Below, piece by piece: positions 1 through 64,000 of a DNA stretch of 64,000 bases. The translations under genes were made by a program, and so were the position numbers. The stretch spans positions 1,612,001 to 1,676,000 of the forward strand of contig NZ_BPIJ01000001.1 of assembly GCF_026004055.1 (NCBI RefSeq), written 5' to 3'. The DNA comes from Meiothermus sp. Lineage in GTDB: Bacteria > Deinococcota > Deinococci > Deinococcales > Thermaceae. Position 1 is the stretch's first letter. The number at the start of each line of letters is the position of its first letter. Below the pieces are notes generated by a model that had not been told where the DNA came from, ran no database searches, and was given only the letters and a program-made list of their open reading frames with translations.

Positions 1-882
<882 letters not shown>

Positions 883-888
883 GGTCAG

Positions 889-894
889 ATTATA
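889..894 (-). promoter_or_regulatory. -10 box (TATAAT) of the methylmalonyl-CoA mutase gene
   Basis: TATAAT on the minus strand ends 6 nt before the ATG, so transcription should begin at or next to the start codon. No convincing TTGACA -35 box lies 17 bp upstream. The rest of the 882-1166 gap shows no other feature I can support. Confidence 0.55.
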
Positions 895-1166
895 TAACGG
901 TTTTGAGTCGGCAGAATACTAATGCGTCAGATTATGTGCTAAAAGCCCGACTCTAGTCTGCAACGTATGCCCAAATGGCTGTCAGCTAAACCTTGAAATC
1001 TGGCAAGGCCATCGACCCGCTCTAGGCCCGGAGTTCAAAGCAGGAGAAATAATCACTCATTAGGTGGAGAAGAGCTTTGGGAGGGACATTTAGTTGGGGA
1101 CAAATCCACCTACTCCTACTAGGACTTCTTATGTACTTTGGGATTTGAGGAATGAAGGAGGGAGTT

Positions 1167-1736
1167 ATGGCGACTAAAATAATCCACGCTGACATGCAAA
1201 TTCCGGAGCCCAACATTGCGAGGCTTCTTTTCGCGGATGTACGGCTATCACCTATCTGGCTCGTCTTGAGGGTTTATCTGGGTTGGCATTGGCTCGAGGC
1301 AGGCTGGGGCAAGCTCACCAACCCGGCTGGGGTTTGGGTTGGAGATAAGGCAGGGACAGCAGTAGGTGGCTTCCTCGAGCGGGCTCTGAGCAAAACCACC
1401 GGCGACCACCCAGACGTAACAGGGTGGTATGCCTGGTTCATCCAGAATGTGGCCCTGCCCAATAAGGTACTCTTTAGCTACCTGGTGACCTTTGGCGAAA
1501 TCATGGTGGGTATCGCGCTCATTCTTGGGATTTTCACTGGCTTGGCAGCCTTCTTCGCCGGCTTTATGAACGCAGCTTTCCTGCTTGCAGGAACTGTGAG
1601 TTCAAATCCCTGGATGTTCATCGTAGCAACCTGGCTCGTCCTCGCCTGGCGCACTGCTGGCTACATAGGCCTCGATTACTTTGTTCTTCCTCGCTTGGGT
1701 GTGATCTTCAGGAGAAAAACAGGGGCAGTATCGTAA
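1167..1736 (+). CDS. DoxX-family integral membrane protein
   Basis: This 189-residue protein has about four hydrophobic segments (around LSPIWLVLRVYLGWHWLEAG, NKVLFSYLVTFGEIMVGIAL, GLAAFFAGFMNAAFLLAG and NPWMFIVATWLVLAWR), the DoxX/DoxD layout. The WLEAGWGKL segment and the final GYIGLDYFVLPRLG are typical. Related proteins include the small subunit of thiosulfate:quinone oxidoreductase, but most family members have no assigned substrate. The ATG at 1167 is preferred over the in-frame ATG at 1152 because AAGGAGGG at 1155-1162 lies just upstream of it. The gene stands alone and ends at a strong terminator. Confidence 0.85.
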   Translation: MATKIIHADMQIPEPNIARLLFADVRLSPIWLVLRVYLGWHWLEAGWGKLTNPAGVWVGDKAGTAVGGFLERALSKTTGDHPDVTGWYAWFIQNVALPNKVLFSYLVTFGEIMVGIALILGIFTGLAAFFAGFMNAAFLLAGTVSSNPWMFIVATWLVLAWRTAGYIGLDYFVLPRLGVIFRRKTGAVS

Positions 1737-1756
1737 TTAGCAGATCTTCCTACTAA

Positions 1757-1784
1757 CCCCGCGGCGATCCCGCGGGGTCTTTGT
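1757..1784 (+). terminator. rho-independent terminator after the DoxX gene
   Basis: CCCCGCGG at 1757-1764 pairs perfectly with CCGCGGGG at 1770-1777 across a 5-nt loop and is followed by TCTTTGT. It lies 20 bp after the DoxX stop codon. Confidence 0.8.
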
Positions 1785-1796
1785 CGTCAAGTTTAG

Positions 1797-1928
1797 TGGT
1801 CTGGTAATCTGATTTTCGTCACTTTGCCCTGACCAATCCAAACCTGAGCACCTTGTCATTGCGAGGAGGCCCCCGCCGACGAAGCAATCCAGATTAGGTT
1901 TGACCTGGCTAGCTGCGCCAGAGATTCC
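1797..1928 (+). repeat. repeat family A, copy A1 (truncated)
   Basis: It starts with the family terminus TGGTCTGGTAA and runs nearly identically to copy A3 (31885-32088) until about 1928, where the sequence diverges abruptly and the second half is missing. It holds one copy of the ATTGCGAGGAGGC...GACGAAGCAATCC palindromic core. It is preceded by TTAG, the target sequence seen at other copies. A family C repeat follows. Confidence 0.75.
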
Positions 1929-1962
1929 GTCGCGTCTCCCACGAATATCGAGCCATCGGGGA

Positions 1963-2198
1963 CTAAGAATCCTTTGTCCAGGACAGAACAGTGGCCGCCG
2001 GAAAACTGGAAACCCAAGCACCCGTGGCCCACGCCCCAGTGCGTAACATGCGTCTGCCAGGGAATGGCTTATGCCACAGCCACAACGTGGCTAACCTGGC
2101 CCAGACGCAACGCAGACAAGCGTGCCTCACCTCGGTGAGGCACGTCTGCTTGTCCCTTCTCGTTTTCGTGGGCGGCCAGGTCTGTGAAGAGCGCTGTA
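1963..2198 (+). repeat. repeat family C, copy C1
   Basis: This ~236-bp element begins CTAAGAATCC and ends in GTGAAGAGCGCTGTA. The same sequence recurs in inverse orientation at 39742-39963 and in internally deleted form at 61519-61587. It contains a strong stem-loop around 2113-2156 (CAGACAAGC...GTGCCTCACC / GGTGAGGCAC...GCTTGTC) and one half of a GTTAGCCAC palindrome. No protein-coding signal is seen. With A1 it accounts for most of the 1785-2275 gap; 2199-2275 shows nothing else. Confidence 0.8.
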
Positions 2199-2275
2199 TG
2201 CGCCGAATACCGATGCTATCCCGTTACTGGACAAGGATTGCCCACCGTCATACGCAGGCGGTTCCTCTCTTTGGC

Positions 2276-3781
2276 TTACTGCTTGTTTTCCGGATTCAAT
2301 TCGGTTAGAGTCGCTCCCGGATAGAAATGTTCCAGAATCTGCCGGTAGTCGTAGCCCCGTTGGGCTAAGCCCAGCGCCCCGTACTGGCTCATCCCCACCC
2401 CGTGCCCGAAGCCCCCGCCCCAGAAGGTGATATGCAGCAGATTACCCTGGGCATCGCGCTCTTCTTGCAGAGCAAAGGCCGCGCTGGGGAGGGCCGGGAA
2501 GTTCAGGCGGGGCTCCCCCTGCCAGCGCTCGAGCACCACGTCGCTTCCGCCTGTAAAAGCCTTGTCGGGCCGCAGCAGGTTGCGGATGTGCGACTCGCGC
2601 CGCACCACAAAGCGCCCGGTGGAGGTCTTTATTTCCATCTCGGTCACGTAGCCGCCCGCGGTGCGCCCAAGCACCCGGATTTGTTGCAGGGTGCCCAGCG
2701 CAAACCCCGGCGCATCCGGGGCAAGGGGGCCTTCGGGGGTTAGCACGAACTGCGGGGCAGTGCGGGCCCTTTCAGGTAGGGTGCGGCTCAGCAGGGCTTC
2801 CAGCTCCGCCCGGCTCAGGCGCAGTTTCCAGCGCCAGAAGGGCGAGGCAGCGTCGTAGAAGCCCTGGGGATTCCAGTTCTGGAAAAAGGCCAGCGCCTCG
2901 GCCTCGCTCTGAATCGAGATGGCGTGGGGATTGGCCTGGGTGCGCCCTTGCAGGTAGGGCAGCGCAGGCCGGTCGGGCCAGACCTCCTCGATGCTGGCCG
3001 TGGCGCCGGGGCTGGTGGAGAAGAAAAAGCTCTGGATGGGGGTTCCCTGAAAGGTCAGAATCTGGTTGTGGGTTGCGTCCACTGCAGCATCGGTAGCGGG
3101 ATGAGGGCGGGTGTGGTTGTAGGCTTGTTCGTTTACCGAGTCGTCCACATCGGCCCCAAACGGTTTCCAGAAGGTACTGGCTTGTTGCCGGGTATATGCA
3201 TAGGTGCGGGCCGCCACCGCCTGGGCCTTGAGGGCCTCCGGGTGGAAATGGATCGGCATCTCGCTGGGCAGAACCCGTTTGAGGTAGTCCTGAAAATCGA
3301 CCACATTGACCACCAAGAGGCCGCTGCCCCGGTTTTCCAGCCACAGCTCGCCAGGGTATGGGGCAAGGTTGGGCCGGGGGCTAAAGAGCAGGCGGTATTG
3401 CACAGGGGTGGCGAGGTCGGCGGGTTTGAGCCGGACGAAGGTCTCGAGGGCAAACGATAGCCCCTCAAAACCGGCCACCAAAACGCCGTTTTGCAGATTA
3501 AACGAAAGGGGCTTATTAGGGAACACCGTAACGACGGGCCGAAGGCTTTCTGGACTGGGGCCGCTCCACACCTGCACGCTGCCCCCCTGGGGAAGCAACT
3601 CGAGGCTGGGAAACAGGTACTGTGCCTCGAAAGACCCTGCCCCCAGCCGGTAAGAAAGCAGCACCCGGATGCTCTGACCGCCGGGCAGCGCAGGCGGAGA
3701 CGGGTCTTGCATGAGGGAAACAACCAGCAGGCCCGCGCTTAGGGTGGAGGCCAGCACCAATGCCCACTGCATCCGGGTCAT
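2276..3781 (-). CDS. SpoIID/LytB-domain protein
   Basis: The protein has a hydrophobic N-terminus (VLASTLSAGLLVVSLM), then a SpoIID domain with the diagnostic VLPSEMPIHFHPEALKAQAVAARTYAYT in the middle and GGGFGHGVGMSQYGALGLAQ near the C-terminus. SpoIID is a peptidoglycan lytic transglycosylase in sporulating Firmicutes; outside them the family is read as envelope-remodelling proteins, which is the inference here. The ATG at 3781 has AAGGTGA just upstream; a GTG at 3787 is an alternative. It starts 2 bp after the recO stop, so the two are cotranscribed. It does not imply sporulation. Confidence 0.88.
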   Translation of the reverse strand: MTRMQWALVLASTLSAGLLVVSLMQDPSPPALPGGQSIRVLLSYRLGAGSFEAQYLFPSLELLPQGGSVQVWSGPSPESLRPVVTVFPNKPLSFNLQNGVLVAGFEGLSFALETFVRLKPADLATPVQYRLLFSPRPNLAPYPGELWLENRGSGLLVVNVVDFQDYLKRVLPSEMPIHFHPEALKAQAVAARTYAYTRQQASTFWKPFGADVDDSVNEQAYNHTRPHPATDAAVDATHNQILTFQGTPIQSFFFSTSPGATASIEEVWPDRPALPYLQGRTQANPHAISIQSEAEALAFFQNWNPQGFYDAASPFWRWKLRLSRAELEALLSRTLPERARTAPQFVLTPEGPLAPDAPGFALGTLQQIRVLGRTAGGYVTEMEIKTSTGRFVVRRESHIRNLLRPDKAFTGGSDVVLERWQGEPRLNFPALPSAAFALQEERDAQGNLLHITFWGGGFGHGVGMSQYGALGLAQRGYDYRQILEHFYPGATLTELNPENKQ

Positions 3782-3783
3782 TT

Positions 3784-4482
3784 TCACCTTTTCACATGAG
3801 AAACGGCCAGGAGCTGGGCCGAGCCCAGTTCCCCTACGGTGTAGCGCACGTGGGCCAGCAGGGCTTGCTGCAGTCGATCGAGCGGTGCACCCGCTTCCAG
3901 CGCGGCAATGGCCTCACTACCGGGCAACCCCAGAATGGCGGCCAGGGCCTCGAGCCCCTCCGGCCCCAGATACACCCCGCCGCGCTCCACCCGGTCGCCA
4001 TCTATCAAATTGAATCCCTCGCCCCCAAGATTGGGGGCCAGGCCGGCGGCTTTGAGCACCCGCCAACCAGCCCAGAGGAGGGCGATGCGGGGGCTTTGGT
4101 GTTTGGCAATCCCCTTCAGGCCCGAGGTGAGCAGGGGCCAAATTCTGCCGGCCACCTCCGGCGAGGCCAGGCGAAAGGCCAGCTCGGCCAGATAGCTGGC
4201 ATAGGGAAAGCGTCCGGGGGCCTCGAGGCCCTCGAGCCGCCCTACCAGCTCGACCTGGGTAAGGGTGGGGAGGTCTCCCCCGGGCTTCTGGTAGACCTGG
4301 TACTTCAGGTGATGAAACAGCGAGAGCCTGCCGCTACGCCCGGTAGGGCGCAGGGCCTTGCGGGCAATGGCCTGGGCTGCCCCCTCCGGCCCCACAAACG
4401 AGAGGATCACATCGCCCGCCGGGAGCGGTTTGCGCCCCACCACCAGTCCTTCGCTAAGCCGGTAGCGTTCCACTACCCCCAT
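3784..4482 (-). CDS. recO: DNA repair protein RecO
   Basis: The N-terminal OB-fold region (VERYRLSEGLVVGRKPLPAGD, then LSFVGPEGA) and the helical middle (FPYASYLAELAFRL, followed by LKGIAKHQSPRIALLWAGWRVL) are those of RecO, which with RecR loads RecA onto SSB-coated single-stranded DNA in the RecFOR gap-repair pathway. The usual zinc-finger cysteines are absent. The start at 4482 gives 232 residues, close to the family norm; an upstream ATG at 4533 would add 17 residues without homology. It is divergent from the small membrane gene at 4576 and overlaps the translation start region of the SpoIID gene. Confidence 0.83.
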   Translation of the reverse strand: MGVVERYRLSEGLVVGRKPLPAGDVILSFVGPEGAAQAIARKALRPTGRSGRLSLFHHLKYQVYQKPGGDLPTLTQVELVGRLEGLEAPGRFPYASYLAELAFRLASPEVAGRIWPLLTSGLKGIAKHQSPRIALLWAGWRVLKAAGLAPNLGGEGFNLIDGDRVERGGVYLGPEGLEALAAILGLPGSEAIAALEAGAPLDRLQQALLAHVRYTVGELGSAQLLAVSHVKR

Positions 4483-4575
4483 GGTACGGGAGTCGGCGGG
4501 TATGGAGTGGGCCTGTGGGAAGGATTCCTCCAAAAGAGGGATGCGCCTGGAGACCGTTGTGCTATCCTGAATTGC

Positions 4576-4812
4576 ATGAACGAGCGTTCACTGCAGGACA
4601 TCCTCGAGTGGGTGGTGTTGGGCCTCCTGATTGCCGTAGCGGTACTGGTGGTGCTGTGGGTGGGCGGCTGGCTGTTTACTTTCCTGGGCGCCATCCTCAA
4701 GGGGCTGGCTGGCTTTGTGTGGGCGCTTTTGCGGGTGCTGGTACCGGTGCTGATTGTGGTGGCCGTGGTCTATTTTGTTCTGCGCTTTGTGCAAAAACCC
4801 AAGACTGCATAA
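4576..4812 (+). CDS. small two-span membrane protein, unknown function
   Basis: The 78-residue product has two long hydrophobic stretches (residues ~12-40 and ~48-70) separated by a short loop with one lysine, and ends RFVQKPKTA. I do not recognise a family. The ATG is preceded at 7 nt by TATCCT (4563-4568) and has no Shine-Dalgarno sequence, the leaderless pattern seen repeatedly in this window. A terminator follows directly, so it is a one-gene unit. Confidence 0.72.
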   Translation: MNERSLQDILEWVVLGLLIAVAVLVVLWVGGWLFTFLGAILKGLAGFVWALLRVLVPVLIVVAVVYFVLRFVQKPKTA

Positions 4813-4831
4813 AAGTTAGCTTGCAACCGCT

Positions 4832-4860
4832 CCCGCCCAGAAAAGGGCGGGGGTTTGTTT
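4832..4860 (+). terminator. rho-independent terminator after the small membrane protein gene
   Basis: CCCGCCC (4832-4838) pairs with GGGCGGG (4845-4851) across AGAAAA, followed by GGTTTGTTT. Confidence 0.8.
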
Positions 4861-4933
4861 GAATGCCGAGGGCTCGAGGCCCGGCAGTACCGACCGGCAG
4901 GGTGGGCTGGGTTTGTTATGCTAGACCTTGCGC

Positions 4934-5932
4934 ATGAAACCTGGCCCCTACAACGCCATCACCGATGTTCCGGGTATTCAAGTAGGCCACTACACCGACC
5001 TCGAGCACCTCACCGGGGTTACTGTCATCTTCCCCGAAAAGGGCGCAGTGGCGGGGGTGGATGTGCGCGGCAGTGCACCGGGTACCCGCGAAACGGACTT
5101 GCTGAACCCGGTCAACCTAGTTGAGAAAGTGCAGGCCATTGTGCTTGCGGGGGGAAGTGCTTACGGCCTCGAGGCCGCCACCGGGGTGATGCGCTGGCTC
5201 GAGGAGCATCGCCAGGGCTACCCAGTCGGCAACCAAACCACCCAGGCCATTGTGCCCATCGTGCCCGCCGCCGTGATTTTCGATCTGCTGGTGGGCAGCG
5301 CCGCCGTACGCCCTAACGCCGAATACGGCTACAAAGCGGCCCAGAACCTGAAGGGTGGGCCGGTGGAGCAGGGCGTGGTGGGGGTAGGTACTGGTGCCCG
5401 CAATGGGGGGCTCAAAGGAGGGGTGGGGACGGCCAGCCTGGCTATGCCGGGGGGAGTGATGGTGGGGGCCATTGTGGCGGCCAACGCCCACGGACGGGCC
5501 CACGACCCGGCTACAGGAGAGCTTTATGCGCGGTTTTTGGAACAGGAGGGCGAGTTCAAACTCAAGTATCCCCCCCGGCCCCTGTCGGCCCCCGACTACA
5601 CCGACGCTTTTGCAGACCCTTTTGTGCGCAGCAATACGGTGATCGGCTGTGTGGCTACCAATGCCAAACTGACCAAGGCCCAGGCCCAAAAAGTAGCCCA
5701 GATGGCCCACGACGGCATCGCCAGAGCGGTCTATCCGGCCCACACCATGTTCGACGGCGATGTGATCTTTTGTCTGGCCACAGGCGAAGTGGAAATCGAG
5801 GGTCCCGCCGAGCTCAGTCGTATCGGCGCGGTGGCCGCCGACGTCTTCGCCCGGGCCTTGGTGCACGGAGTGCTACACGCCTACTCGGTGGGGGAATTAC
5901 AGGCCTATCGCGAGCTGTACGAGGCGGGCTAA
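4934..5932 (+). CDS. P1-family peptidase (DmpA/BapA-like aminopeptidase)
   Basis: The protein opens with ITDVPGIQVGHYTDLE and contains VLAGGSAYGLEAATGVMRWLEE and, mid-protein, GARNGGLKGGVGTASLAMPG, the signatures of peptidase family P1 (MEROPS), the N-terminal nucleophile hydrolases related to DmpA and beta-aminopeptidase BapA. Family members cleave themselves into two chains before the nucleophilic serine; the GTAS serine near residue 170 is the probable one here (inference). The ATG at 4934 follows TATGCT by 11 nt; a TTG at 4928 would leave 5 nt. The substrate cannot be predicted. No signal peptide is seen. Confidence 0.85.
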   Translation: MKPGPYNAITDVPGIQVGHYTDLEHLTGVTVIFPEKGAVAGVDVRGSAPGTRETDLLNPVNLVEKVQAIVLAGGSAYGLEAATGVMRWLEEHRQGYPVGNQTTQAIVPIVPAAVIFDLLVGSAAVRPNAEYGYKAAQNLKGGPVEQGVVGVGTGARNGGLKGGVGTASLAMPGGVMVGAIVAANAHGRAHDPATGELYARFLEQEGEFKLKYPPRPLSAPDYTDAFADPFVRSNTVIGCVATNAKLTKAQAQKVAQMAHDGIARAVYPAHTMFDGDVIFCLATGEVEIEGPAELSRIGAVAADVFARALVHGVLHAYSVGELQAYRELYEAG

Positions 5933-6045
5933 AAGCCCAAGGCCGAAGGCTGAAAGCGCCTGGCTAGCATTTTAGCTAACTCGATTTGCGCCGGATGCCA
6001 AAAATTTTGAACTGCTGTCCACCAGAATCGAAAGGACTTGCTGCA

Positions 6046-7239
6046 ATGGACAAGCTTCAGTTGGCCCAAAGAGCCGCTCAAGAAGTGGACGGGGACGAAG
6101 TGGTGCGCCTGACCCGGGCGCTGGTTCGGATTGCGAGCTACTACCCAGGGCCCGGCGAGCAGCCGGTGGTGGACTTTCTGGAGCCCTACTTGCGCGAACG
6201 CGGCTTCAAGACCACCGTGCAGGAGGTGGCTCCGGGCCGCCCCAACCTGATTGCCGACCTGGGGGAAGGCCCTGGGGGGCTGATTCTGGAGGGCCATACC
6301 GATGTGGTCACGCACGGCAACCCCGAGCGCTGGACACACCCCCCCTACGAGGCCCGCATCGTGGAGGGCCGCATCTACGGACGGGGGGCCTGCGATATGA
6401 AAGGGGGGCTGGCGGCGGCCATCTGCGCAGCGGTGGCGGTGCAGAAAGTGCTGGGCGAACCCAAGAAGACCCTCCGGCTGTGCATCCCCTGCGACGAAGA
6501 GGGCCTGATGATCGGTATCAAGGCTTTTATCCGAGCCGGCTATGCCGAAGGCTTTGCGGGGGCCCTCATCTGCGAGCCGGAGGAAAACCAGGTGTGTTTG
6601 TGGCAGAAGGGGGCCATGCGGGTCTGGGTGCGCTTTCAGGGCAAGATGGCCCACGGGGCCATGCCCTATGCCGGTGCCAACCCCATTCCATCGGCTTCCC
6701 GGTTCGTCGTTGAAATTGGCAAGCTACAAGCGTTGTTGCAGGCCGAAAGCCAGCACCCATACCTGGGCCTGCCCTGGATCACCCCCACCGTTTTCCAGGC
6801 GGGGGCGGGAGAAGGGCAGTTCAATGTGATACCGGATCAGGTGAAGGTGGGCCTGGACATTCGCACCAACCCCGGCCAGGATCACCGGGCCCTCGAGGAA
6901 AGGCTCCGACAAGCCCTGGAAGAGAGCCTCGAGGCCGGTATCAGCGCCACCCTGGAAGTCTTCGAAGACCGCCCGGCCACCGAGACCCCGCGCGACGCCG
7001 CACTGGTACAAGCGGTGGAGCAGGGCCTGCGGCTATTGCAGATGCCCCTCCAGTACGGGGGTGTGCCGGGGGCCACCGACGGCACCTTTTTGTGGGCCTG
7101 GGCGGGGCTGCCCATCGTCACAATAGGTCCGGGGGGCAAGACCATCCCCCATCAGACCGACGAATATATCGAAATAGACGGGCTGGTGGCGGCTGCCAGG
7201 CTCTACGCCGCAACCAGTGTGCAGATGCTGCTGCCCTAG
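6046..7239 (+). CDS. M20-family metallopeptidase (ArgE/DapE/CPG2 type)
   Basis: The metal-binding landmarks of the M20 family are in order: EGHTDVV near residue 80, GRGACDMKGG near 115, CDEEG near 148 (catalytic and metal-binding glutamates), CEPEEN near 175 and a C-terminal histidine in GGKTIPHQTDE. The dimerisation domain with HGAMPYAGANPI sits between the halves. Members hydrolyse N-acyl or C-terminal amide bonds using two zinc ions; the substrate is unknown here. The ATG at 6046 has AAAGGA 9 nt upstream; the longer frame from 5986 lacks homology. It stands between the P1 peptidase and the peptide-type binding protein, possibly a peptide-utilisation neighbourhood. Confidence 0.87.
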   Translation: MDKLQLAQRAAQEVDGDEVVRLTRALVRIASYYPGPGEQPVVDFLEPYLRERGFKTTVQEVAPGRPNLIADLGEGPGGLILEGHTDVVTHGNPERWTHPPYEARIVEGRIYGRGACDMKGGLAAAICAAVAVQKVLGEPKKTLRLCIPCDEEGLMIGIKAFIRAGYAEGFAGALICEPEENQVCLWQKGAMRVWVRFQGKMAHGAMPYAGANPIPSASRFVVEIGKLQALLQAESQHPYLGLPWITPTVFQAGAGEGQFNVIPDQVKVGLDIRTNPGQDHRALEERLRQALEESLEAGISATLEVFEDRPATETPRDAALVQAVEQGLRLLQMPLQYGGVPGATDGTFLWAWAGLPIVTIGPGGKTIPHQTDEYIEIDGLVAAARLYAATSVQMLLP

Positions 7240-7293
7240 GACAGCCCTTTTCGAGTTGGGCGTCTTCGTGTTATTGTGCAGATACGAGCGAGT

Positions 7294-7326
7294 CCGAAAA
7301 AAGCGTATCGGCAAGGCTTTTTTCGG
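7294..7326 (+). terminator. perfect inverted repeat, probable terminator of the M20 gene
   Basis: CCGAAAAAAGC (7294-7304) and GCTTTTTTCGG (7316-7326) form an 11-bp perfect stem with an 11-nt loop 55 bp after the M20 stop. The T-rich 3' arm would suit termination, but the lack of a GC-rich stem leaves an operator for the next operon as an alternative. Confidence 0.5.
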
Positions 7327-7439
7327 GTGGGAAGGGTGGAGAAAACCCGACCCAACTCTTTGGTGAGGCTCCCGATACCAGGGCCCACCCGCGCGGCGCG
7401 ACCATAAATCGCGATATTCCCGTCAAAGGAGGAAGCGTG

Positions 7440-8939
7440 ATGAAACGTTGGTTGCTAGTTGGTTTGCTGGCCTTTTTGGGGCTGGGTCTGGCCCAGCAAC
7501 GGGGGGGTGCGATTACCATTGCCATCCAGACCGAGCCGGCGGCCTGGGATCCTACACAGGTAGCGGGTGCCGATATCTCCCGGGTGGTCTACGATAACGT
7601 GCTTCAGGGGCTGGTCAAGCGCAATCCCAAGGGCGAGATTGTGCCCTCGCTGGCCTCGCGCTGGGTGGTTTCCAACTCGGGCCTGACCTACACCTTCACC
7701 CTGCGCCAGGGCGTGAAGTTCCACGATGGCTCCGACTTCACCGCCCAGGATGTGCTGGCCAAGTTCAATCGGGCCAGGAACCCCGACACCCGGGCCTCGG
7801 GCCACCTGCGCCCCGACCTCTACCGGGACATCGCCAACATCACCAGCCCCAACCCCAGCACGGTGGTCTTCAGCCTGCGCCAGCCCAACAACGACTTCCT
7901 CTTCATCCTCTCCCGCCCCGAGTCCCTGATTGGCCCCCGCCAGCGCCCCCTGGCCGAGCAGCGGGTGCAGCCCATTGGCACCGGCCCCTTCCGCTTCGCT
8001 GGCTGGGAACGGGGGGTGGCGGTGCGGCTGGAGCGTAACCCCAACTACTATGTGCAGGGCTTGCCCTACCTGGATCGGGTCAACTTCCGCTTCCTGGGCG
8101 ACGGCGACGCCCAGCTGGCCGGTCTGCGGGCGGGCGACCTGGACGTGATCGCCTACAGCCTGTTGCCTGAGAACGCGGTGGTGCTCTCGCGCGACTCCAA
8201 CTTCAAGGTATTCTCCGGTTCTGCAACCGCCGAAGCGGTGGCCGGTTTCAACAACAGCCGTCCCCCCTTCAACGACGTGCGGGTGCGCCGGGCCATCACC
8301 CTAGCCACCAACAAGGACGAGCTGATTCAGGGCGCCATGCTGGGCTATGGCACCAAGATCGGCTCCATGCGTTCGCCGGGCGAAGCCTGCTACGTAGACC
8401 TCTCCAACTTCAACGCCTATAACCCCGACGAGGCCCGCCGCCTTTTGGCCGAAGCCGGCTTCACCAACCAGAACCCGTTGCGCTTTACCTTTAACCTGGC
8501 CGCCGAGTTCCCCTATGAACGGCGCATCGGCGAGGCCCTGGTGGCCCAGCTCAACAAGCTGGGGCCGTTGCAGGTGACCATCCAGGTAACCGACTTCAAC
8601 ACCTGGATTCAGCGGGTCTTCAGCCAGGCCGACTACGCCATGACCATCATCGGACATGTAGAGGCCAACGACATCGGCAACTACGCCAACCCGCGCTACT
8701 ACTGGCGCTACAACAACCCCCGCTTCCAGCAGCTTTTCACCCAGTACCTGCGGGCCCCCAACCAGACCAAAGCCTGCGAGGCCCTGGCCGCAGCCCAGCG
8801 CCTTTTAGCCGAAGACGCTGCCAGCGTATGGGTGATGAGCCTGCCTGCCCTGGGCGCGTATCGTGCCCGCATCCAGAACTGGCCGGATGGCTTCCTGACC
8901 CCCGCCATCAGCGTGGCGGAGGTGTGGGTGCGGCAGTAG
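7440..8939 (+). CDS. ABC transporter substrate-binding protein, family 5 (peptide/opine type)
   Basis: A signal peptide (MKRWLLVGLLAFLGLGLAQ) is followed by a mature protein with the SBP_bac_5 pattern: ITIAIQTEPAAWDPTQ at the N-terminus, VVYDNVLQGLVKRNPKGE, LRQGVKFHDGSDFTAQDV and GTGPFRFAGWERG. The family delivers oligopeptides, dipeptides, nickel or sugars to DppBC/OppBC permeases. The ATG at 7440 has AAAGGAGG 7 nt upstream. The two matching permeases follow; no ATPase gene is nearby, so DppDF-like subunits must be supplied from elsewhere or shared. Confidence 0.9.
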   Translation: MKRWLLVGLLAFLGLGLAQQRGGAITIAIQTEPAAWDPTQVAGADISRVVYDNVLQGLVKRNPKGEIVPSLASRWVVSNSGLTYTFTLRQGVKFHDGSDFTAQDVLAKFNRARNPDTRASGHLRPDLYRDIANITSPNPSTVVFSLRQPNNDFLFILSRPESLIGPRQRPLAEQRVQPIGTGPFRFAGWERGVAVRLERNPNYYVQGLPYLDRVNFRFLGDGDAQLAGLRAGDLDVIAYSLLPENAVVLSRDSNFKVFSGSATAEAVAGFNNSRPPFNDVRVRRAITLATNKDELIQGAMLGYGTKIGSMRSPGEACYVDLSNFNAYNPDEARRLLAEAGFTNQNPLRFTFNLAAEFPYERRIGEALVAQLNKLGPLQVTIQVTDFNTWIQRVFSQADYAMTIIGHVEANDIGNYANPRYYWRYNNPRFQQLFTQYLRAPNQTKACEALAAAQRLLAEDAASVWVMSLPALGAYRARIQNWPDGFLTPAISVAEVWVRQ

Positions 8940-8950
8940 CTCGCTAAGCG

Positions 8951-8999
8951 CGCGCCGAGGGTCGAGTGTCCAGGGCGCTATATGCGCTAGGCTCTCGGC
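8951..8999 (+). other. inverted repeat between binding protein and permease genes
   Basis: GCCGAG and CTCGGC, with further imperfect pairing between them, can form a hairpin in the 75-bp spacer. Such hairpins between a binding-protein gene and its permeases often lower downstream expression; that role here is inference. Confidence 0.35.
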
Positions 9000-9014
9000 C
9001 CTCTACGCTTGACC

Positions 9015-9962
9015 ATGTTTGCCTATAGCCTTCGCCGTCTGGGCTTTGCGCTCGTCACCTTGTGGTTGGCTACCCTGCTGGTGTTTGGGGCGCTGCTGCT
9101 GATTCCGGGTAACCCCGCCCAGGCTATTCTGGGCATCGATGCCACCCCTGCCGACCTCGAGGCCCTCGAGGCCCGTCTGGGCCTGGATAAGCCCCCGGTG
9201 GAGCGTTACCTAAACTGGCTAGGAGGGGTGCTGCGGGGCGACCTGGGCCAGTCCATCCGTTACGAGCGGCCCATCTCGGAGCTGATTGTGGCTCGGCTGG
9301 GCATCACCTTGCCCATTGTGGTGGCCTCTTTGCTTTTGGCCACCTTCATTGCGGTGCCGCTGGGCATTCTGGCCGCGCGGCGGGCGGGAAGTCCGGTAGA
9401 CCTGGCGGTCTCGCTGGGGGCGCTTTTGGGCATCGTGCTGCCTTCCTTCTGGGTGGGGCTGATGTTTATTTACATCTTCATCGTCTGGCTCAAACTGCCC
9501 CTACCTACCAGCTTTCCCATCGGAGGCTGGGAAAACCCGGAGCGGGCCCTGGCCGCACTGGTGTTGCCGGTGCTCACGGTGGGGCTGGCCAGTGCTTCCT
9601 TTTTGGTGCGGCTGGTGCGGGGGAGTGTGCTCGAGGTCTTGCACCAGGACTACATCCGCACCGCCCGGGCCAAGGGCCTCTCCGAGCGGGTGGTGCTGTA
9701 TAAGCACGCCCTCAGGAACGCGGCGCTGCCGGTGGTGACGGTGCTGGGGCTCGAGTTCGCCAGTCTGCTGATCGCTACCGTGGTGGTGGAAACGGTCTTT
9801 GGCATTCCTGGGCTGGGTTCGCTCTCGCTCACCGCCATCAGCGCCCGCGACTACCCCCTGGTACAGGGGGTGGTGCTGGTCATAGCGGCCTTTATCGTGC
9901 TGATGAACCTGCTGGTGGACTTGCTGTATGGCTTGTTGGATCCGAGGGTGAGCTATGCCTGA
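9015..9962 (+). CDS. ABC transporter permease, DppB/OppB type
   Basis: A 315-residue integral membrane protein with six predicted spans, opening with LRRLGFALVTLWLATLLVFGA and carrying the conserved HQDYIRTARAKGLSERVVLYKHALRNA loop (EAA motif that contacts the ATPase). It ends LLYGLLDPRVSYA, the usual DppB C-terminus. It lies 75 bp after the binding-protein gene. The start is taken as the ATG at 9015; a TTG at 9009 is possible. Confidence 0.92.
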   Translation: MFAYSLRRLGFALVTLWLATLLVFGALLLIPGNPAQAILGIDATPADLEALEARLGLDKPPVERYLNWLGGVLRGDLGQSIRYERPISELIVARLGITLPIVVASLLLATFIAVPLGILAARRAGSPVDLAVSLGALLGIVLPSFWVGLMFIYIFIVWLKLPLPTSFPIGGWENPERALAALVLPVLTVGLASASFLVRLVRGSVLEVLHQDYIRTARAKGLSERVVLYKHALRNAALPVVTVLGLEFASLLIATVVVETVFGIPGLGSLSLTAISARDYPLVQGVVLVIAAFIVLMNLLVDLLYGLLDPRVSYA

Positions 9963-10054
9963 AGGGGTACTACAAAACGCGGCTCGAGGATCTGAGGTCT
10001 TGGGGTGGCATCAGGGTTCAACCTCGTCTCCCCTTCCTCTTCAGGAGGTACGCA

Positions 10055-10909
10055 GTGGCTAATCGGGTTGGTCAGCCAGGAGCCCGGCGAACATCTAGGT
10101 GGGGCAGACTCCCCATCTCGCTCAAGCTAGGCATCTTGCTTATCCTGCTGATTCTCCTGATGGTGCTCCTAAGCGTGCTCAACCCCACCAACCCCAACGC
10201 CACCACCCCCAATCGCCTGGCCCCCATCTTTGCCGAAGGACACCCCCTAGGCACCGACATCCTGGGCCGCGATACCCTGGCCCGGGTGCTGGCCGGGGCC
10301 CAGAACGCCCTCTACGTGGGCCTGATTGCGGTGGGCATCGGGCTCTCGGTGGGGCTTTTGCTGGGGGTGCTGGCCGGGTATTTTGGGGGCTGGCTCGATC
10401 AGGTTTTGTCGGTGTTGCTGGAAACCCTCTATGCCTTACCGGCCCTGCTCATTGCGTTGCTTTTGGCTGCAATCTTCAACCCCGGCGTGACTACTTCCAT
10501 GGTAGCCATTGGCCTGGCGGCAGTGCCGGCTTTTGCCCGTGTGGCCAGGGCCGGTGTGCTCTCGATCAAGGCCCTACCCTACATCGAGGCAGCCCGGGCC
10601 CTAGGCATGGGCCACGGGCGCATCATGCTGCGTCACGTGCTGCCCAACATTATGGGGCCCCTGGTGGTGCAGGCCAGCCTGGCTTTTGCGGTAGCCATTC
10701 TGGCCGAGGCCGCGCTTTCATACCTGGGCCTGGGCACCCAGCCCCCTAACCCCAGTTGGGGCCGGATGCTGCGCGAGGCCCAGAGCTACCAGGAGCTCAC
10801 GCCCTATCCGGTCATTTTTCCCGGTCTGGCCATTGGCCTGGCGGTGCTGGGCTTCAACCTGCTGGGCGATGGATTGCGGGACTATCTTGACCCCAGGAAG
10901 AGAAGCTAA
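10055..10909 (+). CDS. ABC transporter permease, DppC/OppC type
   Basis: The partner permease of the DppB-type gene. It has the N-terminal TM segment, then GHPLGTDILGRDTLARVLAGA (diagnostic of DppC proteins) and the EAA loop YIEAARALGMGHGRIMLRHVLPN, and ends LLGDGLRDYLDPRKRS. The GTG start at 10055 has AGGAGG 6 nt upstream. No ATPase gene follows; an SDR gene does. Confidence 0.92.
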   Translation: MANRVGQPGARRTSRWGRLPISLKLGILLILLILLMVLLSVLNPTNPNATTPNRLAPIFAEGHPLGTDILGRDTLARVLAGAQNALYVGLIAVGIGLSVGLLLGVLAGYFGGWLDQVLSVLLETLYALPALLIALLLAAIFNPGVTTSMVAIGLAAVPAFARVARAGVLSIKALPYIEAARALGMGHGRIMLRHVLPNIMGPLVVQASLAFAVAILAEAALSYLGLGTQPPNPSWGRMLREAQSYQELTPYPVIFPGLAIGLAVLGFNLLGDGLRDYLDPRKRS

Positions 10910-10943
10910 CGGCCATTCTCTATAGACTACAAGCGAGGTACAC

Positions 10944-11735
10944 ATGAACTACGCAGACATGTTTCGACTGGACGGCAAAGTGGCGCTGGTGATGGGTGGG
11001 GGTTCGGGGATTGGCCAAGCTTCCTGCGAGGCCCTGGCCGCTCAGGGGGCTACGGTGGTGGTAGCAGACATGAAGGCCGCACTTGCCGCCGAGACCGCGG
11101 GCAAAATTGAAGCTAACGGTGGGCAAGCCGAGGCCCATGAGGTCAACATCACCGATGCCGAGGGGGTCAGAGGGCTCATCAAGGGCATTGTGGAGCGCCA
11201 CGGGCGGCTCGATGTGGCGGTAACGACCCCCAGCATCAACGTTCGTAAGCCCATCCTGAACTATACCGGTGAGGAGTTTGACCGGGTGGTGAACGTCAAC
11301 CTAAAGGGCACGTTCCATGTGCTTACCGAGGCGGGGCGGGTGATGGCGGATCAGGGTTCGGGCTCGCTGATTGCCTTTTCTTCGATCCGCTCGCTGGTGG
11401 TCGAACCGGGGCAGTCGGTGTATGCCATGACCAAGGCCGGAACTGTACAGTTGATCCGGGGTTTAGCGGTGGAGCTGGGGCCCAAGGGAGTCAGGGCCAA
11501 TGCCATTGGGCCCGGCGTGATTGACACACCCCTCACCGCGCCCATCAAGAGCAAGCCCGACTGGTACAACGCCTATGCCGAGCGCAACATCCTGCGGCGC
11601 TGGGGCCGCCCCGAAGAGGTAGCTTCAGCGGTCGTATTCCTGGCTTCGCCCGCGGCTTCGTACATTACCGGCACCATTTTGTTTGTGGATGGGGGCTGGA
11701 CGGCGATTGACGGGCGATTCACCCCACCGCTATAG
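10944..11735 (+). CDS. short-chain dehydrogenase/reductase (classical SDR)
   Basis: The Rossmann signature GGGSGIGQA lies near residue 18, and the catalytic pair is in YAMTKAG with a preceding serine in FSSIRS. The usual NNAG is replaced by TTPSIN, which is uncommon. The C-terminal [25 protein letters not shown] and VDGG are typical. The reaction is NAD(P)-dependent alcohol or sugar oxidation; the substrate is unknown. GAGGT lies upstream of the ATG. Its position between two transporter clusters suggests sugar or polyol catabolism, which is inference. Confidence 0.88.
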
Positions 11736-11822
11736 GGAAAAAACTTGTCTCGAACACATCTGTAGGCGTCTGATATAGTACCCTGATGCTGTTTGGCCCA
11801 GACGGGCCGACGCGGGTGGTGC

Positions 11823-12656
11823 ATGGGTCGCAATAATGCTCACTGGTTCGCACTCCCAGCAGTGGCGCTGCTGGGCCTGTTTTTGCTCTATCCCTTTCTG
11901 GATGTGCTGCGTTTTTCGACCTGGGACTGGTCGGGGTTGTCGGAGCCCAGGGTCGTTGGCCTCGAGAACTACCGCAACATTCTGCGCGACCCCGATTTTT
12001 ACAACAGCCTGCGCATCACCCTGATTTTTGGGGTCATGACCCTAATTCCCTTCGTGATTCTCTCGATACTGCTGGCCCTGGCCCTGGACGGCCAGCCCTA
12101 CGAACGCCCCATCAAGGCCCTGCTCTTTTTGCCGGGGTTGGTTACGCTGGGAGGGGCTACGGTGGCCTGGTATACCCTGTTTAGCCCCGAGTACGGGGCG
12201 CTAGCCTCGGTACTGCCGGTGCCGCGCTGGGATCAAAGCCCTTTTTGGGCGCTGGTTCTGATCACACTCTTCACCATCTGGCGGCATATCGGCTACGGGG
12301 TGCTGGTGGTCTCGGCGCGCCTCAAGGCCATCCCCAAAGCGCTGCTCGAGGCTGCCGCAGTAGACGGTGCTACCGCTGCTCAGGCCTTCCGCTACATTAC
12401 CCTGCCCCTGCTGCGCCCGGCCATCACATTTCTGGTGGTTATTGGCACGGTGCTCACCTTGCAGGGCTACACCGCGGTTTTTCTGCTAACCCGGGGCGGC
12501 CCTTTTGGCGGCACCGAGGTGCTGGGGTACTACCTCTACAAAACCGGCTTTGAAGTGGGCCGCCTGGGCTACGCCGCCGCCCTCACGGTCATCATCCTGG
12601 TGCTCACGCTGGCCTTTGCCCTGGCGCAGGCCCGGCTCTTGCGGGAGGAGAAATGA
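11823..12656 (+). CDS. sugar-type ABC transporter permease (MalF/UgpA family)
   Basis: About six transmembrane spans, starting with WFALPAVALLGLFLLYPFLDVLRFS and including YRNILRDPDFYNSL. The EAA loop reads IPKALLEAAAVDGATAAQAFRYITLPLLRP and is followed by LLTRGGPFGGTEVLGYYLYK, all typical of the first permease of carbohydrate uptake systems. The ATG at 11823 is chosen from homology; no clear Shine-Dalgarno sequence precedes it. A TATAGT at 11774-11779 is a candidate -10 box without a good -35. Confidence 0.9.
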   Translation: MGRNNAHWFALPAVALLGLFLLYPFLDVLRFSTWDWSGLSEPRVVGLENYRNILRDPDFYNSLRITLIFGVMTLIPFVILSILLALALDGQPYERPIKALLFLPGLVTLGGATVAWYTLFSPEYGALASVLPVPRWDQSPFWALVLITLFTIWRHIGYGVLVVSARLKAIPKALLEAAAVDGATAAQAFRYITLPLLRPAITFLVVIGTVLTLQGYTAVFLLTRGGPFGGTEVLGYYLYKTGFEVGRLGYAAALTVIILVLTLAFALAQARLLREEK

Positions 12657-12795
12657 GCTGTAAGACGGTATATTCCGCACAGATTGGGGCACGTGATGCC
12701 GATGGGCTCGAGCTGCGGAGGGTTGGGAGCGCTCCATTTCTGCTTCTCCGCGCCCCTGCGCCCCTACGCCCCTACACCAACCCGGAGGTTCGCCC

Positions 12796-13590
12796 ATGCG
12801 CTGGTTAGGGCATCTGCTGGTATTTTCGGTGGCCCTGCTGGTGGCCCTGCCCTTCATCTGGATGGCCTATGCGGCCTTTATCCCACCCGAAGCGGTGTTC
12901 AGCGGTGATATTTTTGGGAAACTGGGCTTTAGCCTGGCCAACTTCGAGGTGCTGGGCCGGGGCGGTTTCTGGGAGGGCTTCTGGGGGCGCTTGCTGTTCT
13001 CGGTGCTCCTGACCGGCGGCGTGACCCTGCTCCAGCTCACCACCGGCTTTCTAGCGGCCTATGCCATCAAGGAAGGGACCAAGATTTTGCCCTTTTTTCT
13101 GGTATTGCTGGCCATTCCGGTAGAACTCCTGCTGGTGCCCCTGTACGGCCTGTTGGTGAGTCTGAAGCTGCTGGACACGCTCTGGGCCCTGGTGCTCCCC
13201 TTTGCGGCGAGTCCTTTTATTGTGTACCTGCTCTTCCAGGGGATGCGTACCGTCCCGGAAGAATTGCTGGAAGCGGCCCGGCTGGACGGGGCCGGCCACC
13301 GTGTTCTGCTGACGCGCATCCTGTTGCCGCTCTTGCGCCCCCAACTGATTGCGGCGGGGGTGCTGGCTTTTGCCGCCCACTGGAACCTGGTGCTTTACCC
13401 CCGCATTGTGGCCGGCAGCAAGGAGCTCAAAACCGTGCAGACCTGGATTACCGATTTGCAACGCCAGAACCCTGCCGACTGGGGGCCGCTTTCGGCAGCC
13501 GCTTTGGCCGCAACCTTGCCTTTGGTCATTATCTACCTGCTCTACGAGCGCCGCATTGTGGAGACCTTTGAAGAAGGGCTCAAAGGCTGA
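12796..13590 (+). CDS. sugar-type ABC transporter permease (MalG/UgpE family)
   Basis: The second permease of the carbohydrate-type transporter. It has about six spans and the EAA loop VPEELLEAARLDGAGHRVLLTRILLPLLRPQL. GGAGG lies 9 nt before the ATG at 12796. A 139-bp spacer separates it from the MalF-type gene, long for such a pair. No ATPase is encoded nearby; CUT1 systems in related organisms share one MsiK-type ATPase, which may apply here. Confidence 0.9.
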   Translation: MRWLGHLLVFSVALLVALPFIWMAYAAFIPPEAVFSGDIFGKLGFSLANFEVLGRGGFWEGFWGRLLFSVLLTGGVTLLQLTTGFLAAYAIKEGTKILPFFLVLLAIPVELLLVPLYGLLVSLKLLDTLWALVLPFAASPFIVYLLFQGMRTVPEELLEAARLDGAGHRVLLTRILLPLLRPQLIAAGVLAFAAHWNLVLYPRIVAGSKELKTVQTWITDLQRQNPADWGPLSAAALAATLPLVIIYLLYERRIVETFEEGLKG

Positions 13591-13752
13591 GGTGCTGCTT
13601 GCATATCCTCATTACAAGTTCGGGTAGCACCCCGCTCCAGCCTTCCCCTGACTCTAATCCCTGCGCCCTTTACCCGGATTTAGCCCCCTGAACGCTTTTC
13701 TCATCCTGGGTATGGCAAACTGAATAGGGTTTGCAAGGGCAAACCATGGAGG

Positions 13753-14964
13753 ATGATCGAGTCCATGCGTCTGTTGATGTTGCTGGTGGTGGGGTTGGGG
13801 CTGGCTTTAGCCCAACGCCCTGTAGAGATTCCCTTCTGGCACACCGCGGGGCCACCCGGCCAGGAGGTGTTGGAGGGCATGATTCGCGAGTTCAACGCCT
13901 CGCAACGGGAATACCGCATCGTGCCGAGCTTTGTGGGCGACTACCGCGAGGGGGGCCTGAAGTTACTGGCTGCGCTGCGTTCGGGTGGTGCACCGGCGCT
14001 TTTTCATGCCGAAATCTCTTTTTTGGGCCGGATGGTGCAGGATAACGTAGCCCTGCCCTTAGACGATTATCTGGGCAACCTGCCAAACGACTTTTATCCG
14101 GGCTTTTTGGAGACCGGCAAGCTGCGGGGCCGTACCTTTGGCCTGCCCATCGGCCTGTCTGTTCCGGTGTTTTTCTACAATGCCGATCAGTTTGCGGCCC
14201 GGGGCCTGGGGGCTCCGCGCACCTGGGAGGATGTGGCTACCGCAGCCCAGCGCCTTACGACCCGAGCAGCCAAGGGGTACACGGTTTCCAGCGACATCTA
14301 CAGTTTTAACGTACTGGTGATGAGCCGGGGGGGATCCATTGTCAACGAGCAGGGTCGCCCCGACTTTACCAACCCCAAAGCAGTGGAGAGCCTTCAGTAT
14401 CTGCAAGACCTGGTGAAGCGCAACATCGCCCAAAGCCGCAACATCGCCGAGGCACAGTTCTCGGTAGCCGACTTCTTGCGTACCAAAACCTTCATGGGCA
14501 TTGCACCCATCACCATGTGGCCTCTCATCGAAGACCGAGCGCCCATCCCCTTCAAGCTGGGCGTGGCCGCGGTGCCGCGCTCCGAGGGTGGTAAGGTGCC
14601 GCTGGCCGGGGGTACGCTGGTGGTGCTGCGGGGAGCCAGTGAGCAGCAGGCGCGGGGGGCAGTGGCGTTCTGGCGTTACCTGATGGAGCCGACCAACATC
14701 GCCAAGTGGGTTCGAGCCACCTACTACATGCCCATGCGCCGGGCGGCTCAGCCGCTGCTAGAGGATTTCTACCGCGAAGACCCGCGCCGCCGGGTGGCCT
14801 TTAGCCAGGTGGAGCACGCCGCGGTGTGGCTGCAAGACCCCGAGTTTACGGTTTGGTACAGCTTTTTGGAGGATGCCCTCGAGCGCGCCCTCAAAGGCGG
14901 TGCCAACCCCCGGCAGGTGCTGGAAGAGGCCCAGCGCAGGGCCAATGCCGTCGAGCGTCGGTGA
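13753..14964 (+). CDS. extracellular sugar-binding protein, family 1 (UgpB-like), copy 1
   Basis: A signal peptide (LLMLLVVGLGLALAQ) precedes IPFWHTAGPPGQEVLEGMIREFNAS, the SBP_bac_1 opening, with FFYNADQFAARGL and PRTWEDV further on. The protein should bind a sugar or glycerol phosphate in the periplasm and feed the permeases just upstream. GGAGG lies upstream of the ATG at 13753; the ATG at 13765 is also possible. It is a clear paralog of the next gene along its whole length (shared FNASQR.YR, GDYREG, LAALR.GGAP.LF.AEI, GGKVPL.G). A terminator separates them. Confidence 0.9.
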   Translation: MIESMRLLMLLVVGLGLALAQRPVEIPFWHTAGPPGQEVLEGMIREFNASQREYRIVPSFVGDYREGGLKLLAALRSGGAPALFHAEISFLGRMVQDNVALPLDDYLGNLPNDFYPGFLETGKLRGRTFGLPIGLSVPVFFYNADQFAARGLGAPRTWEDVATAAQRLTTRAAKGYTVSSDIYSFNVLVMSRGGSIVNEQGRPDFTNPKAVESLQYLQDLVKRNIAQSRNIAEAQFSVADFLRTKTFMGIAPITMWPLIEDRAPIPFKLGVAAVPRSEGGKVPLAGGTLVVLRGASEQQARGAVAFWRYLMEPTNIAKWVRATYYMPMRRAAQPLLEDFYREDPRRRVAFSQVEHAAVWLQDPEFTVWYSFLEDALERALKGGANPRQVLEEAQRRANAVERR

Positions 14965-14982
14965 GTGGGTGTGCATATGAAT

Positions 14983-15006
14983 CCCCGGCAGAAGCCGGGG
15001 TTTTTT
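14983..15006 (+). terminator. rho-independent terminator between the two binding-protein genes
   Basis: CCCCGGC (14983-14989), loop AGAA, GCCGGGG (14994-15000), then TTTTTT. It implies that the second binding protein has its own promoter. Confidence 0.9.
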
Positions 15007-15103
15007 GCTGACCCAAAAACCGTGCTTACCCAGGCTTGACCCCCCTGATGGCTGGATGGTTTGCTTTTTGTGCGTAGAATAGAGTTATTCACAGGAGGAG
15101 CGT

Positions 15104-16303
15104 GTGAAGCGTTTGCTGGCTTCTTTGGTTTTGTTTACCGGACTGGCCTCGGCTCAGACCGAGATTTCTTTCTGGCACAGCATGGACGGCCCCGCCGAGC
15201 GGGCTATTGCGCAGTTCGCGAGCGCCTTCAATGCCTCGCAGCGCAACTACCGTGTGACGCCGCGCCTGATCGGCGACTACCGCGAGGGCGAGACCCGGCT
15301 CCTGGCGGCCCTGCGGGCCGGAGGGGCACCGGTGTTGTTCCAGGCCGAGATCCTGCTGTTCCCGCGTCTGGTGGCCGAGGGGGTGGTGTTGCCGCTGGAT
15401 GAGCTGGCGAATGCCTTGCCCAAGGCCTTCACCGATGATTTGTTCGAGGCCGCCTGGGATTATGGCCTGATTAACAACCGCCGCTTTGGGCTGCCCTTCA
15501 ACACCTCGACCCCGGTGCTGTTCTTCAACGAAAACCAACTGCGGGCCAAAGGGCTCAAAGTGCCCGGCAACTGGCAGGAGTTCGAGCAGGCGGCCAGGGG
15601 GCTCACCAGCCGTACCTCCAAGGGCTTTATTGCACTGTCGGAGTCCTGGACGTTCGAGGCCCAGGTGACCAGCCGAGGGGGCAATCTGGTGACGGCGGAT
15701 GGACGGCCCAACTTTACCTCCAGAGAAGTGGTGGAGGCGCTCGAGTTCCTGCAACGCCTGGGACGCGAGGGTAGCATTAGCGTGCGCAACCTCTCGGAGA
15801 GCTTTTTTGCCCAGACCGACTTCATCCGCACCAAGGGCATGATGGTCTTCGCCTCGATTGCCAACTGGCCGGCTGCCGAGAACGCATCCTTCGCTTTCAA
15901 GCTGGGTGTGGCCCCCATTCCGCGAGAACCCGGCGGCAAGGTGCCGTTGGGCGGGGCGCAACTGGTGGTGCTGCGCGGCGCTACCCCCGAGCAACAGCGC
16001 GGGGCCTTTGAGTTCTGGCGCTTCCTGATGGAACCCCAAAACATCAAGACCTGGGTGGAGGCCAGCTACTACGTGCCTCTGCGCAAGTCGGCCACGCCCC
16101 TCCTGGAAGCCTTCTACCGCGAGAACCCTTATCGCAAGGTGGCCTTCGAGCAGGTGGCGGTGGCGCAGCCCCGCCCCCGGGTACCGCAGTTTGCCGTTTG
16201 GCGAAACTTTTTGGAAGAGGCCCTGGAGAAAGCCCTCAAGGGCAATGTGCCCGCCCGCCAGGCCCTGGAAGAGGCCCAGCGCAAGGCAGAGGCCGCGCGG
16301 TAA
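15104..16303 (+). CDS. extracellular sugar-binding protein, family 1 (UgpB-like), copy 2
   Basis: A 399-residue SBP_bac_1 protein with the signal peptide MKRLLASLVLFTGLASAQ and the opening ISFWHSMDGPAERAIAQFASAFNAS. It is a tandem paralog of the preceding gene, diverged throughout but collinear. The GTG start at 15104 has AGGAGGAG upstream. The terminator before it and its own ribosome site suggest separate regulation, so the two proteins may serve the same permeases with different ligands (inference). Confidence 0.9.
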   Translation: MKRLLASLVLFTGLASAQTEISFWHSMDGPAERAIAQFASAFNASQRNYRVTPRLIGDYREGETRLLAALRAGGAPVLFQAEILLFPRLVAEGVVLPLDELANALPKAFTDDLFEAAWDYGLINNRRFGLPFNTSTPVLFFNENQLRAKGLKVPGNWQEFEQAARGLTSRTSKGFIALSESWTFEAQVTSRGGNLVTADGRPNFTSREVVEALEFLQRLGREGSISVRNLSESFFAQTDFIRTKGMMVFASIANWPAAENASFAFKLGVAPIPREPGGKVPLGGAQLVVLRGATPEQQRGAFEFWRFLMEPQNIKTWVEASYYVPLRKSATPLLEAFYRENPYRKVAFEQVAVAQPRPRVPQFAVWRNFLEEALEKALKGNVPARQALEEAQRKAEAAR

Positions 16304-16361
16304 CGCTCCGATACCGCGCATTCTCCTTCATTCGCAAAATTTATCGCTCCGTGCCAGCGCT

Positions 16362-17528
16362 TTATCCCCACACTGGCCGCCGGATCAGACGGAAGGGGGA
16401 CAGGTCAAACGGGCTTTGCCCCTGCAAGGCCAGCTCGGCCAGGGCCTCCCCCACAGCCGCCGAGTGCTTGAAGCCGTGCCCGGAGCAGGGTGAAGCCACC
16501 AGGACGCGCTCGGAGTCGGGGTGGTGGTCGAGAATGAAGTCGCCATCGGCGGTGGAGGTATAAAGGCAGGTGGCGCTCTTGAGGTAGCCGGGGCCCAGCC
16601 CCTTCAGGCGGCCCTGCACGTAGAGGTCGAAGAAAGCGTGGGCTTCGGCCTGGGACACCTGCTCTACCCGGTCGGGGTGGGTGGGGGTATGGGCCTGTTC
16701 GGTGGCCACCTTCACCCCCTGCGAAACCTGGGGGAAGCCGTAAAAATGCTCGCCCTCGCCGCTGCCGAACATCCAGATAAAGATGGGAAAGCGCCCGGGC
16801 GCATAGGCCTGGGGGTTGTGGGCCTCGAGCCAGAACAGCACCTGACGGTAGACCCGCAGCACCCGCGTCAGGGGCTCCCCCAGGAGTAGGGCGGCCCAGG
16901 CCCCGGCGCTCACCACCACTTGGGCGGCCCCGTAGCGAGCCTGGTCGGTTTCGACCTCTATCCCATCTTTAAGAGGCACGATTCGCCGGACGGTTTCGCC
17001 GGTATGTACAGCGGCACCCAAACGCTGGGCCTGCTCGAGCTGCACCTGCACGCAACGCTCGGGAAAAAGCAGCCCCGCCCCCGGCTCGTAATAGCCGGTC
17101 TCGTCACCCTGCAAAACAAACTGCGGGAAACGTGTCTCGATCTGGGCAGCATCCAGCACCTCGTGGGCGATGCCAAACTGCCGGGCGACCTCCAGGGTGC
17201 GCTGCAAAAACTGCGGTTTGCCGTGGTGCAGGGCCTCCCCCACCGCTCCGCTCAGAATCAGGCCCCCACAGGCCCAAAAAAGCGAGGCGCCGGTCTCTAC
17301 CTCGAGCTCCCGCCAAATCTGGTGCGAACGCAGCACCAGCGGCACGTAGGCCGCCCCCTCGCCGATGGCCTGCCGGGTAATGCGGGTCTCGCCGTGGCTG
17401 GAACCGTGGGTGTGCGGGGGCCGGTATCGGTCTATCCCCATCACCCTGGCCCCGCGCCGGGCCATTTGATACAGACTGGCGCTGCCCATCGCCCCCAGAC
17501 CCACCACGATAACCTCGGCGGTGTCCAT
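16362..17528 (-). CDS. FAD-dependent oxidase, sarcosine/N-methyltryptophan oxidase family
   Basis: The FAD-binding GxGxxG motif is VVGLGAMGSASLYQMARRG at the N-terminus, followed by HGSSHGETRITRQAIGEG, diagnostic of the MSOX/MTOX family. ATCLYTSTADGDFILDHHP and SPCSGHGFKHS follow; the cysteine near residue 348 corresponds to the one that binds FAD covalently. The enzymes oxidise N-methyl amino acids to the amino acid, formaldehyde and H2O2. The ATG at 17528 follows TATGCT by 7 nt (leaderless pattern); an ATG at 17540 is less likely. The real substrate is not determinable. Confidence 0.87.
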   Translation of the reverse strand: MDTAEVIVVGLGAMGSASLYQMARRGARVMGIDRYRPPHTHGSSHGETRITRQAIGEGAAYVPLVLRSHQIWRELEVETGASLFWACGGLILSGAVGEALHHGKPQFLQRTLEVARQFGIAHEVLDAAQIETRFPQFVLQGDETGYYEPGAGLLFPERCVQVQLEQAQRLGAAVHTGETVRRIVPLKDGIEVETDQARYGAAQVVVSAGAWAALLLGEPLTRVLRVYRQVLFWLEAHNPQAYAPGRFPIFIWMFGSGEGEHFYGFPQVSQGVKVATEQAHTPTHPDRVEQVSQAEAHAFFDLYVQGRLKGLGPGYLKSATCLYTSTADGDFILDHHPDSERVLVASPCSGHGFKHSAAVGEALAELALQGQSPFDLSPFRLIRRPVWG

Positions 17529-17583
17529 GCCCCCGAGCATACCGCGCCCCGAACAGGCTTGCCATCCGACCCGCCTGCGGCAG

Positions 17584-18552
17584 CTATGGCTCCAGAATCA
17601 CCTTGCCGGTGTTCTTGCGGCTCAGGACGAACCGGAAGGCTTCGGCAGCCTCTTCCAGTTTGAACCGCTCCCCCACCACCGGCCTGACCTTGCCGGAGGC
17701 CACCAGGGGCATAAGGAAGGCAGTAGCGGCCTGCAACGCGGCAGGGTCGCTCAGGAAGGGGGTAAGCCACACACCGATCACGCTCTGGTTGCCCTTCATC
17801 AGGCTTACGGGGTACATCTGGGCCATCTCGCGGGAGGCCGAGCCGATCACCAACAAGCGGCCCCGGTAGGCCAGCATCTTGAGGCTATGGGCGAAGCCCG
17901 CCCCCCCCACCACCTCCATCAGGATGTCCACCCCTTGGCCCTCGGTGGCGTTTTTGACGGCATCCACCAGGTTGTCCTGGGTGTTGAGCAGGGTTACGTC
18001 GGCCCCCAGACTGCGGCACAGGGCCAGTTTTTCCTCGCTGCTGGCCAGGGCCACCACCCGCAGGCCCAGGGCCTTGGCAACCTGGATCGAGGCCGTACCC
18101 AGCGCGCCGGCTGCCGCCTGAATCAAGACCCATTCCCCCGGCTGGGCCCGGGCCTGGGTTTGCAGGGCAAAGTAGGCGGTGAAGTACGAGACCGGGAAGG
18201 CCGCCGCCTCGGCTGCGCTCATCTGGGGCGGAACCGGCAACACCGCGCGGGCCGGTACCGTGGCATACTCGGCAAAAGCCCCGCTCCCCAAAGCGGCTAC
18301 CCGCTGACCTACCTGTAAGCCCTCCACCCCCTCACCGAGGGCTTCGATAATGCCTGCAAACTCCATGCCCGGAACCGTGGGGTAGCGGGTGCGCACCAGA
18401 TACTCGCCCGCCACGTACAAAATGTCGGCAAAGTTGAGCCCGATGGCCTCGAGCCGAACGAGCACCTGTCCGGGGCCGGGGCTGGGTTTGGGCAGGTCGA
18501 CCAACTCTAAAACCTCGGGGCCGCCGGCACGGTGTACCTGGATGGCTTTCAT
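17584..18552 (-). CDS. NADPH:quinone oxidoreductase (zinc-independent MDR family)
   Basis: An MDR-superfamily protein opening MKAIQVHRAGGPEVLEL, with GLNFADILYVAGEY, PTVPGMEFAGII, the nucleotide-binding QAAAGALGTASIQVAKALGL and the C-terminal NTGKVILEP. The structural and catalytic zinc cysteines of alcohol dehydrogenases are absent, pointing to the quinone oxidoreductase branch. The ATG at 18552 lies 7 nt after TATGCT, the same leaderless arrangement as its downstream neighbour 55 bp away. Physiological substrate unknown. Confidence 0.87.
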   Translation of the reverse strand: MKAIQVHRAGGPEVLELVDLPKPSPGPGQVLVRLEAIGLNFADILYVAGEYLVRTRYPTVPGMEFAGIIEALGEGVEGLQVGQRVAALGSGAFAEYATVPARAVLPVPPQMSAAEAAAFPVSYFTAYFALQTQARAQPGEWVLIQAAAGALGTASIQVAKALGLRVVALASSEEKLALCRSLGADVTLLNTQDNLVDAVKNATEGQGVDILMEVVGGAGFAHSLKMLAYRGRLLVIGSASREMAQMYPVSLMKGNQSVIGVWLTPFLSDPAALQAATAFLMPLVASGKVRPVVGERFKLEEAAEAFRFVLSRKNTGKVILEP

Positions 18553-18589
18553 GGTGCACAGCATAAGGCCGATAGCAGATAGTCAGCAG

Positions 18590-18793
18590 TGCTCTGGTAA
18601 CAAAGTATGTGACGCTGGCCTTCTCCCGTCATTGCGAGCATCCGCAGGATGCGAAGCAATCCAGAATCTCTGCCCCGGCCAGCCTATACAAGGCTATCTG
18701 GATTGCTTCGTCGGCGGGGGCCTCCTCGCAATGACAAGGGGCTCACATTTGGATTTGTAAAGGCAAAGTGACGTAAATCAGCTTACCAGACCA
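18590..18793 (-). repeat. repeat family A, copy A2 (complete)
   Basis: A 204-bp element in reverse orientation to A1 and A3, with ends TGCTCTGGTAAC and TTACCAGACCA. Two inverted copies of the CATTGCGAG...GAAGCAATCCAG core make the interior a long imperfect hairpin. It is flanked by GCAG and GTAG. No open reading frame of note. It abuts the next element with only four bases between. Confidence 0.85.
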
Positions 18794-18797
18794 GTAG

Positions 18798-19135
18798 TGG
18801 TCTGGTAACAAAATACGCAGTATGGGGTTTAGCCTTCAGAACGCGCCGTGTCTCGTAAACCTGGGCCTTCGGTGCCTTGCCTGTACGGTCATGCAAAAAG
18901 CACCCCACCCCGCTTCGCCCCTTCCCTCCCCTACTGCGTAGGGGAGGCCAGGTGGGGTGGCTGACCTGGCCCTTCACCCAGCGGATTGGGGGCCTTGCCT
19001 GATACCCTCCCCCACCCTCCCTACGCGGTAGGGAGGGCGTTTTTAGGCCATCTCGAGGGCCGAAGTGGAATGAAATCTCTACAACGATGTATTCGGGGTG
19101 CGGTACAAAACTTCGGAAATTTAGTTACCAGACCA
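18798..19135 (+). mobile_element. 338-bp MITE-like element, family B, copy B1
   Basis: It begins TGGTCTGGTAACAAAAT and ends TTTAGTTACCAGACCA, near-perfect terminal inverted repeats, and is flanked by GTAG on both sides. Three other copies of exactly 338 bp occur at 20869, 39964 and 61788 and differ by only a few bases. The interior holds two strong hairpins (CCTCCCCTACTGCGTAGGGGAGG region and CCCTCCCTACGCGGTAGGGAGGG region). No transposase is encoded, so mobility must be in trans (inference). With A2 it fills most of the gap before crtI. Confidence 0.88.
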
Positions 19136-19227
19136 GTAGCTTTTGCTCGACAAGAAACCTATTATGCGCCAGACTGTAGCTCCACCGAAGAATGTCCCCT
19201 GTGCTCCGGGGTATCCTTGGCCCTGAT

Positions 19228-20868
<1,641 letters not shown>

Positions 20869-21206
20869 TGATCTGGTAACAAAATACGCAGTATGGGGTT
20901 TAGCCTTCAGAACGCGCCGTGTCTCGTAAACCTGGGCCTTCGGTGCCTTGCCTGTACGGTCATGCAAAAAGCACCCCACCCCGCTTCGCCCCTTCCCTCC
21001 CCTACTGCGTAGGGGAGGCCAGGTGGGGTGGCTGACCTGGCCCTTCACCCAGCGGATTGGGGGCCTTGCCTGATACCCTCCCCCACCCTCCCTACGCGGT
21101 AGGGAGGGCGTTTTTAGGCCATCTCGGGGGCCGAAGTGGGATGGAATCTCTACATCGATGTATTCGGTGTGCGGTACATAACTTCGGAAATTTAGTTACC
21201 AGACCA
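20869..21206 (+). mobile_element. 338-bp MITE-like element, family B, copy B2
   Basis: Same length, orientation and sequence as B1 apart from a few bases. Its ends are TGATCTGGTAAC and GTTACCAGACCA. TTTAG precedes it (containing the crtI stop) and TTTAG follows it. It ends 17 bp before the start codon of the restriction endonuclease gene. Confidence 0.9.
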
Positions 21207-21223
21207 TTTAGTATTAGGTCGGT

Positions 21224-21877
21224 ATGAATTTTGAAGGTCTCTTGGAAGCTGCCAAAAGTATCGCTCAAAAGCTAGGGAAACCCTGGGACAAACGCCTCGA
21301 GATCATCCTGCGCTACTGCTGGCAAAGCCCTAAACAAGAAGCATTTCCCAAAATTGGGAGGCTTAATCTGCATAGCGATACCAGTGCTTACCTACTTCGG
21401 TACGTTGGACGTTATTTGGAAGCTCGGGAACAGAAGTTACATCTGCGAGTTGTGGGAACCGTTGCAGACCCTGCTGTGGACGTTATCCTGGGGGCATTTG
21501 CTGAGCTAAAGGACTTATCCATGGCCTCGGAATACCACCGCATTTCTATGGCTGCCGAGAACCTGCTAGGTGAGCTGCTCGAGCGCTACATTGCCGAGTG
21601 CCTCGAGCCGCAGGGCTGGGTCTGGTGTGCAGGAAACACCGTGCGCGCGGTGGACTTCCTTCGCCAGGATCTCGATGTTGCGCTGCAAATTAAGAACCGG
21701 GACAATAGCGAAAACAGCTCCTCCTCGGCTATTCGTGAGGGAACAAACATCCAGAAGTGGTTTCGCATTTATTCAAAAACCGGCAGAACCAACTGGGAGA
21801 ACTTTCCTTTTGGATCTGGCCTTAGCGAGGAAGATTTTCATAGGTATATCCAAGATTACGCGAAGAGCCTAAAATAA
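21224..21877 (+). CDS. type II restriction endonuclease (possibly SinI-like)
   Basis: A 217-residue protein lying 4 bp before a cytosine-5 methyltransferase gene. VDFLRQDLDVALQIKNR gives an acidic residue and a QIK triad of PD-(D/E)XK nucleases, followed by NSENSSSSAIREGT and KWFR, which I recall from SinI-family enzymes (GGWCC specificity). That family call is from memory and moderate. TAGTAT at 21209-21214, at the edge of element B2, is the only -10 candidate, 9 nt from the ATG. Base composition is poorer in GC than neighbours, which fits horizontal acquisition. Confidence 0.72.
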   Translation: MNFEGLLEAAKSIAQKLGKPWDKRLEIILRYCWQSPKQEAFPKIGRLNLHSDTSAYLLRYVGRYLEAREQKLHLRVVGTVADPAVDVILGAFAELKDLSMASEYHRISMAAENLLGELLERYIAECLEPQGWVWCAGNTVRAVDFLRQDLDVALQIKNRDNSENSSSSAIREGTNIQKWFRIYSKTGRTNWENFPFGSGLSEEDFHRYIQDYAKSLK

Positions 21878-21881
21878 AGGC

Positions 21882-23030
21882 ATGCATCGTTTATCACATA
21901 TTTCTCTGTTCTCCGGCGCGCTGGGTTTGGATTTAGGCTTGGAGCAAGCGGGTTTTGAAACGCTGGCCTTTGTTGAGCTCGATCCTGTCGCTCGCCAAAC
22001 CATTCATCTCAACCTAAACCGCCTGAACCGCTCAGCCGTCGTATTAGAAGATGTAACACGGATAACCGCGCAAGACTTGCTCGAGGCAACCGGTCTGCAG
22101 GTAGGTGAAGCCACCCTGGTTTCGGGGGGTCCCCCCTGCCAACCCTTTAGCACGGCGGGCCGTCGCGCAGCCATACAAGACCCTAGGGGCAGTCTGTTTC
22201 GGGATTTTGTGCGTCTGATTGAAGGAATACAGCCGCGTTTTTTCGTCATGGAAAACGTCCGCGGCTTGCTCTCGGCGGCCATTCGCCACCGTCCCATCGA
22301 GCAGCGGGGGAAGGGGGCACGTCCCTATGAACCCGACGAGCTACCTGGATCGGCCTTTCAGGTAATTCTGGATGAGTTCGAGCGGCTTGGCTACACCTAT
22401 GTATACGGTCTGCTCAATGCTGCCGACTATGGCGTGCCCCAGATTCGTGAGCGGGTCATTATTATCGGCAGCCGCGACCACGAGCCCATTGCCCTGCCCA
22501 AGCCCACCCACAGCCAGAACGGCTCGGGACTTCCCCGATGGCGGACTTTACGGGAAGCCTTGGAGGGCCTGCGCGACCCAGAACCCCAATACCCGCCCTA
22601 TCCCGAGTCGAGGCTGCGTTTCCTCCGACTGATTCCAGAAGGAGGTAACTGGCGTAGCTTGCCACCTGAACTCCTCCCAGAAGCCATGGGCGGGGCCCTC
22701 CACTCGGGGGGCGGAAAAGTGGGTTTTTATCGCCGCCTAGCCTGGGATAAACCCTCCCCCACGATTACGACCAGCCCCGCCCAAAAAGCCACCGATATGT
22801 GTCACCCAAGCGAGCTGCGGCCCATTAGCGTCCGGGAAGCAGCCCGCATTCAGGGCTTTCCGGACGACTGGGTGTTTTGTGGCTCCATGGCAGATCAGTA
22901 TCGCCAGATCGGAAACGCAGTACCGCTGGGCTTGGGTAAAGCCATCGGAGACTCGCTCATCGCCACTTTGCGGGGAGAGAACAAAACCCCTGTGCGGCAG
23001 GTGGGGCTGTTTGAAGTAGTTAGGTTATAG
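21882..23030 (+). CDS. DNA (cytosine-5) methyltransferase of a type II R-M system
   Basis: All main m5C motifs are visible: LFSGALGLDLGLEQAGF (I), SGGPPCQPFSTAGRR with the catalytic PC dipeptide (IV), FFVMENVRGLL (VI), GVPQIRERVIIIGSR (VIII), PSPTITTSP (IX) and RQIGNAVP (X). The variable region between VIII and IX contains the target recognition domain. Length (382 aa) is normal. It starts 4 bp after the nuclease gene and protects host DNA from it; translation of both from one transcript is likely. Recognition sequence is not readable from sequence, GGWCC being a guess from the partner. Confidence 0.93.
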   Translation: MHRLSHISLFSGALGLDLGLEQAGFETLAFVELDPVARQTIHLNLNRLNRSAVVLEDVTRITAQDLLEATGLQVGEATLVSGGPPCQPFSTAGRRAAIQDPRGSLFRDFVRLIEGIQPRFFVMENVRGLLSAAIRHRPIEQRGKGARPYEPDELPGSAFQVILDEFERLGYTYVYGLLNAADYGVPQIRERVIIIGSRDHEPIALPKPTHSQNGSGLPRWRTLREALEGLRDPEPQYPPYPESRLRFLRLIPEGGNWRSLPPELLPEAMGGALHSGGGKVGFYRRLAWDKPSPTITTSPAQKATDMCHPSELRPISVREAARIQGFPDDWVFCGSMADQYRQIGNAVPLGLGKAIGDSLIATLRGENKTPVRQVGLFEVVRL

Positions 23031-23049
23031 GTGATACGACTCGTTTATC

Positions 23050-23133
23050 ACGGTTCCCACCAAAAGGGCCCACGCGGTGGCTCGAATGACAGTTCCAATC
23101 GCGCTACCCTCCAATATCTACCGCGGTTCTCAC
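23050..23133 (+). repeat. repeat family E, copy E1
   Basis: It begins CGGTTCCCACCAAAAGGGCCCACGCGGTGGCTCG-like (quoted in pieces: CGGTTCCCACC, AAAAGGGCCCACGCGG) and ends CCGCGGTTCTCAC. Related copies lie at 25081, 31791 and 46813. The remainder of the 23031-23302 gap is AT-rich for this genome and may hold the lipoprotein promoter, which I cannot place. Confidence 0.6.
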
Positions 23134-23302
23134 AAATACCTGGCGCAGCAAAAACCGTTCCAAGGATAAAGAAAAGTTAAGTGCTTAGATGAATTAATAC
23201 GGGGTAAAAACACGTTCGGTACGTATTTTTCTTAGAGGCGGATTTAGCTTTCTAACCATTGCTCCCCAAAGAATGTCCTATCGAAGAAAGGGGTGTAAAA
23301 CC

Positions 23303-24181
23303 ATGCGAAACCTGGGTTCAGGGAAATGGCTTTTGAGTGTACTGGCAGGGGTACTGCTTTTGGCGGCTTGTGGAAACCCCAATAGCTCCACAGCCTCCAC
23401 GCCCATCAGCGAAAGCATGTCGGTGGAAGAGGCCCGCTCCGTGAGTAACGACCTCGAGCTCCAGGGACGTGCGCCCGAGCAAGAAGTGGTCTTCGACTTC
23501 AGTGGCACCGTGGAGGAAGGCCCCAGCAAAGGCACCACCCTGGCGGGTAGGTTGACCCTCGAGCTCAAGCCAGTGGGGGGCGGTCACTTTGTGTTCATGG
23601 GCGCCCTGACCGGCACCAACCTGAATGTACCGGCCAAGGGGGTGTTGACCCGAGGGGGGCGCATCTACATCTTCTTTGAGGTGGACAAAACCAACAACCT
23701 GCTGATTATCGGTACCGGCAAGCGCGAAGCAGGTGGGGGGTTCAGTGGCCCCTTTGTGGGGCCTGCTGCCGGGGATCGGGGCCGTTGGACGGCCACGCCC
23801 GTGTCGGGGCCGACCCCCATGCCCACCCCCACGCCGCAAAAATTCGCCTACAACTTCAGCGGGCTGGTGGAGGATGGCCCCGCTCAGGGCACCAAGATTG
23901 AGGGCAGGCTCAACCTGGAAGTTCGGCTCAAGGAAGGTTATGGCCGCCTGGCGGGCAAGCTGGTGCTGGCCGATGGCAGCGAGATTTCGGTGAAAGGGGC
24001 CCTGGTCAGCAAAAAGATTTTTGTGATCTTCGACCTGGGCAAGGGCAAACGCATTGTGGGTGAGGGCGACATCCAGGCCGACCAGAGCATCCAGGGGCCT
24101 TTTATTCTGGTACAGCAGGAGAATGGACACACCAGCCTGAGCAAGGGCTCCTGGACGGCCACACCGATTCCCTCGTCCTAG
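23303..24181 (+). CDS. lipoprotein with two tandem ~100-residue repeats, unknown function
   Basis: The N-terminus WLLSVLAGVLLLAACGN is a lipoprotein signal with lipobox LAAC. The mature part has two related domains: FDFSGTVEEGPSKGTTLAGRL...GKGKR and YNFSGLVEDGPAQGTKIEGRL..., each ending in a RGRWTATP or KGSWTATP motif. They are joined by a proline/threonine linker (PTPMPTPTP). The pattern suggests two beta-rich domains from an internal duplication. I recognise no family. AAAGGGGTG lies upstream of the ATG at 23303. Its TAG stop overlaps the stop of the convergent gene in a shared CTAG. Confidence 0.8.
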   Translation: MRNLGSGKWLLSVLAGVLLLAACGNPNSSTASTPISESMSVEEARSVSNDLELQGRAPEQEVVFDFSGTVEEGPSKGTTLAGRLTLELKPVGGGHFVFMGALTGTNLNVPAKGVLTRGGRIYIFFEVDKTNNLLIIGTGKREAGGGFSGPFVGPAAGDRGRWTATPVSGPTPMPTPTPQKFAYNFSGLVEDGPAQGTKIEGRLNLEVRLKEGYGRLAGKLVLADGSEISVKGALVSKKIFVIFDLGKGKRIVGEGDIQADQSIQGPFILVQQENGHTSLSKGSWTATPIPSS

Positions 24182-25029
24182 CGAGGGGCCACCACCTGAA
24201 ACGTTATCGGCGAGACCACCAGGGTACAGGCTTTGACCAGCACCTTGTTGACCGTGGCCCCTCCTCCGGCAAAGTCCAGGCTCCGCTCGTTGCAGGCGCT
24301 GGCCCCGGCGTAGCCCTCGAGCGCTCCCGCCACCCAGCCGCCCCCCGAACCGGCCAGCGAGCCGTCGGGGGGTATGCGCTGGGCTACGCTGCCGGGGTTG
24401 CTCAGCAGGTGGGCAAGGGGGGTTAGGGCCGGATTGGTGCGGCTGGGATACAGCTTTAGCGAGCCATACTGCGGGGCGCGGTCTATGGCGTAGGCCGGGG
24501 CCATCTCGAACAACCATTCCACTGCCCCGATGCGCAAGGGGTTGGGCAGCCTCAGATTGTAGGGCGCGGGGTATTGCAGCGTCCAGCGGGGCTGGCTGTA
24601 CTCCGAGTCTGCCGAGACATACTGGGGAAAAAAGCGCAGGTCGAAAAAGGCGTACCAATTGATCCACTCCTCAAACATCGAGCCTTCTATCACCTGTTTG
24701 AGGGCGTAGGAGGGGCCAAAGCGGTTGGAAAGCTCCTGCAGCGGCATCCCGTTGAAGGTGATGCGGCGGATGGGGTCGAGGCCGTTGCGCTCGCGGTCGT
24801 ACCAGGCGGTGGCGTAGATGAAGTTCGGCCTGGACGAGCCCACGCTCTGGCCAGGGTTCACCACCCAGACCCGAGTAGACTGGAGCACCGCAATGTAGGC
24901 CTGCCCCTCAATCACGGTAGGGTGGTTGCTCACCAGGTAGTTCAGGATACGGTCTTGGTCGGTAAAAGGAGTGGTCTGGGCCAGGGCCAGGCCGCACCAA
25001 AGCCCGGTTGCAACGAGTGGCTTTTTCAT
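24178..25029 (-). CDS. secreted protein of unknown function
   Basis: The 283-residue product begins with a signal peptide (MKKPLVATGLWCGLALAQ). The mature protein is rich in aromatic residues and prolines, with two cysteines near the C-terminus (ASACNERS and VKACTLVV) that could form a disulfide. No motif or family is recognised. It converges on the lipoprotein gene and shares the 4-bp CTAG at 24178-24181 as its stop codon. Confidence 0.75.
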   Translation of the reverse strand: MKKPLVATGLWCGLALAQTTPFTDQDRILNYLVSNHPTVIEGQAYIAVLQSTRVWVVNPGQSVGSSRPNFIYATAWYDRERNGLDPIRRITFNGMPLQELSNRFGPSYALKQVIEGSMFEEWINWYAFFDLRFFPQYVSADSEYSQPRWTLQYPAPYNLRLPNPLRIGAVEWLFEMAPAYAIDRAPQYGSLKLYPSRTNPALTPLAHLLSNPGSVAQRIPPDGSLAGSGGGWVAGALEGYAGASACNERSLDFAGGGATVNKVLVKACTLVVSPITFQVVAPR

Positions 25030-25080
25030 GCCGTCAGGCTACACCTCGAAGCGTCACCACAGCGTCATTTGGATCAAGGA

Positions 25081-25168
25081 GCGGTTCCCACGAATAGTCC
25101 CTACAGCGGTTTTTGCTGTAGGGACTATCATACGAGCCGCCGCGTGGGCCCTTGTGGTGGGAACCGCG
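25081..25168 (+). repeat. repeat family E, copy E2, with a 14-bp perfect hairpin
   Basis: The outer ends GCGGTTCCCAC and GTGGGAACCGC are inverted repeats. The interior contains ATAGTCCCTACAGC (25094-25107) and its exact complement at 25115-25128, a 14-bp stem with a 7-nt loop. The right side read in reverse matches E1 (GGGCCCACGCGG.GGCTCG). Confidence 0.75.
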
Positions 25169-25203
25169 AAAGGGTGCGCCACTTGATTGTCTTTGCCCTT
25201 GTT

Positions 25204-25399
25204 ATACCGGATTCAAAAAGATACTCTTGAAAACCAAAAACCCAGAGGCTATCTTTTTGAATCCTAGAGCACACCCCTCCCTGACGGTCGGCGAAAAAAA
25301 CGTCTCCCTTCCAAGGGGCGGTATCGCCCTCCGCTACGCGGATAACTTCGGTCGGGTTAGTTTGTCACCGAACGGTGACAAACTAACCGAATCTGGTAT
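25204..25399 (+). repeat. repeat family D, copy D1
   Basis: A ~196-bp element with inverted ends ATACCGGATTC and GAATCTGGTAT. A nearly identical copy is at 61588-61784 and a diverged half copy at 41513-41566. The interior has a palindrome GTTAGTTTGTCACC/GGTGACAAACTAAC. It runs up to the ilvA stop codon (TAA, 25399-25401 on the minus strand), sharing one base with it. E2 and D1 fill the 25030-25398 gap. Confidence 0.85.
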
Positions 25400-26628
25400 T
25401 AGTCGGGCCAGGCCACGTGCTCACGCTCCACCGCGTAGCCGGCTTTCTCGAGATCCGCCACCACCTCTTCGCCGTGCTGGGCATCGCGCACCTCGAGCAC
25501 CAGCTCCACCCCCACCTTGCCCAGGGGGGCTAGCCACAGAGCCCGACGGTGAAAAATGTCGATGATGTTGGCCCCGGCGGCCGCCACGTGATCCACCACC
25601 CGGGCAAGCGCCCCCGGACGATCCACCACCGCCAGCTTGAGCAGCAGGTAACGCCCCTGCCGCACCATGACCTGCTCAATCACGCGCGAGAGCAGGTTGC
25701 CGTCGATGTTGCCCCCACAGAGCACGGTAGCCACGGTCTGCCCGGCCTGAATGGGCACCTTACCGGCCAGGATGGCCCCCATCCCGGCGGCCCCGGCCCC
25801 CTCCACTACCAGCTTGAGGTTCTGGGCGCAGTGGGCAATCCCCCGGGCGATTTCGTCGTCGGTCACCTCGACCACCTGGCTCACGTACTGCTGGATGAGG
25901 GGCAGGGTTAGGTCGCCGGGGCGCTTGACTGCGATGCCATCGGCGATGGTCTGGGCCACCGGCACGCTCACCGGCTTCCCGGCCTTGAGCGACAAATTGA
26001 CCGGCGCACAGCCCGCCGCCTGCACCCCGATGATCTGGGTTTGTGGGCGCAGGCTCTTGACCGCTACAGCAATCCCCCCAATCAGGCCCCCCCCGCCGAT
26101 GGGCACCACCAGCACGTCCAGGTCGGGCAGGGCCTCGAGGAGCTCGAGGCCAATGGTGCCCTGCCCGGCGATGATTTTTTCATCGTTGAAGGCGTGGACA
26201 TAGGTGTAGCCGTGCTGCTGCTGGAGTTCGCGGGCGTGGGCCACCGCATCGTCGAAGCTGGCCCCGTACAAAACCACCTCGGCCCCCAGGCGGCGGGTGG
26301 CCGCAATTTTGGTGAGAGGAGCGTGCTGGGGCATCACGATCACCGAGCGGATGCCCTGGAGCGAGGCCGCCAGCGCCACCCCCTGGGCGTGGTTACCCGC
26401 TGAAGGCGCAATCACCCCCCGGGCCTTTTCTTCCGGGGTAAGCGAGGCTATTTTGTGGTAGGCCCCGCGAATCTTGAAGGAGCCGCTACGCTGCAAACAC
26501 TCGGCCTTGACAAACACCCGCGCCCCGAGTTCCTCGGAAGCTAGGGGGTCGGGCAGGGTGGGGGTGGGGGCCGTCACCCCGCGAATCGTCTCGCGGGCGG
26601 CCTGAATGTCTTCGAGTCGAACCGCCAT
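25399..26628 (-). CDS. ilvA: threonine ammonia-lyase (threonine dehydratase)
   Basis: A PLP fold-type II enzyme: the lysine of GSFKIRGAYHK (about residue 50) binds PLP, SAGNHAQGVA follows, and GGGGLIGGIA is the phosphate-binding loop. The C-terminal ~80 residues (LKLAVVDRPGALARVVDHV...) form one ACT domain, the short ACT-containing form. It deaminates L-threonine to 2-oxobutanoate, the entry to isoleucine synthesis, or acts catabolically. TACAAT at 26635-26640 (minus strand) ends 6 nt before the ATG, a leaderless promoter of its own, though the preceding DUF2201 gene ends only 15 bp upstream. Confidence 0.92.
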   Translation of the reverse strand: MAVRLEDIQAARETIRGVTAPTPTLPDPLASEELGARVFVKAECLQRSGSFKIRGAYHKIASLTPEEKARGVIAPSAGNHAQGVALAASLQGIRSVIVMPQHAPLTKIAATRRLGAEVVLYGASFDDAVAHARELQQQHGYTYVHAFNDEKIIAGQGTIGLELLEALPDLDVLVVPIGGGGLIGGIAVAVKSLRPQTQIIGVQAAGCAPVNLSLKAGKPVSVPVAQTIADGIAVKRPGDLTLPLIQQYVSQVVEVTDDEIARGIAHCAQNLKLVVEGAGAAGMGAILAGKVPIQAGQTVATVLCGGNIDGNLLSRVIEQVMVRQGRYLLLKLAVVDRPGALARVVDHVAAAGANIIDIFHRRALWLAPLGKVGVELVLEVRDAQHGEEVVADLEKAGYAVEREHVAWPD

Positions 26629-26643
26629 GCGCCGATTGTATCG

Positions 26644-27873
26644 CTAGAAGAGCCGGGCTACCTCGCCAAAGGGAAACGAGGCGGCGTCAAGTCCCCCCGG
26701 CGCCACCACCCATAGCGTGGGGAGTTGCGGGGCCAGGAGGGGAAAATCACCGTAGCCATCGGTCAGGTACACACACACCCCCTCGAGGGCTGTGCGATTC
26801 ACCTCCTCAAAAAACGGCACAAAGCTAGTGCCGCCACCCCCCTGGGGCGGGGGAATTTCGCCGTCGGCCTTTAGTTCATGCGGGCCGTAGAGGGCGGCAT
26901 CGGCGTAGAACAGCCGGGCTTCTAAATGCGGGTAAGCCCGTAGAATGCCCTGCACCTCGCCCAAAAAGCGGCGGATCAGGGCATCGTCTACCGAGCCCGA
27001 GGTGTCCACGGCGATGTAAACCTTGAGGCTCTCGCCCTCGAGGGTCTCCAGGTATAGGCCGCGTCCCACGTGGCGGCGGTCGTAGCCGGCAAAGTCGGTG
27101 GGGGTGCGTACCAGAAAACGCCACAGCAGGGTTTTCCAGTCGAGTTCGGCAGGTTCCAGGAGGCCAAAAGCCCGCTCGAGACCCACCGGCAGGCTGCCCT
27201 GGCCCTGGCTGCGGGCAATGGCCTGGGCCTGCTGCACGGCCTTTTTCCAGTGCTTTTCGATGGCGGCTTTCTCGGCCTCGCCGAGCGTGCCCCCCTCCAC
27301 CCGCTTCTTGCTGCGGCGGGGCTTGCCCTTCTGTCCCGGCAAGCCCTGGTTCTGCTTGCCCTCGCCCTCTGCGGCCTCTGCATCATCGGGGGGGGCCTCG
27401 AGCAAGTCCGGCACAACTTCCTCGGATGGTTCCTGGGGTAGCAGGGCATAAACCTCTTCGACAGCGAAGCGCTCGAGCTCGGGGTTACGGACATGCCCTT
27501 CGGGCAGGCTGTAACCCTGCGCGATCAGGAGGCCGTTCACCACGATGTCGGCCGCGATGTTCCAGCGCCGGGGATCGCGGTGCGAGCGGCGGGTAACGTG
27601 CAGCAGAGCCGCATGCAGAACCTCGTGCAGCAGCACCCCATCGAAGTGTTCGTCGGAGAGGGCCGCCATAAAGTGAGGGTTGTAAAACACGTCGCGCCCG
27701 TCGGTAGCCGCCGTGGGAATGACCAGGCTGGGCCGGTAGTGGGCAAAAAGCGCCAGGGTGGCCAAAAAAGGCGAGCGCCTGCGCAAGCGAAACAGGCTGG
27801 CCGTGATGCGACGAGACAGCACCGACACAGGGTTTACAGAACCAATTTCAAGGTCGGGGAACGTTTCGGACAT
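26644..27873 (-). CDS. DUF2201 protein: putative metallopeptidase domain plus VWA-like domain
   Basis: The N-terminal third holds HEVLHAALLH near residue 92, an HExxH zinc site with a further histidine. A charged Gln/Lys/Glu-rich linker follows. The C-terminal part has a VWA-like domain with the metal-ion motif DTSGS (VYIAVDTSGSVDDALIRRF). This two-domain layout is that of DUF2201 proteins, which are usually encoded next to MoxR ATPases, as here. The ATG at 27873 has GCGAGGT upstream and lies 16 bp after the repeat-protein stop. Peptidase activity is unproven for the family. Confidence 0.85.
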   Translation of the reverse strand: MSETFPDLEIGSVNPVSVLSRRITASLFRLRRRSPFLATLALFAHYRPSLVIPTAATDGRDVFYNPHFMAALSDEHFDGVLLHEVLHAALLHVTRRSHRDPRRWNIAADIVVNGLLIAQGYSLPEGHVRNPELERFAVEEVYALLPQEPSEEVVPDLLEAPPDDAEAAEGEGKQNQGLPGQKGKPRRSKKRVEGGTLGEAEKAAIEKHWKKAVQQAQAIARSQGQGSLPVGLERAFGLLEPAELDWKTLLWRFLVRTPTDFAGYDRRHVGRGLYLETLEGESLKVYIAVDTSGSVDDALIRRFLGEVQGILRAYPHLEARLFYADAALYGPHELKADGEIPPPQGGGGTSFVPFFEEVNRTALEGVCVYLTDGYGDFPLLAPQLPTLWVVAPGGLDAASFPFGEVARLF

Positions 27874-27889
27874 TCGAACCTCGCAGGCA

Positions 27890-30616
27890 TCAGGGCTGTG
27901 GAGGGCTTTGGGTTGCCAAACCCTCGAGGGCCTTTTGCCGCACCAGCCGGTTGCCATCCTGGGTTAGATGCTGTAGCACCTCCGGCGGCGTCTGGGGGTT
28001 CTGAGCCACCGCATAGCGCACCAGCCACTCCGGCGCGGCCCAGTGGCGCACCTTAGACAACTCGCGCGAGGAGATTTCGGGCCACGACAGGGCCACCGCA
28101 CGGTTCAGAGCAAAGCGCGACCTCGAGGCCTGAAGGGCCAGCCGTTTGCGGTACTCAGCCAGCGCCTGAGGCTCGAGGCGCGGATTGCGCAGGGCCGAAA
28201 GGCGCACCTGCTCGTCCAGATCGCACAGCAAAACTTCCAGAACGGCGGAGGGGGTGCACGGATGCTCGGCCACCGCTTGGCGTACATCGCGGTCGGGGTC
28301 TTGGGCCAGCAGGGCCAGCGCCTCGGGGCTCAGGGCCGGGTTGCTGGCCAGGGCCCGGCGCACCGTCCACTCGCCGTCGCTTTGCAACTGGCGCAGGGTT
28401 TGGGGGGGCGTGGCCGGGTTTTGTGCCGCCAGGGCACGTCCCCAAGCACCTTGCTGGGCCAATTGTTGCAAAAACTCGCTCCCCAGGCTGGGGTCTATGG
28501 CCTCGGCCCGGTGGTAGTGTTCCACCAGCGCCGCGGGGATGCGGGGGTGGGCCCGGGCTTTGTTCCGCACCAGTTCGTCGGGGTCGGCCAGTAGCATCTG
28601 GAGGGCTGGAAGCGGGGTTAGGGGGTGCTCGGCCACCCGCAGCCGGATATCCTGCTGGTCGTCAGCGGCCAGGCGGCCCAGAATTTCCGCCGTCAGGCGC
28701 GGATGCAGGGCCACCTCTCGCCGCACATCGGGGTCGCGGTCGCCGGATAAGCGGCGTAGCAGATCGGGGGGCGGCTTCGGATGGGCCGCTACTGCCTGCC
28801 GCACCCGCCAGTCTTCGTCGTGGGCCAGGTTCCGCAGGGTTTCGGCCGGCGTCAGTGGGTGCCGTGCCGCCAGGCGCCTGGCCCAATCGCTGCCCTGTGC
28901 CAGTTTGTCCAGTAATTCAGGGGATAGCGGTGCTTGGTTCTTAGCTCGGCGGTAAAGTTCGGCCCGGCTCATGCCTGCATCCAGACCGGCAAACCACTCC
29001 GCAAACAGCGGCTCGAGGGCGGCTTCGGGCGTCCGGGGGTTGTCGGCAACGGCCTGCCGCACATCGGGGTCTAGGTCTTGGGCCAGTTGCTCCAAGGCCT
29101 CGGTCGGCGTGGAAAGGTGGGCGGCCACCGCCTGCCGCACCCGCCAGTGGTCGTCCTGGGCTAGTTGCAGCAGCAGGTTGGGCGGGGTGCGGGGGTTCTG
29201 TCCGACCTGGGCCCGCACATCAGGCTGCTCGTCGGTGGCCAGTCTTTCCAGGCTTTGCAGCGGCGTAGATCGGTGCACCGCCACCGCCTGCCGCACGTCA
29301 GGGTCGGTATCGGCGGCCATTGCGGCCAGGGTAGCGGGCGGGGTTTTGGGGTGGCGGGCCACCGCTAAGCGGGTGTGCCAGTCGGGGTCGGCGTGGTAGC
29401 GATGTAAAAGCAGCAGCGGAGCGCAGGGATGCATCAGGGCCAGCCGCCGGGTATGGGAACCCAGCCCGGCCCAACGCTCTAGCGCCGGAGGTGCGAGCGT
29501 GGGGTCTTGGGCCTGCAGCCGCTCAAACTGCTGTAGTGCCGCGGTGGACAAGCCGGGGTGCTGGGCTGCGGCCTGGCGCACCTCCTCGTACTCGTCGGCC
29601 AGAAGCCGCTCGAGCCACCGGCCGGGGGTCTGGGGGTTGGTCGCCAACGCCTGCCGCACCTCCCGGTCACCGTCCTGGGCCAGCGTTGCAAACCAGGGCT
29701 CGCTAAGCGCTGGGTTGCGGGCTGCTGCAGCGCGCACTCGAAAGTCGTCATCGGTGATCAAACGCCCTAGCAGATCGGGCGGGGTTTGTGGATGTTGAGC
29801 CACCAGTTGCCGTACCCAGGGGTGCCCCTCGGTGGATAAACCACCACTTGTGCCAAGGGGGATTGTCCCCTCGGCCAGCGTCTCCCAGGGTGCCTCCAGG
29901 GGAAGCCGGGCCTCGAGCCGATCCAACCACAAAACGGTCTCGCGGGGGGCGGCGGAGTGCCGGCGGGCAGCTTTGCGCACCTCCTCCTCTTCGTCGAATA
30001 AGAAAGCTTCCAGCACCGCTTGGGGTAGGTTTTCTTGCTCGAGCAGGGCCAGCCTCAAAGCAGGTTCGGGCTCGAGGGCGATGCGCCGGGTCAGCCAAGG
30101 GGGGGTCAGCCCCAAAAGCACCATCTGGCGCAGTTCGGGGTAGTCAAGGTCGGTCTCGCACCACCCCAGGGCCGCCTCGAGGGGCTCGCTCTCGAAACCC
30201 ACATGCAGCCGAGCCGCCTCGGCCACCGCCGGCAGGGGATGGTCGGTCAGGGCTTCCACCAGCTCAAAGGGCGCCGAGGGGTTTCGCAATACGCTCAAGA
30301 GTGCTGCACCCTCGCCCTCCCGCACCGCCCAGCGCAGAAAGTGCAGGGGAGCCATGGGGCAGCCCAGCAGGCGATTGCGGGCATACCCCGGCATCTCGGC
30401 CAACCAGTTGGCGTTTACCAGCAAAAGCAGATCCAGCACCGGGTTTGCCAGCACCGCCTCGGGAAAGTGCACCGCCAGCCGCCAGAGCACCGCCTCGGGG
30501 GCGTTGGGGTTGCCCGCCACGGCGCGCCGGACTTCGGCCTCGGGCCGTGAGGCCAACGCCTTTAGCCGCTCAGGGGCGGTTTTGGGGTTCTGGGCTTCCT
30601 CGAGAAACACTTTCAT
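27890..30616 (-). CDS. large LRV/HEAT-like repeat protein, partner of MoxR and DUF2201
   Basis: The 908-residue protein is built from end to end of ~24-residue helical repeats with the consensus D.D..VRqAVA.HP.TP...L..La; at least 22 units are recognisable by the VR.AVA.(H/N)P core. This resembles leucine-rich-repeat-variant (LRV) and HEAT/armadillo solenoids, which bind proteins. No signal peptide, no iron-sulfur N-terminus and no catalytic domain are seen. It lies between the MoxR and DUF2201 genes on one strand with 54- and 16-bp gaps, so it probably acts with them, perhaps as adaptor or substrate recogniser (inference). Confidence 0.85.
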   Translation of the reverse strand: MKVFLEEAQNPKTAPERLKALASRPEAEVRRAVAGNPNAPEAVLWRLAVHFPEAVLANPVLDLLLLVNANWLAEMPGYARNRLLGCPMAPLHFLRWAVREGEGAALLSVLRNPSAPFELVEALTDHPLPAVAEAARLHVGFESEPLEAALGWCETDLDYPELRQMVLLGLTPPWLTRRIALEPEPALRLALLEQENLPQAVLEAFLFDEEEEVRKAARRHSAAPRETVLWLDRLEARLPLEAPWETLAEGTIPLGTSGGLSTEGHPWVRQLVAQHPQTPPDLLGRLITDDDFRVRAAAARNPALSEPWFATLAQDGDREVRQALATNPQTPGRWLERLLADEYEEVRQAAAQHPGLSTAALQQFERLQAQDPTLAPPALERWAGLGSHTRRLALMHPCAPLLLLHRYHADPDWHTRLAVARHPKTPPATLAAMAADTDPDVRQAVAVHRSTPLQSLERLATDEQPDVRAQVGQNPRTPPNLLLQLAQDDHWRVRQAVAAHLSTPTEALEQLAQDLDPDVRQAVADNPRTPEAALEPLFAEWFAGLDAGMSRAELYRRAKNQAPLSPELLDKLAQGSDWARRLAARHPLTPAETLRNLAHDEDWRVRQAVAAHPKPPPDLLRRLSGDRDPDVRREVALHPRLTAEILGRLAADDQQDIRLRVAEHPLTPLPALQMLLADPDELVRNKARAHPRIPAALVEHYHRAEAIDPSLGSEFLQQLAQQGAWGRALAAQNPATPPQTLRQLQSDGEWTVRRALASNPALSPEALALLAQDPDRDVRQAVAEHPCTPSAVLEVLLCDLDEQVRLSALRNPRLEPQALAEYRKRLALQASRSRFALNRAVALSWPEISSRELSKVRHWAAPEWLVRYAVAQNPQTPPEVLQHLTQDGNRLVRQKALEGLATQSPPQP

Positions 30617-30670
30617 TTCATTCTGCCGATGATCTATGACCTGCAGTCAAGGGTCGGGGTCGTAGGCACC

Positions 30671-31666
30671 TCAGCCCAAAACCAGCTCCCGGTACTCCGC
30701 CAAATAGGCCTGCAAGCGGGGCTCCTCCCGTACCAGGAGGGCAAATTCCCCCAAGCCCTGCACCTTGAGCCGGCGGTAGAGGTCACAGACCAGCAGTTGC
30801 ACCCACTCCGAGGGTGCTACCTCCACCATCCAGCGGAAAGCGTTCAGGGCCTGCCGGGCATTCTCGGCACGGAAGGCCAGCCCCATCGTAAGGGCGTAGC
30901 GGGCCGAGGGTTCCTCGGGGAAGGGCGGGCTCAAGCGGCCCTCGAGGATTCCACTCAGTTCGGGCAGCATGCCATACACCTGCTCGTAGGCGGCCAGCTC
31001 GGCGGCGGCGGCCTCGCCCACCACCGGAGCGATGTCGAGACCGGCCTTCAAAAGGTGCGAGGCCATCTCCCAGCTTCGCGGGCTGGGCCAGGCCGGACTT
31101 TTGGCGTCCATCTGGTGGAGCAAGGCCGGGCGGAAGGCCAAAAACGCCAGGATACGCTCGTCTATACCGGCCTGCAGACCGTAGGCTTTGAAGCTATCGA
31201 AATCGGGGGTGACCTCGAGGTGAATAAAGCGGTTGGCCAGCGGGGCCGGCATGTCGAACACCGCGGCCCGGTCTTCCTTGCGGTTGCCCGCCGCCCAGAC
31301 AAACCAGCCCTCGGGTAGCTCATACGAGCCCACCTTGCGATCCAAGATGAGCTGCTGGGCCATGCCCTGCATGGTGGGGGGGGCCATGTTGAGCTCGTCC
31401 AGGAAAAGAATCCCCTCCCCTTCCCGGGGCAGAAACTCCGGCGGATACCAGCGTGAAACCCCGTCTAAAGGCACCGGCAGGCCACGCAGGTCGGTAGGGG
31501 CCAGTTGGGAGAGCCGCACGTCAATAAAGCCGATGCCATACCTGCGGGCGGTCTGGGCTACAATCGAAGACTTCCCCACCCCCGGCGGCCCCCACAGCAT
31601 GGTGGCAAGCTGGATTCGATGCTCAATCAACCCCGACAGGTACTGGGTAAGTTCGGCTGGGCTCAC
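30671..31666 (-). CDS. MoxR-family AAA+ ATPase
   Basis: Walker A GPPGVGKSS (about residue 26), Walker B ILFLDELN (about 88), sensor-1 AAGNR and the arginine-finger region PLANRF identify a MoxR-type AAA+ ATPase; the lid region follows to residue 331. MoxR ATPases work as chaperones with VWA-domain proteins to assemble or insert cofactors into complexes. The start is a GTG at 31666. It heads a three-gene unit: MoxR, the repeat protein and DUF2201. No Shine-Dalgarno sequence is evident. Confidence 0.88.
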   Translation of the reverse strand: MSPAELTQYLSGLIEHRIQLATMLWGPPGVGKSSIVAQTARRYGIGFIDVRLSQLAPTDLRGLPVPLDGVSRWYPPEFLPREGEGILFLDELNMAPPTMQGMAQQLILDRKVGSYELPEGWFVWAAGNRKEDRAAVFDMPAPLANRFIHLEVTPDFDSFKAYGLQAGIDERILAFLAFRPALLHQMDAKSPAWPSPRSWEMASHLLKAGLDIAPVVGEAAAAELAAYEQVYGMLPELSGILEGRLSPPFPEEPSARYALTMGLAFRAENARQALNAFRWMVEVAPSEWVQLLVCDLYRRLKVQGLGEFALLVREEPRLQAYLAEYRELVLG

Positions 31667-31790
31667 GCGCTCAGTCTGGGGGTTGTGCAGGCAAATTTTG
31701 TAGGCAAATCAACATTCGGGCATTGTTAAATTTGCGCTAAAGAGGCCGCCATCCCGCAGCGCTAGTGTGGAGAGAGCGCACAAACCTGGA

Positions 31791-31856
31791 GCCGTTCCCA
31801 CAACAAAAACCGCTGGGGAAATTCGAGCTACCGCCTGGGCCCTTTTGGGGTGAAAC
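31791..31856 (-). repeat. repeat family E, copy E3
   Basis: Read on the minus strand: CACCCCAAAAGGGCCCAGGCGG.AGCTCGAAT ... AGCGGTTTTTGTTGTGGGAACGGC, matching the ends and core of E1 and E2. A short piece of family C (TTGTGAAGAGCGCTCTAA, 31867-31884) follows. Confidence 0.6.
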
Positions 31857-31884
31857 GATGGCAATCTTGTGAAGAGCGCTCTAA

Positions 31885-32088
31885 TGGTCTGGTAAGCTGA
31901 TTTACGTCACTTTGCCCTGACAAATCCAAGCGTGACCACCTTGTCATTGCGAGGAGGCCCCGCCGACGAAGCAATCCAGATTAGGTTTGACCTGGCTAGC
32001 TGCGCCAGAGATTCTGGATTGCTTCGCATCCTGCGGATGCTCGTAATGACGGGAAAAAGCCGGCGTCACATTCTTTGTGACCAAAACT
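31885..32088 (+). repeat. repeat family A, copy A3, inserted at a stop codon
   Basis: A 204-bp element from TGGTCTGGTAA to a decayed right end TGACCAAAACT, flanked on both sides by CTAA (31881-31884 and 32089-32092). The right CTAA contains the stop codon (TAG on the minus strand) of the ABC permease gene. The element carries two inverted ATTGCGAGGAGG/GAAGCAATCC cores. Confidence 0.82.
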
Positions 32089-33063
32089 CTAAGCCCGCAC
32101 CTCACGCCGCTGAAAGAGCACGTAAGTCAGGGCAAAAAGCAGCAGGGTTAGGGCAATCAGGCCGGTGAGCTGGGGCCAGGCCAGCAAGAAGCTCTGCCCC
32201 AAGGGCAGCGGCGTACCCAACAAGGCCCCCTGCAACTGGGTGATGAGCACCGGCCCCAGGCTGCGCACCCCGGGGTTCAAAAGTGCCTGGATGGCCTCGG
32301 CGTAGAGGGTGTTGGGCGAAAAGCGGGAGAAGGCCAGCAGGGCCTCGGTCTGACGCAGCTCGCTCTCGGGGTCGAAGGGGTCGAAAGGAACGATGGCCTG
32401 GGCCAGGAGCTGGGCGATAATGCCCCAGAACAAGGCAAAAAAGAGCCAGACTGCAATGGCCGCCAGGGCCGAGGTGGCGGCACTACGGAAGAGCACCGAG
32501 GTCAGCAGGGCAATACCCAGCCAAACCCCGGTATAGGCCAGGGTGGCCAGCAAAAAAAGCAAGGCCCGCGCGACTTCCTCGCTGCTAGGCGGTACGCCCA
32601 GGAAGAGGAGTTGCAAGCCTACCACCAGCAAAAACAAGGCCAGCAAGAGGAGGGCCAAGGTAGCCAGTCCAGCCAGAAACTTGCCCCACAGCAAGGCGTC
32701 GCGGTAGATGGGCTGGGCTAGGATGCGCGAGAGGGTGTTGCGGCTGTACTCGCCGTTGACGGCATCGAAGCCCAGGGCAATTGCCGCCAGGGGCAAAAAG
32801 AAGCTCAGGAAAGCCACAAAGGAGGGCAGGGGGTCTTGCGAAGCGGTAAAGACCCGCAAGAGTAGGAAGGGGTCTTCGCTCACGGTCTGACGCAAGGTCT
32901 GGGCTCCGGCGTACACGGCTCCCACTGCCGAAAGCAGGATCAACACCTCGAGAATGCGCATCCGGGTGCTGCTAAGGTGGTCGGCCATCTCCTTGAAGAA
33001 GACCGCCCACAGTCCCGTCCAGGGCGAGCCCTCCCGGCGGGGTTGGCGGGGGCTAGGCTGCAT
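32089..33063 (-). CDS. ABC transporter permease (ABC-2 type, NosY-like)
   Basis: A hydrophobic protein with about six spans after a short cytosolic start ([21 protein letters not shown]), plus [35 protein letters not shown], which is the conserved ABC-2 permease segment. The ATG at 33063 has AGGAGGTG just upstream and overlaps the ATPase stop by 11 bp, so translation is coupled. Its stop codon lies in the target duplication of element A3. The transported substrate is unknown. Confidence 0.88.
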
Positions 33064-33982
33064 GGCGCACCTCCTGGAAGTAGCGGGCATAGACCTCGTC
33101 GAGGCTGGGTTGCTCGAGCGTAAGGCTAAGGAGCGCGGCCCCGGCCTCGAGCGCCTCCCGGGCCACCTGGGGCCTGATGTCCTGGGTGGCTTCCAGTCTT
33201 AGCTCCTGGGCCTCGGCCTGTACCCGGCGCACCTCGGGCAGGGCCTGTAAGCGCTCTACCAGGCCGGGGGTAGGGCTGGCCTCGAGGCGAATCCGGTAGG
33301 CCCCCCCCAGCACCCGCTGGGCCAGTTCTTCTACCCGGCCTTCCAGCACCAGTTTCCCTTGGTGGAATAGCCCAACCCGGTCGCAGATGGCCTGCACCTG
33401 GTGCAACAGGTGCGAGGAAAGCAGCACCGTAATGCCTTCGGCCTTGAGGCCTTGGATCATCTGCAAAAACCCCTGCGCTGCCTCGGGGTCAAGGCCTAAA
33501 GTGGGTTCGTCCAGAACAACTACTTTGGGCTCTTTAAGGAGCACCTCGGCCAGCCCCAAGCGCTGGCGCATCCCCCGGGAATAAGCGCTCACCGGGCGGT
33601 GGGCCACCTCGGCCAGCCCCATACGCGCCAGCACCCGCTCCATACGAGCCTGGGCCTGGGCTTTAGGTAGCCCATTCAGGCGGGCGATGTAGGCCAGGTT
33701 CTCCCAGGCCGTCATCTCGGCATAAAACCCCACCGAATCGGGCAGGTAGCCCACCTGCCGCTTGAGCGAGAGGGGCTCGCGCGCCGGATCAAGGCCCAGC
33801 ACCCGTACCGTGCCCGCACTTGGCTCGGTCAAGCCCAAAAGCATCAGGATGGTGGTGGTCTTACCCGAACCGTTGGGGCCCAAAAGGCCGTACACCTCGC
33901 CCGCTCCAATGCGCAGATCGAGCCCTTCGACAGCGACCACCTTGCCGTAGCGCTTGGTCAGGCCTTGGGTCTCGATGACCAT
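33053..33982 (-). CDS. ABC transporter ATP-binding protein
   Basis: Walker [12 protein letters not shown]-loop [10 protein letters not shown], signature [16 protein letters not shown], Walker [13 protein letters not shown] and the H-loop SSHLL are all present, followed by a C-terminal region typical of CcmA/NatA-type exporters. AGGAGGT precedes the ATG at 33982. It is the middle gene of NEW3 protein - ATPase - permease, an arrangement seen for exporters whose partner has an extracytoplasmic domain. Confidence 0.93.
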
Positions 33983-33990
33983 AGAACCTC

Positions 33991-35130
33991 CTAGCGCCGT
34001 CCAAAGCGGGATACCGCAAAGCCCACTGCCCCCACCGCCACTGCAATCAGGGCTACCCCCACCAAGCCCCACAGGGTGGAGGTCTGCACGGTAACCCGGT
34101 AGTCGGTAGAAGCCTGGGCGCCGCCTGCCGAGGCCCGCAGGGTGAGCATGTAGTCGCCGGCCACGGCTCTAGGGGAGGGTTTGATTTTCGCCGTCACCTC
34201 GGCCTCCCCGCCCGGAGCGATTTTTTCAACCTTGTCGGGTTCAAACTTGACCTCCCAGCCCGCAGGCTCGCTGGCCGAGAGCTCGAGGTTTTCCGCCGGG
34301 GCGCTGCCGGTGTTTTTCACTACCAGCTTGATGGGGTTCTCCCGACCCGCATAGGCCCGGCCCGAAAGCCGCCCCTCGGGAGTCGAGAGGCTGAGCTCCA
34401 CCTGGCCGGTAATGTCCAGGTTCACCACCAACTCGGCCTTGGTCTCCCCTGCCAGGGCCCGCAAGGTAACGGCATAGGTTTTGGCCTCTACCTGCCGAGG
34501 CGGGGTCACCTGCACGTCCAGGTCTTTGGTCTCACCGGCCTTGAGGGGCAGGCTATTGACTTCCTGACCACCAAAAGCAGTGCTGAAACTCACGCGGAAG
34601 TTCTCGGGGGCATCGGCTTCCAGGTTCACCAGCAAGTCCTGGTCGCTTTCGTTTCGTAGGGTCACGCGGTAGCGGAAGCCCGCCGTAGGGGTGCCCTTGA
34701 GCACCGGCAGCTCGGTCTCGAGCGAGAGCCGCTTGGGCAAGACCTGGCCCAGCGTAAGGGCAATAGGCAGCACAGCCCGTACCCCGCTACCCTCGGCCAG
34801 GAGCTGGAAGCGATAGGTACCGGGCCGCACGTTTTGGGGAGGCTCGAGCCGCAGGGAAAGGCTTTGTTCGCCATCGGGCAGCACGTATACCGAAGTAACC
34901 ACCCGACCTCCCCCCAAGAGACTGGCTTTCCAGCCCGGCGCCAGCTCGGTCACCCGTACCTGCACCGTCTGGGGTGGCAGACTGTAGCCCTTTAGGGTAA
35001 TGGGCAGGTTGATGGTTTCACCCAGCCGCACGCTCTGGGACGGATAGGGCGTATACAAGGCCAGACCACGAAACCCCTGGGCCAGACCCAGGCTTAGCAG
35101 CAATAGCAACATCGCAAGTAGGCGTGGCAC
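33991..35130 (-). CDS. NEW3-domain membrane-anchored protein of the ABC exporter operon
   Basis: A signal peptide ([15 protein letters not shown]) is followed by Ig-like beta domains: an early [20 protein letters not shown] region, then repeated [21 protein letters not shown] and [24 protein letters not shown] blocks, which are the NEW3 (NPCBM-associated) pattern. One C-terminal transmembrane helix ([21 protein letters not shown]) ends in FGRR. The GTG start at 35130 has GGAGGTGA upstream. It lies 8 bp before the ATPase gene. The role is probably an extracytoplasmic partner of the exporter (inference). Confidence 0.85.
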
Positions 35131-35209
35131 GGTTCACCTCCAGACGAAGTTTTTTCACCTGTGAATCTAGGCAAGAAGTATGAAATATACATTAGAGCCA
35201 TAATCATAC

Positions 35210-35238
35210 TTGACAAAGCTACGCTAAGGTTATATATA
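35210..35238 (+). promoter_or_regulatory. sigma-A type promoter of the hsp20 gene
   Basis: TTGACA (35210-35215), a 17-bp spacer and TATATA (35233-35238). The leader before the ATG at 35289 is about 43 nt and carries AAGGAGGT. No CIRCE-type inverted repeat is obvious. Confidence 0.75.
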
Positions 35239-35288
35239 CGTGAAATGTAGGGACGTCAATCCAAGCCCCTACGGAAGGAGGTTTCAGT

Positions 35289-35753
35289 ATGCTGGACATT
35301 GTTCGGAACGTACCGGTTCAGACCATGCCTCTGCGGAGCTGGAATCTCTCGACCGTAAACGACTTTTTTAGCGAGTTTGACCGGCTCTGGAACGAGGTGA
35401 CAGCTTCGGTGAGCAGCCCGCTGCGTACCGGCACCTATCCCTACGATCTGTACGAAACCGAGGACAGTCTGGTGCTGGAAATGGCGGTACCAGGTCTGCG
35501 CAAGGATGACCTCGAGGTTCGCCTGGAGGGCAACCAACTCAGCATCCGGGGCACCTACCCCGAAGCTTCCAACGGGGAACGGCGCTACTGGGTGCGGGGC
35601 CTACCGCGCGGGCACTTTGTCCAAAGCCTCAGCCTGCCCGCCTCGGTAGAAGTCGACAAGATTCAGGCCACCATCACCGATGGTCTCTTGCGCCTGACCC
35701 TGCCTAAAGTCGAGCAAGCTAGGGTCAAGCGAATTGCCATCAGTTCGGCCTAA
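35289..35753 (+). CDS. Hsp20/alpha-crystallin small heat-shock protein
   Basis: The 154-residue protein has a short N-terminal arm, an alpha-crystallin domain starting at YDLYETEDSLVLEMAVPGLRKDDLEV, with DKIQATITDGLLRLTLPK as the conserved end, and a C-terminal tail with the IXI motif IAI. It is an ATP-independent holdase that binds unfolding proteins. A strong promoter, a perfect ribosome site and a terminator frame it as a single-gene unit, suited to high expression. Confidence 0.93.
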   Translation: MLDIVRNVPVQTMPLRSWNLSTVNDFFSEFDRLWNEVTASVSSPLRTGTYPYDLYETEDSLVLEMAVPGLRKDDLEVRLEGNQLSIRGTYPEASNGERRYWVRGLPRGHFVQSLSLPASVEVDKIQATITDGLLRLTLPKVEQARVKRIAISSA

Positions 35754-35774
35754 GCCGAGCAGAATTAAATAACC

Positions 35775-35803
35775 AACCGGGGTCATGAGCACCCCGGTTT
35801 TCT
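35775..35803 (+). terminator. rho-independent terminator after hsp20
   Basis: AACCGGGGT (35775-35783) pairs with ACCCCGGTT (35791-35799), followed by TTCTT. It lies directly before two convergent tRNA genes and its A/T-rich flanks may serve both strands. Confidence 0.8.
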
Positions 35804-35813
35804 TGTCCTGGAC

Positions 35814-35889
35814 TGGTGCCAAGGGGCGGAATCGAACCGCCGACACTGCGATTTTCAGTCGCATGCTCTACCGACTGAGCTACCTTGGC
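35814..35889 (-). tRNA. tRNA-Phe (GAA)
   Basis: 76 nt including an encoded CCA. The acceptor stem GCCAAGG pairs with CCTTGGC, the D arm is GCTC...GAGC, the anticodon loop CTGAAAA reads GAA and the T arm contains GGTTCGATTCC. Confidence 0.95.
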
Positions 35890-35932
35890 AAGGCGCCCGG
35901 CATGGCGCAAAAACCAGGCCCGGCGGCAGTTT

Positions 35933-36009
35933 TGGCGCTCCGGACGGGACTTGAACCCGCGATCTCCCACGTGACAGGCGGGTATGTTAACCAACTACAC
36001 CACCGGAGC
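35933..36009 (-). tRNA. tRNA-Asp (GTC)
   Basis: 77 nt including an encoded CCA. The acceptor GCTCCGG pairs with CCGGAGC, the anticodon loop CTGTCAC reads GTC and the T arm contains GGTTCAAGTCC. It lies upstream of tRNA-Phe on the same strand, 43 bp away, so the two are probably cotranscribed. Confidence 0.95.
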
Positions 36010-36084
36010 AAACTTGTTGCGCTGCGTCGGAATCGTCCGAACAGGCACATAGGATAATAGCGGTTGGCCTACTAGGTGTCAAGC

Positions 36085-36429
36085 ATGTTGACCTGGAAAG
36101 AGGTGCTTGCCCAGCACAAAACCCTGCGCGGCATTGGGCCCTATAGCCTGCTGGTAGACCATGGGGAGTCGGGCTACCGGAACCGCTTTTTGCCCGATGG
36201 CGCCATTCTGTATCCGGGCGAGGGGCTCTCGGGCAGTCAGCAACCGGTGAAGGGGAACCGGGTGCTGCTCGAGGCCCTCGCTTCCCACACTGCCCTGCGG
36301 GTTTACGAGCGCGTTAGGCCTAACTGCTGGCAGGATCGGGGCCTGTACCGGGTCGAAAGCGTGGAGTACCACTGGGAAGAGCTCGAGCGCCGCTATGTCT
36401 ACTGGTTCCGGTTGGTGCCGCTCACCTGA
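36085..36429 (+). CDS. small SRA/YDG-like domain protein (putative)
   Basis: A 114-residue protein with ILYPGEGLSGSQQPVKGNRVLLEAL, then ALRVYERV and W..RGLYRVESVEYHWEELERRYVYWFRL. This run resembles the core of SRA (YDG) domains (GNRAL...VRV.RG...YDGLYRV...RFRL), which bind modified cytosine in DNA. The match is by eye and the protein is shorter than a full SRA domain, so both fold and function are tentative. The ATG at 36085 is used; a GTG at 36076 is possible. Its 3' end overlaps the convergent trpF gene by 31 bp. Confidence 0.6.
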   Translation: MLTWKEVLAQHKTLRGIGPYSLLVDHGESGYRNRFLPDGAILYPGEGLSGSQQPVKGNRVLLEALASHTALRVYERVRPNCWQDRGLYRVESVEYHWEELERRYVYWFRLVPLT

Positions 36430-37010
36430 GCCAGAAACGCCCGCAGTTTGAGGGGGTCTTTGCGGCGGGGTGCGGCTTCCACCCCGCTGCTGACGTCCAC
36501 CGCGTAGGGTTTCAAGTCCAGCACGGGTTGCAAGTTGTGAGGGGTCAGGCCCCCGGCCACAATCAGCCGGGGGTGGGGCCGGAGGGGGGCCAGCCAGTCC
36601 AGCGGATAGCCCTGCCCGCTGCCAGGGTTCATTCCATCGACCAGGAGGGCGTCCGCCGGATACGAAAGCCAGTCGGGCTGGGCGGGCCCCGCGAGCCGGA
36701 TCGCCTTAATGACCGGATAGAACCGGCGGATCTGGGCGGCCCACTCGGGGGGTTCGTTTCCGTGAAGCTGGGCCACCTGGAGCCTTGCAGTCTGCATCTG
36801 CGCCAGAACCCCCTCGGGGGGCGTGTCCACAAACACCCCCACCCGCACTACAAAAGGCCCCAGCGCCTCCGCAATGGGGCGGATTTGCTCGGGCTCGAGA
36901 TAGCGCTTGGTGCCGGGGGCCAGGATGAAGCCCAAAGCCCAGGCCCCTAGTTCCTCCGCCAGGAGGGCGTCCTCGAGGCGAGTGATGCCGCAGATTTTGG
37001 CGCGGGTCAT
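36399..37010 (-). CDS. trpF: phosphoribosylanthranilate isomerase
   Basis: TrpF motifs are clear: KICGITRLEDALLAEELGAWALGFI at the start with the catalytic Cys, GVFVDTPP, VAQLHGNE, LLVDGMNPGSGQGYPLDW with the catalytic Asp, VAGGLTPHNL and AVDVSSGVE, closing with the usual KDP..L..F. It converts N-(5-phosphoribosyl)anthranilate to CdRP in tryptophan synthesis. No other trp gene is adjacent. The ATG at 37010 matches the family start; a GTG at 37040 would add ten residues. Confidence 0.93.
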   Translation of the reverse strand: MTRAKICGITRLEDALLAEELGAWALGFILAPGTKRYLEPEQIRPIAEALGPFVVRVGVFVDTPPEGVLAQMQTARLQVAQLHGNEPPEWAAQIRRFYPVIKAIRLAGPAQPDWLSYPADALLVDGMNPGSGQGYPLDWLAPLRPHPRLIVAGGLTPHNLQPVLDLKPYAVDVSSGVEAAPRRKDPLKLRAFLAQVSGTNRNQ

Positions 37011-37110
37011 AGGAGTCACAGGTTGTACGTCTTGGGTCACGGGTTTTTATCTGGGATATAGCTCAGGGTTCTTCACTCGCTGCTATGGACTATAGACTAT
37101 CGACATTACC

Positions 37111-38505
37111 TTACACCTCCCCCTCCTCCCACATCTGCCGGAAGCTCTTGGGGCTGGGCTTCAGGCCCGCCCGGCCTTCCGTCCAGGCTTTGAGCACCGG
37201 CACGAGGGTGTTGTCCAGGGCTTTTTCGGGCAACAGGCGCAGGGCCTTGGAGGCCAGGCGATAGGCCCAGGGCCGGGTCATGGCCAGGGCATAGCCCTTG
37301 ATGGCGGCGGCCTCTACTTTGGGGGTTAGGCCTTCCTCTACCGCCCGGTTGCGCCAGGTGAGCAGGAGCTTGGGGATGGGAATCCTCACCGGGCAGGCCT
37401 GGAAACAGGCCCCGCACAGCGAGGAAGCATAAGGGAGAGGTTTGGTTTCTTCTAAGCCCAAAAGCCCCGGCGACAGAATGGCCCCGATGGGGCCGCTATA
37501 CACATAGCCGTAGGCGTGGCCGCCGGTCTGGCGGTAGACCGGGCAGGCGTTCAGACAGGCCGCGCAGCGCAAGCAGCGCAGGCTCTCCCAGGCTTCGGGG
37601 TCGGCCAGCACGCTGCTACGTCCGTTATCCACAAAGACCACGTGGACTTCCTCGGGGCCGTCGGGCTCGCCCGGCTGTCTGGGGCCCTGGATTAGCGAAA
37701 CAAAGGTGCCCAGTCGCTGTCCGGTGGCGGCGCGGGCGGTGAGCGAGAGGAACACCGCCAGGTCGGTGAAGCGGGGCAGGAGTTTTTCGATGCCCACCAG
37801 CGCCACATGGATGCGCGGGGCCGAGGTGGAGAGCCGGATGTTTCCTTCGTTTTCGATCAAGGCCAGGGTGCCGGTCTCGGCCACTACAAAATTGCCCCCC
37901 GAGATACCCATATCGGCCTTCAGAAAACCTTCGCGCAGCAGCTTGCGGGCGACGGAGGCCAGATGCTCGGGGCTGGCTTCCAGGGGAGTCTGAAAGCGAT
38001 CGTGGAAGAGTTGGCGGATTTGCCCCAGGTTCAGGTGAATGGCCGGCCCCACGATGTGCGAGGGCGGCTGGTTTAGCAGCTGGATGATGTACTCGCCCAG
38101 GTCGGTCTCGAGTACCTCCACCCCCATCCCCTCGAGCATGGGATTAATGCCCAGCTCCTCCGAGACCATGGTCTTGGCCTTGACTACCTTTCTGACCCGG
38201 CCTGCGCGGGCAATCTCGGCCACAATGCGCCGCGCATCGTCGGCGTCCTCGGCCCAGTGCACCTGCACGCCGTTTTTCTGAAGACTGGCTTCGGCTTCCA
38301 GCAGGAGCCCACTCAGGTTCGAGAGCACATGGTTCTTGACCCCCTCGGCCCAGCGCCGCCAGGTTTCGATCTCCACCTCGGCATAGGCCTGCCGTCTTTT
38401 AAGGTCGAAGTTGAGGGTAGCCCCCGTGACCGACTCGCGCACGTGGGGCTCCTCGCGCAGCACTCGAGCGGCTTCCTGGGGGTACTGATTGGCGGTCACT
38501 TTCAT
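37111..38505 (-). CDS. lutB: iron-sulfur lactate utilisation protein LutB
   Basis: A LUD domain fills the first ~300 residues (VKAKTMVSEELGINPMLE, GISGGNFVVAETGTLALIENEGN), followed by two 4Fe-4S motifs (CLRCAACLNACPVYR and CGACFQACPVRIPI). This is the LutB/YkgF subunit of the LutABC L-lactate dehydrogenase complex. The ATG at 38505 has GCGAGGT upstream. It follows lutA by 55 bp on the same strand; lutC is not in the window. Confidence 0.9.
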   Translation of the reverse strand: MKVTANQYPQEAARVLREEPHVRESVTGATLNFDLKRRQAYAEVEIETWRRWAEGVKNHVLSNLSGLLLEAEASLQKNGVQVHWAEDADDARRIVAEIARAGRVRKVVKAKTMVSEELGINPMLEGMGVEVLETDLGEYIIQLLNQPPSHIVGPAIHLNLGQIRQLFHDRFQTPLEASPEHLASVARKLLREGFLKADMGISGGNFVVAETGTLALIENEGNIRLSTSAPRIHVALVGIEKLLPRFTDLAVFLSLTARAATGQRLGTFVSLIQGPRQPGEPDGPEEVHVVFVDNGRSSVLADPEAWESLRCLRCAACLNACPVYRQTGGHAYGYVYSGPIGAILSPGLLGLEETKPLPYASSLCGACFQACPVRIPIPKLLLTWRNRAVEEGLTPKVEAAAIKGYALAMTRPWAYRLASKALRLLPEKALDNTLVPVLKAWTEGRAGLKPSPKSFRQMWEEGEV

Positions 38506-38560
38506 GGATACCTCGCCGGGGTTTTGGGATACCTCACAACCTGAGTCCGAGCCATAACCT

Positions 38561-39286
38561 TCATTGCGTGGCCTCCCAGAGCACCGAGGCCAACGGCTTG
38601 ACGGGCAAGCCCAGGCCCCGGTTCTCGATGCGCCCGCTGAGGTGAAGCATGCAGCCGCCATCGGCGCTGGTCAGGAAGTCTATCTGGCCTTGGGGCAGGG
38701 TAGAAAGCTTGCGATCGGCCATGCTCAGGGCCACTTCAGGCAACTTGACCGAAAACAACCCGCCAAAGCCACAGCATTCCTCGGCAGCGGCCCAGTCCAC
38801 AATTTCGGCGCCGGCGTTGCGCAAAAGCGTGAGGGGTTCTTGTTTGATGCCCAGCTCGCGCAGAGCGTGGCAACCGTGGTGGTAGGCGATGCGCCGGCCC
38901 GATAGTCCTTGGCCCAAATGGGTGACCCCCAGCACCTTGACGATGAACTCCGCGAGCTCGTAGGTCTTGTGGCTCAGAGCTTCGGCCTTAGCAAACATGC
39001 GGGGCTGTTCGCGGTAGATCTCGGGGTAAAAAGCCCGCAGCATGGTGGTGCAGGAGCCCGAAGGCAACACCACATACGGGGCGTCCTCGAGTACGCCCAG
39101 GGTATGCTCGGCCACCTGGCGGGCCTCGGCCCAGTAGCCGGCGTTGTAGGCGGGCTGGCCGCAGCAGGTCTGGCCCTCGGGAAATGTCACCGTACAGCCC
39201 AGGCGGCGAAGCAGCTTGACCGTAGCCGCCCCCGCCTCGGCAAAGAACTGGTCGGTCAGGCAGGTGATAAAAAGGGCTACCTTCAT
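38561..39286 (-). CDS. lutA: (Fe-S)-binding lactate utilisation protein LutA
   Basis: A 241-residue protein with two cysteine-rich CCG domains: FPEGQTCCGQPAYNAGY at the N-terminus and HHGCHALRELGIKQEP with EECCGFGGLFSVK at the C-terminus. This is the LutA/YkgE subunit. The start MKVALFITCLTDQFF is typical. TATAAT on the minus strand ends 9 nt before the ATG, so the leader is very short. It forms a lutAB unit for L-lactate oxidation. Confidence 0.9.
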   Translation of the reverse strand: MKVALFITCLTDQFFAEAGAATVKLLRRLGCTVTFPEGQTCCGQPAYNAGYWAEARQVAEHTLGVLEDAPYVVLPSGSCTTMLRAFYPEIYREQPRMFAKAEALSHKTYELAEFIVKVLGVTHLGQGLSGRRIAYHHGCHALRELGIKQEPLTLLRNAGAEIVDWAAAEECCGFGGLFSVKLPEVALSMADRKLSTLPQGQIDFLTSADGGCMLHLSGRIENRGLGLPVKPLASVLWEATQ

Positions 39287-39390
39287 TTTGAGTGGATTAT
39301 ATCCAACCTTCGCCGATGGTGGATGGGCTGGGGTAGGCACGATTGTACGAACCCGGCGCTCTGGCCCTATGATGTGGACGGGAGGTTACC

Positions 39391-39729
39391 GTGCGGAACA
39401 AGATTGTCCTTTCCACCTCGAGCCACCTCGAGGGCTATCAGATCACCGAGTACCTGGACGTGGTGTTTGGTGAGGCCATCGTGGGGGCCAATATCTTCCG
39501 CGACCTGCTGGCCTCGGTGCGCGACATTGTGGGTGGGCGCAGTGGAGCCTACGAAGCCGAGCTGCGCAAGGCCCGCGAGATTGCCCTAGGGGAGCTCGAG
39601 CAGGCCGCAAGGGCCCGCGGTGCCGACGCGGTCATCGGGATTGACGTGGACTACGAGACCGTGGGCCAGGGCAACATGCTCATGGTGACCGCTTCGGGGA
39701 CGGCGGTAAAAGCCAGCAAACAATACTGA
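39391..39729 (+). CDS. YbjQ-family (UPF0145/DUF74) heavy-metal-binding-like protein
   Basis: A 112-residue protein with [48 protein letters not shown] and, later, [18 protein letters not shown], the full YbjQ pattern; members assemble as pentamers and have no firm biochemical role. The GTG start at 39391 has GGGAGGT upstream. TATGAT at 39369-39374 may be its -10 box. Confidence 0.88.
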
Positions 39730-39741
39730 CGCCGGCGGTGT

Positions 39742-39963
39742 TACAGCGCTCTTCCCCGACGTTGTCGCCCACGAAAACGAGAATGGACAAGCAGACGTGC
39801 CTCACCGAGGTGAGGCACGCTTGTCTGCGTTGCGTCTGGGCCAGGTTAGCCACGTTGTGGCTAACCTGGCAGACGCATGTTACGCACTGGGGCGTGGGCC
39901 ACGGGTGCTTGGGTTTCGAGTTTCCCGGCGGCTACTGTTCTGTCCAGAAAAAAAGATTCTTAG
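39742..39963 (-). repeat. repeat family C, copy C2
   Basis: Inverse-orientation copy of C1: it begins TACAGCGCTCTTC and ends CAGAAAAAAAGATTCTTAG. It contains two strong stem-loops: a perfect GGTTAGCCAC...GTGGCTAACC hairpin around 39843-39865, and GTGCCTCACC/GGTGAGGCAC around 39800-39820. Its final TTAG serves as the direct repeat of element B3. Confidence 0.85.
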
Positions 39964-40301
39964 TGCTCTGGTAACAAAATACGCAGTATGGGGTTTAGCC
40001 TTCAAAACGCGCCGTGTCTCGTAAACCTGGGCCTTCGGTGCCTTGCCTGTACGGTCATGCAAAAAGCACCCCACCCCGCTTCGCCCCTTCCCTCCCCTAC
40101 TGCGTAGGGGAGGCCAGGTGGGGTGGCTGACCTGGCCCTTCACGCAGCGGATTGGGGGCCTTGCCTAATACCCTCCTCCACCCTCCCTACGCGGTAGGGA
40201 GGGCGTTTTTAGGCCATCTCGGGGGCCGAAGTGGGATGGAATCTCTACATCGATGTATTCAGTGTGCGGTACAAAACTTCGGAAATTTAGTTACCAGACC
40301 A
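39964..40301 (+). mobile_element. 338-bp MITE-like element, family B, copy B3
   Basis: Ends TGCTCTGGTAAC and GTTACCAGACCA, flanked by TTAG on both sides. Interior as in B1. The 38 bp after it (TTAGTCCCC.ATGGCTC.., ending GTGAAGAGCGCTCTA) recur after B4, so B3 and B4 share their right neighbour. Confidence 0.9.
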
Positions 40302-40337
40302 TTAGTCCCCCATGGCTCAATATTTGTGAAGAGCGCT

Positions 40338-41420
40338 CTAAAGCAAGGCAGATTGATAAACTTCCGGCGGGCCCGAGAGCTCTTGAAAGGCCCGGCATAC
40401 TTTTTGGCTGTGGGTAGCAACAAACAAAAACTCCCGATTCTCTGTATGTGAAATTTGCCCAACTTTTTCGCCTTTAGGGTTGTAGATGCCAATTCGAGCC
40501 CCCACATAGCGTTGGTGGGGGCGGGTTAGCCGCACCACATATCCCCAGTCTTTCAGCATGGCCTCTATTTCCTCCGCCGCGAAAAATCCTTCATTACTAA
40601 AAGAAACCACCACGTGATTGGCGTTGATCCGAGACAAAACCGTTCGCATGGCTTCTTTGGCCTCGCGCTTTGAGTTGAAGGGGCTTTTTCGCTCCTGAAC
40701 GTCCACTCGTTTTTGGGCCACGCCGTATGTTTGTGGGTTGTCCCAGCGAACCAGGGTTTCCCACACGTGATAGTTTCCCAGGTAGGAATGCTGATTATAG
40801 GGGGGGTCAAGATAAAAAATATCGGCCTCGAGCTGCCCAGCCATATCCAGTGCGTCGCCTTGAAAGGCTTTTCCTGTTCCCGGAAGAAGGGGAGGGTACT
40901 CGAGGCGCAAATCGTTGTAGGCCCTGGGGGCCCAGTCCTTCAGGTAGGCCATCTGTATACCCGTAGTTGAATCCACTTTATCGGCAGCCAGTATCAAACT
41001 GGTCAGCAGGATTGCTTTGAGCAAGGGGTCACTCGAGTACACCGATTCGATTAGCTCACGTATGGCCTCTATCTTTGCTCCGTTCTTGGGCTGAAAATAC
41101 CGCGCATCGATGCAGTTGGCTTTTGTGAACCAACCTTCTACCGGAGCAACCCGCATAAGCTCTGCAAGGATTTTTTCTACTCTGTCTCGAGTGTATTCAC
41201 GTGCATCAGCTTCAACTAGGGTTTGAGCCAGCACAAAAGCATAGGCGTTTATGTCATTGGCCACTACGTCAAAGCCTTTGGCTTTCAAGGCATGGCCGAC
41301 ACGTGAACTACCTGAAAATAAATCCACTACACGATTGGCTTTTTTTAGCTTGCTGATTTTTTCGATGATTTCAACAATCCAAGGTAATAAAGCCCGTTTT
41401 GAACCAATGTACTTGATCAT
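40338..41420 (-). CDS. orphan DNA adenine methyltransferase (D12/Dam-like class)
   Basis: The protein opens MIKYIGSKRALLPWIVEII, has the AdoMet motif VDLFSGSSRVGHALKAKG and the catalytic motif FYLDPPYNQHSYLGNYHVWETLV, in the D12 class order. It should transfer a methyl group to N6 of adenine. There is no adjacent endonuclease, so it is either an orphan methylase or the remnant of an R-M system. GGAGGGCGA precedes the ATG. GC content is visibly lower than in neighbours, suggesting transfer. Its TAG stop lies in the CTAA at the end of a repeat fragment. Confidence 0.87.
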   Translation of the reverse strand: MIKYIGSKRALLPWIVEIIEKISKLKKANRVVDLFSGSSRVGHALKAKGFDVVANDINAYAFVLAQTLVEADAREYTRDRVEKILAELMRVAPVEGWFTKANCIDARYFQPKNGAKIEAIRELIESVYSSDPLLKAILLTSLILAADKVDSTTGIQMAYLKDWAPRAYNDLRLEYPPLLPGTGKAFQGDALDMAGQLEADIFYLDPPYNQHSYLGNYHVWETLVRWDNPQTYGVAQKRVDVQERKSPFNSKREAKEAMRTVLSRINANHVVVSFSNEGFFAAEEIEAMLKDWGYVVRLTRPHQRYVGARIGIYNPKGEKVGQISHTENREFLFVATHSQKVCRAFQELSGPPEVYQSALL

Positions 41421-41512
41421 TCGCCCTCCAATCAGGCTTGCCGATGTTCTAATAATCTAATGGAGAGCGGTTTCTACGGATACCCGGCGCAGCAATCGAG
41501 CGTTAGGAAGGG

Positions 41513-41566
41513 GTATACCTTAGAAACCTCTGGGTTTTTGGTTTTGAAGAGCATCTTTTGGCTACC
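41513..41566 (-). repeat. repeat family D, copy D3 (diverged half copy)
   Basis: Read on the minus strand it gives CAAAAGATGCTCTTCAAAACC..AAAACCCAGAGG, aligning with the left half of D1, and ends AAGGTAT. The rest of 41421-41598 shows no other feature. Confidence 0.55.
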
Positions 41567-41598
41567 ATCACGTGACACCGGAATGGAATACAGAAGAA

Positions 41599-41623
41599 CA
41601 AAAAAGCGCCCCGAAGGGCGCTA
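41599..41623 (-). terminator. rho-independent terminator of the 16S rRNA unit
   Basis: On the minus strand AGCGCCC, loop TTCG, GGGCGCT and then TTTTTTG. It lies about 90 nt beyond the mature 16S 3' end, so no 23S or 5S gene can be part of this transcript. Confidence 0.88.
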
Positions 41624-41629
41624 TCTTGA

Positions 41630-41645
41630 ACAAAGAAAGATCAGC
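41630..41645 (-). other. 3' arm of the pre-16S processing stem
   Basis: Sixteen bases here are the exact complement of 43296-43311 in the 16S leader, and pairing continues beyond a one-base bulge (CTTGA/TCAAG) to about 21 bp. Flanking stems like this are cut by RNase III during 16S maturation. Confidence 0.8.
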
Positions 41646-41706
41646 CGAGCTTGCTTGCAGTGCCGAAAGGCAGCGCAAGTTGACGCAGACACGCTGCGTA
41701 AATGCT

Positions 41707-43203
<1,497 letters not shown>

Positions 43204-43295
43204 ATTCACCGCGAGCGATGAATCTGAGTAGACCCGTATCAAAGGTCTTTCTCGTTTAGAACGTCCGAGAAAACGACGTTTAGTTCGTGTTTTCT

Positions 43296-43311
43296 GCTGA
43301 TCTTTCTTTGT
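43296..43311 (-). other. 5' arm of the pre-16S processing stem
   Basis: Located in the 16S leader about 93 nt before the mature 5' end; pairs perfectly with 41630-41645. The leader from the predicted transcription start to mature 16S is about 138 nt and holds no tRNA or reading frame. Confidence 0.8.
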
Positions 43312-43347
43312 CAAGGTGCTTGGCTACCTCGCGGCAGCGCAACGAGA

Positions 43348-43376
43348 AGTGTACCGACTACCTCCAAACCTGTCAA
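43348..43376 (-). promoter_or_regulatory. 16S rRNA promoter
   Basis: On the minus strand TTGACA (43371-43376), a 17-bp spacer and TACACT (43348-43353). The TGA stop codon of the upstream site-2 protease gene (43373-43375) is inside the -35 hexamer. Confidence 0.85.
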
Positions 43377-44512
43377 GCCCTGTCCGGCGAAGCAGTGGAA
43401 TGCTGGCTCAAACTCATCTGTGCGGCCCGGAGTTGCAGGGCCCGCAGCAGATCGGTTTTGCTCAGGATGCCCACCAGGTTGCCCTCGGTATCGGTGATGA
43501 GCAGCCTCGAGAACCCCTCCTGGGCCATGCGCTGCAAAGCCTCGAGGGCCTCGGTGGTTTCGTTTACCTGCAATGGGGGGCGCATGCGCTCGAGCACCCG
43601 TGTCTGCGGTGAGGCCCCTTGCAGGTCTTCCAGACTTATGAGGCCCAAGAGCCGCCCCTCTTCCACCACCGGGTAGCCCACGTGCCGTTCCTGCAGCATT
43701 TTTTCCAGGAGCTCGGCCACGCTTAGGCTGGGGGGCACGGTACTGACTGCTCGGGTCATCAGGTCGCGCACCCGAAGGCCCTCCAGGGTGCGGCTCAGCA
43801 CGGCTTGTTCGGCCTCGGCGCTGGCGGCCATGAAGACGAAGAAGGCAATCAGGAGCATGAAGAGGTTGCCTATGAGCAAGCCCAGCAGGCCCAGGCCAAA
43901 GGCCAGCACTTTGCTGGTGGCCACGGCGGTGCGGGTAGCGACGAGGTAGGGCTGGTAAAGCGCCAGCAGGCTGCGCAGGATGCGTCCGCCATCGAGTGGC
44001 AGGGCCGGGAGCAAATTAAAAAGTGCCAGACTTAGGTTGATGAGGGCCAGATAGCCCAGCAAAAACTGCGCTTCGGCAGCGGCGGCGGGTACGAGTCCGC
44101 GCAGCAGACCAAACAGCCCCGAGAGCAGCACGCTCACGATGGGGCCGGCGATGGCAATCACGGCCTCGGCGCCGCGGGCGCGGGGGATTTGCTCGAGCTG
44201 CGCCACCCCACCCAACAGCCACAGGGTAATTTCGCGGGTCTGTACCCCGTAGGCCCGTGCCGTGAGGGCATGACCAAGCTCGTGGATGAGCACACTAAGG
44301 AAAAGTCCCAAGGCCGCCAGCAAGCCCAGCAGGTAGGGGGTGGGGCCTTGCAACAGTTCTGGCGGCGCACTAATTTGCAGTAGCCGCAAATAGACCGGAA
44401 GCTGGCTGCCGATCAGGAAGGCAAATAAAGGCAGCACGACCAGAAAGCTCAGGTCGAGCGAGACCGGGATGCCCAGGAGCCGAAAGGGAAGCCTTATAGC
44501 GCGGGAGAACAT
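43373..44512 (-). CDS. site-2 protease (M50 family) with two CBS domains
   Basis: A polytopic membrane protein with the zinc motif HELGH in LFLSVLIHELGHALTARAYGV and the second site NLLPALPLDGGRILRSL, both hallmarks of intramembrane S2P metalloproteases. The C-terminal ~120 residues form two CBS domains (VRDLMTRAVSTVPPSLSV..., RLLITDTEGNLVGILSKTDLL) that usually sense adenine nucleotides. The ATG at 44512 follows TAGCAT by 7 nt with no Shine-Dalgarno sequence. The substrate is unknown; anti-sigma factors are common targets. Its stop codon is within the 16S promoter. Confidence 0.92.
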   Translation of the reverse strand: MFSRAIRLPFRLLGIPVSLDLSFLVVLPLFAFLIGSQLPVYLRLLQISAPPELLQGPTPYLLGLLAALGLFLSVLIHELGHALTARAYGVQTREITLWLLGGVAQLEQIPRARGAEAVIAIAGPIVSVLLSGLFGLLRGLVPAAAAEAQFLLGYLALINLSLALFNLLPALPLDGGRILRSLLALYQPYLVATRTAVATSKVLAFGLGLLGLLIGNLFMLLIAFFVFMAASAEAEQAVLSRTLEGLRVRDLMTRAVSTVPPSLSVAELLEKMLQERHVGYPVVEEGRLLGLISLEDLQGASPQTRVLERMRPPLQVNETTEALEALQRMAQEGFSRLLITDTEGNLVGILSKTDLLRALQLRAAQMSLSQHSTASPDRA

Positions 44513-44619
44513 TCCCCCTATGCTACACTCTGAGCTAAAAAGTCTGTGTGAGACCGTTTCTGGACTGCTGAGCAACCCCCTCTCATGTGTGGAATGGCCC
44601 CATCTTCTACCCTGAGACC

Positions 44620-45957
44620 ATGATCGATGCGCTGGTGGTGGGGGCCGGGTTTGCCGGGATGGTAGCGGCTCGGGAGTTGCTGCGCCGGGGCTACCGGGTG
44701 GGGGTGCTCGAGGCCCGCGACCGGGTGGGGGGCCGGGTTATGGCCGGTCGGGTGGGCGGGGTGTCCGTGGACTTTGGGGGCACCTGGCGAGGCCCCACCC
44801 AGACCGCCCTGGACGCCCTGGCGGCCGAGTTTGGGGTGGGGCGAATTCCCCAGTACGCTACCGGGCGACGGGTGCTGGAAATAGAGGGGCAACGTAAAAC
44901 CTACCGCGGGCTGGTGCCGCCCATTGGCCTGCGGGCGGCCTGGGAGACGGGCAAAGCCATGGCCCACCTCAACAAAATGGCCCGGCAACTGTCCCCCGAA
45001 GCCCCCTGGCAAGCCCCGGAGGCCGCCCTCTGGGATACTCAAACCGTGGCGGACTGGCAGGCCAGGGTCTCGTCGAAGGCAGCCCGGCGGGTGTTTGATG
45101 TGGCCACCCGGGCTATTTTGTGCGCCGAACCCCAGGAGATTTCGCTCTTATATTTTCTCGCCTACATTCGGGCCGCGGGTTCGCTAGAGAGCCTGGCCGA
45201 GGTTAAGAACGGGGCCCAGCAAGACCGCCTCGAGGGGGGGATGCACGGGCTGGCGCAAAAACTGGCGGAGAGCCTGGGGGCAAGCCTGGTGCTTTCTACC
45301 CCGGTCAAGGCCGTGGTGCAGCAAGCCGATTCGGTCACGGTGTTTGCCGAGAAAGGGCAGTGGCAGGCCCGGCGGGTGATCGTGGCGGTGCCGCCTTTGT
45401 TGGCCGCCCAGATTGCCTTTAGTCCGGCCTTGCCAGAGCGGCGCCAAAAGCTCCAGGCCTCGATGCCGATGGGCTCGGTGATCAAGTGCTTTGCCACCTA
45501 CGAAAGACCCTTCTGGCGTGAGCAGGGGCTTTCCGGCGAGGCCATCAGCGATACGGCAGTGGTGAGCCCGGTGTTTGACCTGAGCCCGCCAGATGGCAGC
45601 CTGGGCATTCTGGTGGGTTTCATAGATGGGGCTATGGCCCGGGTGTGGAGCGCAAAAACGCTCGAGGAGCGCCGAGCCGAGTTTGTGCGTTGCATGGTTC
45701 GCTTCTTCGGGCCCGAAGCCGCTCATGCCCTGGATTATGCCGACCACGACTGGACAAAAGAGCCCTGGAGTCGGGGCTGCTACGAGGGCTATATGCCGCC
45801 CCTGGTAATGACCCGCTACGGTAAGGCCCTGCGCGAGCCGGTAGGCCGGATTCACTGGGCCGGAACCGAGACCGCAACGGTCTGGACAGGGTATGTGGAG
45901 GGGGCCATTCGCTCGGGGCAGCGGGCGGCGCAGGAGGTAGCCGCTACACTGAGCTAA
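44620..45957 (+). CDS. flavin-containing monoamine oxidase-family protein
   Basis: The Rossmann motif VVGAGFAGMVAARELLRRG, then VLEARDRVGGRVMAG and VDFGGTWRGPTQ, plus the C-terminal GRIHWAGTETATVWTGYVEGAIRSGQRAA, place it in the amine oxidase family. It should oxidise an amine with FAD and O2, releasing H2O2. No signal peptide. The ATG follows TACCCT by 6 nt (leaderless pattern). Its TAA stop overlaps the rsmI ATG by one base. The substrate is not predictable. Confidence 0.88.
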   Translation: MIDALVVGAGFAGMVAARELLRRGYRVGVLEARDRVGGRVMAGRVGGVSVDFGGTWRGPTQTALDALAAEFGVGRIPQYATGRRVLEIEGQRKTYRGLVPPIGLRAAWETGKAMAHLNKMARQLSPEAPWQAPEAALWDTQTVADWQARVSSKAARRVFDVATRAILCAEPQEISLLYFLAYIRAAGSLESLAEVKNGAQQDRLEGGMHGLAQKLAESLGASLVLSTPVKAVVQQADSVTVFAEKGQWQARRVIVAVPPLLAAQIAFSPALPERRQKLQASMPMGSVIKCFATYERPFWREQGLSGEAISDTAVVSPVFDLSPPDGSLGILVGFIDGAMARVWSAKTLEERRAEFVRCMVRFFGPEAAHALDYADHDWTKEPWSRGCYEGYMPPLVMTRYGKALREPVGRIHWAGTETATVWTGYVEGAIRSGQRAAQEVAATLS

Positions 45958-46778
45958 TGCGGTTGATTTTGGTACCCACACCTATTGGCAATCTCGAGGA
46001 CATCACCCTGCGAGCCCTGCGGGTGCTCAAGGAGGCCGAGGTGGTGGCCTGCGAGGACACCCGGCGCACCGGCATTTTGCTCAAGCACTTTGGTATTTCC
46101 AAGCCCATGGTACGGCTCGATCAGCACACCGTGGGCAATGCTAAGCGGCTGTTGGAGGGCTACGAACGGGTCGCCTACGTGACCGACGCCGGCACACCGG
46201 GCATCTCCGATCCCGGCGCCGAGCTGGTGGCCCTGGCTCTAAAGGAAGGCTGGCAGGTGGAGGTGCTTCCCGGCCCCACGGCCTTAGTGCCGGCGCTGGT
46301 AGCCTCGGGCCTACCCACGGCCCGTTTTGCCTTCGAGGGATTCTTGCCCCAAAAGCGCGCGGAGCGCAGGGAACGGCTGGAACAAGTGGCGGTGGGCCGC
46401 ACGGTGGTGCTCTACGAAGCACCCCACCGCCTGCGCGAAACCCTGCAAGACCTACTCCAGATGTACGGCCCCGAACATCCGGTAGCCATTGCCCGCGAGA
46501 TTTCCAAGCTACACGAGGAAGTCTGGCGGGGCCGCCTGGGCGATGCGCTGGAACACTTCAAAGAGCCCCGAGGCGAGTTTGTGCTGGTGTTGGGGCCAAA
46601 GACACTTCAAGCCCAAGACCCAAGGCCCAAAGCCGAAGATTTGCTGACACAGTTCAAGGGGCAAGGGCTGAAGGGTAAGGAGCTGGTCAAAGCCCTGACC
46701 GAAGCGGGGGTTCCCCGCAACCAGGCCTATGAGCTGGCCCACAAACCGGATGCGCCGGAAAAGCCATCGGGCGGGTAG
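45957..46778 (+). CDS. rsmI: 16S rRNA 2'-O-ribose C1402 methyltransferase RsmI
   Basis: Tetrapyrrole methylase fold with the RsmI motifs VPTPIGNLEDITLRALRVLKEA at the start, CEDTRRTGILLKHF, YVTDAGTPGISDPGAELV and LPGPTALVPALVASGLP, then GFLPQK. It methylates C1402 of 16S rRNA in the decoding centre. TACACT at 45945-45950 ends 6 nt before the ATG, inside the amine oxidase gene, so the gene may have its own leaderless promoter as well as read-through. A 16S rRNA gene lies 2.7 kb away by coincidence. Confidence 0.93.
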   Translation: MRLILVPTPIGNLEDITLRALRVLKEAEVVACEDTRRTGILLKHFGISKPMVRLDQHTVGNAKRLLEGYERVAYVTDAGTPGISDPGAELVALALKEGWQVEVLPGPTALVPALVASGLPTARFAFEGFLPQKRAERRERLEQVAVGRTVVLYEAPHRLRETLQDLLQMYGPEHPVAIAREISKLHEEVWRGRLGDALEHFKEPRGEFVLVLGPKTLQAQDPRPKAEDLLTQFKGQGLKGKELVKALTEAGVPRNQAYELAHKPDAPEKPSGG

Positions 46779-46812
46779 TGCTGCCGGATTCAACTGTACC
46801 CTCGCGCCTCTT

Positions 46813-46850
46813 GCCAGTACGGGCCACCGTGTGGGCCCTTTTGCCGAAAA
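46813..46850 (-). repeat. repeat family E, copy E4 (fragment)
   Basis: Read on the minus strand: CGGCAAAAGGGCCCACACGG.GGCCCGTACTGGCA, matching the AAAAGGGCCCACGCGGTGGC core of E1. Only the core is retained. Confidence 0.45.
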
Positions 46851-46856
46851 ACACGA

Positions 46857-48074
46857 TTAGGAAGCACCCGGAAAAGGAATAACCTCTACCCAATCGCCTG
46901 GCCGGGCCGTCTGCCCCGGCTCGAGCACCACCAGCGCATTCCCTACCGCCATGGAGTTCAGCACGCCGCTGGACTGATTGCCGGTAGTGGATACCCGGTA
47001 GCGGTCGTTTTCCCAGCGCAGCACCGCTCGGCGGTAGGCCCTGCGGGTGGGGTTGGCCTCGAATGGGGTGTCGGCCACCGCCCTGACCTGGCTATAAGGG
47101 GGGTCGGTGCGCCCCAACAACTTGAAGAGAAAAGGCCGCCCGAAGAGCAAAAACGTCACCATGGCCGAGACCGGATTCCCCGGAAGGCCCATCAAGGGCA
47201 CCCCATTCCAGGTAGCAAAGAGCAAGGGCCCACCCGGCTGCAACTTAACCTTCCAGAAGTGGATTTCGCCCTCGCGCTCGAGTAGCTGCCGTACGATGTC
47301 GTACTCGCCCAGCGAAACCCCGCCGGTAGTGAGGAGCAAATCGAGCTTCCCGGCCCGCTCGAGCTGGGTACGTAGACCCTCCTGGCTATCCGACACTTTG
47401 GGCAAGACGACCGGCTCACCACCCGCCTCGAGCACCAGGCCCGCTACCGAGTAGCTGTTGGAGTTGTAGACGCCGCCATAGGGCAGGGGCTCGCCCGGCT
47501 CGACCACCTCGTCTCCGGTGGACAAAATGCCCACTCTGGGCCGCCGAACCACCGGCAGGGTGGCATAACCCATGGCTGCCGCCAGCCCCACCCGCCCCGG
47601 GGTTAGGGGGCTGCCTTTGTGCAAGTAGGTCTGCCCTAAAACCAGATCGTCGCCTTTGCGGCGAATATCGGCAGCCGAGGCGGGCTTCAAAAGCCAGACA
47701 AAATCGCCTTCCCGCAGGGTATCCTCTACCCGCACTACTGCATTGGCCCCCTTGGGGATGGGGGCGCCGGTAAAAACCTGCACCGCCTCACCGGGCCCTA
47801 CCTGCCCGGTGAAGGGTCTGCCCGCAGGCGACTGACCAATCACCTTTAGCTTGACCGGGTTGCCCACACCGGCATTCCGGGCATCGGCCTCGAGGCAGGC
47901 GTAGCCGTCTACCGCAGTGTCATCGGTGTAAGGATGATTGACTTTAGAGCTCAGATCGGCACCCAAAATACCGCCATAAGCGGCTGTCAGGGGCAGTTGT
48001 TCAATGTGCTGTAGCGGCCTAGCTTGTTGCAATACGATCTCGAGCGCAGCTTCAACGGAAAGGTTTTGCTTCAT
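46857..48074 (-). CDS. moeA: molybdopterin molybdotransferase MoeA
   Basis: The four-domain MoeA pattern is clear: HIEQLPLTAAYGGILG, the substrate loop YTDDTAVDGYA, VFTGAPIPKGANAVVRVED, then the MogA-like GILSTGDEV, GGVYNSNSY and TTGGVSLGEYD, ending in GLPGNPVSAMVTF. It inserts molybdate into adenylated molybdopterin. The ATG at 48074 follows TAGGAT by 9 nt on the minus strand, and no strong ribosome site is seen. No other cofactor gene is near. Confidence 0.93.
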   Translation of the reverse strand: MKQNLSVEAALEIVLQQARPLQHIEQLPLTAAYGGILGADLSSKVNHPYTDDTAVDGYACLEADARNAGVGNPVKLKVIGQSPAGRPFTGQVGPGEAVQVFTGAPIPKGANAVVRVEDTLREGDFVWLLKPASAADIRRKGDDLVLGQTYLHKGSPLTPGRVGLAAAMGYATLPVVRRPRVGILSTGDEVVEPGEPLPYGGVYNSNSYSVAGLVLEAGGEPVVLPKVSDSQEGLRTQLERAGKLDLLLTTGGVSLGEYDIVRQLLEREGEIHFWKVKLQPGGPLLFATWNGVPLMGLPGNPVSAMVTFLLFGRPFLFKLLGRTDPPYSQVRAVADTPFEANPTRRAYRRAVLRWENDRYRVSTTGNQSSGVLNSMAVGNALVVLEPGQTARPGDWVEVIPFPGAS

Positions 48075-48263
48075 ATACCAAATATCCTACCTATTCGATT
48101 CCTGGCTGCTGCCACGACGGTGCTGCACTCACCTGCAGAGAACGGTTTTTACCCTGCTTCACCGACCCGGTTCACAAAGCCGGGCGGCTTTTCCGGTGAG
48201 CGCGTTAACTGTCAAAGTCCCGGCAGAAACACAAAAACTCCACTTTTCGAGCTTCCCCTGGCC

Positions 48264-48279
48264 ACGTAACGGTTATGTA
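48264..48279 (+). promoter_or_regulatory. shared upstream motif, site 1 (ACGTAACGGTTATGTA)
   Basis: The 16-mer lies 84 bp before the subtilase start codon. The same motif with one change occurs at 50629-50644, 88 bp before the second small paralog, and a short form (ACGTAACGG) at 50591-50599. A regulator site is an inference from the matching positions. Confidence 0.5.
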
Positions 48280-48347
48280 GGGCCTACTCCCCTCGCGCCT
48301 TCGTGCATGCTGACCCTCAGTAAGGCAGTATCCCATGGGGGTGCAGT

Positions 48348-50126
48348 GTGCAAAATAATCTATGCAAACCACTTGGCAGGCTACGCAACGGGTTTTTACT
48401 CGCTGCGGCTTTGCTGCTCTCGGCCTGCGGTGGGCTTCAGGGCGCACCGCAGGCAACTCTGGCCGACCCTGGCTACATCATCACCGTTCGGGTTGGGGCC
48501 GGCGATACCCCAGACGCCTTGCAGCAAAAATACGGCGGCGCCATCCTCTCCTGGTATCCCGACCAGGGCCTTGCCCACCTGAAACTGAGCACCCCCGAGC
48601 ACACCGCACTAATGTCCCGCGGCGTCTCGGTGCAGTCTACGTCCAACGGCACCCTGGATTCGCCCGAGGTAGGGGCCAATGGCTATAACTCCTGGGCCGG
48701 CGGATTCAATAGCTGGGCCGGAGGTTTCAACAGTTGGGCGGGGGGCTGGAATAGCTGGGCCGGAGGCACCAACCTTCCGGCTGCACCGGGCGAGAACACC
48801 CCAACCTTCATGCAGGTTCGGCTGCCCCAGGCCCACGCCATTGCCCGAAAATTCGGCGAAGGGGTCAAGGTAGCTGTGGTGGATACCGGCATCGACACCG
48901 CGCACCCCGGCTTCTCGGGTCGCCTGGCACCGAGCAGCGAGTGGCGCGATTTTATTGATAACGACAACAACCCCATGGAGCCTAGCGGGGGCAGCGCCTA
49001 CGGCCACGGCACCGCCGCCGCAGGTCTCATTTTGCAGGTCGCGCCCAAGGCCACCATCCTGCCCATCCGGGTGCTGAATAGCAACGGGCAGGGCAACCTG
49101 GATCAGGTGATCCTGGCCATCAACCACGCGGTGAATGCCGGAGCCCGGGTGATCAATCTGTCGCTTGGAACCCTCGAGTGGTACCAGCCGCTGGTGGATG
49201 CCATCAACTTTGCCAACTCCAGAGGGGTTTGGGTGGTGGCCTCGGCCGGTAACCAGGGTAAAAAAGATGAAATTACCTACCCGGGCCGCTGGGGCTGGTG
49301 GTTGAGCAATGTGATCGGGGTGGGCAGCGTGGATAGCGACGACAAACTCTCGAGCTTCTCTTCCTTTGGAGCGGATGTATTCACCTGGGCGCCCGGTAAC
49401 GATGTATCTAGCTATTACCCCGGCAATCGCACGGCCAAGGTTCGAGGTACTTCCTTCGCCGCCCCGCTGGTTGCGGGGGCGCTGGCCCTGGCCTATAGCG
49501 AAACTACCGATACCTGGGCTCGCAACAACCTAAAAAGCCATTACCAGGACAGCCTGGAAAGCCAGAGCCTGTGGTACAAGCTGTACAAAGCCAACTCGAG
49601 CTGGTGCAGCGTTTTGGATAGCTTGGGCAATTTGTGGTGCCACGGCGCGGGCCGCCTGGACATCGAGCGCTTTTTGCGCCGCTTACCGGGTTTTTCTCCG
49701 ACCTCCAATACCGGGACGCTGGACTTTGTAAAGAACGGCAGCTTCGAGTCTGGGAGTTTTGCGGACTGGACAACCAGCGGCAGCGTCACGATGGGCTGGG
49801 TGGACTTGTTGGACGAGTATTTTGCCGGTGAATACGGGGCCCGTATCAACGGCATGGGCAGCCTCGAGCAGACCATCAGTGGCCTGACCCCCAATACCAC
49901 GTATACCCTGAGTGCATGGGTTAAGGTAGAGGGTGATACTTTGGAGCTGGGGGTTCGAAACTTCGGCGCCAACGAGAAAATTGCCTCGACGAGGAAAACG
50001 GATTGGATTCAAAGCACGCTAGATTTCAAAACCGGCGCCAACAACACCTCTGCCACCATTTTCGTTCGCAAGGCCCAGGGATCAAAATCCGCCTTTGCCG
50101 ACCTGATTACCGTCACCCAGAAGTGA
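48348..50126 (+). CDS. S8 subtilisin-like serine protease, lipoprotein, with NSWAGG repeats
   Basis: The N-terminus FLLAAALLLSAC (lipobox, Cys27) predicts a lipoprotein. Residues ~30-105 look like an inhibitor prodomain. Four NSWAGG repeats follow at ~113-141. The S8 catalytic triad is complete: Asp179 in VAVVDTGID, His220 in YGHGTAAAG and Ser369 in GTSFAAPLVAG. The C-terminal ~130 residues (VKNGSFESGSFADWTTSG..., LEQTISGLTPNTTYTLSAWVKV) resemble carbohydrate-binding CBM4/9-type modules. GTG start with GGGGGTG upstream. It heads a cluster with two small paralogs and, further on, a CHAT protease. Confidence 0.9.
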   Translation: MQNNLCKPLGRLRNGFLLAAALLLSACGGLQGAPQATLADPGYIITVRVGAGDTPDALQQKYGGAILSWYPDQGLAHLKLSTPEHTALMSRGVSVQSTSNGTLDSPEVGANGYNSWAGGFNSWAGGFNSWAGGWNSWAGGTNLPAAPGENTPTFMQVRLPQAHAIARKFGEGVKVAVVDTGIDTAHPGFSGRLAPSSEWRDFIDNDNNPMEPSGGSAYGHGTAAAGLILQVAPKATILPIRVLNSNGQGNLDQVILAINHAVNAGARVINLSLGTLEWYQPLVDAINFANSRGVWVVASAGNQGKKDEITYPGRWGWWLSNVIGVGSVDSDDKLSSFSSFGADVFTWAPGNDVSSYYPGNRTAKVRGTSFAAPLVAGALALAYSETTDTWARNNLKSHYQDSLESQSLWYKLYKANSSWCSVLDSLGNLWCHGAGRLDIERFLRRLPGFSPTSNTGTLDFVKNGSFESGSFADWTTSGSVTMGWVDLLDEYFAGEYGARINGMGSLEQTISGLTPNTTYTLSAWVKVEGDTLELGVRNFGANEKIASTRKTDWIQSTLDFKTGANNTSATIFVRKAQGSKSAFADLITVTQK

Positions 50127-50137
50127 GGGGGAATGCC

Positions 50138-50506
50138 ATGTTGCTGCATAAGATGCCACCCAAAGAAGCCATCTTGATCATGGATTCCCGCCATACGCCG
50201 ACCCGTGCGGTGCGTCACCAAGCCTTCCGGTCGAGTTGGAGCAAGCTCTACAAGGCGGGAAACTTGTACCTCGACCTGTCGTTGAAGGCAGAAGGTAAAG
50301 AGACCGTGCTGGTGGGGCAGGTGATCGCCGAAGCCCAACAGCCGATGGTGCTGAATGTGGTGCTAAAAGGGCCCAGTCAGCGCAATGCCAGTACGGTGAA
50401 CGAATACGGCAACTTTCGCCTGAGCGTAGAGGAACAGGGCGAACACGTCTTGGAGTTCGATTTGGGGGAAGAAACCTATCTGGTGCGAGGGTTGGAGGTG
50501 TTGTAG
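50138..50506 (+). CDS. small beta-rich protein of unknown function, paralog 1
   Basis: A 122-residue protein containing EAILIMDSR, SSWSKLYKAGNLYLDLSLKAEG, and a C-terminal strand pattern (NEYGNFRLSVEEQGEHVLEFDLGEETYLVRGLEVL). It is a clear paralog of the gene at 50717 (MDSR, SWS.LYK, YLDLSLK.EG, F.L.V...G.H.LE). The second half resembles carboxypeptidase-regulatory-like beta sandwiches (inference). It starts 11 bp after the subtilase stop with AGGGGGA upstream, so it is translated from the same message. No signal peptide. Confidence 0.78.
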   Translation: MLLHKMPPKEAILIMDSRHTPTRAVRHQAFRSSWSKLYKAGNLYLDLSLKAEGKETVLVGQVIAEAQQPMVLNVVLKGPSQRNASTVNEYGNFRLSVEEQGEHVLEFDLGEETYLVRGLEVL

Positions 50507-50590
50507 CCTCTATCGACAGCATGGCTTTGTAGCGCATACTGTCTCTGCCCTTGCCGTGCTTGGAAGTAGGGGTTTGCTACCGGAGAAAAC

Positions 50591-50644
50591 ACGTAACGGA
50601 TTTGGTAGATATTAGGTCACTTTGCTCTACGTAACGGTTATTTA
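50591..50644 (+). promoter_or_regulatory. shared upstream motif, sites 2 and 3
   Basis: ACGTAACGG at 50591-50599 and ACGTAACGGTTATTTA at 50629-50644 match site 1 before the subtilase. The segment 50507-50716 is AT-rich compared with its surroundings and probably carries the promoter of the second paralog (TATATA near 50687), though no -35 box is clear. Confidence 0.5.
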
Positions 50645-50716
50645 CACCCTCATAGCTTAAATGTTTTCCTATTGTGGAGCTTGTATATATACCGCAGTGA
50701 TACGAGGAGTTACACC

Positions 50717-51085
50717 ATGATGAACGATGCAAAGCCCCACCACCGCGAAGCCATCCTGATTATGGACTCGCGCGACGCCCTTAGCGCGGTGCGCAGTCAC
50801 AACCTCAACGGATCGTGGAGCAGGCTCTACAAGGTGGATAAGCACTACCTTGACCTGAGCCTCAAGCTCGAGGGCACCCAGGCCCACTTGATCGGCAAGC
50901 TGGTGACCCCTACCCAGAGCAAAGGCTCGGCCCGCTTGACAGCCTACGACGGTAGCTTGTTGCGGGAAGTGGAGCTGAACGCCTCGGGGATGTTCCGTCT
51001 GCCGGTGCCGGCTGCCGGGGTATACCACCTCGAGATGAGCCTGGATGAGCAACAATTTGTGGTGCGCTCGGTCGATGTCTATTGA
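50717..51085 (+). CDS. small beta-rich protein of unknown function, paralog 2
   Basis: A 122-residue paralog of the gene at 50138, with REAILIMDSRDAL, GSWSRLYKVDKHYLDLSLKLEG, LTAYDGSLLREVELNASGMFRL and YHLEMSLDEQQFVVRSVDVY. The last part reads like the strands of a carboxypeptidase-regulatory or transthyretin-like domain. GAGGAG lies upstream of the ATG. Short proteins of this type sit beside CHAT-domain genes in other bacteria as I recall, but I cannot name a family. Confidence 0.78.
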   Translation: MMNDAKPHHREAILIMDSRDALSAVRSHNLNGSWSRLYKVDKHYLDLSLKLEGTQAHLIGKLVTPTQSKGSARLTAYDGSLLREVELNASGMFRLPVPAAGVYHLEMSLDEQQFVVRSVDVY

Positions 51086-51172
51086 GGCCTGATAGGTGAG
51101 GGGACCAAAAGGCCCCCAACTAAATGTATTCGAGGGTTTTTAGCATTCAAGGCATTCAAGGAGTGTTGTGCA

Positions 51173-53167
51173 GTGTCTCAGAACCGTCCTCCCCGTCGTC
51201 TGCGCCTGGCTCGAGTCCCTTCCGAAGCCAAACCAAGCCAATCTGTGCCTGCCTCTCTTATAGAACGCTTGCTGGCTGCGGGTGCGGTGCAGGCATTTGA
51301 GCTGGGATTGGAAGAACTTCTACGCGTACTGCCGGGGATCGAACAGGTTTTTTTGTGGGTACGAGACGGTCAGAACCGCTTTAGTTTGCAGGCTTTTCGG
51401 GGTGTGCCCAAGACAGCCCTCGAGGGAGTCGAAGCCGTGCTGGAGTCCTCGCTCAGGATGGCCTATCTGGGTTCGCCGGAGGACTGGCTGGCCGGCAAGG
51501 CGCACCTCGACCACGAGGGGCATGTGCTGCATCGGGCGCTGAGTACCCTGTCCGACAAGCTCGAGCCCATACAGCCACCCGCGGTCAACCTGACCCTGCC
51601 GCTGGTAGCCAACCAGCAGGTCTGGGCGGTGCTATACCTCCATGCCCCGGCCCCCATCCTTGGCCCGATAGAAGCCGAGCGGGTAAGCCAGTTCATGGCC
51701 GGGATAGCGCCCATCCTGCGCGAGGTGTACTTGCGCGAATCTGCCGAGCGCCAGTCGCTATGGCTCTCGGCGATTAATGCCTTGTTGCGGGCGCCGCATG
51801 AACAGCCACTCGAGGTGGGGTTGCAGGATGCCCTCGAGGAAGCCACCCGGCTTTCGGGAGCGGAAGGGGCCCGCCTGATTACCTTTGAAGGGCACGCTAT
51901 TCGCACCGTTGCCCAGGCCGGCTGGGGTTCGGGGCTGCCGGTGGAAGCAGCAATTACCCGTCAGTTGAGCGAGCGCTTGCGCAGCGGCCAACAGGTGGGC
52001 ATTCCCCGCTACGACCTGTACCCTGCACACCGGCCCGAGCTGGTAGAAGCCGGGTTGCGCAGCCTGTTTATCCTGCCCATCTTGAGGCAAAGCAGCGAAG
52101 TTAGTGCCTTACTGCTTTTTAGTACCCAGCAGCACTGGCTGCCCGATGCCCAGACCCAAGAACTTCTGGGGGATATGGCGGCGGCCATTGGGGTGGTACG
52201 GGTCGAGTGGACTTTGCGCCGGGAACTGGCCTGGGCAGCCTATACCGACCCCCTAACCGGGCTGGGCAACCGCCGGGCCTTCGAGCGCGACTTAGAAAAA
52301 CTCGCTCGGCTGCCGCAGGGCCGGGTGGGGGTGCTGGTGTTGTTCGACCTAGATGAATTTAAGTTGATCAACGATACCTACGGCCATATCCATGCCGATC
52401 ATGTGCTGGTACGGCTGGGTGGGGTGCTGCGCGCTAAGGCCAGAGCCGGTGACCGGGCCTACCGCTTGGGGGGCGATGAATTTGCCCTAATTATCGAGGG
52501 TTCCCCCACCCTCAATCCCGCCCGCACCGCGGAGCGCTACCGGGCGCTACTGGAGGAAATTCGCGTTTCAGACAGCACTTTCCTCCGGGTCAGCCTGGGT
52601 TATGCGGTCTATCCTAACGACGGGACGGATATCCAGAGCCTTTGGCGTATTGCCGACGATCAGATGTACAAAGACAAAGCCATGCGCAAAGGCCGCACCC
52701 CTTTGTTTGCCGGCCTCGAGCAGCGCTTTACCGTGTTTCAAATCCAGACCCCTCTATTCCGCCTGGCCAACCGGCTGGCCCAGGTGTTGCGTATGGGGCC
52801 GGAGGAACACCAAGTTTTGCAAGCCAGCTGCTATCTGCTACAGATGGCGCTGGGTGAAGTGGAGCCTCGCCCGGAGGTGCAGATTCCCGATGGTTTGTTG
52901 CGGGAAGCCGCACGGGTGTTGATGTTTGTTCAAAGCCCCTGGGATGATAGTAGCGAGGCGCGAGAGGCCATCCCCCGGGTTGCCCGGGTGCTACAGGTGG
53001 CCCATTGGTTTGCATCGGCCATACGGCCTTTGGAAGGACGGGCGGCCCGCAGCATTGAAGAGGCCTTGGAAGAGGTTGCTCAACAAGCCCGGCAACGGTT
53101 CGACCCGGTCGTGCTCGAGGCGTTGTATTCTATACGCGGCTGGCTGAGCCAAGAGCTGGCGGCTTAA
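51173..53167 (+). CDS. GAF-GAF-GGDEF diguanylate cyclase with degenerate HD-GYP-like C-terminus
   Basis: Two GAF-like regions (about residues 25-175 and 200-345) precede a GGDEF domain with TDPLTGLGNRRAFERDL, FDLDEFKLINDTYGH and an intact RLGGDEFALI near residue 433, so c-di-GMP synthesis is expected. No RxxD inhibitory site is evident before it. The last ~140 residues align in outline with HD-GYP domains (LANRLAQVLRMGPEEHQVLQ, IPDGLL, IPRVARVLQVAHWFASAI, QRFDPVVLEAL) but lack the HD and GYP residues. GTG start with AAGGAG upstream. It lies between the small paralogs and the CHAT gene. Confidence 0.85.
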   Translation: MSQNRPPRRLRLARVPSEAKPSQSVPASLIERLLAAGAVQAFELGLEELLRVLPGIEQVFLWVRDGQNRFSLQAFRGVPKTALEGVEAVLESSLRMAYLGSPEDWLAGKAHLDHEGHVLHRALSTLSDKLEPIQPPAVNLTLPLVANQQVWAVLYLHAPAPILGPIEAERVSQFMAGIAPILREVYLRESAERQSLWLSAINALLRAPHEQPLEVGLQDALEEATRLSGAEGARLITFEGHAIRTVAQAGWGSGLPVEAAITRQLSERLRSGQQVGIPRYDLYPAHRPELVEAGLRSLFILPILRQSSEVSALLLFSTQQHWLPDAQTQELLGDMAAAIGVVRVEWTLRRELAWAAYTDPLTGLGNRRAFERDLEKLARLPQGRVGVLVLFDLDEFKLINDTYGHIHADHVLVRLGGVLRAKARAGDRAYRLGGDEFALIIEGSPTLNPARTAERYRALLEEIRVSDSTFLRVSLGYAVYPNDGTDIQSLWRIADDQMYKDKAMRKGRTPLFAGLEQRFTVFQIQTPLFRLANRLAQVLRMGPEEHQVLQASCYLLQMALGEVEPRPEVQIPDGLLREAARVLMFVQSPWDDSSEAREAIPRVARVLQVAHWFASAIRPLEGRAARSIEEALEEVAQQARQRFDPVVLEALYSIRGWLSQELAA

Positions 53168-53273
53168 AGGCACCTTAGGGTTTGTTGGACGGCCCTGCAC
53201 CGGCAAGCTCCGAGCACCCATGCTAAATTCATGGGATACCTCGGTAGAGTATCCTTTTTTATGTCTTCTTAGG

Positions 53274-56132
53274 ATGAAGCTGTTTATGAACCTTGAAGAA
53301 TTTGCTGCGTATTTGATAAGCGAGCCTGATCCGGCCAAGCGGCAAGCACGCTTACAGCAGGTTAGGCCAACCATTGAACTCGTCGAGCTGCTCAAGGCCG
53401 AAGTGGACCGACAAAAAGATGTGGATACTGCCCGGGCCTTGCTGGCAGGGGAGCGGGCCGTAGAGGCTGCGGCTTATGTGCAAGACGCCAAAGCACGCCC
53501 GTTGGCCCTCTGGGCCTATGCCGTAGGTCTGACGGTGCGAGGCAACTTTGCCGAAGCCATCCCGTTCTACGAAGAAGCCCGCAAAGGGCTGCAAGCCCTG
53601 GGATACGAAGAAGATGCAAACCGCGCGGGGGTGCGACAGATTCAGGCTTTGGCCATCATGGGCGATATGAACGGTGCCCTGGCCCTGGCGGAAGAGACCC
53701 GCGCAGCCTTTATGGGGCTGGGGTTGTTGCGCGACGCGGCACTGGTGAGTGTCAACATCGGGGTTATCCACTACCGGGCGGGGCGCATGCTCGAGGCCGA
53801 GAGTGCCATCATACATGCGCTGGAGCAGCTTTCACGGGTGGGGGATGAGGTGGGTCTGGGCAAGGCCCATGGCAACCTGGCCCTGGTTTACGAGGCCCAG
53901 GATCGCTACCGCGAGGCCGTGGCCCACTATCAGGCCGCCCTGGACATTTTTCGCACCCACAACCTAACCGAAGACCTGATCGGCAACAGCGTGAATCTGG
54001 CCCTGCTCTACCGCAAGGAGGGCCGCCTGAACGAGGCGCTCGACCTTCTGAGCCGGGTGCGGGTCATGTACGGTAAGCTCGACGGCAACCCCAACGCGGC
54101 TTTTGCCCAGCTCGAGGAGGCCCGCATCCACCTCGACCTGAATTTGCTGACCGAAGCCCAAAAGTTGTCTCAGGAACTGGTAGAGGTTTTTGCGGCACGA
54201 GGCATGCAGATGGAGCTGGCCGAGGCCCTGACCACCCTGGGTGGCGCCCAGGCGAAACAGGGTGCGCTCGAGGAGGCACGCCAGACCCTGGAGCGGGCGC
54301 GGGAGGGCTGGTTGGCGCTGCAAAATGCCCTCCAGGCCGCTCTGGTAGATGTTTCGGTGGCCTCGCTGTTTTTGGAGTCGGGCCGGCAAGGGCAAGTGGA
54401 GGCCTATGAGCAGGCGGTGCTGGTGGCCGGGCGGGCCATCGAGGCCCTAAGCGAGGTGCCCTCGGCCAAGGCCCTGGGCCTGAGCGTGATGGCCGAAGCC
54501 TTGCTGGATCTGGGCAACCGACCGGAGGCCAAGCGCTATCTGGAAGAAGCTGCCTCCCTGGCCGTAGGGCTGGGTATCCCCGATCTCACCATCCGCATCG
54601 AACGCCTGCGAGGGCAGATGGCTCTGCTGGAAAACCGCACCCAGGCCGCCGAGCTGCACTTCAAACGCGCCATCGAACGCCTCGAGGGGGTGAGGGCCAG
54701 CCTCCGGGTAGATGAATTCAAGTCGGCCTATCTGGGGGATAAGCTCGAGGTCTACGGCGATCTGGTAGACCTGCTGCTGAAAGCCCAGCGCCCCGGCGAA
54801 GCCTTTGAATACGCCGAACGCGCCAAATCACGGGCCCTGGTAGATCTGTTGGCCCGGGGGGTTGAAATTCTGCGCACTACCCCTGACTCCGAGGTCGAGC
54901 GCTTGCAGCAGGAGCTGGCCCAGGCCCGCCAGGAACTCAACCAGCACTTTTTGGCTATGGAAGCCGAGTCGCTAGGAGGCAACCGTAGCAGCCACTGGGA
55001 AAAAATGCTGACCCTCGAGGAGCGGGTCACGCAGCTTGTTCGCGAGCTCGAGCGCCTTCAGCCGGAAACGGCCATGGTCGAACAGGTGCGCGCCTTTCAC
55101 TTGCAAGACCTACAGCAAGCTTTAAAACCCGGTACCATCCTGCTGGAGTACTTTCATACCCGCGAGGGCCTGATGGCTTTTGTGGTAGACGGGGAGCGCG
55201 TAGAAGTGGTGCGCGAACTGGGCACCATGGAGCAAGTCCGGCAACATGTCGAGCAGCTCGAGTTCTTTTTGAGCCGGGTTGCGCAGGGCGGCATCATGCT
55301 CAAGATTTACGGCGAAGAAGCCCTTAAGCGCTCGGTAGACGATCATCTCCAGGCCCTTCACCGCATGCTCATCGAGCCCCTTCCACTAGAGCTTTCCGGC
55401 CAGTCCCTAATTGTCGTCCCGCATGGGATGCTGCACGCCGTGCCCTTTGCGGCATTGTTTGATGGTAAACAGTACCTAATCGATCGCGCAGAGATCTCTT
55501 TGGCCCCCAGCGCGGCCGTATACGCTTTATGCACCCAACGTGCGCGCCGCGAACTCGGCCCGCTGGTAGCCTTTGGGGTGCCCCTGGAACACATTCCTCA
55601 GGCCACCCTCGAGGTCGAGCAGATCAGCCAGCTTGCCCAATCCGCCCACACGTTTGTAGGCGAAGCAGCCACACTACAAAACTTCTTTGCCGCTGCGCCA
55701 GAGGCCGAGGTCTTGCATATCGCCACCCACGGGGCTTTCCGCCCCGATAACCCCATGTTTTCCGGGTTGCGTATGGCGGACGGCTGGCTGGCAGCCCGCG
55801 ACCTCTACAACCTGCGCCTGGGAGCCGACCTGGTGGTGCTCTCGGCCTGCGAGACGGGCTTGGCCAAGCAAGCCAGCGGTGATGAATTGATGGGTCTGGT
55901 ACGGGGCTTTCTCTATGCGGGGGCGCCTTGTTTGGTGGCCAGCTTGTGGCCGGTGCGCGACGACGCTACGGCCAAGTTTATGACCACTTTTTATTCCAAC
56001 CTGCGCTCGGGAATGTCGGTTGCGGAGGCTTTGCGTAAAGCCCAAATAACGCTGCGTCAGGAGTATCCCAACCCCTACTACTGGTCGGCTTTTACGGTGA
56101 CCGGCGACTCGCACCGCAGGGTGCGGTTTTGA
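53274..56132 (+). CDS. TPR-repeat protein with C-terminal CHAT (caspase-like) protease domain
   Basis: Residues ~80-480 are TPR repeats (e.g. LGKAHGNLALVYEAQDRYREAVAHYQAALDIF). A helical linker follows, then a CHAT domain: ILLEYFHTREGLMAFVVDG, LIVVPHGMLHAVPFAALFDG, HIATHGAF with catalytic His819 and LSACETGLAKQASGDE with catalytic Cys859, then LVASLWPVRD. The active-site dyad is intact. CHAT proteases in bacteria include defence effectors such as the gRAMP-linked Csx29. Start at 53274 is likely; an ATG at 53286 is possible. TATCCT near 53249 may be its -10 box. Confidence 0.88.
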   Translation: MKLFMNLEEFAAYLISEPDPAKRQARLQQVRPTIELVELLKAEVDRQKDVDTARALLAGERAVEAAAYVQDAKARPLALWAYAVGLTVRGNFAEAIPFYEEARKGLQALGYEEDANRAGVRQIQALAIMGDMNGALALAEETRAAFMGLGLLRDAALVSVNIGVIHYRAGRMLEAESAIIHALEQLSRVGDEVGLGKAHGNLALVYEAQDRYREAVAHYQAALDIFRTHNLTEDLIGNSVNLALLYRKEGRLNEALDLLSRVRVMYGKLDGNPNAAFAQLEEARIHLDLNLLTEAQKLSQELVEVFAARGMQMELAEALTTLGGAQAKQGALEEARQTLERAREGWLALQNALQAALVDVSVASLFLESGRQGQVEAYEQAVLVAGRAIEALSEVPSAKALGLSVMAEALLDLGNRPEAKRYLEEAASLAVGLGIPDLTIRIERLRGQMALLENRTQAAELHFKRAIERLEGVRASLRVDEFKSAYLGDKLEVYGDLVDLLLKAQRPGEAFEYAERAKSRALVDLLARGVEILRTTPDSEVERLQQELAQARQELNQHFLAMEAESLGGNRSSHWEKMLTLEERVTQLVRELERLQPETAMVEQVRAFHLQDLQQALKPGTILLEYFHTREGLMAFVVDGERVEVVRELGTMEQVRQHVEQLEFFLSRVAQGGIMLKIYGEEALKRSVDDHLQALHRMLIEPLPLELSGQSLIVVPHGMLHAVPFAALFDGKQYLIDRAEISLAPSAAVYALCTQRARRELGPLVAFGVPLEHIPQATLEVEQISQLAQSAHTFVGEAATLQNFFAAAPEAEVLHIATHGAFRPDNPMFSGLRMADGWLAARDLYNLRLGADLVVLSACETGLAKQASGDELMGLVRGFLYAGAPCLVASLWPVRDDATAKFMTTFYSNLRSGMSVAEALRKAQITLRQEYPNPYYWSAFTVTGDSHRRVRF

Positions 56133-56204
56133 GGCAGCCTGATGTCAGATCCGGTTGGTTCGTCCCGGTTTTGCCTTCTTCCCAGACTCAAGACCTGCCC
56201 TGCC

Positions 56205-56234
56205 TTGACAAGCCTGGTATACCACCGGTACACT
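56205..56234 (+). promoter_or_regulatory. promoter of the lysine biosynthesis operon
   Basis: TTGACA (56205-56210), 18-bp spacer, TACACT (56229-56234), placing the transcript start within a few bases of the leader-peptide ATG at 56244. Confidence 0.8.
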
Positions 56235-56243
56235 TCCCCCAGG

Positions 56244-56288
56244 ATGATCTTAAGTGCAAAAAAATCCAGCGCCGGGGGGCTAGTCTGA
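56244..56288 (+). CDS. lysine leader peptide (14 codons, two consecutive Lys codons)
   Basis: An ATG nine bases after the -10 box opens a 14-codon frame, MILSAKKSSAGGLV, ending in TGA. It contains AAA-AAA, two adjacent lysine codons, and lies between the promoter and an intrinsic terminator. Leader-peptide attenuation has been described for the lysine gene cluster of Thermus thermophilus, which this layout matches. Ribosome stalling at the Lys codons would be expected to favour an antiterminator. Confidence 0.8.
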   Translation: MILSAKKSSAGGLV

Positions 56289-56314
56289 GCTAGTCCGCGC
56301 CACTGCGTAGCCCG

Positions 56315-56345
56315 GCCCGCACAACGTTTGCGGGCGGTTTTTTTT
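56315..56345 (+). terminator. attenuator (intrinsic terminator) of the lysine operon
   Basis: GCCCGCA (56315-56321) pairs with TGCGGGC (56329-56335), followed by GG and eight T. It ends about 10 bp before the homocitrate synthase ATG. An alternative pairing of GGGCTA (56277-56282) with TAGCCC (56309-56314), extended by GCCGGG/CCCGGC, would block the terminator's 5' arm. Confidence 0.8.
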
Positions 56346-56355
56346 GAAGGATACT

Positions 56356-57594
56356 ATGCCAGAGCCTACCCACATCCCACGGATCGAAGTTGTGGACACC
56401 ACCTTCCGCGATGGTCAGCAGTCGCCGCTTTTGTTCGATACCGAGAAGTACCGCTTTGCCCTGGAAGAAAAGAAGTTACTGCTAACCGGTTTGATCGAGC
56501 TGGGGGTGACGCACTTCGAGTTTTTCTCGCCGGTGGTGGGCGCAGCCGAGGAAGAGGACGTGCGGGAGCTCATTGCCCATGCCCAGGCCCTTAGCCCAAA
56601 ACCCCTGATGCTGCTAGCCCATTGTCGCTGCAACCTCGAGGATATCCAGCGGGCGCTCGAGGTGGGCTGCAACGGCCTGAACCTGTACCTGGGGGTCTCG
56701 CCCTTGGCCCAGCAGCACAACGCACAAAAGCCCTTGGACGAGGCAGTGGCCCTGGCCGAGGGGGTGCTGCGGGAGGTGCGAACGGCCTACCCCCAGATGT
56801 ACCTGCGCTTCAGCGCCGAGGACGCCTTCCGCACGCCTCTGGCAGACCTCTTCCGGCTGTACGATGCGGTTTATCCCTACGTGAACACGCTGGGTCTGCC
56901 CGACACGGTGGGCATCGCCGAGCCGGAGGACGTGACCCGGGTGGTCTCTGCCCTACGCGAGCGCTACCCCAAGGCCGCGCTCGAGTGCCACTTCCACAAC
57001 GACCGGGGCCTGGCCCTGGCCAACGTGCTGGCCGCGGTGCGGGCCGGGGTGCGCTACATAGACGCCTCCATCTGGGGCCTGGCCGAGCGCTCGGGGATTC
57101 CTTCGGTCACGGGGGTGCTGTTCAACCTGTCCAAGCGCTACCCCGAGCTTAAGGAGCAGTACAACCTGAGCCAGTGTTACCCCCTGAACGTATTGATGGC
57201 CTCCATTCTGGGTACGCTGGTGCCTTACACCGAGCCCGTTTCCCTGACCAACCGTACCCACACCGCCGGGGTGCACCAGAAAGCCGTGCTGAACGAGAAA
57301 AAGGTCTACGAGGCCCACAGTCTGCACGACTTCGGGGTGGACAAAAACCAGCTTCTTCTGGGGCCCCTATCGGGCTGGAACCTGATTTACTACTATCTAA
57401 AAGAGGTGGAGGCCTTCGAGATAACCAAAGAGCAGGCCAAACGCATCACCCAGGAATTTAAGAATCGCTCCGGCGAGATTGGCCGCAGCAAGAAGCCCGA
57501 AGAACTTTTGCTGGAAATTGCCCTGGCCCACGGTCTCTCCCGGCACCCCATCCCGGAAGAGGTGCCCACCGCGCGATTGGAAAACCTGGACTAA
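56356..57594 (+). CDS. DRE-TIM aldolase-type synthase, probably homocitrate synthase
   Basis: The N-terminal VVDTTFRDGQQSP is the substrate- and metal-binding motif of the isopropylmalate/homocitrate/citramalate synthase family; ECHFHNDRGLALAN supplies the histidine metal ligands, and HTAGVHQKAVLNEK is the C-terminal motif. No LeuA regulatory domain is present. Its position behind a lysine attenuator and before homoaconitase genes argues for homocitrate synthase (2-oxoglutarate + acetyl-CoA), first step of the alpha-aminoadipate route. The sequence is not a close match to classical Lys20 in memory. Start ATG at 56356 with GAAGGA upstream. Confidence 0.8.
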   Translation: MPEPTHIPRIEVVDTTFRDGQQSPLLFDTEKYRFALEEKKLLLTGLIELGVTHFEFFSPVVGAAEEEDVRELIAHAQALSPKPLMLLAHCRCNLEDIQRALEVGCNGLNLYLGVSPLAQQHNAQKPLDEAVALAEGVLREVRTAYPQMYLRFSAEDAFRTPLADLFRLYDAVYPYVNTLGLPDTVGIAEPEDVTRVVSALRERYPKAALECHFHNDRGLALANVLAAVRAGVRYIDASIWGLAERSGIPSVTGVLFNLSKRYPELKEQYNLSQCYPLNVLMASILGTLVPYTEPVSLTNRTHTAGVHQKAVLNEKKVYEAHSLHDFGVDKNQLLLGPLSGWNLIYYYLKEVEAFEITKEQAKRITQEFKNRSGEIGRSKKPEELLLEIALAHGLSRHPIPEEVPTARLENLD

Positions 57595-57600
57595 CGTATG

Positions 57601-57810
57601 TCAGAGCTTGTTGAACTCCTCCTCGGTCAAGCCAATTTGCTTCAGAATGGCTTTCCAGGTGCCTTTTTTGAGCTCTTTTCGATGAAAGGCGACCACCCTC
57701 CTGTCGTCTGGATGTCGAAAAAACCGGTGGCTGCCCCTGGCATCAGCTTCTTCTTCTTCAAACCCCAGTCATTTGAGTTTACGAACCACCTCGTCGGGTT
57801 CAGGCGGCAT
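57601..57810 (-). pseudogene. hicA: hicA toxin gene with an in-frame TGA stop
   Basis: The frame reads MPPEPDEVVRKLK, then TGA (57769-57771), then [55 protein letters not shown] and a stop. GSHRFFRHP and HRKELKKGT are the HicA RNA-binding core with the catalytic histidine. Only one in-frame nonsense codon breaks the gene, at a position where a CGA arginine codon would fit. No start codon follows it before the core. HicA mRNA interferase activity should therefore be lost, unless this is a sequencing error. Confidence 0.82.
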
Positions 57811-58042
57811 GGGGTTCGGGAATCTCGAGCTCTACAAAGTCCTCAAAATCGCTGGGTGGAATGGGCTCGCCCCACTTTCGCATGGCCTCGAGCATTCCTT
57901 CCAGAGCCTCCTGCACGTTTGAAAGAGCTTCCTCCCGGCGATCTCCGTCCGAAAAGACCCCTGCAACGGAAGGCATCCGGGCCAGCCAGACTCCAGGTTC
58001 TTCGGGGTCTTCGAAGACTTCGACGCGGTAGCGCAGTTTCAT
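57800..58042 (-). CDS. hicB: HicB antitoxin
   Basis: An 80-residue HicB protein with RYRVEVFEDPEEPGVWLARMPSV and SDGDRREEALSNVQEALEGMLEAM, the partial RNase-H-fold signature. It overlaps the hicA start by 11 bp and precedes it, the hicBA gene order. TATCAT at 58049-58054 (minus strand) ends 6 nt before the ATG. The pair is inserted on the opposite strand between the synthase and homoaconitase genes of the lysine operon. No C-terminal DNA-binding domain is seen in this short form. Confidence 0.87.
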   Translation of the reverse strand: MKLRYRVEVFEDPEEPGVWLARMPSVAGVFSDGDRREEALSNVQEALEGMLEAMRKWGEPIPPSDFEDFVELEIPEPHAA

Positions 58043-58064
58043 ACAATCATGATAGAGGGTTGCG

Positions 58065-59315
58065 ATGGGCCTGACTTTAGCTGAAAAAATCCTTTCCAAA
58101 CGAGCGGGACGTGAGGTACGGGCGGGCGAGCTGGTGGTGGTGGAGGTAGACCAGGTGATGGTGGTGGACTCCATCGCCGGGAGCTTCTTCAAGCGGCTTC
58201 AGCAGCTCGAGGCCAGCCCGCGCTACCCCGAGAAGGTGGCCATCGTGATCGACCATGTGGCCCCGGCGGCCAACGTGGAGGTGGCCAAGGCCCAAAAAGA
58301 AATCCGCGAGTGGGGCAACCGGTATGGCTGCCGGGTCTTCGATGTGGGCCGGGGCATCTGCCACCAGGTTTTGATTGAAGAGAGATTGGCCCTGCCGGGG
58401 GGCATTGTGCTGGGTTCAGACTCGCACTCCACCACCTACGGTGGGATTGCCTGCTTTGGTAGCGGAATGGGGGCCACCGACATCGCCCTGGCGGCGGCCT
58501 CGGGGCGCACCTGGCTCAGGGTGCCTGAGACGGTCAAGGTGACCTTTAGAGGGCGGCTGGCTCCTGGCGCGACGGCCAAGGATGCAGCCCTGGAGATGGT
58601 GCGTGTCCTCACCGCCGACGGGGCTACCTACATGAGCATCGAGATGCACCTCTTGGACGGCGCCGAATCCCTCACCCGCAGCCAACGCCTGACCCTGGCC
58701 AACCTCACGGTGGAGGCCGGGGCCAAGTGTGGGCTGGTGGTGCCCAGCGGCGAAATTCTGGAACTCTACCAGGTGCCCGAGTGGCTCTACCCCGACCCGG
58801 ACGCGGTCTATGCCAAGGAGGTGGAGATAGATCTCTCTACCCTCACCCCCCGTGTCTCGGTGCCCTTCTACGTGGACAACGTGGAGGAGGTGGCACAGGT
58901 CAAGGGCAAGCGGGTAGATCAGGTGTTTGTGGGCACCTGCACCAACGGGCGCCTGGACGATCTGCACGAAGTCGCTGCCATCCTCAAGGGCCGCAAGGTG
59001 GCCCCCGGGGTGCGGATGCTGGTGATACCGGCTTCTTCGGAGGTGCTCGAGGCTGCCGCTACCGACGGCACCCTGCTCACCTTGCTGCAAGCCGGGGCCA
59101 CCATCGGCACCCCCGGCTGCGGGCCCTGCATGGGGCGGCACCAGGGGGTGCTGGCCCCCGGCGAGGTGTGCGTGAGCACCTCCAACCGCAACTTCCGGGG
59201 GCGGATGGGGGCGGCGGATGCCGAGATTTACCTGGCCAGCCCCAGGGTAGCGGCGGCTACGGCGGTAGCGGGGTACATCACCACCCCGGAGGAGCTGGAG
59301 GTGGCCCATGCCTAG
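58065..59315 (+). CDS. hacA: homoaconitase large subunit (LysT/HacA)
   Basis: An aconitase-family large subunit: EKILSKRAGREVRAGE at the start, LGSDSHSTTYGG, and the 4Fe-4S ligands in GTCTNGR and GCGPCMGRHQG. It isomerises homocitrate to homoisocitrate with the small subunit that follows. The 416-residue length fits the two-subunit archaeal/thermophile type shared with LeuC; the operon context favours homoaconitase over isopropylmalate isomerase. It starts 22 bp from the divergent hicB ATG, with AGAGGG upstream. Its last codons overlap hacB by 8 bp. Confidence 0.88.
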   Translation: MGLTLAEKILSKRAGREVRAGELVVVEVDQVMVVDSIAGSFFKRLQQLEASPRYPEKVAIVIDHVAPAANVEVAKAQKEIREWGNRYGCRVFDVGRGICHQVLIEERLALPGGIVLGSDSHSTTYGGIACFGSGMGATDIALAAASGRTWLRVPETVKVTFRGRLAPGATAKDAALEMVRVLTADGATYMSIEMHLLDGAESLTRSQRLTLANLTVEAGAKCGLVVPSGEILELYQVPEWLYPDPDAVYAKEVEIDLSTLTPRVSVPFYVDNVEEVAQVKGKRVDQVFVGTCTNGRLDDLHEVAAILKGRKVAPGVRMLVIPASSEVLEAAATDGTLLTLLQAGATIGTPGCGPCMGRHQGVLAPGEVCVSTSNRNFRGRMGAADAEIYLASPRVAAATAVAGYITTPEELEVAHA

Positions 59316-59811
59316 GGTTTGGAAGTTTGGCGACGCCATCAACACCGACGACATTTTGCCCGGCAAGTACGCCCCCTTCATGGTGGGAGAGGATAAGTTC
59401 CACACCTACGCCTTTGCTCATCTGCGCCCCGAGTTTGCCGCGAACTACCGGCCCGGCGACATTCTGGTGGCGGGCAGAAACACCGGCCTGGGCTCTTCCC
59501 GCGAGTACGCCCCGGAAGCCCTGCGCAAGCTGGGCCTGAGGGCCATCGTTGCCAAGAGCTACGCCCGCATCTTCTACCGCAACCTGGTCAACCTGGGCAT
59601 CATGCCCTTCGAGGCGCCCGAGGTAGTAGACGCGCTTCAGGATGGCGACCTGGTAGAGCTCGACTTTGAACAGGGCCTTTTGCGGCGCGGGGCCGAGACC
59701 TTCCGGCTCAGGCCGCCACCGGCTTTTTTGCTGGAAGCCCTGAAGGAAGGCAGCATCCTGGAGTATTACCGCAAGTACGGGCGTTTTCCCGGAGAGCGCG
59801 CGGGCGGGTAA
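59308..59811 (+). CDS. hacB: homoaconitase small subunit (LysU/HacB)
   Basis: A 167-residue swivel-domain protein: KFGDAINTDDILPGKYAPF, then GDILVAGRNTGLGSSREYAPEAL and AKSYARIFYRNLVNLGIMPFE, all typical of LeuD/HacB subunits. Overlap with hacA indicates coupled translation. The loop around residue 27 that sets substrate choice cannot be interpreted by eye. Confidence 0.9.
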   Translation: MPRVWKFGDAINTDDILPGKYAPFMVGEDKFHTYAFAHLRPEFAANYRPGDILVAGRNTGLGSSREYAPEALRKLGLRAIVAKSYARIFYRNLVNLGIMPFEAPEVVDALQDGDLVELDFEQGLLRRGAETFRLRPPPAFLLEALKEGSILEYYRKYGRFPGERAGG

Positions 59812-59832
59812 ACTGGGGGGGTTGAGGCTTTT

Positions 59833-60153
59833 ATGGAAGACCTAGAAGTGATCTGCCCGGTGTGCAACGAACCCAACTACCTCCCCGCCGAAGAGCTGGA
59901 GGAACTCACCTCCGACGACTATCTCGAGTGCGAGTCCTGCGGGGCCTACCTGCAAATCCTCTCCACCGATCCCCTGGAAGTGGCGGTGATCGAAGAAGGC
60001 GAAGAAGGGTTTTTTGTAGACTGCCCCGAGTGCGGCCTGACTTTTGAGGTAGGAACCGAGGAAGAGGTAGTCTGCCCGGAGTGCGGACATCGCTTTGTGC
60101 CCGACTGGTCGGAGCTGGACGAAGACGAGGAAGACGCCGATTATCGATCCTAG
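59833..60153 (+). CDS. double zinc-ribbon acidic protein, LysW-like without the C-terminal motif
   Basis: A 106-residue protein with four CxxC knuckles (CPVC, CESC, CPEC, CPEC), i.e. two zinc ribbons, and an acidic tail ending DEDEEDADYRS. The N-terminal ribbon resembles LysW (ICPVCNEPNYLPAEELEELTSDDYLECESCGAYLQIL) but the EDWGE tail that carries the amino-group carrier glutamate is absent. It sits between hacB and the real lysW. A role as a scaffold in the LysW pathway is a guess. It has no obvious ribosome site. Confidence 0.75.
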   Translation: MEDLEVICPVCNEPNYLPAEELEELTSDDYLECESCGAYLQILSTDPLEVAVIEEGEEGFFVDCPECGLTFEVGTEEEVVCPECGHRFVPDWSELDEDEEDADYRS

Positions 60154-60214
60154 GCTGATCGCCGAAAGCCGAGCGCCGGAGGCGTAGCAATCTAAACCAA
60201 TAAAAGGAGCAAAC

Positions 60215-60379
60215 ATGACAGCCGAATGCCCGGAGTGTGGAAGCCCGATTGAACTAAACAACCCCGAGCTGGGGGAGCTGGTGGTCTGCGATACGTGCGG
60301 AGCCGAACTCGAGGTAGTGGGTCTTTCGCCCCTCAAGCTGCAAGCTGCCCCCGAAGAAGCGGAGGACTGGGGCGAGTAA
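60215..60379 (+). CDS. lysW: amino-group carrier protein LysW
   Basis: A 54-residue protein with CPECG and CDTCG knuckles of a zinc ribbon and the C-terminal EDWGE. The last glutamate is the residue whose gamma-carboxyl is joined to alpha-aminoadipate by LysX, so LysW carries the intermediate through the pathway and shields its amino group. AAAAGGAGC lies upstream of the ATG. lysX follows at 63 bp. Confidence 0.95.
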   Translation: MTAECPECGSPIELNNPELGELVVCDTCGAELEVVGLSPLKLQAAPEEAEDWGE

Positions 60380-60442
60380 CCTTGCCCGACGGTGTGTCGC
60401 AGGTCTTGACCTGTGCACGCTTTCCTGCAGCCCGAGACCACC

Positions 60443-61281
<839 letters not shown>

Positions 61282-61285
<4 letters not shown>

Positions 61286-61518
61286 AGCCCCTGCGGATGT
61301 TTTGTAGCTACGGCTGCTGGCCCACCTGGCTGCAAAAGGAAACCGGCGATATTCCTGAAAACACAGACCCTGCTACGCTTCCTTTGCGCCCCCAGACCTT
61401 GCAGCGGTTGCTCGAGTGGGACAGGGCTTTCCAGGCCACACCTATCCCCCGGAGCCCCACCCGCTGGAGGGGTTTGCCATAGAGCACCCGGCTTTGCTCG
61501 AGGCCCTGCAACAGGAGC
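61282..61518 (+). pseudogene. broken small gene behind lysX, unknown function
   Basis: A GTG overlapping the LysX stop opens MKPLRMFCSYGCWPTWLQKE and runs with good codon use to about 61435, then hits a stop at 61482. In the next frame the sequence continues as TYPPEPHPLEGFAIEHPALLEALQQEL, with lengths and composition that fit the same protein. An extra AC dinucleotide in CCACACCTAT would explain the shift. The 3' end runs into repeat C3. It was probably a last gene of the lysX unit. Confidence 0.6.
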
Positions 61519-61587
61519 TACAGCGCTCTTCACAGACCTGGCCGCCCATCCCGGCGGCCACTGTTCTGTCCAGGACAACAGATTCTT
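61519..61587 (-). repeat. repeat family C, copy C3 (internally deleted)
   Basis: Only 69 bp: both ends of the family (TACAGCGCTCTTCACAGACC and CACTGTTCTGTCC..GATTCTT) are retained and joined at GGCCGCC..CGGCGGCC, while the long central hairpins of C1 and C2 are missing. Confidence 0.75.
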
Positions 61588-61784
61588 ATACCGGATTCAA
61601 AAAGATACTCTTCAAAACAAACCACCCTGGGGGCTATCTTTTTGAATCCTAGAGCACACCCCTCCCTGACGGTCGGCGAAAAAAACGTCTCCCTTCCAAG
61701 GGGCGGTATCGCCCTCCGCTACGCGGATAACTTTGGTCGGGTTAGTTCGTCACCGAATGGTGACGAACTAACCGAATCTGGTAT
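61588..61784 (+). repeat. repeat family D, copy D2
   Basis: Nearly identical to D1 (25204-25399), with ends ATACCGGATTC and GAATCTGGTAT. It directly adjoins C3 on the left and ends three bases before B4, the TTAG between them being the B4 direct repeat. Confidence 0.88.
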
Positions 61785-61787
61785 TAG

Positions 61788-62125
61788 TGGTCTGGTAACA
61801 AAATACGCAGTATGGGGTTTAGCCTTCAGAACGCGCCGTGTCTCGTAAACCTGGGCCTTCGGTGCCTTGCCTGTACGGTCATGCAAAAAGCACCCCACCC
61901 CGCTTCGCCCCTTCCCTCCCCTACTGCGTAGGGGAGGCCAGGTGGGGTGGCTGACCTGGCCCTTCACCCAGCGGATTGGGGGCCTTGCCTGATACCCTCC
62001 CCCACCCTCCCTACGCGGTAGGGAGGGCGTTTTTAGGCCATCTCGGGGGCCGAAGTGGGATGGAATCTCTACATCGATGTATTCGGTGTGCGGTACATAA
62101 CTTCGGAAATTTAGTTACCAGACCA
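61788..62125 (+). mobile_element. 338-bp MITE-like element, family B, copy B4
   Basis: Ends TGGTCTGGTAAC and GTTACCAGACCA, flanked by TTAG on both sides. Interior as in B1. It is the third element in a row in a ~650-bp block of nested repeats between the lysX unit and lysY. Confidence 0.9.
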
Positions 62126-62164
62126 TTAGTCCCCGATGGCTCAATATTTGTGAAGAGCGCTCTA
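62126..62164 (+). repeat. short repeat shared with the right flank of B3
   Basis: These 39 bp (TTAGTCCCC.ATGGCTC ... GTGAAGAGCGCTCTA) match 40302-40340 with one change. The final GTGAAGAGCGCT equals the end of family C. Confidence 0.6.
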
Positions 62165-62195
62165 GGCCCGGCGTATCGAGTGTCCAAGTAGTGTT

Positions 62196-62762
62196 TCAGG
62201 GCCGAGCCCGGCTCTGCCCGGTGGCGATGCCGCCGGCAATCAGATGAGCCGCCCGCAGGGGCTCGGGGATGCGGGAGTGGACGGCGAAGCGCTGGATGAC
62301 CCGCTCGGCCTGCTCCAGGGTGAGCCCGGCCCGCTGCACGTAGACCCCGGCCACCGGCTCGATGGCCCCGGCTTTTTGAATCAGGGCCCATTTCTGCTGG
62401 CCACCGCGCACCTTGTGCAATGCCGCCTCGATAGAGGCAAGATTGGGCCTGCGCCTCAAGACCACCAGCACCGGCAGGTTCAGGGCCTCCGAGAGTGCTC
62501 GGATGTCCACCACGTTGAACCCAGCCATGGCAATGCCCTGCAGCAGTACCAGTTGCAGGCTGGGGTAGAACTTGGAGTGCCGGATGAGTTCGCTCAAGAC
62601 ACGGGTGCTGTTGCGCCCATCCCGCCGAACCTGCCCGCTCAGCACGCCTTCCAGCCGCAACCCGTTGTACACCACCCCCACCATCCGCACGTTGCCCCGG
62701 TGATGGCGCTCGAAGGGAAAGTCGTCAAAGCCGACCACGTGGGAGAATCCGCCGGTTTTCAT
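62196..62762 (-). CDS. DUF99 (UPF0215) family protein
   Basis: A 188-residue protein with GFSHVVGFDDFPFERHHRGNVRMVGVVY, VLLQGIAMAGFNVVDI and LPVLVVLRRRPNL, the DUF99 pattern found mostly in archaea and thermophiles; an endonuclease V-like fold has been suggested for the family. The function is unknown. It lies on the opposite strand between lysX and lysY. It has no clear ribosome site; TAGAAT at about 62779-62784 on the minus strand could be its -10 box, 17 nt before the ATG. Confidence 0.83.
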   Translation of the reverse strand: MKTGGFSHVVGFDDFPFERHHRGNVRMVGVVYNGLRLEGVLSGQVRRDGRNSTRVLSELIRHSKFYPSLQLVLLQGIAMAGFNVVDIRALSEALNLPVLVVLRRRPNLASIEAALHKVRGGQQKWALIQKAGAIEPVAGVYVQRAGLTLEQAERVIQRFAVHSRIPEPLRAAHLIAGGIATGQSRARP

Positions 62763-62786
62763 AGGGGTGCTTATCGGGTATTCTAG

Positions 62787-63839
<1,053 letters not shown>

Positions 63840-63841
63840 CC

Positions 63842-64000
63842 ATGGTCGTGGTGGGCAGCACCAACCCGGCCAAGCTGGCGCCTGTGCGCTTGGTCTTCGC
63901 CGAGGTGTTCCCCGGGCTGGAGGTGCGCGGGGTGGAGGTGCCGAGCGGGGTGCCTGAGCAGCCCATCGGCTACGAGGAGACCCTGCTGGGGGCGCAGAAC
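63842..64000 (+). CDS. DUF84/YjjX-type non-canonical purine NTP phosphatase, N-terminal part
   Basis: The frame begins 2 bp after the lysY stop and runs off the right edge (53 codons). VVVGSTNPAKLAPVRLVFAEVFPGLEVRGVEVPSGVPEQPIG is the N-terminus of inosine/xanthosine triphosphatases of the YjjX/DUF84 family (GSTNP.K motif). These hydrolyse deaminated purine nucleotides. Tight spacing suggests translation coupled to lysY. Confidence 0.8.
   Translation, partial: MVVVGSTNPAKLAPVRLVFAEVFPGLEVRGVEVPSGVPEQPIGYEETLLGAQN

Follow-up and report, generated by a model that had tools for sequence, protein, structure and literature searches.

Evidence for a conserved, repeatedly rearranged gene trio of a MoxR ATPase, a free-standing LRV solenoid and a DUF2201/VWA protein

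The window, that is the whole stretch of 64,000 nucleotides of Meiothermus sp. DNA analysed here (contig NZ_BPIJ01000001.1), carries three neighbouring genes on the minus strand that are separated by 54 bp (MoxR/LRV) and 16 bp (LRV/DUF2201). All three open reading frames that a preliminary description had placed on one strand were found at the positions given there, with the following features:

31666-30671, minus strand: MoxR-type AAA+ ATPase, 331 aa, GTG start, Pfam AAA_5 (8.9e-7)
31568..31591, minus strand: Walker A GPPGVGKS, MoxR residues 26-33, conserved among relatives
27890..30616, minus strand: LRV solenoid, 908 aa, about 26 repeats of 26 residues, Pfam LRV; proposed client-recognition adaptor
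30308..30481, minus strand: partner-specific N-terminal module of LRV, residues 46-103, RLAVHFPEAVLANPVLDLLLLVNANWLAEMPGYARNRLLGCPMAPLHFLRWAVREGEG; profile match in this genome with E=5.9e-25
27950..28027, minus strand: C-terminal cap motif of LRV, WLVRYAVAQNPQTPPEVLQHLTQDGN, present in 22/57 uncut module-bearing LRV proteins
26644..27873, minus strand: DUF2201, 409 aa, metallopeptidase-like metal-binding N-domain and C-terminal VWA domain (PF13203 and PF09967)
27598..27627, minus strand: metal-site motif HEVLHAALLH (HExxHxxxxH) of DUF2201, three His near-invariant
26992..27006, minus strand: VWA MIDAS DTSGS (with T377 and D400, long-frame numbering), near-invariant

The open frame of DUF2201 extends to 27957. 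This longer frame runs into LRV, and related proteins have lengths close to 409 aa, so that the ATG at 27873 is most likely the start. Promoter and terminator scans at the locus returned nothing exceeding chance. A threonine dehydratase-like gene (window 25399-26628) begins 15 bp past DUF2201; it was ruled out as a fourth member because neighbour clustering showed it to be genus-local, recurring only in Meiothermus loci, and tight spacing alone thus proves nothing. Two type II DNA methyltransferase genes (PADLOC MTase_II, window 21882-23030 and 40338-41420) flank the trio.

The MoxR protein has Walker A, Walker B, sensor 1 and an arginine finger, and residues G26, P28, G29, G31 and K32, D90-E91 (Walker B), N128 (sensor-1), R146 and R197 are conserved in 57 relatives. 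Only 25 residues precede its Walker A, and the VMAP-type motifs WxhapG and PsWRxa are absent. A scan of viral contigs with MoxR found no relative.

In DUF2201, the Pfam matches for DUF2201_N (2.5e-39) and the DUF2201 VWA domain (8.9e-20) both lie above the cut-off. The three His of HExxHxxxxH, later N and D residues and the MIDAS (DxSxS-T-D) are near-invariant. The Glu of the first motif behaves differently: HExxHxxxxH is intact in 83 of 94 motif-bearing proteins, and in the other 11 the Glu is replaced by Q (Herpetosiphon and Microbulbifer), T (Thiodiazotropha), V (G102, two overlapping loci of one gene), L (two paralogs of G008) or A (G612). Several of these Glu-less proteins are encoded at loci that retain a linked LRV gene. 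Since the Glu has been replaced in several lineages with the metal ligands kept, proteolysis, judged by sequence, cannot be the universal function of DUF2201, while metal binding probably is. The window protein itself has HExxH, but the label "metallopeptidase" given in the preliminary description needs correcting for the family, in which the catalytic Glu was repeatedly lost. The predicted structure (pLDDT 81.5) contains a VWA fold (Z 15.0, 128 residues, rmsd 2.1; the VIA-align rows are taken up by the VWA domain and barely cover the N-terminal domain). NorD (VWA) and, weakly, the small metallopeptidase selecase appear lower in the Foldseek list, and relatives of DUF2201 occur in 292 phage records.

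The protein encoded between these two belongs to the LRV family. It matches Pfam LRV PF01816 over 20 stretches (E=1.8e-81) with 263.5 bits, the curated cut-off being 21.6, and a repeat HMM of 26 residues finds 26 copies in its 908 aa. A long uniform array had been described before and is confirmed, with a period of 26 residues and not about 24; of the earlier designation "LRV/HEAT-like", LRV is the family name to retain, although HMMER partly scores HEAT as well. At E<=1e-3 the genome (3.18 Mb) yields no second LRV protein; the Pfam single-repeat model is too short for genome-wide counts. The predicted model is all-helical (mean pLDDT 89.8). Among known structures, the leucine-rich repeat variant protein 1lrv shares the LRV repeat fold and is matched by the LRV profile with E=1.4e-17. 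The model superimposes on it with Z 12.2 over 195 residues (rmsd 5.6), a value to be read with the caveats that repeats commonly give high Z, that designed alphaRep proteins outscore 1lrv in the same comparison and that Z says nothing of function. Unlike the window protein, 1lrv has 244 aa, and the N-terminal module lies outside the matched region.

This module, which spans roughly 58 residues close to the N-terminus and has the consensus LAxxFPxxxLxNPxLxLLLLENPxxLxxxP...FLxWA, is common to most LRV proteins associated with a MoxR-DUF2201 pair and was found in none of the Deinococcota LRV genes lacking a linked pair. It has no Pfam family above cut-off. In the predicted model it is made of helices that pass without a break into the superhelix, so that specialised repeats describe it better than a separate domain would. 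With the module as query, matches were obtained in 16/111 Deinococcota, 9/194 cyanobacterial and 17/301 Chloroflexota genomes, and DUF2201 is encoded in 16 of 16, 6 of 9 and 15 of 17 of these, respectively. The corresponding one-sided Fisher p values of 1.4e-10, 9.9e-8 and 2.5e-19 take no account of shared ancestry, and part of the sequences behind the module model came from these same lineages. Most module matches with examined surroundings adjoin MoxR. Exceptions exist in both directions. At L071, L072, L074 and L078 an LRV gene without detected module stands beside the pair, and some module-bearing LRV genes lie away from the pair or in genomes without detected DUF2201, these orphans looking broken at L103, L104 and L118 and intact at L099 and L119. 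No match was obtained in 241 Verrucomicrobiota; as G124, which has LRV at the locus, was missed too, this empty result shows no absence. An apparent fusion of the module with MoxR (L115, G612) was discarded, since its frame leaves the LRV reading frame and takes in no more than the final third of MoxR, as produced by a deletion or by the assembly. LRV genes of other kinds were also encountered: L075 (G006:C3:1-20000) has seven genes without the N-terminal module and with neither MoxR nor DUF2201 nearby, and L105 (G111:C1:1500000-1519000) has giant genes for proteins of 1339 and 1196 aa with the cap motif and without the module.

The gene neighbourhood was surveyed with a MoxR-only query, blind to LRV, which gave 43 loci from Deinococcota, Cyanobacteria, Chloroflexota, Verrucomicrobiota, Planctomycetota and Pseudomonadota, and the open reading frames around them were scored by HMMs for all three proteins. 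An LRV gene adjoins the MoxR-DUF2201 pair in 28 of the 43, 27 times on the same strand and once (L070) on the opposite one, and apart from arrays the flanks of these loci hold no further LRV gene. The order differs: Meiothermus and Deinococcales have LRV between the two other genes, Thiodiazotropha, Microbulbifer and Phycisphaerales have it downstream of them, and in Herpetosiphon, many cyanobacteria and further lineages it lies upstream. A quick tree of 60 MoxR rows shows at least 16 switches of its position and at least seven of its adjacency. At locus L076 the genes overlap by 4 bp. All-against-all clustering of neighbours in 54 loci places LRV at 38, the sole family recurring broadly across phyla; the second-largest cluster is ABC-ATPase-like (8/54 loci, positions scattered), and no further family has a fixed place across phyla. 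Near relatives without the solenoid, which would speak against a unit, were looked for, and the same-genus genomes having a close DUF2201 turned out to carry the solenoid at their orthologous loci. The earlier proposal of one unit is thus upheld by an order-shuffled neighbourhood in several phyla, by co-occurrence within genomes in three phyla and by the lack of a conserved fourth gene, and we regard it as strongly supported on these genomic grounds that the three genes are a unit that is conserved and has been rearranged repeatedly.

Some gene arrangements deserve separate mention. At L078 (G023:C2:287000-300000) a module-less LRV gene stands beside a distant pair, followed first by DUF2201 and then by MoxR; this may be another LRV association that exists in parallel. 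On the Thermus oshimai plasmid pTHEOS01 (L108) and at L088 (G031), LRV-like, MoxR and DUF2201 genes are followed, in this order, by those for an orphan of 742-746 aa and a UvrD helicase, making a cluster of five; GajB models match the helicase of G031. In Chloroflexota only, a small shared protein is encoded just after DUF2201 on the opposite strand (L052, L054, L058, L059 and L063).

A neighbouring LRV gene is absent from 15 of the 43 MoxR loci, notably in an Anaerolineae clade. Two phage loci (L109 and L110) have no LRV gene by the MoxR-DUF2201 pair, which occurs without linked LRV in phages such as S-TIM5 and phiFa. The pair can thus work without a linked LRV, and the latter would consequently be an adaptor and not a core part. 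Pentapeptide-repeat proteins adjoin LRV-less cyanobacterial pairs (L039:12389-13480, L043:12290-13381 and L047:3005-4246, assigned by Pfam for L039 and L047 and by clustering for L043) and were considered as a candidate alternative solenoid.

In other genomes the LRV gene is multiplied next to the pair. Cyanobacterium G136 contains seven tandem LRV genes followed by MoxR and DUF2201. The encoded proteins (238-387 aa) have a median identity of 75% over the first 104 aa and 60% over the remainder, and copies 3 and 6 agree at 825 of 828 nt, pointing at a recent duplication. In Calothrix (L050) there are five LRV genes, each of which bears the module. LRV is also the fastest evolving of the three proteins, identities between the window and the orthologs at three Meiothermus loci amounting to about 90% for MoxR, 78-84% for DUF2201 and 62-71% for LRV. 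A constant N-terminus combined with variable repeats would be expected for an adaptor. That the solenoid selects the client, as had been suggested from the window alone, is backed only indirectly, by the module, the variation in repeat number, the paralog arrays and the fast evolution.

NorQ-NorD is among the closest known systems. There, a MoxR hexamer twists its VWA partner to remodel the client (PMC13036017), and the pair likewise consists of a MoxR ATPase and a MIDAS-bearing VWA protein. However, NorQD has a known client, cNOR, whereas the trio has no linked client gene and includes an LRV solenoid in addition; an operon client enzyme as in NorQD or CbbQO is absent and no conserved fourth gene takes that place in the 54 loci. 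Kaur et al. (2020) described four types of MoxR-vWA ternary conflict systems (VMAP, iSTAND, FtsH and beta-propeller), none with a free LRV partner, and in the VMAP systems HEAT, pentapeptide and other repeat domains are fused to the vWA proteins (PMC7159879). These share with the trio MoxR, VWA, a third linked component and repeat domains as accessories, but the third part of the trio is a free-standing LRV with its own module and its VWA protein, a DUF2201 member, carries a metal-site domain. Neighbour clustering of the 54 loci revealed no VMAP, iSTAND, FtsH or beta-propeller gene recurring beside the trio. The group 2.2 jumbo phage pair, for which a role in virion assembly has been proposed, combines MoxR with a vWA protein fused to an N-terminal metallopeptidase domain (PMC7824862), but phage loci L109 and L110 are without LRV. 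A literature search, with most subscription papers outside its coverage, found no paper combining MoxR and DUF2201, and within the same coverage "leucine rich repeat variant" led to one unrelated paper. As far as this literature goes, a MoxR-VWA ternary arrangement with a free LRV solenoid is new.

We propose, with a probability of roughly 0.6, that the trio is one AAA+ remodelling machine with exchangeable solenoid adaptors, in which the N-terminal module docks and the repeats select the client. MoxR would act as a hexameric motor, by analogy with NorQ-NorD, and drive DUF2201 as a VWA co-chaperone whose MIDAS and N-terminal metal site may touch client or adaptor. LRV would be the exchangeable adaptor, docked via its conserved N-terminal module, and its variable repeat region would pick the client and bring it to MoxR-DUF2201. 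For a direct complex of the three proteins, for the hexamer and for LRV as adaptor, we reason from the analogy with NorQ-NorD.

What such a machine is for is a further question. Recognition of foreign or aberrant proteins in conflict and stress-related client remodelling both fit, and we lean slightly towards conflict. In this immune reading, which is compatible with the adaptor mechanism, LRV senses phage or other foreign proteins, MoxR-VWA sets a threshold and DUF2201 or a distant protein is the effector. It draws on the proposed ternary conflict systems (PMC7159879), on the patchy presence (9/194 sampled cyanobacteria, 20/301 Chloroflexota), on the tandem and recently duplicated LRV paralogs and on the hundreds of phages with a DUF2201 relative. 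Mobile copies point in the same direction: on plasmid pSYSA of Synechocystis PCC 6803, where 4 kb separate the LRV gene from the pair, the surroundings include toxin-antitoxin genes and a gene for an Orf5/HEC-06-like DUF262 protein, and the T. oshimai plasmid and the G031 locus feature the UvrD/GajB-like helicase. Against it, no PADLOC defence family covers the three proteins (only matches with E>=0.02), the neighbours include no conserved effector and the Meiothermus locus is stable, chromosomal and situated by a threonine dehydratase gene, so that we put this role forward tentatively, at a chance of about one in three.

We consider it less probable, though conceivable, that the trio is a chaperone for cofactor or metal insertion like NorQD, with the ligands of DUF2201 delivering or holding the metal and LRV positioning a metalloenzyme client. 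The retention of the three His and the conserved N/D even without the catalytic Glu, the Foldseek match of the VWA domain to NorD and the NorQD precedent (PMC13036017) would agree with this, but no metalloenzyme gene recurs beside the trio and the metal of the N-terminal domain may be purely structural. A regulated protease, in which DUF2201 cleaves clients that are unfolded by MoxR and chosen by LRV, could be read from the prevalence of intact HExxHxxxxH and from the weak similarity to selecase; the replacement of Glu by Q, T, V, L or A in the lineages listed above, several of them with linked LRV, makes it unlikely. Chance adjacency or lineage-specific synteny, to which the closely spaced (15 bp) but genus-local threonine dehydratase gene might lend some colour, is contradicted by the shuffled association in several phyla and the genome co-occurrence and is very improbable.

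Returning to the remodelling machine with exchangeable adaptors, one may speculate, with considerable doubt, that pair-linked LRV proteins constitute a diversifying repertoire of antigen-sensor adaptors, in which tandem variable solenoids with a constant docking N-terminus serve one AAA+/VWA threshold machine. If true, the LRV repertoire would be a counterpart, made of repeat proteins, to receptor repertoires in bacterial immunity. The N-terminal module, the paralog arrays and the pSYSA copy in Synechocystis PCC 6803 provide sequence handles for questions on adaptors and immunity. MoxR-VWA pairs are widespread and their choice of clients is poorly understood; the module-bearing solenoid offers a testable answer, namely adaptor subunits.
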